Part shown: positions 1 through 26,698 of the stretch, piece after piece | How positions within the stretch are numbered: position 1 is the stretch's first letter | How the letters are laid out: every line of letters begins with the position of its first letter | From: a virus | DNA: 26,698 nucleotides | IMG/VR virus record: IMGVR_UViG_3300032006_000071 | Span: 1-26,698 of that record | Strand: one strand, 5' to 3' | Made by a program: the position numbers and the translations under genes | Notes under the pieces: generated by a model | Databases searched by the model: none | Seen by the model: only the letters and a program-made list of their open reading frames with translations | Told to the model about the DNA's origin: nothing

Positions 1-27
1 GTCTTTCGGCCGCAGTGGTAGGTATTG

Positions 28-44
28 CCTCCCCCCTCCCCCCT
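28..44 (-). other. G-rich tract downstream of HNH gene
   Basis: The minus strand reads AGGGGGGAGGGGGGAGG just after the HNH stop codon. It could fold as a G-quadruplex in DNA or mRNA, or simply be a low-complexity stretch near the putative packaging region. Confidence 0.4.
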
Positions 45-46
45 GG

Positions 47-460
47 CTAGCCGCCGCCGCGCTCCCGGTGCCGCTTCTGGTTATGGCAGCGCTGACAGAG
101 CGTCTGATGATTCGCCTGGTCATAAAACCGCGGATCATGCGGGCCGGTCACGGGCGTGATGTGATCGACCACTGATCGTTTATTTCCTGGCGCACACGGC
201 ACGAGGCGCCCCGCGGCCTGGCACACGCTGTCGCCGGTCGGCGGATAGCCTGACGGGCGGGCGCCACAAAACGGGTAGCGGCTGCGGAACGCGACCGAGT
301 ATCGATACCACCTGGCGCCGTAGCCGTCAGCGCTGGCGGTGCGTCCGGTCGGGCGGCCGGTCGGTGACTCGAGCCACCGCCGACGGGCGGGCCGACAACT
401 ACAGCGGCCCCGGCTCACACGCCCGCAGGCGGCGCACGGGCGCAAAGGGCGATCAGTCAT
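47..460 (-). CDS. HNH endonuclease, probably terminase-associated
   Basis: 137 aa. The N-terminal third is Arg-rich and carries a CAAC plus CSC zinc-like motif. The C-terminal part has the HNH core: VVDHITPV (catalytic His of the beta-beta-alpha metal fold), then NHQTLCQRCHNQKR with the second and third positions and a CxxC zinc knuckle. The ATG overlaps the stop of the upstream gene (ATGA). Small HNH proteins next to terminase genes assist cos cleavage in HK97-like phages (known for the family). Here TerS would be the next gene downstream only if the window ends are joined. Family certain; role inferred from position. Confidence 0.9.
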   Translation of the reverse strand: MTDRPLRPCAACGRVSRGRCSCRPARRRWLESPTGRPTGRTASADGYGARWYRYSVAFRSRYPFCGARPSGYPPTGDSVCQAAGRLVPCAPGNKRSVVDHITPVTGPHDPRFYDQANHQTLCQRCHNQKRHRERGGG

Positions 461-1683
461 GCACCGCTCGGGCGGCCGTGCAAGGATGCGGTTACCCCGA
501 GTTCATGCGCCCGATTCGCCCGGCGTTGGGCGTCTGGCGCGCCACCTTGCCACGGTCCCTCGGCATAGCAGAGCCCGAACCGTACGCCCCAAATATTCCC
601 CCGCGATCGGTGTAGCATCTTCCGCAGATCGTGATCGAAATCGAGCGGATCCGGCTGCATCCCCAAGATCGCCCGCCCGTCGATCGCTTCATTCACACTC
701 CGGAACCAGCTCGCACCGTCCGCAACGCGGCGCCCCTGCCCAGGTTTTACGACCATTTTGGTCGTCGGATCCCAGTAGCACGCATCGGCGCCGTAACTGC
801 TGGCGGTGCGGCTGCCGTGGTTATCCCGGCCCCGCGTGTAATGTTCGATATTCCAGAGCCCCGGGTGCTGTCGCCCCAGGTCCGCTAAGAATCGCAAATG
901 ATCCGCAGCGGTGCACCACTCGTTCACCTCGATCCCGAACATGATCAGCGGGAGCGATAGGTGCGGCCTGACGGCATCGAGAAACGGCCACGCCCACTGG
1001 CGGAACTGCTGGGCGCCGCGCCAGGGGTCAGACTTCACGCCGTCCAGGGCGGGCGCGTCGTCGTTTTTGAGGCACATCAACGGGTGAAACCCCTCGGCCT
1101 GGATCTCGCGGCAGAGTTCGATCGCGCGCGTGTGCTGCGTCAGCAGGTTATAGGGCCGCACCAGATCAGCGGGCGCCCACCCGTGGCCGTCGCCTTCGTT
1201 GTAGCAACTAAAGAAAATACAATTGAGGCGCGCGGCCCGTGCCAGGCGGTAGTGCTCCTGGCGCTGTGGCCGGGTCATGGTCGGCAGAAAAAACCCCGGG
1301 CTGGTCGTCGTGCCGCCGGGCGCGTCCCCCAGCGACAACATATCCGCGTAATAACCCCCGCGGCCCGGATCAATTGCCTCGAGATCCCGGCCGGGCGTCG
1401 GGCTATCCTGCCCGAGTTCGCGGCGCCGCTGGCGCACGGTCCACTCGAGAATGTCTGCATGGCTGTCGGCTAGGTGCAGACGGCGCGCGATTACGACGGC
1501 CACAAACTCGAGTTCAAGATCAGATCGGAGCGGGCCGCAGTCGCGGATCGTATCGTCAGGTATGGGGCGCGGGTAATAATGATGATGTAAACGGTCGTGG
1601 CCGATCGCCCAGGCCCACCGGATCGCCTCTTTGATCTCCCGGACTAAATCCGGAAACGGTTGGCCGACGCCGCTAGCCATCAT
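457..1683 (-). CDS. Uncharacterised 408-aa protein, possibly TIM-barrel glycosidase-like
   Basis: I do not recognise a named family with confidence. The N-terminal ~120 residues look like a separate helical domain rich in Arg and His. From about residue 120 the pattern (FFLPTMTRPQRQEHYRLA, LNCIFFSCYNEGD, EIQAEGFHPLMCLKND, LPLIMFGIEVNEWC, GRAILGMQPDPLDFD) alternates beta strands and helices, with acidic residues at strand ends, as in TIM-barrel glycoside hydrolases. E in FGIEVNEWC and D in CLKNDD are candidate acid/base residues. No signal peptide is visible. It lies between small lysis/unknown genes and HNH. It might be a cell-wall or capsule hydrolase or a virion-associated protein; this is inference. 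ATG ATG at the start; the first is used here. Confidence 0.75.
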   Translation of the reverse strand: MMASGVGQPFPDLVREIKEAIRWAWAIGHDRLHHHYYPRPIPDDTIRDCGPLRSDLELEFVAVVIARRLHLADSHADILEWTVRQRRRELGQDSPTPGRDLEAIDPGRGGYYADMLSLGDAPGGTTTSPGFFLPTMTRPQRQEHYRLARAARLNCIFFSCYNEGDGHGWAPADLVRPYNLLTQHTRAIELCREIQAEGFHPLMCLKNDDAPALDGVKSDPWRGAQQFRQWAWPFLDAVRPHLSLPLIMFGIEVNEWCTAADHLRFLADLGRQHPGLWNIEHYTRGRDNHGSRTASSYGADACYWDPTTKMVVKPGQGRRVADGASWFRSVNEAIDGRAILGMQPDPLDFDHDLRKMLHRSRGNIWGVRFGLCYAEGPWQGGAPDAQRRANRAHELGVTASLHGRPSGA

Positions 1684-1789
1684 TACGCCCTTTCAGAATA
1701 CAGAATACGCAGATCGCGAACCCGCGCGGGACGGGGCGTCCGCAATGACGGCATGTTGGGACCACGACCACCCGGACGTCAGTAGCCAT
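1673..1789 (-). CDS. 38-aa zinc-ribbon microprotein
   Basis: Short gene starting with ATG at 1789 and ending with TAG at 1673. The product begins MATDVRVVVVPTCRHCGRP and ends CVFCILKGRNDG: two CxxC pairs about 12 residues apart, the size of a complete treble-clef or rubredoxin-like knuckle. It fills an otherwise empty 112-nt interval, follows the preceding stop by 6 nt, and overlaps the start of the 408-aa gene by 11 nt, as neighbouring genes do. Function unknown; a nucleic-acid- or protein-binding role is plausible. Confidence 0.65.
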   Translation of the reverse strand: MATDVRVVVVPTCRHCGRPVPRGFAICVFCILKGRNDG

Positions 1790-1795
1790 TAATCA

Positions 1796-2041
1796 TCAGC
1801 CACCGACGGCGGGGCGGCCCGTGGCCGCTGGCGGACGGATGGAACCGTCACAGTTGCCGAAACGCTCCGCCAGACTTCCCCCGCCGTCGGTGGCTGCCCA
1901 CACGGGATCCGGATCCGATACCAGTAGCCCGCAGCGGCAACACATCAACCCGGCCCCGACAAAGCCCACCCACGCGTGCGGCTGCGGGGCCGGGTCACGC
2001 GGGATGATGTCCTGGCGGGCGCGCGGCGGCGTGTCCGTCAT
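1796..2041 (-). CDS. Small Cys-containing hypothetical protein (81 aa)
   Basis: The ATG at 2041 overlaps the preceding stop (ATGA). The central segment MCCRCGLLVSDPDPVW, followed by FGNCDGS, gives CxxC plus a further Cys, and HAW near residue 22 could add a His ligand, so a single zinc site is possible. The C-terminus is Gly/Pro rich and probably disordered. No family recognised. It is one of several zinc-knuckle microproteins in this operon. Confidence 0.65.
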   Translation of the reverse strand: MTDTPPRARQDIIPRDPAPQPHAWVGFVGAGLMCCRCGLLVSDPDPVWAATDGGGSLAERFGNCDGSIRPPAATGRPAVGG

Positions 2042-2283
2042 GCGTCCCCCCGCGGCGGGACCGATCGCAGCGGCACGCCGTGGCCGAGCCACCGGCGGCC
2101 GTCCGCCCGTGGTCGTTGCGCCCGCTCTACCGCGGCGCGCATCAATTGCTCGGCCATCTGGCGCTTGAGTTCGGTCCGTTCGGCGGTGATCTCGGTATTG
2201 CGGCGCGCGGCGTAGAAGACACACGCCCGCGCCGCCCAGCCCAGTACGAACCCCACAACGACGGCCAGCGCGGCGATCATCAT
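2038..2283 (-). CDS. Small single-pass membrane protein, lysis-associated candidate
   Basis: 81 aa. Residues 1-24 (MMIAALAVVVGFVLGWAARA and on) form one strong transmembrane helix. Then comes a charged helix (TEITAERTELKRQMAEQLMRAAVERA) likely to be a coiled coil, then a basic tail. This layout (N-terminal anchor plus coiled coil) fits an inner-membrane spanin or a class of small holin. It sits a few genes downstream of the M15 endolysin. ATGA overlaps at both ends. Assignment to lysis is inference. Confidence 0.7.
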   Translation of the reverse strand: MMIAALAVVVGFVLGWAARACVFYAARRNTEITAERTELKRQMAEQLMRAAVERAQRPRADGRRWLGHGVPLRSVPPRGDA

Positions 2284-2654
2284 GTCGCCACCCGCTCCGC
2301 TGGTACACGCACGCGCACGACGGCCGCGGCCCCGGTGGCCGATACGGTGGCCGCGCGCAACGTGGCCGCGCGCAGTGCCGCGGCGGCGTCGGCGACCTGC
2401 GGCCCCGCGCCACGGCCGCCCCCGGACGGCAGCGGCACCGTCTGGCGTGCCCGATGGCGGCGTACCTGGCGATCGACGACGGCGGCGCGATCCTGCGACC
2501 GGCGCGCGAGATCCTCATTCGCCCCGCGATAGATCGGCCGGGCGCCGATCCGGGCGTCGAGGTAGCTATGGTCGAACGCATCCCGGCGGGCGCGCCACTC
2601 GCGCCACCAGCGCACCTTTGGCGGCGGGGCGTCCGGTGTGCCAAATAGCATCAT
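2280..2654 (-). CDS. Hypothetical protein (124 aa)
   Basis: The start is placed at the ATG at 2654 because it overlaps the upstream stop in an ATGA, as at other junctions here. The N-terminus MMLFGTPDAPPPKVRWWREW is conserved-looking; the middle is Arg/Asp rich; the last 40 residues are Ala/Val rich. No transmembrane segment strong enough to call, no known motif. Codon use is so biased to GC that the frame choice rests mainly on the operon junctions. Confidence 0.6.
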   Translation of the reverse strand: MMLFGTPDAPPPKVRWWREWRARRDAFDHSYLDARIGARPIYRGANEDLARRSQDRAAVVDRQVRRHRARQTVPLPSGGGRGAGPQVADAAAALRAATLRAATVSATGAAAVVRVRVPAERVAT

Positions 2655-2923
2655 GCCTCCTCTTTCTGTGCGGCGACGGTCGCGATCACGCGTTGCGCGG
2701 CCACCACCGCATCGATTACGCGGGAGACACAATCCACGACGGCCGGATCGTCGAGCACGTCGCGACTCGTTGCGCCCTCAATCAGGCGGATCGTTTGCCC
2801 GGTCAGATCCAACGCCAGCGCTTTCTTGTCGTCGCCGCGCCCCCCGCCGATCAACCGTTCAACGGTCGTGACGGCCTCAAGGAGTACCGGTAACAAGGTG
2901 ATCCCGAGCTGCGCCCATTTCAT
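2651..2923 (-). CDS. Hypothetical protein with hydrophobic N-terminus (90 aa)
   Basis: Starts MKWAQLGITLLPVLLEAVTT, an amphipathic or membrane-associated helix. After a Gly/Asp linker come three predicted helices ending VVAAQRVIATVAAQKEEA. Small proteins of this type are common near the lysis genes of siphophages, but I cannot assign a function; holin or holin regulator is one option. ATGA overlaps with both neighbours fix the start and support translation. Confidence 0.7.
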   Translation of the reverse strand: MKWAQLGITLLPVLLEAVTTVERLIGGGRGDDKKALALDLTGQTIRLIEGATSRDVLDDPAVVDCVSRVIDAVVAAQRVIATVAAQKEEA

Positions 2924-3273
2924 GATCGATCCTCCGCGGTGATCTTGACGGCGGTATACGTGGTGAGTGTGTTGCTTCCCTTGATTCGGGCGCGCACCCG
3001 GCGGGCGTACCCCTGCTTGACGGCGCGTTGTATGGCACTGTTCACGCCGTCTAATGTGGCCGGGGCCGCACGAGCGGGGCGCGCGTGTTTGACCGCCGCG
3101 GCGATCTGGGGCCTGGTCCACGTCCCCGGATGCGTCGCGAAAAATCGCCGGACGGCAGGCAAGATCCACCGTTGGCCGTAGCGATCTGGGGCGGCAACTG
3201 GTGACGGCGGCCGGGCCGCCCCCCGCCAAACCACATCAAACAGGCGCCCGTCGACGGTAATGACGTCTCTCAT
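2920..3273 (-). CDS. Putative winged-helix-type small protein (117 aa)
   Basis: After a short beta segment (MRDVITVDGRLFDVVW) the body WILPAVRRFFATHPGTWTRPQIAAAVKHA...GVNSAIQRAVKQGYARRVRARIKGSNTLTTYTAV has the helix-helix-helix-wing pattern of winged-helix DNA-binding domains, with a basic wing. No partner known. It lies directly after the endolysin gene with ATGA overlap. DNA binding is inferred from pattern only. Confidence 0.65.
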   Translation of the reverse strand: MRDVITVDGRLFDVVWRGAARPPSPVAAPDRYGQRWILPAVRRFFATHPGTWTRPQIAAAVKHARPARAAPATLDGVNSAIQRAVKQGYARRVRARIKGSNTLTTYTAVKITAEDRS

Positions 3274-3533
3274 GCCTGCACCTGTAAATGGTCGTGATCC
3301 CCCTCGCGGATTAGTTTGATCCCTAACTGCGCGGCGCGGCGCCGGGCGGCGGCCAGCGCGGGGCGCGGGTTTGGAGCGTAGACCACATCGGCGGCCAACC
3401 AGATCAAGTGGTAGCTATGGGTGTGCCCGCCCACCTCGGCGTTCCGCTCAGCGCTGCGCCCCCAACTCGACACCGAACCGCGGGACCAGGCACAGAACGC
3501 CATCAGCGCGGCGGCGAACCCGTCGGGCGTCAC
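3270..3533 (-). CDS. Minimal M15-family peptidase, probable endolysin
   Basis: 87 aa. The stretch SAERNAEVGGHTHSYHLIWLAADVVY matches the zinc-binding core of M15 D-Ala-D-Ala/L-Ala-D-Glu peptidases: S-x-H then A-x-D, with the final ligand in DHDHL (HxH). These enzymes cut peptidoglycan stem peptides or cross-bridges. Most M15 endolysins are longer and carry a wall-binding domain; here only the catalytic core is present, with IW where Gly is usual between His and the Ala-Asp. No signal peptide, so export would depend on a holin. It overlaps the neighbours by ATGA. Family confident, endolysin role inferred. Confidence 0.82.
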   Translation of the reverse strand: MTPDGFAAALMAFCAWSRGSVSSWGRSAERNAEVGGHTHSYHLIWLAADVVYAPNPRPALAAARRRAAQLGIKLIREGDHDHLQVQA

Positions 3534-3871
3534 CGGTGCACCAACTCACGAAGGCTTGTGACAATGTCCATAAAGTCCTCCAGTGCCAGCGTTACCGTCG
3601 CCGTGTCGCGATCATCCCGGCAGATCGCCACCGGGATCCAGCCCGTGGCCGGGGCCGCGGCGGTGGCTTGCCGTAACGCGGCGCGCGGGCTCGTCGCCTT
3701 GCCGCGCTTGCATTCGATCCAATAAGGCGCGCACCCGGCGACGTCGGGCGCGTCGGCGCCGTCGCGCGCTTGGTACCCCCGGCGAGCGTCCGGCCAACCC
3801 GCCTGCTTCCACAGCGCGGCCACGTCGCGCTCATAGTCGTGACCTTTACGCCGCGACGCGCGGCCGCTCAT
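3530..3871 (-). CDS. PD-(D/E)XK nuclease, Holliday-junction-resolvase-like
   Basis: 113 aa. The core is E14 in HDYERDVAALW, D43 in ADAPDVAG and E53-x-K55 in YWIECKRG, the catalytic set of archaeal Hjc/VRR-NUC-like nucleases, followed by a helix (ATSPRAALRQA) and a final strand GWIPVAICRDD. The start at 3871 overlaps the methyltransferase stop (ATGA). Likely roles are branch resolution before packaging or recombination. There is no RusA or RuvC elsewhere in the window, which supports this being the resolvase. Family confident; substrate inferred. Confidence 0.85.
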   Translation of the reverse strand: MSGRASRRKGHDYERDVAALWKQAGWPDARRGYQARDGADAPDVAGCAPYWIECKRGKATSPRAALRQATAAAPATGWIPVAICRDDRDTATVTLALEDFMDIVTSLRELVHR

Positions 3872-4401
3872 GCAGTCTCCTCGAATGGCACCAGCACCAC
3901 CGGATCGCGGTCGGTCCCGTCCCGCAGCCAGATCAACCAGGCCGTGGTAACGGAATCGGTTTTCCCGTCGCCCGTGTAACTCGTTCGCGGCATGACGATC
4001 ATGCGGTCGGGCGGGTGATCCGCCAGCCACGGGCCGCGCGGGTGCCGGTGCCTGGTCGGCTCCAAAAACGTCAGCCGCAGCAACATCGCAACACCGACGC
4101 GCGCGGCCGCGACCGCCGTCGTGACAATGTCCCGGCACACCGGCATGCGGTACGGCGGGTTGGTCACGATCCAGTCGGCGCCCGTATAGGCCGCCGGGTC
4201 CGTGGCGCACCCAACGCGATCCGGCGCGACGGCGGGATCAATGTCGCCCGTCGTGACCGCGCAACCAGCCCCGCGCAATAACCGCACGATCGCGCCGTCG
4301 CCACAACACGGCTCGACGACGCGGCCGCTGATGGGTTGGTGGCTGAGTAACAGCGCGGTCTGCCACGGTGGGGTGTAGTACGCGTCGTGGCGGCGGCGCA
4401 T
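3868..4401 (-). CDS. Small DNA methyltransferase (NPPY, N6-adenine type)
   Basis: 177 aa. Motif I is VVEPCCGDGA (residues 28-37, SAM-binding loop), the acidic strand GDID near 52-55 follows, and motif IV NPPY is at 81-84, typical of N6-adenine methylases. Motif order I then IV. Beyond ~140 residues little is left, so a target recognition domain is nearly absent; phage genomes often carry such short class-I methylases. The ATG at 4401 overlaps the upstream stop by one base. No cognate restriction enzyme is beside it, so it is probably an orphan protecting phage DNA or marking it. Specificity unknown. Confidence 0.85.
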   Translation of the reverse strand: MRRRHDAYYTPPWQTALLLSHQPISGRVVEPCCGDGAIVRLLRGAGCAVTTGDIDPAVAPDRVGCATDPAAYTGADWIVTNPPYRMPVCRDIVTTAVAAARVGVAMLLRLTFLEPTRHRHPRGPWLADHPPDRMIVMPRTSYTGDGKTDSVTTAWLIWLRDGTDRDPVVLVPFEETA

Positions 4402-4634
4402 CAGATCCCATCCTCCGCCACGTCCTGGCACACACACACGATCGTGCCGACAACCCCGGCGCCGTCGCAGGTCGAACACGGCGCCGCCGGGTGCGGAATC
4501 GACGGCCGCAAATGTGACCAGACACCCATGCTCGAGCACTGGATCGGGACGCCGCACACCTGGCACCGCGGGATCACGCGATCGCATTCCTCGGCGGCCG
4601 TCAGCGGTTGCGCGCGCGTGGGCTTATCGTCCAT
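4401..4634 (-). CDS. Zinc-binding small protein with two Cys clusters (77 aa)
   Basis: The start is taken at MDDKPTRAQ. Motifs: CQVCGVPIQC, then CSTCDGAGVVGTIVCVCQ, the second resembling one half of a DnaJ-type CxxCxGxG zinc module. An ATG at 4745 in the same frame would add 37 residues with poor protein character. Function unknown; such modules in phage operons often bind protein or nucleic acid. Confidence 0.7.
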   Translation of the reverse strand: MDDKPTRAQPLTAAEECDRVIPRCQVCGVPIQCSSMGVWSHLRPSIPHPAAPCSTCDGAGVVGTIVCVCQDVAEDGI

Positions 4635-4749
4635 CAGCGCCCCCCAGGCTCGCGCACGGAGGGCGCCGCAGCTCAGACCCACGATCATGGGTAACGGCCT
4701 GATCCGGTAGGGTACCGGCGATCGGCTGCGGCACACTGGCAACATTCAC
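4624..4749 (-). CDS. Possible 41-aa microprotein
   Basis: A GTG at 4749 overlaps the upstream stop as GTGA, and the frame stays open to TAA at 4624, overlapping the next start by 11 nt. The product begins VNVASVPQPIAGTLPDQAVT, a composition more protein-like than the competing frames of this 111-nt gap. No family recognised. The alternative is that the gap is the N-terminal extension of the 77-aa zinc protein. Confidence 0.4.
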   Translation of the reverse strand: MNVASVPQPIAGTLPDQAVTHDRGSELRRPPCASLGGADGR

Positions 4750-4991
4750 GCGGTTTGTCCCCATTGGCGCGCGGTCCCGCAGATATCGCACACGATGGCG
4801 TCGATCGTAATTTCCGTGTGCGGCGTATGGCGAAGCCTCGCGGCGCGATCCAGGATTTCGACAGGGAACGCCACAACGCCCCGATCCAGGCTGCGGCGCG
4901 TGTGATCGCTGATCATCGCGTCGACGGATTGCACATCGGGATTACACGGTCCCTCACACACTGCCCGAAACCGGCGGTTCAGTTTTCGCAT
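4746..4991 (-). CDS. Small hypothetical protein with CxxC end (81 aa)
   Basis: Starts MRKLNRRFRAVCEGPCNPDV and ends IDAIVCDICGTARQWGQTA, so two Cys pairs at opposite ends could form one zinc site; the middle (LDRGVVAFPVEILDRAARL) is strand/helix. The start at 4991 overlaps the 202-aa gene by 13 nt. Internal ATG at 4991 preferred over 5045 because the extension falls inside the preceding gene. Function unknown. Confidence 0.65.
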   Translation of the reverse strand: MRKLNRRFRAVCEGPCNPDVQSVDAMISDHTRRSLDRGVVAFPVEILDRAARLRHTPHTEITIDAIVCDICGTARQWGQTA

Positions 4992-5587
4992 GGTCTCCCC
5001 TGCATCCTGGCGATCGTTTTGCGCCAGTGGTCCCCGGCGCCGCAACTACACGGTGCGTGCTCGAGATGCGTCGCGCGGGCGATCCGGATCAGTCCCTGAT
5101 CGCGGCACCGGTCGCACGCATAGCGCCAATCGTTCTCGCCCGCGCGCGGCATCAGATCCCGGTATGATTCACTAAAGAGATCATCGGCCTCGCGGCGCGT
5201 CGCGGCCCCGTCCGCGATCATTCGCCGCGACAACTGCCAGGCGTCCCACAGCCGGACCGATCGCTGTTGGCCGGGGTCCGCGGCCTGGCGGGCGCGCAAT
5301 GCCGCGACTCGGCCAGGCAATAACGCCACTGGCTGCGGGGCCGGCCCTCGCGTGTCCCGTGTCCGCGTCAGCTCCGCGCGCGCCGCCGTGCGAAGTTCGG
5401 CCGCTTTCGGTAAAAATTTCGACGTCTTGATCAGGTCCGCGGCGGCGCGTTCAATCGTCGCGATCGGCAACTCCGAGACGGCGTCGGCATACAGCGCCGC
5501 GGCCAGCTCAGAGAAGGGCTGCCGATACGCTTCCTGCAATGCGACCAGCACCCGCCCGAACCGTTCCGGCGCCTGGTGGACGGTCAC
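4979..5587 (-). CDS. Putative replication accessory protein with C-terminal zinc motif
   Basis: 202 aa. The N-terminal half (FGRVLVALQEAYRQPFSELAAALYADAVSELPIATIERAAADLIKTSKFLPKAAELRTAA) resembles the all-helical N-domains of phage helicase-loader or G39P-like proteins, where the F(L/M)P-x-(A/P)AEL signature is common. The C-terminus has YACDRCRDQGLIRI and APCSCGAGDHW, a four-Cys zinc site. It immediately follows the DUF1376 protein (overlap ATGA), the usual site for a helicase loader. Assignment by context and pattern. Confidence 0.6.
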   Translation of the reverse strand: MTVHQAPERFGRVLVALQEAYRQPFSELAAALYADAVSELPIATIERAAADLIKTSKFLPKAAELRTAARAELTRTRDTRGPAPQPVALLPGRVAALRARQAADPGQQRSVRLWDAWQLSRRMIADGAATRREADDLFSESYRDLMPRAGENDWRYACDRCRDQGLIRIARATHLEHAPCSCGAGDHWRKTIARMQGRPCEN

Positions 5588-6315
5588 GGCGTGCCCCCGC
5601 CGACAAACGCGGCGATCCCGGCGGTGTCCACCGTGGTCGTGGGCGCGGTCACATCGGGCGGCTCATCCTGCCACCGGCGTTCAGCCAGCCACCGGCCCGG
5701 TTGCGGAATATAGCGGCCGCCGTCGCGGCGCCATTCAGGCCAGCCCTGTTGGCGTCCGATCGCGGCCACGATCGCGGCGGCTTCATCCGGCGTCGGCGCC
5801 AGACGGCACCAGGCCCGCTCGGCTTCGCCCCGTTGCTGTCGCCGCGGGTACGCCGCCCAGAACCGCTCGAAGCTCTGATCTAGCCGGGGCGCGTCATTCG
5901 TTGGTACATGTACAATTGCATTTTCATTGTCTTCAGAGCATTGCATTCGCGCTGCGTTCGCATTGCGTTTGTTATGCGTTGACTTATTCCATCGACGGTT
6001 AGCCGACGCCGCTGCACGCTGCGATCGCTCGGTCAATTTATGCCGTTCCTCTTCCTGGCGTGTATTCGTCAGGCGGCCGTTTATCGAGATAAAATGCGGC
6101 CGTATCCGTGCGGCCGCCGCTGCCCATGCCCGGCGCGTGATCCCCAGCAGCCGCGCGAGTTCCGCATCATCGTCAGGCAGTCCGTGATCCCGCCAGGCGT
6201 AGGCCAATAGATCGATATAGAAGCCGCGCTCCGCGGCGGTCATGCGCCGGACGCGACTCGACGCGAGCCAGTCGCCGGGATAAAACAGAAACGCGGGCGA
6301 GGGTCCGGGCGTCAT
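5584..6315 (-). CDS. DUF1376-family phage replication protein
   Basis: 243 aa. The N-terminus FYPGDWLASSRVRRMTAAERGFYIDLLAYAWRDHGLP is the DUF1376 (YdaU-like) signature, a winged-helix domain found in phage replication initiators. The middle (residues ~95-140) is basic and low complexity with NKSTHNKRNANAAR. The C-terminal part FERFWAAYPRRQQRGEAERAWCRLAP...PEWRRDGGRYIPQPGRWLAERRW is the typical tail of these proteins. It starts at 6315 in ATGA overlap with the 81-aa gene. It probably binds the origin; no polymerase or helicase gene is in the window, so host enzymes would be recruited. Confidence 0.85.
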   Translation of the reverse strand: MTPGPSPAFLFYPGDWLASSRVRRMTAAERGFYIDLLAYAWRDHGLPDDDAELARLLGITRRAWAAAAARIRPHFISINGRLTNTRQEEERHKLTERSQRAAASANRRWNKSTHNKRNANAARMQCSEDNENAIVHVPTNDAPRLDQSFERFWAAYPRRQQRGEAERAWCRLAPTPDEAAAIVAAIGRQQGWPEWRRDGGRYIPQPGRWLAERRWQDEPPDVTAPTTTVDTAGIAAFVGGGTP

Positions 6316-6557
6316 GGCTGCGGCCCCCGGCGCCACCGCGGGACCAGTCGCCCCATGCGCGGCGGCGCGCCCGACATGAGCCCGGTCGACGCGCCCCGCT
6401 GGCCGCATTCTTCAATCCGTGCCGGGTGTAATGCCGAGTTCCCGCCAGCGGTCAGACCGGGCGCCAAACCAGCCCGCTCGAGTGTGCAATACCAAATCAC
6501 ATCGAACTCCGGCGGGGGCGGCGGCGAGGTTGGGAGCACTCGCCGCCGCCGCCCCAC
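6312..6557 (-). CDS. Hypothetical protein (81 aa)
   Basis: A GTG at 6557 shares its first base with the upstream TAG (TAGTG), and the stop overlaps the DUF1376 start (ATGA). These two junctions, and the lack of another gene in this 240-nt interval, are the main support. The sequence has a poly-Pro stretch (TSPPPPPEFDVIWYC), then LERAGLAPGLTAGG and a basic C-terminus. No family recognised. Confidence 0.5.
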   Translation of the reverse strand: MGRRRRVLPTSPPPPPEFDVIWYCTLERAGLAPGLTAGGNSALHPARIEECGQRGASTGLMSGAPPRMGRLVPRWRRGPQP

Positions 6558-6844
6558 TAGAACAACCGGCCTTTCGGCGCGTTGCCCATCAAACGGTACC
6601 AAGCGACGCCGGTCGCCCGGTCGCGGTTATAACAGTCGATGTCGAACCCAGCCCGGCGCAAATCCGAGATCCGGCTGGTATATTTCAAACTCAGCGCGGC
6701 CAGATCCGCATTAGTCGCTGGGCCTGCCTCGAGGCGGGCGAGAATCGCCGCACACTGGCGGGAGAGCCTGGCGCGGTCGGCCGTCGGCAGCGCGACACAC
6801 GCGAGGCGTGGATCGAAGCGCGGCGCCGCCGTGCCCGCCCTCAA
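6557..6844 (-). CDS. Winged-helix protein, HTH_39-like
   Basis: 95 aa from a TTG at 6844 that overlaps the SSB-like stop (TTGA); no ATG or GTG in frame fits. The domain LSRQCAAILARLEAGPATNADLAALSLKYTSRISDLRRAGFDIDCYNRDRATGVAWYRL (residues ~27-84) matches the HTH_39 pattern: helix, turn, recognition helix with RISDLRRAG, then beta wing. Common in phage early operons next to SSB genes; role in replication or transcription control not known. Confidence 0.75.
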   Translation of the reverse strand: MRAGTAAPRFDPRLACVALPTADRARLSRQCAAILARLEAGPATNADLAALSLKYTSRISDLRRAGFDIDCYNRDRATGVAWYRLMGNAPKGRLF

Positions 6845-7215
6845 AACGGAATCTCCTCGGGCGCGACCACCGGCGGCGCGGCCGCGGCCGGGGCGCCTTC
6901 TGCGGGCGCGATCCGGATACAGGCGACGTTCCGGCCATCGAACCAGGTCGTGGTCACGTAGAGCGCGATCTGTTGCCCGCGCCACGCGTCCGTGTCCGTG
7001 CCGCCACAGATCCGGGTCAGACTCGCGGCGTTGGTCTTGTTGAGGATCAGCGCTTTGTCTTTCCCGGCGAAGTACAGCGCGGGTTTGGACGTGTCGCCAT
7101 CGTGATCGGTGTCGACCATTTCGCAGCGGTCGATCGTGACGGTGATCCGCGCGCCCTCGCCGCCGAGATCCTCGGCCCGGACGAAGCGGCCCGGGAACGC
7201 TTCAGAAATATTCAT
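6841..7215 (-). CDS. SSB-like single-strand DNA-binding protein
   Basis: 124 aa. The body is beta rich (ARITVTIDRCEMVD, KPALYFAGKDKALILNKTNAASLTRICG, GQQIALYVTTTWFDGRNVACIRIAPA), as in a small OB-like phage protein. It ends with a Pro/Ala linker and the acidic tip PEEIPF, very close to the DDIPF tip by which bacterial SSB recruits partner proteins. Position between the zinc protein and the winged-helix/DUF1376 replication genes fits. Overlaps both neighbours by 4 nt. The fold is inferred; the tail motif is directly visible. Confidence 0.7.
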   Translation of the reverse strand: MNISEAFPGRFVRAEDLGGEGARITVTIDRCEMVDTDHDGDTSKPALYFAGKDKALILNKTNAASLTRICGGTDTDAWRGQQIALYVTTTWFDGRNVACIRIAPAEGAPAAAAPPVVAPEEIPF

Positions 7216-7682
7216 CGCGCCTCCTGATCTGTCCGGAGCCAGTGCCGGTCGCGCCACGCGGCGTCGGCGGCGAGTTCGGCACGCCGCCCGGCCGCGGCAA
7301 AACACCTCATCGAACAGTAGGCGCGGACCGGTTGCGCGGTGCCGCACCGCTCGCAGCCGATCGCGGCCTGGTCGTCGTCTTCATCGATGATGCGGTGCCA
7401 GGTCGGCGCGTCGCAGTAGTTACACGCGATCGGTTGACACGGCGGCGCACAGATCGGCCCGGCCGGTGTTAGCGCGAGATCTGCATCCTTGCGGCGCTCG
7501 CCGCACAGCGTACAGCTGAACCGAATGCGGCGATCGAGATCCGCCGCCGAGATGCCGCAGAGTGTCCCCAGGACGGCGGCTTGCTCCTCGTAAATTCTCG
7601 CGATCCGCTCGGCGCGGTACGCATCAATCACGACCGGCGGCCGCGGTTTCTGTTTGCTCACGGTTCCAACTCCGTTTATCAT
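7212..7682 (-). CDS. Multi-zinc-ribbon hypothetical protein (156 aa)
   Basis: Cys motifs in order: FSCTLCGERR, ICAPPCQPIACNYCDAPTW, IGCERCGTAQ, AYCSMRCFAAAGRR, enough for three zinc sites; the last is MYM/YHIT-like. The N-terminal ~50 residues are helical (YRAERIARIYEEQAAVLGTLCGISAADL). An SD (GAGGAG at 7692-7697, 9 nt from ATG) makes it the best-initiated gene of the left operon. First gene after the AlpA-like one. Function unknown. Confidence 0.75.
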   Translation of the reverse strand: MINGVGTVSKQKPRPPVVIDAYRAERIARIYEEQAAVLGTLCGISAADLDRRIRFSCTLCGERRKDADLALTPAGPICAPPCQPIACNYCDAPTWHRIIDEDDDQAAIGCERCGTAQPVRAYCSMRCFAAAGRRAELAADAAWRDRHWLRTDQEAR

Positions 7683-7739
7683 CTGGTTACTCTCCTCATT
7701 GATTAAGCGGTTGGCGCGGTCCCACGCGCCGGCCGCGGT

Positions 7740-7970
7740 TTATCGCACACTCGGATCCTCGAGCCACTTGATCACGTCGTCCCGTAGCCATGTATGGGCT
7801 TCGCCCGCGGTCCGCTTGGGCAGCGGCGGCGGGAGCACCCGCGTGTTTTTCGTGATGTGGCGGTAGATCGTGTGGGGCGTCAGTCCGAAGATGCGACCGA
7901 GATCCCGCGGCCGCATCAGCGGCGGCGCGGATCTCGCTTGTTGGACGAGCGTTTTTCTGTTTGCAGCCAT
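7740..7970 (-). CDS. AlpA/Cro-like helix-turn-helix protein
   Basis: 76 aa. LMRPRDLGRIFGLTPHTIYRHITKNTRVLPPPLPKRTAGEAHTWLRDDVIKWLED is the excisionase/AlpA-type winged HTH: helix, sharp turn, recognition helix TPHTIYRHI, wing, then the conserved W-(L)-R-D-D-V. First gene leftward from the divergent control region, opposite the repressors, so it may act as Cro-like switch protein or as excisionase. The start MAANRKTL at 7970 lies about 4 nt after the predicted transcription start. Family confident, role inferred. Confidence 0.8.
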   Translation of the reverse strand: MAANRKTLVQQARSAPPLMRPRDLGRIFGLTPHTIYRHITKNTRVLPPPLPKRTAGEAHTWLRDDVIKWLEDPSVR

Positions 7971-7980
7971 ATCGGCCCAG

Positions 7981-8009
7981 ATCCTACAGATCCGGAAATC
8001 GCGTGTCAA
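7981..8009 (-). promoter_or_regulatory. Leftward early promoter, sigma70-type
   Basis: On the minus strand: TTGACA (8004-8009), 17-bp spacer, TAGGAT (7981-7986). Predicted +1 is near 7974, only about 4 nt before the ATG at 7970, so the first mRNA would be leaderless or nearly so. It drives the whole left operon. Confidence 0.7.
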
Positions 8010-8078
8010 TGGGTTTTTACAATCTATATCGTCTTACGCGCTTCTGATCTCCTTCTACGCTTTATGATGTGTTTATTT

Positions 8079-8107
8079 TTTTGTGGTGCGTATCGTTTCT
8101 TTTGTGG
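8079..8107 (+). repeat. Direct repeat TTTTGTGG x2, candidate operator
   Basis: TTTTGTGG at 8079-8086 and again at 8100-8107, 21 bp (two helical turns) apart, the second touching the TATAAT box. This spacing suits two protein copies on the same DNA face. Binding is inferred. Confidence 0.45.
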
Positions 8108-8108
8108 C

Positions 8109-8114
8109 TATAAT
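8109..8114 (+). promoter_or_regulatory. Repressor promoter -10 box (leaderless start)
   Basis: Perfect TATAAT; predicted +1 near 8121, two bases before the ATG at 8123, and no Shine-Dalgarno upstream. No good -35 is visible at 16-18 bp, so activation or weak basal use is likely. Confidence 0.6.
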
Positions 8115-8122
8115 CCGCCTAT

Positions 8123-8404
8123 ATGACACACGCTGATCTAGGGCTCATTCACTGGCACATCGGCCACGTCGTCCGCCGATTACGGGCGCGCGCGGGCTTT
8201 AAACAAACGGAGATCGCGACCAGCGCGGGCGTTGCGGTGTCCGTCGTTCAGCGGTTGGAAGATACCGGCGAGGCACGATCCGCGGCGGCGGTCGCTGTCG
8301 CTAGCAGTGTCGGGACGACCCTGGCGGATTTACATTTCTATGTGGATCAACTGAACGCGGCGCACGGTATTGAAAACGAAGGAAGGAAGGTTGCCAATGC
8401 GTGA
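8123..8404 (+). CDS. XRE-family repressor-like protein (93 aa)
   Basis: The HTH spans about residues 15-45: VVRRLRARAGFKQTEIATSAGVAVSVVQRLEDTGEA, with the XRE pattern of Q-x-x-(I/L)-A and S-VVQRLE; a helical C-terminus may dimerise. No protease or sensor domain. Transcribed away from the early operon from a promoter placing +1 at the start codon, like lambda cI from PRM (known leaderless). It overlaps the next gene by 8 nt. Probably the maintenance repressor or a partner of the next gene. Confidence 0.8.
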   Translation: MTHADLGLIHWHIGHVVRRLRARAGFKQTEIATSAGVAVSVVQRLEDTGEARSAAAVAVASSVGTTLADLHFYVDQLNAAHGIENEGRKVANA

Positions 8405-9149
8405 AGCGGACGCCCGCGCGGTGGCCAAGCTTGAATTTGGCGATCTCGTGAACGCGAGACTCTCAACGCTTGGGCTCACCGTTAGGCAATTTGCGACGAT
8501 CTACAATCTGACGGCCACTGATGTTCACCGGATCATCAACGGTGAACCAGTAACCGCGCTTGTTGTGTTACACGTGCTTGATGCGCTTGGTTGGTCAGCC
8601 GAAAGCGCGGCGGCAACGCTCGACCGGCTACCGGAGATCCCGGTGAAAGGCGGCCAGTTAATCGCCGCCAACACGACCACGGCGCAAGCGTCGCCCCCGT
8701 CAAACGACGACACAGACGGCGATAATGCGGTATTGATGCGTGCCTATTTCCATCCGCGATCGATGCGATTGACGCGGCTCGATATCGTGCGGCCGGACCT
8801 ACTCCCCTCGCTGGACGACACGAGCCAGCGACTACTGATCGGCGACGGGTGGAAAGCGCGCTATACCGTCGATTATGTCGCAATGTTAACTGGTCGGGTG
8901 CAGACTTGTGACCGCGGCGGCGAGGCGGCACCCGTGCACGGGATCAACGGTAACGGCCGAGATTGCCGCGTCGTGTTCAGCCGATATCAAGGCGGGCTCG
9001 TACTTGCCACGTATGAACAGCTCGGGGCCACCGTCCGATCGATCGGGCCGCGGTGGCGGTTCGCGTCGTTTCAACATGGGAAGTTCGCCGTGGCGAAGTG
9101 CGACACGCTCGAAGTTCCGACACGCGAACGCCCTGCGAAACTGGGCTAG
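8397..9149 (+). CDS. Repressor-like protein: N-terminal HTH, unknown C-domain (250 aa)
   Basis: The start at 8397 has a good SD (AAGG at 8387-8390). Residues ~20-65, FGDLVNARLSTLGLTVRQFATIYNLTATDVHRIINGEPVTALVVLHVLDALGW, are a Cro/C1-type HTH. After a disordered Ser/Asp linker the C-domain (from ~110, VLMRAYFHPRSMRLTRLDI to VAKCDTLEV) is beta rich. I do not see the Ser/Lys dyad context of an S24 (LexA/CI) peptidase. So induction may not be by RecA cleavage. Same operon as the 93-aa repressor. Confidence 0.75.
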   Translation: MREADARAVAKLEFGDLVNARLSTLGLTVRQFATIYNLTATDVHRIINGEPVTALVVLHVLDALGWSAESAAATLDRLPEIPVKGGQLIAANTTTAQASPPSNDDTDGDNAVLMRAYFHPRSMRLTRLDIVRPDLLPSLDDTSQRLLIGDGWKARYTVDYVAMLTGRVQTCDRGGEAAPVHGINGNGRDCRVVFSRYQGGLVLATYEQLGATVRSIGPRWRFASFQHGKFAVAKCDTLEVPTRERPAKLG

Positions 9150-9221
9150 CAACGTATGTATTTCTTACAGGAAGATGGCCTTGAACCAATACGAAAACCT
9201 ACGCAACAACTAACCCGGACG

Positions 9222-9250
9222 CCGGGCGGCCGCGCGCCGTGGCCGCCTGG
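9222..9250 (+). terminator. Hairpin after repressor genes
   Basis: 10-bp stem CCGGGCGGCC / GGCCGCCTGG with a 9-nt loop, about 70 nt after the repressor stop. No T-run follows, so it may be a weak or factor-assisted terminator, or a structure in the attP region. Confidence 0.45.
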
Positions 9251-9262
9251 CATACTCTCCCA

Positions 9263-9284
9263 ATTACCCCCAGATTACCCCCCG
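9263..9284 (+). repeat. Integrase arm-type repeat, left pair
   Basis: 22-nt element made of two tandem ATTACCCCC units 11 bp apart. An identical 22-nt copy lies at 9535-9556 on the other side of the tRNA fragment. Paired arm sites flanking a core are typical of tyrosine-recombinase attP sites. Confidence 0.7.
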
Positions 9285-9348
9285 GCCTGATCTGGTATTC
9301 TTGAGTGGTTGGCTTGTCCCTGTAACATCTTGCATTTATAGGGTTTAT

Positions 9349-9398
9349 TGGTCGGGATGACTGGATTCGAACCAGCGACCCCCTGACCCCCAGTCAGG
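9349..9398 (-). other. attP: attP core: 3' half of tRNA-Pro(GGG)
   Basis: Read on the minus strand: anticodon stem CCTGA, loop CTGGGGG (anticodon GGG), stem TCAGG, 5-nt variable loop, T-arm GCTGG-TTCGAAT-CCAGT, acceptor CATCCCG, discriminator A and encoded CCA. No D-arm or 5' acceptor strand precedes it, so it is half a gene. Phages that integrate in tRNA genes carry this half to restore the gene. The host attB should hold the same ~50 nt. An attB/attP identity block rather than a working tRNA. Confidence 0.85.
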
Positions 9399-9440
9399 CT
9401 TCTTGTTTCTTCTCTATCCCCCACTTACAGCGCGGATCAC

Positions 9441-9458
9441 TAAATAAGGCGTTATTTA
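9441..9458. repeat. AT-rich inverted repeat in attP
   Basis: TAAATAA-GGCG-TTATTTA, a perfect 7-bp inverted repeat in a GC-rich genome, between tRNA core and integrase. Possible site for excisionase, a bending protein, or integrase autoregulation. Confidence 0.45.
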
Positions 9459-9462
9459 ACCA

Positions 9463-9490
9463 TTGCTTGCACTGTTTGATTGTGTATGAT
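9463..9490 (+). promoter_or_regulatory. Possible integrase promoter
   Basis: TTGCTT (9463-9468), 16-bp spacer, TATGAT (9485-9490), about 75 nt before the integrase ATG. The -35 is weak, so this is a candidate only. Confidence 0.3.
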
Positions 9491-9510
9491 GTGGCTTGAT
9501 ACTGTTTGAT
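9471..9510 (+). repeat. Direct repeat ACTGTTTGAT x2
   Basis: ACTGTTTGAT at 9471-9480 and 9501-9510, exactly 30 bp apart, both preceded by GCTTG-like sequence. Lies between core and integrase; candidate accessory (Xis-type) binding sites. Confidence 0.5.
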
Positions 9511-9534
9511 GTACATGCAACGAAACATGATCGG

Positions 9535-9556
9535 ATTACCCCCAGATTACCCCCCG
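9535..9556 (+). repeat. Integrase arm-type repeat, right pair
   Basis: Identical to 9263-9284, again two ATTACCCCC units. Its last base touches the integrase SD (GAGG at 9556-9559), so integrase bound here could block its own translation start region or transcription. Confidence 0.7.
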
Positions 9557-9564
9557 AGGTTCCC

Positions 9565-10827
9565 ATGCCGACACCTGGCCGCCGTTTGACTGATCGCATG
9601 ATCGCCGGTATTTCCGGCACCGGCACCCGCGCGGAATACGCCGACGGCGGGGCGGGCGGGATCTCCGGTCTTGTGTTGCGCGTGTCAGCCGACGGCACGC
9701 ACCGCAGCTGGCAGCTCCGGAAGTATGCCGCGGGGAGGCGGCACAAAATCACGCTAGGCGATCACGGCGTGCACCCGACTGAAACCACCGACGCGGCCCG
9801 GGTGGCGGCGGTAGCCGCGCTGGCCCAGATTCAGGCAACCGGCGAGGCGGCGCCGGTCGGCGCTCCCGCGGGCGGCGTCTCGTTTGATCGCCTCTGTGAT
9901 CGCTACTGCGCCGAACGGCTGCCGGGGTTAAAACCTGCAACGCAAACGGAGCACCGGCGGCGAATCGATCGCTATTTGCGAACAGCCTGGTCGGGTCGCT
10001 CGGCCGGGTCGATCCGATTCACCGATGTCTACGCCGTGACGCAACCGATCGCGCTGCGCGCGCCCGTCGAAGCGCGCCGGGTACACGTCCTGATTTCCGC
10101 GATCTATGCCTGGGCCGTGGCGCACGATATCGACGCCGGGATCCTCTTTAATCCCTGCGCCGGTCGACCGCAACCCGCGCACACCGAGATCCCCCGCGCG
10201 CGCGTGTTGACTGATCCCGAACTGGCGCGCCTGGTCACGGTGTGCGCGAATAGGGGCGCGGGTACTCACCACACGGCGCCAGCGCAACGCGCCGCCGCGG
10301 CGCTGGTCCTGATCGAGCTGTTCACCGCGCAACGCGGCATCGAGTGTCAGACGCTGCGGTGGTCAGACCTCACACGGCGGCCGGATCCCATCTGGACGAT
10401 CCCGGCGACCATCACGAAGAATAAACGCGTGCACACGGTCCCACTCACACCGCGCGCCGTCGAGATCCTTGATCGCCGCGGCTGGTCGTCGGCACGGCGG
10501 CGCCAGTCGGCCGCGTACGTCTTCCCGGGCCGCACGGGTCACGGGCCAATCGTCACGCCACAGCGGGCGATCCGATCGATTTACCGGATCGCACGATTAC
10601 CGCAAGGCGGCCCGGACGGCGTCACACGGCACGACCTCCGCCGCACCGTCGCGACACGGTTGGCCGCCGCCCAAACCGCGCCCGCCGTGATTTCGCGGAT
10701 CCTGAACCACGCGCCGCCCGGGCCACGGGTCACGCGCGTGTATAACGTGTATTCCTACTTGGACGAAATGCGGGCCGCGCTGGAGGCTTGGGCGGATACC
10801 GTCGACGACATCGCCACCGCGGGCTAG
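9565..10827 (+). CDS. int: P4-type tyrosine integrase
   Basis: 420 aa from the ATG at 9565 (SD GAGG five nt upstream). The N-terminus (LTDRMIAGISG...LRKYAAGRRHKITLGDHGVHP) is the DUF4102 arm-binding domain of P4-like integrases; a SAM-like core-binding domain follows at ~105-195. Catalytic residues seen: R257 (TAQRGIE), a Lys in TITKNKRVHTVPL, H356-x-x-R359 (RHDLRR), H382 (LNHA), and nucleophile probably Y393 (VTRVYNVYSYLDEMR). It integrates the phage into the tRNA-Pro gene whose 3' half lies just upstream. It converges on the holin-like gene, both stopping in one CTAG. Confidence 0.95.
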   Translation: MPTPGRRLTDRMIAGISGTGTRAEYADGGAGGISGLVLRVSADGTHRSWQLRKYAAGRRHKITLGDHGVHPTETTDAARVAAVAALAQIQATGEAAPVGAPAGGVSFDRLCDRYCAERLPGLKPATQTEHRRRIDRYLRTAWSGRSAGSIRFTDVYAVTQPIALRAPVEARRVHVLISAIYAWAVAHDIDAGILFNPCAGRPQPAHTEIPRARVLTDPELARLVTVCANRGAGTHHTAPAQRAAAALVLIELFTAQRGIECQTLRWSDLTRRPDPIWTIPATITKNKRVHTVPLTPRAVEILDRRGWSSARRRQSAAYVFPGRTGHGPIVTPQRAIRSIYRIARLPQGGPDGVTRHDLRRTVATRLAAAQTAPAVISRILNHAPPGPRVTRVYNVYSYLDEMRAALEAWADTVDDIATAG

Positions 10828-11129
10828 TGCGTCGCCACCCACGCGATCCCCTGGATCAGCAACGCGAGTAACGTAGCGATCACGCCAGCGGCGCCCAGCA
10901 TCCGGGCGGATAGCCCCTCGCGCCAGGCATAGATCCGGGCGATCTGGGCGGTGTGGGTTTCGATCGCGTGTTCGACGGCGATCAGCGCGCGTTCGTTCTC
11001 GTTTGTGGTTGCCGCGACGGCGTCGAGCTTGCGCTGGGTTTCTTCGAGTTTCTCGATCAGGCGGTCGATCGCTGATTCGACCCGCACCAGGGAATCGGAG
11101 AGGCGCCCGCTCGGTTCCTCGGACGGCAT
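10824..11129 (-). CDS. Holin-like protein: coiled coil plus transmembrane helix
   Basis: 101 aa. After a Ser/Glu-rich start comes a long heptad region (VRVESAIDRLIEKLEETQRKLDAVAATTNENERALIAVEHAIETH), then a C-terminal hydrophobic segment MLGAAGVIATLLALLIQGIAWV. This is the layout of haemolysin XhlA-type holin accessory proteins. ATG at 11129 shares a base with the upstream TGA; a GTG at 11132 is also possible. Last gene of the late operon, distant from the M15 endolysin. Holin assignment is by architecture. Confidence 0.75.
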   Translation of the reverse strand: MPSEEPSGRLSDSLVRVESAIDRLIEKLEETQRKLDAVAATTNENERALIAVEHAIETHTAQIARIYAWREGLSARMLGAAGVIATLLALLIQGIAWVATH

Positions 11130-11416
11130 CACGCCCCCGGCGTTACATCATCTCTATTCATGGCGGCGACGAACGCATCACCGATCGCGGCCGTCCAGAC
11201 GGCAGCACAGATCGCCTGCACGTCGGCCGGTTCGCCGGTCACGTCCGTGTCCGTCCAGGTCTGGCCGTTCCGGGTCCGAGGGTGTAGCACCCGGCGCGCG
11301 CTTGTCCGGGCGAGTTCGGCGCCGTCGTCCATCACGATCGTCGCGGTCCGAATCTCGATCGCTTTATATGGACCGACGACCGCCAGGTGATCGACTTCTT
11401 CTCTTTTCTCTAGCAT
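11129..11416 (-). CDS. Hypothetical tail-module protein (95 aa)
   Basis: Strong SD (GAGAGGGA, four nt before ATG at 11416). A short beta-rich N-terminal part (LAVVGPYKAIEIRTATIVMDDGAELARTSARRVLHPRT) with WTDTDVTGEPADVQAICAAVWT after it. Small proteins of this kind follow tail-fibre genes in many siphophages, perhaps as fibre-associated factors or chaperones. Function not known. Confidence 0.75.
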   Translation of the reverse strand: MLEKREEVDHLAVVGPYKAIEIRTATIVMDDGAELARTSARRVLHPRTRNGQTWTDTDVTGEPADVQAICAAVWTAAIGDAFVAAMNRDDVTPGA

Positions 11417-11427
11417 GGGATCCCTCT

Positions 11428-12072
11428 CTAGAACGGTGATCCGCTCACGCGGTAGTACACGGTGGCGTCGAGGTAATCGCCGCTCTGGTTCGCGTTCGTG
11501 ATCCCGCCCCCAGAGAAATCGTGCAGCACCACATATGTCGCGTTTGGGTACGGCACGAAGGTATACCCGTTCATATTGCTATTGGTAAAGCGAAGATACC
11601 CGCCGCCCTCGACCGCGGCCGCATTGATCACGGTGAAGGGTAGCCCGCCGATCTTGATCTGGTTGGTGTCGCTTGTTGTGGGCCAATGCACGCGAAATGT
11701 GACCCATACCCCATATCCGATCTTGAGGTACCGCCCCGTTGCAGCCGCGAACGTAAGGGGCGGACTCGCGCCGCTTTGATCGTTCGGTGTCCAGCTCCCC
11801 ACCTCAAAATCGCTGAGGGCATCAGCCTGCGCCGTCGCGCCGAAAAATTTAAGCCCGTGCGAGTCGACGTTAATGACCTCGGCGCCGCTAGTGACTTCGA
11901 CGGCCAGGCCGCCGCCGAACCGGAACGGGGCCGCGGTAGTGCCGTCAAACAGATCGTCTATTTCATCGAGAAACGCCGTCACCCAGGCGGCGTCGAGGAT
12001 CGTCCCGTCGGTGCCGCTGCCGCTGTCGTCGGTGACGTTGATCGGTGTTCTGTCGATTGCGGTCGCTGCCAT
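11428..12072 (-). CDS. Putative tail fibre / receptor-binding protein
   Basis: 214 aa. The first 45 residues are helical (AAWVTAFLDEIDDLFDG). A beta segment GGGLAVEVTSGAEVINVDSHGLKFFG follows, then from ~88 the module LSDFEVGSWTPNDQS...ATGRYLKIGYGVWVTFRVHW...IKIGGLPFTV...YLRFTNSNM, the (F)E-x-G-x-W-T-P ... Y-x-K-I-G pattern of many phage fibre tips. Directly follows the hub gene (2-nt gap). Likely determines adsorption; target unknown. Confidence 0.75.
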   Translation of the reverse strand: MAATAIDRTPINVTDDSGSGTDGTILDAAWVTAFLDEIDDLFDGTTAAPFRFGGGLAVEVTSGAEVINVDSHGLKFFGATAQADALSDFEVGSWTPNDQSGASPPLTFAAATGRYLKIGYGVWVTFRVHWPTTSDTNQIKIGGLPFTVINAAAVEGGGYLRFTNSNMNGYTFVPYPNATYVVLHDFSGGGITNANQSGDYLDATVYYRVSGSPF

Positions 12073-12074
12073 GT

Positions 12075-14423
12075 TTAGCCCTCGCGCCTGTCGCTGTTTT
12101 GGCGGATTTGCCGCAAAATCGCTTCAAGCGAAAACCGCACACTCGACGCCACAACGCGCCGCCGCGGCTGCCGGATCTCGTCAGCTTGATCGATCTGCAC
12201 ACGTTGGATCGTCAGACTCGCGCTGATACTTTGCGGCGATGCCAGCGCGGCCGTGGCCGTCTTCCCGGTGATCGTCTTTGGATCCCGTGTTTCATAGTGT
12301 AATTCAGCGATCGGATCTTTCTTTTGCTGCAGGACGGCCCCGGCCAGATCTTCCGCTTCTGTTTGTGTCAGCCCGCGATCCTGCAGCCATGTCTCCGCGA
12401 TCCCGTCGCCGCCGATCGCGGCCGCCAGGGCGGCCATGGCGACGAGATCATCCCGGGTTACGAATAAATGGACCGGATCGCCCGGCTCGAGTGCGGTGAC
12501 CAGACTGCCGTCCCCGGTCGCCGGGATCCCGGTTAACGTCGGCGCTGGCGTGATCGCGGTGCCCCAGGATTGCGACGATCGCAAACTGCCGGCGCCGGTG
12601 GCCGGGACGCCAGTCAGCTCGGCGCCCGAGATCCCCGTATAGGTGATCGCGTTGCGGCCGTTCCCCACCACGGCGGTGCCGCCCGTCGTGCTAAACCCCG
12701 CGGTGCCGGTGACAACGATTTCGGTACTGCCGGCCAGAATAACGCCCTGGCCGATCTCCAGCCCGCTGTTGTCGCTTGTCGGCACGTCGGCGCCCAGTGC
12801 GGCATCCGCGATCGCATCCGTGTAAATTGTCGTGGTGTTATCGCTAATCGTCGTAACCAGTTTCAGCTGGGATCCGCCCGCGGCGGTGCGGTAAATTTTC
12901 CGCGCCGTGACCGCCACCGGATCATCAGGGCCGATCGGGATCCCGGTCAAGCGCACTCGTGAGGTAGTCGCCGTATTGAGCGTTGGCGCCGCGGCCCCTA
13001 GATCGGCATCCGAGTACGAATCCTGTATATAGAGATAATTACCCGACGTAGCCACGCGGAAATAATCGGATCCGTTGGCGGCGGTCCTATACCAGGCGCG
13101 GCCATACCCTGGGTAGGGCGCGTAATTGATATTTTGGCCGGATTCAGCCTCACAGACGCCCTGGTTGCCATCCGATGTAAAATTGTTACTCGCGGGGCCG
13201 GGTGTCGTTTCACCGGCCGCCCCGCCGCCGGTCTGTATGTAGGTGTATTTATAACTATACACGCCGCCCGCCGTCGGGCCGTATCCGCCGGTATCATTCC
13301 TGGCCGTGCCGATCGTCGTCGGCGGATCCTTCGGCGTGTCGTCGGTCGTGACGATCTCACTCACAGGACTGGCCGCGGATTCGCCGGACGCCGTCACGAA
13401 CGTGACCGCGTAATAGTGATCCCCGGGATCAATGCTTCCGCCATCCCATAGCGTGACCTCGGGCGCGTCCGTCGGCGTCGCGCCCGGACCAAGCAAGGCG
13501 CCGCCGGTTCCGGCGGTCCGGTTCGTGTAGCTGAGGATCTGCCCCTGAGCCGTCTTCGCCTGATAGACCCCCTCAACGGCCGCGGGGCCGAACCGCTCGA
13601 TCGCGTCGACCGGGATCTCGGTGCTCCCGGCTGGTACCGCGGCCAGTACTTTCGATCCGGCGCCCTCGATATTCACCCGCGTGGTGATCTGCGAATAATC
13701 GCGGCGATAAAACGGATCACGGAGTCCGGACGCGGCGGCGTTGGCCGCGTTGAGTGTCACCGGATCGTTGCCGGTGTCTGTGAGAAAGGCCCGGATCTCT
13801 TTGTTATATGTGACGTACCAATAGCCGCCGACCCGCCGCATGACATCGGATATCGCTTCCGATAGCGGGTCACCCGTGAACACGATCTCGTCGATGGTGC
13901 CGAGGTTTTCGTCGACGGTGCCCGCCGTGGTAAATCCGCTTGCATAGGTCGACACAAGATCCGCTATTACCGCGCTCGCGTCCTGGTCGGCGTAACGGCC
14001 CCACGCCTGGCGCCGATCGAACTCCCAGGTATAGTCGATACAGGAACACGCCCAATGCACTAGATCGCGCGTGCTGGTATATTCCTGCTGGGTGCTTAAT
14101 ATGCGGCCGCCAAACAATTTTTGACTGGCGTTTGTGGACCCCACGCGGATCGCGATCTCGTCGCCGATCTCGGGCGCGTAACTGTCGCTCGCTTCCGGTA
14201 CCGCGCGATATACCGTCAGATCGGCCGTGTTTGGCGCGTCGTTCAGTTCATCGGTGATCCGCAGTGAGTCGGGCGCCGTTTGACCGGCGATTTGCCAGCT
14301 TGTCGCGCCGCGCGTCACCGTAATATAAATTGCCGGGCTCACATACCCCGCCCGCGTCGCGCCCGCCCGGGCGATCCCGGCCAGCGCATAACACGGCGCA
14401 ACGGTCGATCCAGAGATCCCCAT
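12075..14423 (-). CDS. Large tail hub / central fibre protein with inserted beta modules
   Basis: 782 aa. Residues 1-~300 (GRILSTQQEYTS..., GDPLSEAISDVMRRVGGYWYVTYNKEIRAFL) look like a baseplate hub domain of the gp27/Tal type. A long insert follows: fibronectin-like modules (HYYAVTFVTASGESAAS, YSYKYTYIQTGGGAAGETTPG, ARKIYRTAAGGSQLKLVTTISDNTTTIYTD) and two LTG(V/I)PATG(A/D)GSL repeats. The C-terminus (~670-782) returns to a hub-like part ending RFSLEAILRQI. Starts one base overlapping the tape-measure stop. It probably closes the tail tip and displays sugar-binding modules. Domain borders approximate. Confidence 0.8.
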   Translation of the reverse strand: MGISGSTVAPCYALAGIARAGATRAGYVSPAIYITVTRGATSWQIAGQTAPDSLRITDELNDAPNTADLTVYRAVPEASDSYAPEIGDEIAIRVGSTNASQKLFGGRILSTQQEYTSTRDLVHWACSCIDYTWEFDRRQAWGRYADQDASAVIADLVSTYASGFTTAGTVDENLGTIDEIVFTGDPLSEAISDVMRRVGGYWYVTYNKEIRAFLTDTGNDPVTLNAANAAASGLRDPFYRRDYSQITTRVNIEGAGSKVLAAVPAGSTEIPVDAIERFGPAAVEGVYQAKTAQGQILSYTNRTAGTGGALLGPGATPTDAPEVTLWDGGSIDPGDHYYAVTFVTASGESAASPVSEIVTTDDTPKDPPTTIGTARNDTGGYGPTAGGVYSYKYTYIQTGGGAAGETTPGPASNNFTSDGNQGVCEAESGQNINYAPYPGYGRAWYRTAANGSDYFRVATSGNYLYIQDSYSDADLGAAAPTLNTATTSRVRLTGIPIGPDDPVAVTARKIYRTAAGGSQLKLVTTISDNTTTIYTDAIADAALGADVPTSDNSGLEIGQGVILAGSTEIVVTGTAGFSTTGGTAVVGNGRNAITYTGISGAELTGVPATGAGSLRSSQSWGTAITPAPTLTGIPATGDGSLVTALEPGDPVHLFVTRDDLVAMAALAAAIGGDGIAETWLQDRGLTQTEAEDLAGAVLQQKKDPIAELHYETRDPKTITGKTATAALASPQSISASLTIQRVQIDQADEIRQPRRRVVASSVRFSLEAILRQIRQNSDRREG

Positions 14424-16153
14424 CAGGCCGTCCGCAGTCGGTGGCCGGTGCCGCGCATGCCGTCGGTCATCACCTCGGCGATCATCGCGCGTAATTCATC
14501 TTTGGCGCGCGCGTCATTCACCAGGCTATTTTGCGTGATATTGATCGGCCGCCCGCCGCCGCCGAATCCGCCCGCGCCCGGGAGGTACTGCCGGATCGGC
14601 GCTAGGAGTTGCTCGAGCGATCCAGGGCCGCCGTGCAACTGCCGCAGCGCGTTCAGGTCGACAACGCTCACGGTCATGGGCGCGCCACCCTGGCGGAACG
14701 TCGGCGCCGGGCCGCGGGGCGCCGGTGCGGCGATGGTCGCGGTCGCCGCGGCCAATGTCGGGATCGACACGTTCGCCAGATGGGCCATCCCATCGGCGGC
14801 CGATCCGAGGAGGTTGGTTTGTGTGTCCAGCGTCGTATTGACGGCGGCGGCTTGTTGGTGCAACGCGGATTCTGCGACGGCGGCCGCGGCGGTCCTGGCC
14901 GTGAAACTGCCCGCGGCCTCATCGGCGGCGCGCATTTTCTCGGCGAGTTGTCCCATAAAGGCGCCACTCCGCTCGAGCCAGGGGCCGCCCCAAAATTCCG
15001 CCAGATAGTCCGGCGTGAGTTCAGCGAAGGAATCGCGCATGACGCGCATATTTTCAACCACCCCCTGCAACCAGCCTGACACCGGCGCAAGCGCTTCGCC
15101 GAACGGCAACTTTTCGGCCATTTGCGCCATAAAGACGAGGGCCTCGCCAACTTTGATCGAGCCTGTCATGATCGGCGTCACCAGTAGTCGGTTGACCGCG
15201 GACGCGATCACCGTGAACCCCTCGACGACGCGCCCGGCGGTCCTGAGCATCGTTCCGCCCAGATCAACGGCCTTGATCGCTAATCGCTCGATCCAGTCGA
15301 TCATCCAATCGACGATCCCCCGCGTGTCGGTCCCGAACGCCCCAACAAACGCCGCCTGAATCCCGGCCAGCGCCGCGGTAAACACGGGCGATTCCTGGAT
15401 CCCGCGCATGATCGAGTTGATCACGTTCTCGAGACTGGTCCGCACCTGGACCAGACGATCGCTCAGTGTGAGGTTGACGCCGCCCAGCTCGGCGACTTTG
15501 GCTTTGGCCGCGGTCATTGCCGCATCATAAAAAGCGGTCTTCTTTTGGGCATCGGTCAGTTCCTTTGCGACCGTGCCGATCTTCGCTGCATAGATCCGGT
15601 TGGCCTCCCCGACTTTGACGGTCAGCCCGAGGTTATCGAGGATCATCGGCGACGATCGCCCCAACGCGGTGATCAGGTCATTGAGCGAGGTAGTCGCGTC
15701 TAACCCCATCGCGCGGCCGAGCGTCGTGGCGGTTTCCGCCAGTACACCCATGTCGGTCGCGGTCACCGGCAACCCCAGCATCAGCGCCTTGTTCGCGGAT
15801 CCCATCAGATCCAGATCGGTCACCAGCCCCGCCGTTGATCCGCGTAACGCGTCCAGCATTGGCGCGGCGCCCCCGGCCGCGACGGCCAAATCGTTAAAAC
15901 TGCCGGCGATGGTGGACAACTGCGCGCCCCGGTCGATCGCGTCGTCGAGCGACCCCACCAGATCGCGGGCGATATTAGTCGCGATATTCGCGACCGTGTG
16001 CCCGATCCCCGTGCCGATCGCCGTGGTCACGGTATTGACGGCGGCAAACCGCTGACCGAACCGCTCGACACTCTGTCCAGCGCGAAGCATATTCCGCCGC
16101 AGCTCCGCCGTATCGGCGGCGATGTTGACGACGAGGCTGGCGATTGATGCCAT
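14423..16153 (-). CDS. Tail tape measure protein
   Basis: 576 aa, Ala-rich and mostly helical. N-terminus SIASLVVNIAADTAELRRNMLRAGQSVERFGQRFAAVNTVTTAIGTGIG is typical of tape measures; hydrophobic segments appear near 40-60 and 260-380, and C-terminal half contains MARD/AEKMRAADEAAGSFTARTAAAAVAES helices. Gene order (after G/GT, before hub) is diagnostic. By the usual rule of ~0.15 nm per residue the tail would be about 85 nm, short for a siphovirus. Start is four nt after the GT stop. Confidence 0.9.
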   Translation of the reverse strand: MASIASLVVNIAADTAELRRNMLRAGQSVERFGQRFAAVNTVTTAIGTGIGHTVANIATNIARDLVGSLDDAIDRGAQLSTIAGSFNDLAVAAGGAAPMLDALRGSTAGLVTDLDLMGSANKALMLGLPVTATDMGVLAETATTLGRAMGLDATTSLNDLITALGRSSPMILDNLGLTVKVGEANRIYAAKIGTVAKELTDAQKKTAFYDAAMTAAKAKVAELGGVNLTLSDRLVQVRTSLENVINSIMRGIQESPVFTAALAGIQAAFVGAFGTDTRGIVDWMIDWIERLAIKAVDLGGTMLRTAGRVVEGFTVIASAVNRLLVTPIMTGSIKVGEALVFMAQMAEKLPFGEALAPVSGWLQGVVENMRVMRDSFAELTPDYLAEFWGGPWLERSGAFMGQLAEKMRAADEAAGSFTARTAAAAVAESALHQQAAAVNTTLDTQTNLLGSAADGMAHLANVSIPTLAAATATIAAPAPRGPAPTFRQGGAPMTVSVVDLNALRQLHGGPGSLEQLLAPIRQYLPGAGGFGGGGRPINITQNSLVNDARAKDELRAMIAEVMTDGMRGTGHRLRTA

Positions 16154-16156
16154 ATG

Positions 16157-16369
16157 CTACCCGTTACGCGGCGGCCGCATTACCGATCGCCACGCCGCGT
16201 CCGGCGTCATGCCGTCGGCGGTCCGACGATCGACAGAATCGACCAGATCAAAATACGCGAGCCACTCGGTGATCTCCCGGCCGCTGATCTGCTCGAGTTC
16301 GCCCACCGATCTCGACAACTTCAACGCGAGCCCGAACAACGCCCGGCGGTGCGGCAACCGCCTCAATCG
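16157..16369 (-). CDS. T-part of tail chaperone GT, made by -1 frameshift
   Basis: 70 codons read only after slippage at 16369-16375. Sequence after the shift: RLRRLPHRRALFGLALKLSRSVGELEQISGREITEWLAYFDLVDSV... The segment GREITEWLAYFDLV is the common motif of phage T-type tail assembly chaperones. A TTG at 16366 could start it independently, but no SD precedes it. The fusion would be about 192 aa. It recruits tail subunits to the tape measure in lambda-like phages. Confidence 0.85.
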   Translation of the reverse strand, partial: RLRRLPHRRALFGLALKLSRSVGELEQISGREITEWLAYFDLVDSVDRRTADGMTPDAAWRSVMRPPRNG

Positions 16370-16734
16370 TTTTTTGCTGCGACAAATTCATCCCCGCCGA
16401 TCCCGCTTAACCGCTGCGCGACCTTGGCGAGCCTGGCGATCACGGCCCCGGATCGCTCAGAAAACGCCGTGATGTCCGCATCGGTAAAGACGGGCGCGCC
16501 GTCGTCGCCCACGATGGACAACACCAGCAAACGAGCCATGCCGTCCCGCGTATTGATCGTGGCCTTGCCAGACGCGTCGAACGTCACCAGGCTATCTTCG
16601 TACCGCTGTTTGTCCCCCGCGGTCAGGCCCCGCAGGGTGATCGACACGTCCCATTCCGGCACGTTCACGGTTTCAGCGGGGCGATCGTTTGTCGCTGCGA
16701 TTTCCGCGAATTTTTCACGCGTCAGCGGTTGCAC
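16363..16734 (-). CDS. Tail assembly chaperone (lambda G-like)
   Basis: 123 aa from a GTG overlapping the major tail protein stop (TAGTG). Contains VPEWDVSITLRGLTAGDKQRYEDSLV...LLVLSIVGDDGAPVFTDADITAFSERSGAVIARLAKVAQRLSG, the typical pattern of siphophage G-type chaperones (D(V/G)..V.LR.LT...). Its end carries the slippery codons GCA-AAA-AAC two codons before the stop. Works with the frameshifted GT form in tail tube assembly. Confidence 0.88.
   Translation of the reverse strand: MQPLTREKFAEIAATNDRPAETVNVPEWDVSITLRGLTAGDKQRYEDSLVTFDASGKATINTRDGMARLLVLSIVGDDGAPVFTDADITAFSERSGAVIARLAKVAQRLSGIGGDEFVAAKND
16369..16375 (-). promoter_or_regulatory. Programmed -1 ribosomal frameshift site A-AAA-AAC
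   Basis: The minus strand reads G-CA A-AA A-AC in the zero frame of the chaperone gene, an X-XXY-YYZ heptamer, with stop TGA one codon later. The -1 frame is open through the T-part. The G/GT frameshift is a conserved feature of tailed phages. Confidence 0.85.
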
Positions 16735-17147
16735 TACGATGTCGCCTCGGCAACCACGGTACCAGCGCTCTTAAACTCAATTTCCACGATCGGATCCTCG
16801 CCCACCTTGGCGCCGATCGGCGTGTACCGGGTCATATGTCCCGTGGCGGTCCACTGCGGGTTCGTGGCCGACGTCGACGCGGTCGAATCTTTTTTAATGA
16901 TGATCGCGACGTCGGTGCCGAGTAAGGCGCCCGCGATGGAATGGAACGCCGACGCGCCGTAATCTTGGAACGCGGTCATCGTGATCGTCCAGTCGGCGAT
17001 CCCGCTGCCGAACTTGCGCGCGGCGTTACCGAACACGGTTCGATCGAGTGACTCCGATCCGTTATCGATCGCAACCTCCGTGACATAACTCGACACATCA
17101 GTTCCGCCCAGTGACACGCTGACATCGGTGAGAGTTTCAACAGCCAT
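16734..17147 (-). CDS. Major tail protein
   Basis: 137 aa, beta rich: LTDVSVSLGGTDVSSYVTEVAIDNGSESLDRTVFGNAARKFGSGIADWTITMTAFQDYG...DPIVEIEFKSAGTVV. Short tube proteins with the D-(V/L)-S-x-(Y)-V start and a T-(V/M)-F-G-x-x-(A)-x-x-x-x-(P/S)-G-I pattern are standard just before G/GT genes. ATG at 17147, with a GGGG-containing repeat element (17154-17196) immediately upstream that also precedes the capsid gene. Confidence 0.85.
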   Translation of the reverse strand: MAVETLTDVSVSLGGTDVSSYVTEVAIDNGSESLDRTVFGNAARKFGSGIADWTITMTAFQDYGASAFHSIAGALLGTDVAIIIKKDSTASTSATNPQWTATGHMTRYTPIGAKVGEDPIVEIEFKSAGTVVAEATS

Positions 17148-17153
17148 AATCTA

Positions 17154-17227
17154 CCCCAGATCCCGCGGTCTGGCGCTCTGCGGCGGGTGCGGCGCTCCGT
17201 GTTTCGGGTTGGGCCTCGCGGGCCTCC
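17154..17227 (-). repeat. Copy 2 of capsid/tail upstream element
   Basis: 17154-17196 equals 20958-21000 with one mismatch (17179); after a gap that differs by 12 nt, 17211-17227 equals 21027-21043. The minus strand has a 5-bp hairpin (CCAGA 17160-17156 order reversed / TCTGG) with an 8-nt loop containing CCGCGG, ending 6 nt before the tail protein ATG. The same amino-acid tail (EAREA...SAAPAAERQTAGSG) can be read in one frame, which is not the frame of the upstream gene. Confidence 0.8.
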
Positions 17228-17236
17228 GTCGATCGG

Positions 17237-17458
17237 TCACTGGCGCACCGTCCGCGCGGCGTACTCCTCCGCAGTGACGGTGGCGCCGCATTCGGTGCAC
17301 GCGTAGCTGACGCCGCCCATCGCGCCGCGCACGGTCAGCGCGTCGGCCGGATGCGTACACGCGGGCTCGAGCACTGGCGCACCCTCGATCGCGTCGGCCA
17401 CCCGATCCAAGGTATCCGCGATCCGCGTCAAGACAGCGACCACGCGATCATCCTCCAT
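17237..17458 (-). CDS. Small zinc-ribbon protein (73 aa)
   Basis: Helical N-terminus (DDRVVAVLTRIADTLDRVADAIEG), then CTHPADAL...YACTECGATVTAEEYAARTV: one C-x-H and one CxxC, a likely zinc site. Starts 11 nt inside the tail completion gene. Downstream of its stop lies a stretch encoding, in another frame, the same C-terminal tail as the Com-like protein, so it may once have been longer. Function unknown; may be RNA- or DNA-binding like its counterpart upstream of capsid. Confidence 0.7.
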   Translation of the reverse strand: MEDDRVVAVLTRIADTLDRVADAIEGAPVLEPACTHPADALTVRGAMGGVSYACTECGATVTAEEYAARTVRQ

Positions 17459-17876
17459 CGGTCTGTTGTAGTCGCACGCGGAACGTCAGCACGCGGTGAC
17501 TTGTCGTCACGCCCGCCAGCAGTTCCTCCGCGCCCGTCGTGTGATCCTCGAGTTCGAACGCGGCCACCGCGTGATCGGTCACCGTCGGACGCGCGTGCTG
17601 TAACAGTGACAAGATCCGGCTCGCGATCGTCAGTGCTTCGGCGTCTCCGGCGTACTGGCTAAACACATGCACAGCGATGAGGATCCGCTTACCGGGTCGC
17701 CCGAATGTCTCCCACGGGATTTCGCTCGGGGCCTCGAGGCGCACATATGGGAACGCGGCATCCTGTGGGACGTCGTTGCGTATCCCGGTGGCGCTCAGCT
17801 CGTCTGTCAAGGTACTGACGTTCAGCGCGCTATAGACGGCAGGCACGAGATCGACCAGCGCGGACCGCTCAGCCAC
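17448..17876 (-). CDS. Tail completion / terminator protein, DUF3168-like
   Basis: 142 aa from a GTG at 17876 (VAERSALVDLVPAVYSAL), 8 nt inside the preceding gene. Pattern VYSALNVSTLTDELSATGIRNDVPQDAAFPYVRLEAPSEIPWETFGRPGKRILIAVHVFSQYAGDAEALTIASRILSLL is characteristic of the DUF3168 / lambda gpU-like family that caps the tail and joins it to the head. Position between the gp10-like protein and the major tail protein fits. Confidence 0.82.
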   Translation of the reverse strand: MAERSALVDLVPAVYSALNVSTLTDELSATGIRNDVPQDAAFPYVRLEAPSEIPWETFGRPGKRILIAVHVFSQYAGDAEALTIASRILSLLQHARPTVTDHAVAAFELEDHTTGAEELLAGVTTSHRVLTFRVRLQQTDGG

Positions 17877-18336
17877 GCGCGGCCCCCCGGGCCAGCGCAT
17901 CCTCCGCCCGCGCCCCGGCCGCCTTCGCACGCGTCAGGTACGGCTCGCGTTCGGCCTCGACCGAGGGCAACATAAACGGCTGCGCCCGGCTATGCGTGGT
18001 ACCAAATTCCACTAGATGGGCATAGCGTGTCGGATAGATCACTCTGGCGCCGTGCCGCCGTTCGGCACTGCCCCCCGTCCCCTGGACCACGATCTTTTGT
18101 TTCTTGATCCCGACACGGCCGACGCCGGATCGCTTGGAATAGCGGAACGCGATCGCTTTTTTAAGATACCCCAGGCGCACCGGTACCCGTTCCTGGGCGC
18201 GCGCCTTGATCGCCTTCCCCGTCTCCCGGGTGGCGGTCCCGAGTTCCTCTTGCATCACCGGCACTACATTTTTGAAACTGCGCCGCACGGCTGCCATGCC
18301 GCGCACCGCACCGCGATCGAATCGGCGGCGCGCCAT
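17869..18336 (-). CDS. HK97 gp10-like head-tail component
   Basis: 155 aa from MARRRFDRG at 18336, sharing one base with the upstream TAA. Contains FKNVVPVMQEELGTATRETGKAIKARAQERVPVRLGYLKKAIAFRYSK and a late YPTRYAHLVEFGTTHSRAQPFMLPSVEA, the hallmark Y(A/S)x(x)VE(F/Y)GT...(A/P)QPF(M/L)RPA of gp10-like proteins. Takes part in the head-tail joint or tail completion. The C-terminus is basic and Ala-rich. Confidence 0.9.
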   Translation of the reverse strand: MARRRFDRGAVRGMAAVRRSFKNVVPVMQEELGTATRETGKAIKARAQERVPVRLGYLKKAIAFRYSKRSGVGRVGIKKQKIVVQGTGGSAERRHGARVIYPTRYAHLVEFGTTHSRAQPFMLPSVEAEREPYLTRAKAAGARAEDALARGAARG

Positions 18337-18902
18337 TACGTCACCACCGCACAATCCAGCTCGGTCCAATGGGGCGACACGCCCCGCACGCCGAGAATTT
18401 CAAGCAGGGTGGACGCCTGGGCCGAATCCTCGCTAGGTGTCCAGGCGATCGCCAGACTCGGATCCAGCGGCACCAAGCGCGCCGATGTGATCGTGCCGGT
18501 GGCGGGACTCGCGGGCGTCCCGGTCACCGTGTAGGTGTACGTGGTGGCGGCGGTCACCGTCACCTCGACGCGCGCGTTGTACTCGGCCTGATCTGCGCCG
18601 CGGATCGTGACATAGTCCCCAGACGTCAGCCCGTGATCCGTGGCCGTCGTCACCGTGGCCGTCGCGCTGGATCGCGTGATCGTGCTCACGCTCACGGCGG
18701 CGGCTTCGAGTTGCCCACGTCGCACCGTCACCAAATAGCGCACGCGCGATCCCAACGCGCCCGCTTGCAGAGATTCCCGCGTGCTTAACGGGCGTACCTT
18801 GCCGCGGATGGTGTCCACGGTCGCCCAGGTGGTGCTCCGCCCGCCCGCCGTGTCAGCGACCAGCGTCGGCTCCCGGAACGCCAGCACTTCGCGCAGGATC
18901 AT
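18336..18902 (-). CDS. Head-tail adaptor / head closure protein with inserted domain
   Basis: 188 aa. N-terminus REVLAFREPTLVADTAGGRSTTWATVDTIRGKVRPLSTRESLQAGALGSRVRYLVTVRR matches SPP1 gp16-type joining proteins (DGG..x.W, R.x(A/V)x(V)xP.s..E). Family members are about 110 aa; here residues ~63-150 (ITRSSATATVTTATDHGLTSGDYVTIRGADQAEYNARVEVTVTAATTYTYTVTGTPA) look like an inserted Ig/hub-type beta domain. Starts one base overlapping the gp6-like stop. Confidence 0.82.
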   Translation of the reverse strand: MILREVLAFREPTLVADTAGGRSTTWATVDTIRGKVRPLSTRESLQAGALGSRVRYLVTVRRGQLEAAAVSVSTITRSSATATVTTATDHGLTSGDYVTIRGADQAEYNARVEVTVTAATTYTYTVTGTPASPATGTITSARLVPLDPSLAIAWTPSEDSAQASTLLEILGVRGVSPHWTELDCAVVT

Positions 18903-19501
18903 CAGTCCATTCTCAGCGCGACATTGGGCGCACGCCAGGGGCCGATCACGGTCATGGCGGTGGCAAGTGCCGCTTGTTGATCTTTCGGGTCCAGGTCACC
19001 GAACTGATAGCGGCACAAGAGTTCGATCGCCGCGCGCAACCCGGCTGGCACACTGGCGGCCGTCGCGCCGTACCCGGCGACGTAGACGATCGTGACGTCG
19101 TCCACCAGCCCCCGCGTACTCGGGTAGCTTTCCCCGTCGGCCGGGCGGATCGAGCCATACCCGGCATAATCGCCCGATGGCGCCGTGACGGTGTACTTAC
19201 TCGCCGCCCACGTCTGGGTGGCGTCGTCAGAGTCAATGTAGCTGATCGACGTGACCGACGACAGCGGCGGCCGCGGGAGGTAGATCGGCCCGCCGCGGCC
19301 GAACCCGTGCGAGAGCGTCAACGTCCAGGTCTGCTCGCAGCACGCGCGCCGGGCGATCGTTTCGGCCAGCATCCGCGCCGGTGGCAGAACGAACGCCTCG
19401 ATCCGGTCGTCGTCGACCGTGTGATCGATTTGGAGGGCCGCTTTGACCTGAGCCAGGCTGAGTGGTTCTGTCGTCGGCGCGGTCGTCAGAGAGAGAGCCA
19501 T
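18902..19501 (-). CDS. gp6-like head-tail connector
   Basis: 199 aa. Begins ALSLTTAPTTEPLSLAQVKAALQIDHTVDDDRIEAFVLPPARMLAETIARRACCEQTWTLTLSHG, the classic HK97 gp6/QLRG connector start (T.P..EP(v/l)sl.e.K..L.id...dD..i...i..A....E..tgr); a beta middle section and ...PAGLRAAIELLCRYQFGDLDP near the end. Forms the ring under the portal. Gene starts 2 nt after the small upstream gene. Confidence 0.9.
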   Translation of the reverse strand: MALSLTTAPTTEPLSLAQVKAALQIDHTVDDDRIEAFVLPPARMLAETIARRACCEQTWTLTLSHGFGRGGPIYLPRPPLSSVTSISYIDSDDATQTWAASKYTVTAPSGDYAGYGSIRPADGESYPSTRGLVDDVTIVYVAGYGATAASVPAGLRAAIELLCRYQFGDLDPKDQQAALATAMTVIGPWRAPNVALRMD

Positions 19502-19503
19502 AA

Positions 19504-19683
19504 TTACCGCGGGGCGGCGCCCCGTTTCGCGGCCGCTTCCGGTTTACCCCGCACCGGCTCGGCGGCGCGCTTGTCGATCAACCGGGCCGCGGTCACCGCG
19601 TCAAACTCGCAGACGTCGCCCGGCGCGTAACTGTAACCGGGGCCAGCGATGGAACAGAGCATTCTGACTTTTGTTTGTTTCAT
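19504..19683 (-). CDS. Small head-module protein (59 aa)
   Basis: Short gene: ATG at 19683, TAA at 19504. The product begins MKQTKVRMLCSIAGPGYSYA and continues PGDVCEFDAVTAARLIDKRAAEPV, followed by an Ala/Lys-rich tail. This V-x-M(L)-x-x-(I)-A-G-P-x-x-x-x-x-P-G-(D)-V pattern with A-x-x-L-I-(x)-x-x-x-A is common in small proteins between capsid and connector genes of siphophages. Function unknown, possibly capsid associated. Confidence 0.85.
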   Translation of the reverse strand: MKQTKVRMLCSIAGPGYSYAPGDVCEFDAVTAARLIDKRAAEPVRGKPEAAAKRGAAPR

Positions 19684-19695
19684 AACTCAGAGCAT

Positions 19696-19728
19696 ACAGC
19701 GCGCCGCGGGATCACCGCGGCGCGCTGT
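19696..19728. terminator. Perfect 14-bp hairpin after capsid gene
   Basis: ACAGCGCGCCGCGG / CCGCGGCGCGCTGT with loop GATCA, 9 nt downstream of the capsid stop on the minus strand. The T-run is absent, so it may be a leaky terminator, an RNA processing or 3'-end stabilising structure that raises capsid mRNA over downstream genes. Confidence 0.65.
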
Positions 19729-19736
19729 CAGACGTG

Positions 19737-20954
19737 CTACGCTTGGATCAGATGGTAGACGGCGGTGGCAATCGTCAGCTTGCCATCTGTCCGCGCCGTG
19801 GCCGCGAACCCGATCTGGCCGTTGGCGCGGTAGAGTTCATCCAGACGCACCACCGACACACCGGCGCGATCTTGGATGTAGTAATACGAGAGATCCCCAT
19901 AAATCAGGCTTTTGAGCCCCGTTGTCGCGGCTGGCATATCGCCAGATGCCTCGACGGGCGATCCGAGTAGCCGATCCGGTTCCCCTGCGGCCATGCCCGG
20001 TTGCCACAGATACTGGCTGTCTCCATCTTTTAATTTGCGGATCAGTTTGATCGTTGAGTCGTTCGCGACCCAGGTCGCCGTGCGGCGGTAGGGGCGCCCG
20101 AGGGCGTGATACAGATCGATGATTTCATCGGACGTGATCGCCGTGGCGCTTGCCGCGGTAACGCCTAGAGTTGAACCGACCACTACGCCCGTGGGTTTCG
20201 AACTGCCGTCCCCATTTATAAAGGCGGCTTCCTGCACCGCTCCGATCGATCGGATGTATTCCTGGGTGATGTATGCCTGCAGGTCGTACTGATTATCGGC
20301 CAGTAATTCCTCAGAGACTTTCATCAGGCGCCCGGCGCTGAAGGCGCCCCAGGTCACGTTTGAGAAGGTCTCATCCGATTCTGCAATTGCTCCAGCTTCG
20401 GCCCGCCAGGCGGCCGATCCGTGCGCGCTGACGGTCGGCAGATTCATCGTGCCGCTCGTCGTCGTAAAGATCGACGCCCGATTCCGCATGATGAACGCGT
20501 CCTCGAGTCCCTGCGTGAGTTGGTCCATCCACTGGTTGGGAACCAGGTAGCCACCGGCGCTATCGGTGCCTTCTGAGAGGGCGCGGGCGTCGTACGACTG
20601 GCCGCGCAAATAGGCGGCGTGGGCGTCGCGGTATTCGTCCGACGCTTTGCTATAGCGGGCCTGGGCGTCGGCCGGTGCGGCCGCTTGTGATTCGGGCGGC
20701 GCGACATCCAACGCGGCCCGGGCGCGCGCTTCTTCCGCCCGATCCACCTCGGTCTGGATCTCCGCGTCCCGCTGGGCCGCAAGATCCGATCGCTTGATCG
20801 TCGCGGTGAGCTGCTCGATCTCCGCGTCGCGCTTGTCGTAGGCGGTGGTTTCCTCACTGGTGAGCGGGCGCCCGTCCGCGTCGACGCGATCCAGCAGGTT
20901 CCTATTTTCTTCGATCAGTTTGCGCCGTTGTTCATGCTGTGGAGAGTTCATCAT
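19737..20954 (-). CDS. Major capsid protein, HK97 fold
   Basis: 405 aa. Residues ~5-115 form a charged coiled coil (EQRRKLIEENRNLLDRVDADGRPLTSEE...), the scaffolding delta domain. The shell starts at about residue 125 (RALSEGTDSAGGYLVPNQWMDQL) and continues FTTTSGTMNLPTVSAHGSAAWRAEAGAIAESDETFSNVTWGAFSAGRLMKVSEELLADNQYDLQAYITQEYIRSIG, all standard for HK97-type capsids. The upstream protease would remove the delta domain near residue 115-126. ATG ATG start; overlaps the Com-like gene by 23 nt. Confidence 0.95.
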   Translation of the reverse strand: MMNSPQHEQRRKLIEENRNLLDRVDADGRPLTSEETTAYDKRDAEIEQLTATIKRSDLAAQRDAEIQTEVDRAEEARARAALDVAPPESQAAAPADAQARYSKASDEYRDAHAAYLRGQSYDARALSEGTDSAGGYLVPNQWMDQLTQGLEDAFIMRNRASIFTTTSGTMNLPTVSAHGSAAWRAEAGAIAESDETFSNVTWGAFSAGRLMKVSEELLADNQYDLQAYITQEYIRSIGAVQEAAFINGDGSSKPTGVVVGSTLGVTAASATAITSDEIIDLYHALGRPYRRTATWVANDSTIKLIRKLKDGDSQYLWQPGMAAGEPDRLLGSPVEASGDMPAATTGLKSLIYGDLSYYYIQDRAGVSVVRLDELYRANGQIGFAATARTDGKLTIATAVYHLIQA

Positions 20955-21174
20955 GAGCCCCAGATCCCGCGGTCTGGCGCTCGGCGGCGGGTGCGGCGCT
21001 CAACTGGTTAGCGTTCCGTTGTTTGTGGGCCTCGCGGGCCTCCCGTCCGATGAGGGTGGAATCGAGGCGACACCGACACCGGACCTCGATCCGGTGGCCG
21101 GGCCGTACAATCGCGCTCGGTGGCGCGGTGGCCTTCATCAATAATTTGCCGCACGTACAGCGGATCTCATGCAC
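20932..21174 (-). CDS. Com-like zinc-finger protein, candidate translational regulator
   Basis: 80 aa. N-terminal half MHEIRCTCGKLLMKA ... HRIEVRCRCRLDSTL parallels phage Mu Com (IRC..C.KLL.KA ... IEIRCPRC), except both Cys pairs are CxC instead of CxxC. The C-terminal half is polar and probably disordered. It overlaps the protease stop by 8 nt and the capsid start by 23 nt. Mu Com is an RNA-binding activator acting at the com/mom junction; a similar role on capsid mRNA is inferred. Com-type proteins are found in other prophages without a known role. Confidence 0.72.
   Translation of the reverse strand: MHEIRCTCGKLLMKATAPPSAIVRPGHRIEVRCRCRLDSTLIGREAREAHKQRNANQLSAAPAAERQTAGSGAHDELSTA
20958..21043 (-). 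repeat. Copy 1 of capsid/tail upstream element
   Basis: Near-identical partner of 17154-17227. It codes the last third of the Com-like protein and ends 3 nt before the capsid ATG. Stem CCAGA (20960-20964 complement) / TCTGG (20973-20977 complement) encloses an 8-nt loop with CCGCGG; the GGGG at 20961-20958 is the only SD-like run before the capsid start and adjoins this hairpin. Confidence 0.8.
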
Positions 21175-21757
21175 GGGCGATCAGCTCCTGTAGTCGTAGC
21201 CGCCGCCGCCGGACGTCGGCCGCGTAGGCAAACACCAGGCCAGCGCACCGATCGCGGCTCTGCACGGTCGTCTGTGGGTAGGCCGGAAACGTCACCGGCG
21301 ACACATCCAGCACCGTCGCGCGTGTAATTGTGCGGCGCGGCAAGCCATCGGCGGCCGCTTCCCACTCGTCCGCGTCGACGATAAACCCGAAACTGGATCC
21401 GACCAGATCGCCCCGCTGGACCAGCGCGAGCGTATCGCGGCCGATCGTCGTGTCAGGCGGCGTGATTGTGTACCGCAGCCCGCGATCGTCAACGGCCAGG
21501 CGCAATGTCCCCGCACCCGTGCGGCCCAGTAGCAGATTGGGATCATGGTTTAACAGCGCGACGACGTCGCTGGCGTCGACGCCGTCGAACGCCCCCGGGG
21601 CGATTTGCTCCCGCCATGCATGGGCGTTGTGGCGCCCGCCGATCGTCGTTTCTTCATTGAAAACGGCGGCGTAGCCCTCGATCTCGGCCGGCGCGGTATC
21701 CGTCGCGGCGCGCGTGCTTACCGGGTGGACCAGATCGCGGCGCTCGTCGTTTATCAT
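21167..21757 (-). CDS. Prohead maturation protease, HK97 family (S78)
   Basis: 196 aa. IEGYAAVFNEETTIGGRHNAHAWREQIAPGAFDG, then VVALLNHDPNLLLGRTGAGTLRLAVDDRGLRYTITPPDT, catalytic H71 in NHDP and Ser 122 in VGSSFGF, and ISPVTFPAYP-like DVSPVTFPAYPQT. It cleaves the capsid delta domain during maturation. Start shares one base with the portal stop (TAATG). Confidence 0.93.
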   Translation of the reverse strand: MINDERRDLVHPVSTRAATDTAPAEIEGYAAVFNEETTIGGRHNAHAWREQIAPGAFDGVDASDVVALLNHDPNLLLGRTGAGTLRLAVDDRGLRYTITPPDTTIGRDTLALVQRGDLVGSSFGFIVDADEWEAAADGLPRRTITRATVLDVSPVTFPAYPQTTVQSRDRCAGLVFAYAADVRRRRLRLQELIARA

Positions 21758-23052
21758 TAGTGCTCCGTCTTGATATCGCCCAGCATCAGACGCGCTTCGC
21801 GCTCAAGCTCGGCCCGATCCGCTGAAAGCTCCGCCAGATCCTGTTGTTCCATACCGGAATTCGTGATCATGTTCATCGGTGTCAGATATTCATCCGCGGT
21901 CGGGGCGTCGATCGGATTCAGATCCATCAACTGGCGACAATCGTTTTGAGATAGCCAGCCCCACTGGCGGCCGATCGCCAGCGCCTGCGCCCGGCTCGCC
22001 TGGTCGCCGCGTAACAGCCCATCAATCACGAAACGCGGCACGTGCAAGTTAGACAACGGCATCAGCGCGCGCTTCAGTGCCGCTTCCCATCGCCGGAACC
22101 ACGGGAGCATGGAATACGTCAGGAATTCGATGGATTGTTGCTCTATGTTTGAGAACGTCGCGCGATCGAGATCCCCTAATAAATGCGGCGGCACACCGAA
22201 CAGGCGCGCGATCTCCTGCACCGAGAACTTCCGTTGCTCGAGTAGCTGGCTATCCTGCGCGGATAAACTGGTCTGTTTGTAACTAAGCCCGTGCTCGAGT
22301 ACCGCGATCCGGTGGCTATGAGTCAGGCCGCGGTGGGCGGCATCCCAACTCGACTTGAGGCGCCCTTGGGCTTCCTCCGTCAGCGCGATCGGCGATTCAA
22401 TAATCCCGCCCGGCCGCGCGTCGTTCGCGAAGTAGCGGGATGCGTAGTCCTGCTGGGCGAGTGCCAGGCCGAGGGAATCCCGCGCCGCCGTCAGCACTGA
22501 TCGGCCGATCAACCCGTCCGTCGAGAGCCCTTTAAGATGCAGGATCGGCGGCCGTACCGGATCGGCCAGCCACTGGACCTGGCCGCCGTCCGGCACCTGA
22601 TAGCGATACACGATCCGCCGGGTACTGCGATCGCGCTCGACGGTCATGGCGGCCGGGGACAACGGCCACAACGCCCGCACCCGGCCGCGGTCGTCGCGCT
22701 GGATCTCACAGTACGCGTTCCCGGTCAGCAGAATATGTGTTTGGAGGGTTTCGCGGAACGTAAACGAGTCCATCTCGGGACACGGCCGCTCCGATAAAAT
22801 CGGATATAACGCGTTATCGTAGTCGCGGCGCTTGCCGCCGTTCGGAAGGCGCCGATACACGACCAGCGGCACCTGGGCCAGCGTCTGACTGATCAGGCTC
22901 ACGGCGCGGTAGACGGCGGAGACCTTCAGCGCCGAGTCCCGGGTGACTGGCACACCGGCGGCGCTTTGCGTCGTCCACGCTTCGCGTAACCACGGCTCGG
23001 GCGCCGCCAGGCCGGAACGCGTGCCAAACAGCCGCCGCAATCGATCAAACAT
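21757..23052 (-). CDS. Portal protein, HK97 family
   Basis: 431 aa, usual length. PWLREAWTT...AAGVPVTRDSALKVSAVYRAVSLISQTLAQVPLVVYRR, then LPILSERPCPEMDSFTFRETLQTHILLTGNAYCEIQRDDRGRVRALWPLSP, LHLKGLSTDGLIGRSVL, and SVQEIARLFGVPPHLLGDLDRATFSNIEQQSIEFLTYSMLPWFRRWE are the defining segments. It forms the dodecameric DNA channel and docks TerL. No strong SD; 63 nt separate it from the upstream HTH gene. Confidence 0.95.
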   Translation of the reverse strand: MFDRLRRLFGTRSGLAAPEPWLREAWTTQSAAGVPVTRDSALKVSAVYRAVSLISQTLAQVPLVVYRRLPNGGKRRDYDNALYPILSERPCPEMDSFTFRETLQTHILLTGNAYCEIQRDDRGRVRALWPLSPAAMTVERDRSTRRIVYRYQVPDGGQVQWLADPVRPPILHLKGLSTDGLIGRSVLTAARDSLGLALAQQDYASRYFANDARPGGIIESPIALTEEAQGRLKSSWDAAHRGLTHSHRIAVLEHGLSYKQTSLSAQDSQLLEQRKFSVQEIARLFGVPPHLLGDLDRATFSNIEQQSIEFLTYSMLPWFRRWEAALKRALMPLSNLHVPRFVIDGLLRGDQASRAQALAIGRQWGWLSQNDCRQLMDLNPIDAPTADEYLTPMNMITNSGMEQQDLAELSADRAELEREARLMLGDIKTEH

Positions 23053-23115
23053 CTACGCCGATCAGACCGCACTACGGCCCACCCTGGCTATCATTGGATC
23101 CGCCCGTGTGCCCCG

Positions 23116-23331
23116 TTATGCTGGATCGTGCCGTCGTGTGCGATCGACGGCAAGCGCGATCCGTTTGACGATCCGGATCTCCGCGCCGTACCGAATGACG
23201 CCCGGGACGCGTCCGGCTCGGATCCAGCGCCGGGCGGTGGCCGGGTGTACCTGTAGCAAGGCGGCAAACTGGCGCACCGTCAGCACGTCGGCCCGCCGTG
23301 CGGCGTCCAGTAGATCCTCTCGCGTACCCAT
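23116..23331 (-). CDS. Excisionase-type (MerR-like) HTH protein
   Basis: 71 aa. DVLTVRQFAALLQVHPATARRWIRAGRVPGVIRYGAEIRIVKRIALAVD is the HTH_17 fold: helix, turn, recognition helix (HPATARRWIRAG), strand VPGVIRYG, and a wing. Such proteins act as excisionase or transcription regulators. Placed between TerL and portal, far from the integrase, which is not usual for xis. Starts 9 nt after the TerL stop. Confidence 0.8.
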   Translation of the reverse strand: MGTREDLLDAARRADVLTVRQFAALLQVHPATARRWIRAGRVPGVIRYGAEIRIVKRIALAVDRTRRHDPA

Positions 23332-23340
23332 CGTAATGAT

Positions 23341-25050
23341 CTAGATCGTCAGGAGCCCGCGATCCTCATACACAACATCAGGCTCGGCGGTAAAACGGAG
23401 CCACGCCTGCAGCGCCATCAAGAGCGCAACGGCGCCGTCCATCTTTTCTCCGGGCGCGTTCTTGTCCGGCCGTAGATCGCCCCGCTGGCCTTGCCGAAAG
23501 ATCAGGTTACCCGCGTGCCAGCTCAGGATCGGATCGTGGCCGTGGTGGATTTTCTCGGCGGTCACCATTTCGGAGAGCACCGTGCACGCTTCAGACAGGC
23601 GCCACCCCTGCGGCTGGTCCACCGTCCGGGTGTCCGCTAGCGCGCTTTCTACGTTCTGTGCGAGTTGCGCGGCAAACCGCGCGTCATACGCCAGCTCGAC
23701 GGGCCGGTACTCCTGACAGATTCGCACCACATCATCCTGGATCGCTTGATACGCCACAATCTCACGGCCGATCGTGGTCAGGGACGCGCCCGCGCTGCGC
23801 CAGGCGGCATACGGCCGATCCGGGTACCGGTCGATCGCGCCTTGCGGTACCCAGAACCAGGCCCGGGTGGCGATCGCGCCGTCGTCCAAAATCCAGATCA
23901 GGATCAGCGCCGAGAAATCGTCACGGGCGCCCAGGTCCAGGCCCGCGAAACACGGCCGCCCCTCGAGCGATTCGGCCGCCACCGGCTGGCGCGGCGCCGC
24001 ATCCCACGCGGTCATATCCAGGGCGCGATCCCGTTGAGACGTCCAGACGGAAAAATTCAGCCGCAGCACGGTGTTGAGACTGGCGGGCATCTCGCGCGCG
24101 GCGGCGACTTGATCCCGCAGATACCGCCGCGGCACGGCGCCCGCCACGTCGAGGTTGGGGTTCGCTTTAATCCAACACGCCTCATCCTCGATCGGGTCGT
24201 CCTCGGGATCAACCGCGCAGATAAAGGCGAACCAGGCATCATTGATCACGCCGCCGGTGAGTATCCGCTGGCTATATTCGTGGTGCCGGTAACAAATAGA
24301 CTCACGGTTAAACCCGGCGTTGCTGATCTCGATCTGTAGCGGTTGGCGGCGGCCTTTCTGCCCGGCCTGCATTTTGAGCACCACTTGATCGTCGTAATGT
24401 TCTTGCACCTCGTCGAGAATGGCACAGTGCACCCGGCGGCCGTCCAACCCGCGATGTTCGCTCGAGATTGCCCGGAAGTAACTCGATCCCACGCTCAGGT
24501 TGTTGACGCGTTGATCCACGACGGCCGACAGTTCCTCGGATGCGTCTACCATGTTTTTTGCATCCAGCCAGACGATCCGCGCTTGTTCTTTCGTCGGCGC
24601 CGCCGCGTACACCTCCGCCTGCGGTTCGCCCTCCAGCAACATATACAACCCGATCCCGGCCGCGGTCGGTGATTTGCCGTTCCCTTTGGCCACCGTCGAA
24701 TAGCAGACGCGGAACCGCCGGGCGCCGTCCGCGTCGAGCCACCCGAAGATCGATCCCAACAGGAACCGCTGCCACGGTTCCGGCACAAACGGCCGCCCGT
24801 CCGTCAATGTCAGAAACTGCTCAAAAAAGGCCAGGATGTGATCGGCCCGCTCCGGCGCCCACTGTAAACCGCGGCCAGGGCCATGCACCAGATCCGCACA
24901 ATGTCGCCGACAGGCGAGCCATTGCAACTGGCCGGTGACGACCTCGCCGCGGATCACGCGGATCGCGTAGTCGGTCACCGGCCCCGCGTCCCGGCGGCGC
25001 GCTTGCTGCACCAGGCGCCCGAGCGCCGGGCGGCGTTTACTGGCTGCCAT
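23341..25050 (-). CDS. terL: Terminase large subunit (Terminase_1 / HK97 type)
   Basis: 569 aa from MAASKRRP at 25050; an upstream start would run through the preceding gene. Walker A STVAKGNGKS (~118-127), Walker B HCAILDE (~208-214), coupling region after, then RNaseH-like nuclease with CFAGLDLGARDDFSALI (Asp ~372) and ...PGEKMDGAVALLMAL (last acidic position). Packages DNA from concatemers into proheads with TerS and portal. Overlaps the secreted-protein gene by 14 nt. Confidence 0.95.
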   Translation of the reverse strand: MAASKRRPALGRLVQQARRRDAGPVTDYAIRVIRGEVVTGQLQWLACRRHCADLVHGPGRGLQWAPERADHILAFFEQFLTLTDGRPFVPEPWQRFLLGSIFGWLDADGARRFRVCYSTVAKGNGKSPTAAGIGLYMLLEGEPQAEVYAAAPTKEQARIVWLDAKNMVDASEELSAVVDQRVNNLSVGSSYFRAISSEHRGLDGRRVHCAILDEVQEHYDDQVVLKMQAGQKGRRQPLQIEISNAGFNRESICYRHHEYSQRILTGGVINDAWFAFICAVDPEDDPIEDEACWIKANPNLDVAGAVPRRYLRDQVAAAREMPASLNTVLRLNFSVWTSQRDRALDMTAWDAAPRQPVAAESLEGRPCFAGLDLGARDDFSALILIWILDDGAIATRAWFWVPQGAIDRYPDRPYAAWRSAGASLTTIGREIVAYQAIQDDVVRICQEYRPVELAYDARFAAQLAQNVESALADTRTVDQPQGWRLSEACTVLSEMVTAEKIHHGHDPILSWHAGNLIFRQGQRGDLRPDKNAPGEKMDGAVALLMALQAWLRFTAEPDVVYEDRGLLTI

Positions 25051-25354
25051 CCTGGGCCGGGGCGGTTCCTGGTACCTCGCCGCTGAAGACGTACACACAG
25101 GGCAACGTGGTCGCCAGGACCAGCGGCCGCCCGTCGGGGCCGGTCCAGTTCGCATGTGTCACGCCGTTGGCGATCCTGACTCTGAAATCCTCCGGCGTCG
25201 GCACCGGTGACGCGACCACGACGACGCCCGCCGGATCAAAACAGCGCAGCAATGGCGGATCGCTCTGTGCAGGCTGCGCGCCGATCGGGAGCCAGGCGGC
25301 GGCGATCCACAACGCCACCAGGCCGACGGTCACGGGTAAGGCTTCGTTCTGCAT
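25037..25354 (-). CDS. Small secreted or membrane-anchored protein (105 aa)
   Basis: MQNEALPVTVGLVALWIAAAWLPIGAQPAQS is a signal peptide or anchor with possible cleavage after AQPA; the remainder LLRCFDPAGVVVVASPVPTPEDFRVRI...ATTLPCVYVF is beta-like with two Cys that could pair outside the membrane. Starts inside the methyltransferase gene (119-nt overlap) behind GGGGG. In phages, a secreted protein at this place can be a lysogenic-conversion or superinfection-exclusion factor; not shown here. Confidence 0.7.
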   Translation of the reverse strand: MQNEALPVTVGLVALWIAAAWLPIGAQPAQSDPPLLRCFDPAGVVVVASPVPTPEDFRVRIANGVTHANWTGPDGRPLVLATTLPCVYVFSGEVPGTAPAQDGSQ

Positions 25355-25988
25355 CCGATACCCCCTGCAATGGTAAAACGCGCTGACGCAGCCGGGCGAT
25401 CGCCACGTCACAATAGGCGCGCTCGACCTCGATCCCGATCGCCGGGTGCCCGAGTTCCTTCGCGGCCAATAGGGTCGTCCCACTGCCCATAAACGGGTCA
25501 AGAATATGCTCACCGGCCCGCGCGGCCCGCAGAACCGACCATCGCATCCATTCCAACGGCTTCGGGCACGGATGATCGATCCCTTTTTCTGGCGCGCGCA
25601 TTGAATACTGGAACGCCACCGGCCGACAGCCGCGCCCGTCCATCTGAAAGGGATCCCGGCCGTAAAATAACACCGGCGCAAAATTCTGAAAACCCCACCG
25701 CGTTCTATTCACCGTTTGCGGTTGATAAACCCCGCCGATCGCGGCTGGCGGCGGGTAGCTTGTCAACGCAGCCATCCCCGGCCATATCAATGCCCTACGA
25801 TCGGCCGAGGTAATGTCTTGTATGACGGTTTTTAGTAGTTCTGAAATTATCTCTGGCGAATCCCAGGCGGCCTCGTTTACTCCAAACGGCGGATCCGTGA
25901 TCGCAACATCCCAGGTTAGACGCGGCACGATATCCCTGGCGTCCCCGTGAAAAATGGTGATCCCATCCTCGTCGTAATACGGATCCAT
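25236..25988 (-). CDS. DNA methyltransferase, DPPF (beta-class, N6A or N4C)
   Basis: 250 aa. N-terminal GDARDIVPRLTWDVAITDPPFG (motif IV DPPF, 32-35), then KPLEWMRWSVLRAA, and motif I LDPFMGSGTTLLAA (~163-176) with GIEVER; order IV then I is beta-class (like M.HinfI-type and M.MboII-type orphans). The last ~39 residues (from ~212) run antiparallel in character and overlap the next gene, so the natural end is probably about residue 208. Sits between TerS and TerL; start overlaps TerS stop (TAATG). Likely orphan, self-protection from restriction. Confidence 0.9.
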   Translation of the reverse strand: MDPYYDEDGITIFHGDARDIVPRLTWDVAITDPPFGVNEAAWDSPEIISELLKTVIQDITSADRRALIWPGMAALTSYPPPAAIGGVYQPQTVNRTRWGFQNFAPVLFYGRDPFQMDGRGCRPVAFQYSMRAPEKGIDHPCPKPLEWMRWSVLRAARAGEHILDPFMGSGTTLLAAKELGHPAIGIEVERAYCDVAIARLRQRVLPLQGVSDAERSLTRDRRPGGVVDRRRLAPDRRAACTERSAIAALF

Positions 25989-26485
25989 TATCCTGCCCGC
26001 TTCGCCACAAACTGCGCCAGCGCCGACGCGGGCTGATCCGGCGCGCTTGACACCCGCGCCCGGCTTGCGGGTGTCAGGCCGAGTTGCTGCGCCCACTGCC
26101 TCAGCTCTACCGAGGCTTTGACACTCGCGGCAAGGATCGGGTGAGCGCGGTGCCGGATATGCTCGACCCCGGCGCCATCCACGGATACATCCACCAGGAT
26201 CGGCCGGTAGCCCGTGTCGGCTTTGACCTGTTCCGCGTCGACGAGATCCGCCCACGCGGCACAATAGCCGGTCACCGCGCAGAGATCCGCTTCGGACAAC
26301 ACGCGCTGACTCAGTAGCAGTTTGGTGATCCGGGTCCATTCTTTAGACGCGGCTGGCCTGGCGGCCACGATGCGCGGTTTCTTCGGCGCCGCCACCCGAT
26401 ACGCCGGTTCGGCGGCGTTCTGGCGATCTGGTCGAAACGTCCCGTCCCGGTCGTGTAGTGCTTTCGGTTTCTTTGGATACGGCAT
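25988..26485 (-). CDS. terS: Terminase small subunit, P27 family
   Basis: 165 aa. Basic N-terminus (MPYPKKPKALHDRDGTF), middle ASKEWTRITKLLLSQRVLSEADLCAVTGYCAAWADLVDAEQ, C-terminal VKASVELRQWAQQLGLTPASRARVS, the defining LGLTP-x-(S/A)R-x-(R/K)(V/L) of P27-type TerS. It recognises packaging DNA. SD GGAGG (26492-26496) lies 6 nt upstream of ATG. First gene of the late operon. Confidence 0.93.
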   Translation of the reverse strand: MPYPKKPKALHDRDGTFRPDRQNAAEPAYRVAAPKKPRIVAARPAASKEWTRITKLLLSQRVLSEADLCAVTGYCAAWADLVDAEQVKADTGYRPILVDVSVDGAGVEHIRHRAHPILAASVKASVELRQWAQQLGLTPASRARVSSAPDQPASALAQFVAKRAG

Positions 26486-26698
26486 AGTGATCCTCCGGCG
26501 AAGTAATCGGGTGCTTTTACCCTATTATTGGGGCGACCCTAACCGTGCGATCTGCTATGCTCCGATCGGGCGCCGCCCCCCGCTTTTATTGCGGTTTCCG
26601 TCGATTTCCACCGACTCGCCCCTCCGAACCAGGGAACAACCTCATGCCGCCACGCGCGCGGCCATGCCCGACATCAAGATCCAGCGTGTGCGTACGCC
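26486..26698. other. Non-coding region upstream of TerS, candidate packaging (cos) region
   Basis: 213 nt without a supported gene. It holds the TerS SD, an 8-bp palindrome CCGATCGG at 26562-26569 followed by a GC-rich run (GCGCCGCCCCCC), and an AT-rich part CCTATTATTGG. Between HNH and TerS on a circular map this is where cos sites of HK97-like phages lie. No cut site can be fixed by reading. Alternative: late promoter region. Confidence 0.4.

Follow-up and report, generated by a model that had tools for sequence, protein, structure and literature searches.

Com of phage Mu, the only well-studied member of its family, acts as an activator: it binds a hairpin beside a translation-inhibition structure and frees the start of mom (PMC6483171, Nowacka et al. 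2019). SELEX and footprinting in that study yielded the motif GAG(N)2CC, usually present twice in the bipartite form NGAGNNCC(N)2-3GAGNNCCNN, i.e., GAGNNCC(N)2-3GAGNNCC, and the functional core was described as CC(N)2-3GAG, displayed in the loop of a hairpin whose closing pair is C-G. Genes related to com are not confined to mom-type operons. According to PMC6240691, com-like genes of Pseudomonas precede genes for lectin-like and other bacteriocins, levansucrase (a sugar-active enzyme), and lysis functions, and the article comments there that the broader regulatory role of Com remains to be explored.

In this study, we analyzed the complete IMG/VR record of an uncultured phage, with a length of 26,698 bases and 65% GC, here referred to as the window, which carries a gene for a zinc-finger protein of 80 amino acids in front of the major capsid gene. 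The locus shares with Mu com-mom (PF10122) a small four-cysteine zinc-finger protein, a gene overlapping the next gene, and a CC(N)2-3GAG hairpin close to the target start. In contrast to Mu, where the target is a DNA-modification gene, the proposed targets are the genes for the capsid protein and the major tail protein (MTP), each leader has two sites, and the element recurs 3.8 kb away. An earlier note on this DNA had proposed a new use of Com. Virion targets and a distant second element both appear to be new, and a search of the literature with open-access coverage for Com with capsid or tail genes, or for leaders shared by capsid and tail genes, returned nothing relevant. Linkage of Com to non-modification genes, on the other hand, is not new in outline, since PMC6240691 already reports it.

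We put the probability at close to 0.8 that the 80-aa protein is a Com-type regulator that binds both leaders and sets, most likely by activation, the translation of capsid and tail genes. This explanation is the best supported because the protein family, the RNA motif from the literature, the layout of the hairpins, the spacing, and the synteny all agree.

Genomic context of the com-like gene

The window contains an HK97-type structural module on the minus strand, in which genes for terminase, portal, prohead protease, the 80-aa zinc protein, capsid, head-tail proteins, MTP, and tail assembly chaperone follow each other in this order (Table 1). A direct terminal repeat was not found in the 26,698-base record. 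The 3′ end of the com-like gene overlaps the capsid start (20932-21174 versus 20954) as in Com operons, whereas the MTP gene, 3.8 kb away, is without such an overlap. The overlapping gene encodes an HK97-type capsid protein and not mom or a DNA methyltransferase. Two DNA methyltransferase-like open reading frames (ORFs) are present elsewhere in the window, at 3868-4587 (-) and 25236-26339 (-); neither lies beside the com-like gene or is closely preceded by a Com hairpin.

Table 1. Positions of genes, repeat blocks, and predicted RNA sites in the window
Feature	Position	Strand	Evidence or remark
Com-like zinc-finger gene, 80 aa, GTG start, AGGAG SD upstream	20932..21174	-	Com HMM E 2.6e-4; BLASTP versus Mu Com, L291, L004
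Major capsid protein (MCP), HK97 fold, proposed target 1	19737..20954	-	PF05065 E 5.3e-69, TIGR01554, phrog_10
Major tail protein (MTP), proposed target 2	16734..17147	-	phrog_4574 E 2.4e-21, phrog_10528 E 1.2e-5, both labelled "major tail protein"
44-nt block, capsid leader (site B, SD-proximal helix, GGGG)	20958..21001	-	Repeat search
17-nt block, capsid copy, bipartite Com motif GAGGCCC-GC-GAGGCCC	21026..21042	-	Motif from PMC6483171
44-nt block, MTP leader, non-coding copy	17154..17197	-	Repeat search
17-nt block, MTP copy, non-coding, bipartite Com motif	17210..17226	-	Repeat search and motif
Site A, capsid leader, GGCC-CGCGA-GGCC	21028..21040	-	Closing-pair probability 0.87
Site A, MTP leader, GGCC-CGCGA-GGCC	17212..17224	-	Closing-pair probability 0.78
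Site B, capsid leader, CGC-CGCCGA-GCG	20978..20989	-	33 nt before first ATG, 36 nt before second
Site B, MTP leader, CGC-CGCAGA-GCG	17174..17185	-	36 nt before ATG
Third Com-consensus hairpin, CGCGC-CACCGA-GCGCG, 5-bp stem, inside com-like gene	21112..21127	-	About 50 nt after gene start
SD-proximal inverted repeat CCAGA-CCGCGGGA-TCTGG	20960..20977	-	No better than shuffles

Relationship of the 80-aa protein to Com

In BLASTP comparisons, the 80-aa protein showed 42% identity to Mu Com over 38 aa (E 2e-4) and also matched Com-like proteins of two related viruses, IMGVR_UViG_3300024517_000176 (L004; E 2e-8) and IMGVR_UViG_3300025115_000130 (L291; E 1e-5). A hidden Markov model (HMM) built from Com proteins of Pseudomonadota plus Mu placed only the window protein (E 2.6e-4) and the L004 protein (E 2.7e-6) above inclusion among 429 ORFs; when 23,910 ORFs were searched, E values were 0.014 for the window protein and 6e-6 for the L291 protein. 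The curated families gave less: the window protein had no match to Pfam PF10122 (Zn_ribbon_Com) at E ≤ 10 or to the Com families of NCBIfam and PHROG, and the L004 and L291 proteins reached PF10122 bit scores of 12.6 and 18.7, both below the cut-off of 22.9. The L291 protein, a clearer Com than that of the window, matches phrog_6417, "translational regulator." In the window protein, four cysteines are present and align, and it differs from that of Mu in its two metal-binding knuckles, which are CxC instead of CxxC, and in its position below the Pfam cut-off. By sequence, it is thus a divergent Com relative, linked through L291 and L004 and at the edge of detectable homology. The likeness to Mu Com that had been claimed for the zinc-finger gene therefore holds, with PF10122 unmatched, and we use the label Com-like because the protein is related to Com yet lies below the curated cut-off and has CxC knuckles. 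Searches of annotated phages with the window and L004 Com-like proteins found none, and in IMG/VR neither the Com-like protein nor the MTP had a close relative (>60% identity).

A repeated element in front of the capsid and major tail protein genes

The leaders of the capsid and MTP genes share a bipartite element that had been described as 43 nt plus 17 nt and as occurring only twice. Searching the whole 26.7-kb record confirmed two copies only, consisting of a 44-nt block (43/44 identical) and a 17-nt block (17/17 identical). The claimed spacing was likewise borne out by the coordinates, with 3 nt left between the element and the first capsid ATG (20954) and 6 nt between it and the ATG of the MTP gene (17147); if the second capsid ATG (ATGATG, 20951) serves as the start, the gap is 6 nt for both genes. 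The repeat is above chance, since the only exact 25-nt repeat of the window falls within it and the next longest has 22 nt. One such 22-nt exact direct repeat, ATTACCCCCAGATTACCCCCCG, is found at 9263-9284 and 9535-9556, before and at the 5′ end of an integrase ORF (9496-10827, +).

The capsid copy of the element is coding and forms the 3′ end of the 80-aa ORF (20932-21174), whereas the MTP copy is non-coding and lies between a stop codon (17237) and the MTP start (17147). Between the two blocks, a spacer of 24 nt in the capsid copy is set against one of 12 nt in the MTP copy, and their likeness is no greater than that of shuffled sequence. As the spacers are unrelated, two separate segments have been kept. 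Conserved blocks that flank an unrelated spacer, once in a coding and once in a non-coding context, point to a constraint acting on the nucleotides. This bears on the possibility that the element is a duplicated coding stretch without a regulatory role, in which recombination would have placed a copy of the end of the com-like gene in front of the tail gene and the motif match would be coincidental. Such an origin would fit the number of copies (two only), the coding nature of the capsid copy, and the frequency of EAREA-type codons in GC-rich genes, a similar stretch being present in the L004 portal gene. We nevertheless regard it as rather improbable: the blocks agree at 60 of 61 positions around an unrelated spacer, the MTP copy encodes no protein, each block contains a Com-consensus hairpin in a layout shared with other com genes, and L004 and L291 have Com motifs at the same place (see below).

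Searches at the nucleotide level gave few matches. The 21-nt end of the element had no exact match in IMG/VR, and similarity to the leader DNA in annotated phages was limited to coding background, e.g., mycobacteriophage tape-measure genes. An element whose end keeps a constant spacing to the starts of the two virion genes in highest demand, and which moreover contains an imperfect 18-bp dyad, CCAGACCGCGGGATCTGG, could also act on DNA or transcription, as a late promoter or an operator, or else enhance translation in general, with the Com-like protein uninvolved. However, no sigma-70-like promoter was detected in 16600-21400 and the window gave no Rfam match, and this reading would leave unexplained why an exact bipartite Com motif accompanies a Com relative. 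We therefore consider this explanation very unlikely.

Com motifs and paired hairpins in both leaders

The motif used for the analysis was taken from PMC6483171 and fixed beforehand. The 17-nt block, GAGGCCCGCGAGGCCCA, is an exact bipartite Com motif and folds as GGCC-CGCGA-GGCC (site A); in the whole window, counting both strands, the bipartite motif is confined to one occurrence in each leader. The 44-nt block contains a further core, CC(N)3GAG (site B), and the sole mismatch between the copies (C/A) falls on one of its N positions. When 22 gene starts were examined, a Com hairpin within 100 nt was found at MCP and MTP only. In dinucleotide shuffles, at least two hairpins arose with a probability of 0.0025 for the MCP leader and 0.007 for the MTP leader, and a 5-nt loop followed by a 6-nt loop, the second at -20 to -40, with a probability of <5e-5 and 3.5e-4, respectively, values that come from non-independent copies. 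The earlier note had pointed to a small hairpin adjacent to the GGGG; one predicted Com site is instead the 17-nt block, and the other sits at the 5′ side of the 44-nt block.

A third Com-consensus hairpin lies inside the com-like gene itself (Table 1) and is a possible autoregulatory site, judged from its sequence. Its loop, CACCGA, recurs in hairpins of the L004 MTP leader and the L291 capsid leader.

Com motifs at the corresponding positions in related viruses

The order protease, Com-like protein, capsid is kept in L004 (capsid and portal each 54% identical to those of the window phage) and in L291 (capsid 33%, TerL 46%). In L004, a bipartite Com motif is located at the end of the Com-like gene before MCP (L004:4986; shuffle P 0.0035), there without a strict hairpin, and a 5-bp Com hairpin lies 46 nt before the MTP gene (L004:9725; P 0.003). 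The L004 MTP belongs to PHROG 10528, a family matched by the window MTP as well. In L291, a Com hairpin was found just past the com stop codon, with roughly 100 nt to the capsid gene (L291:6384; P 0.03); the contig stops short of any later tail gene. The long repeat of the window is absent from both viruses, and only the Com motif is in common. Other relatives that were fetched by capsid, portal, or TerL had no recognizable Com-like protein in the slot between protease and capsid, and capsid leaders of 129 relatives contained a single hairpin in 2 cases (L010 and L011, with an identical hairpin) and two hairpins in none.

Both the window and L004 encode a second small zinc-ribbon ORF upstream of the MTP region, at 17237-17458 (-) and L004:8360-8515, respectively, and the former immediately precedes the MTP copy of the element. 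Relatedness of these two ORFs to Com was not detectable.

Paired hairpins in other com loci

As a positive control, the same hairpin scan recovered the Mu site, AUGC-CUGCGA-GCAU. A comparable layout was observed in the Pseudomonas phages B3, PAN70, and Phipami28, which have two hairpins at the end of com, one with a 5-nt loop followed by one with a 6-nt loop, the second being located 26 to 32 nt before the target start. The window leaders share this order and the proximity of the second hairpin to the target start; they differ from the three phages, where the target is a DNA methyltransferase, the cis element is single, and the hairpins are 20 to 24 nt apart, in that sites A and B are separated by 50 and 38 nt.

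We then turned to com loci that were picked from IMG/VR by protein alone. All 69 unique viral loci had at least two hairpins after the zinc finger, compared to a shuffle expectation of 3.5 loci with one hairpin and 0.07 with two. The common loops include CGCGA and CGCCGA, the loops of site A and of the capsid site B, respectively, and the stems vary with pairing kept (AGGC/GCCT and GGGC/GCCT; TCGC/GCGA and GCGC/GCGC). Such a paired-hairpin signature across com loci is new here. In a genome sample of Pseudomonadota, 28 of 29 com genes had at least one Com hairpin within 130 nt of the last cysteine codon, in contrast to none of 24 com-like genes in a sample of Bacillota (L263-L286), most of which lack an overlapping next gene. 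This contrast may be due in part to the lower GC content. The Com-like (PF10122) genes of the Bacillota sample are sometimes found as two in tandem.

Predicted folding of the leaders and a proposed mechanism

Site B adjoins CCAGACCGCGGGATCTGGGG, which is able to fold into a 5-bp helix over part of the only SD-like sequence, GGGG. The earlier note's claim of an SD-adjacent hairpin is supported insofar as this structure (CCAGA..UCUGG) can form; the leaders as a whole fold no better than shuffled sequences (z 0.08, 1.84, -0.87, and 0.63), which is why we rejected a plain argument from folding for this hairpin. By analogy, the helix is at most a possible counterpart of the translation-inhibition structure of Mu. 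In the model of the free RNA, site A is formed, while site B, with only 3 bp, is not populated, since other pairings take up its bases; in the capsid leader, their partner is the start region. This suggests site A as the landing site.

From these observations we infer binding by the 80-aa protein, translational control, its sign, and a structural switch. The Com-like protein would recognize a pair of hairpins presenting CC(N)2-3GAG in C-G-closed loops, within an element composed of site A (5-nt loop), site B (6-nt loop, some 36 nt upstream of the start codon), and a short helix able to cover the GGGG. One copy would act in cis, embedded in the last part of the com-like gene and ahead of the capsid gene that overlaps it, and the other 3.8 kb downstream before the MTP gene. 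After landing at site A, Com would favor site B over the masking helix; its binding would thereby compete with the start-masking structure and jointly change capsid and tail translation. Taken together, the sequences suggest joint regulation of the two most abundant virion components by a single protein. The earlier proposal of a Com homolog acting on capsid and tail genes through one element thus gains strong independent support from the motif, the hairpins, their layout, and the motif-bearing slots of L004 and L291; the effect on translation is deduced, and the modeled change in start accessibility is inconsistent between the leaders.

In models of the Com-bound leaders, SD accessibility went slightly up in one leader and down in the other. 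Forcing the hairpins lowered the accessibility of the capsid start codon from 0.48 to 0.10 and raised that of the MTP AUG from 0.62 to 0.80, so that a consistent gain in SD or start accessibility was not seen across the two leaders modeled. The drop at the capsid start would be expected if the same Com-RNA recognition were negative, with capsid and tail translation being repressed or feedback-limited and thus held back or kept in ratio, and the additional Com-consensus hairpin within the com-like gene is what autoregulation would need. The MTP model goes in the opposite direction, however, and Mu Com activates its target (PMC6483171), and we consider repression unlikely. Activation is the most likely sign by analogy, as the studied homolog, Mu Com, is an activator.

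The Com operator as a possible portable element

The loci from IMG/VR suggest a wider use of the element. Paired Com hairpins look like a portable control cassette, and we find it somewhat more probable than an even chance that the Com operator is transplantable, in the sense that a cis-acting regulator with one target has become the center of a small trans-acting regulon matching capsid and tail synthesis, and that paired hairpins can be carried between modification, bacteriocin, enzyme, and virion genes. If the proposed system works, some phages own a dedicated protein-RNA switch that couples capsid to tail output, and Com targets would become readable from sequence: a short RNA cassette, recognizable by the existing SELEX motif and present in every com locus fetched from IMG/VR, would mark them.

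The Pseudomonas systems of PMC6240691 resemble the window locus in that Com is tied to non-modification genes, and those which we fetched carry paired hairpins. They differ in being reported by gene order only, with no RNA element described in the available part of the article, and in lacking both virion genes and a remote second element. In our scan, paired hairpins were borne by the fetched com loci with genes other than methyltransferases, including B-lectin, colicin M, alginate lyase, and others.

Elsewhere (L312 and L324), com genes precede a methyltransferase-like gene. Com genes with paired hairpins were also seen before genes for B-lectin, alginate lyase (PF08787), colicin M (PF14859), HEAT-repeat, and small phrog_31751 proteins; the loci with non-modification genes comprise L397:3075-4028, L398:3196-3927, L414:3075-4046, L442:3075-4031, L236:1099-1485, L407, L439, and L425. 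In several of them, genes for small membrane proteins come next.
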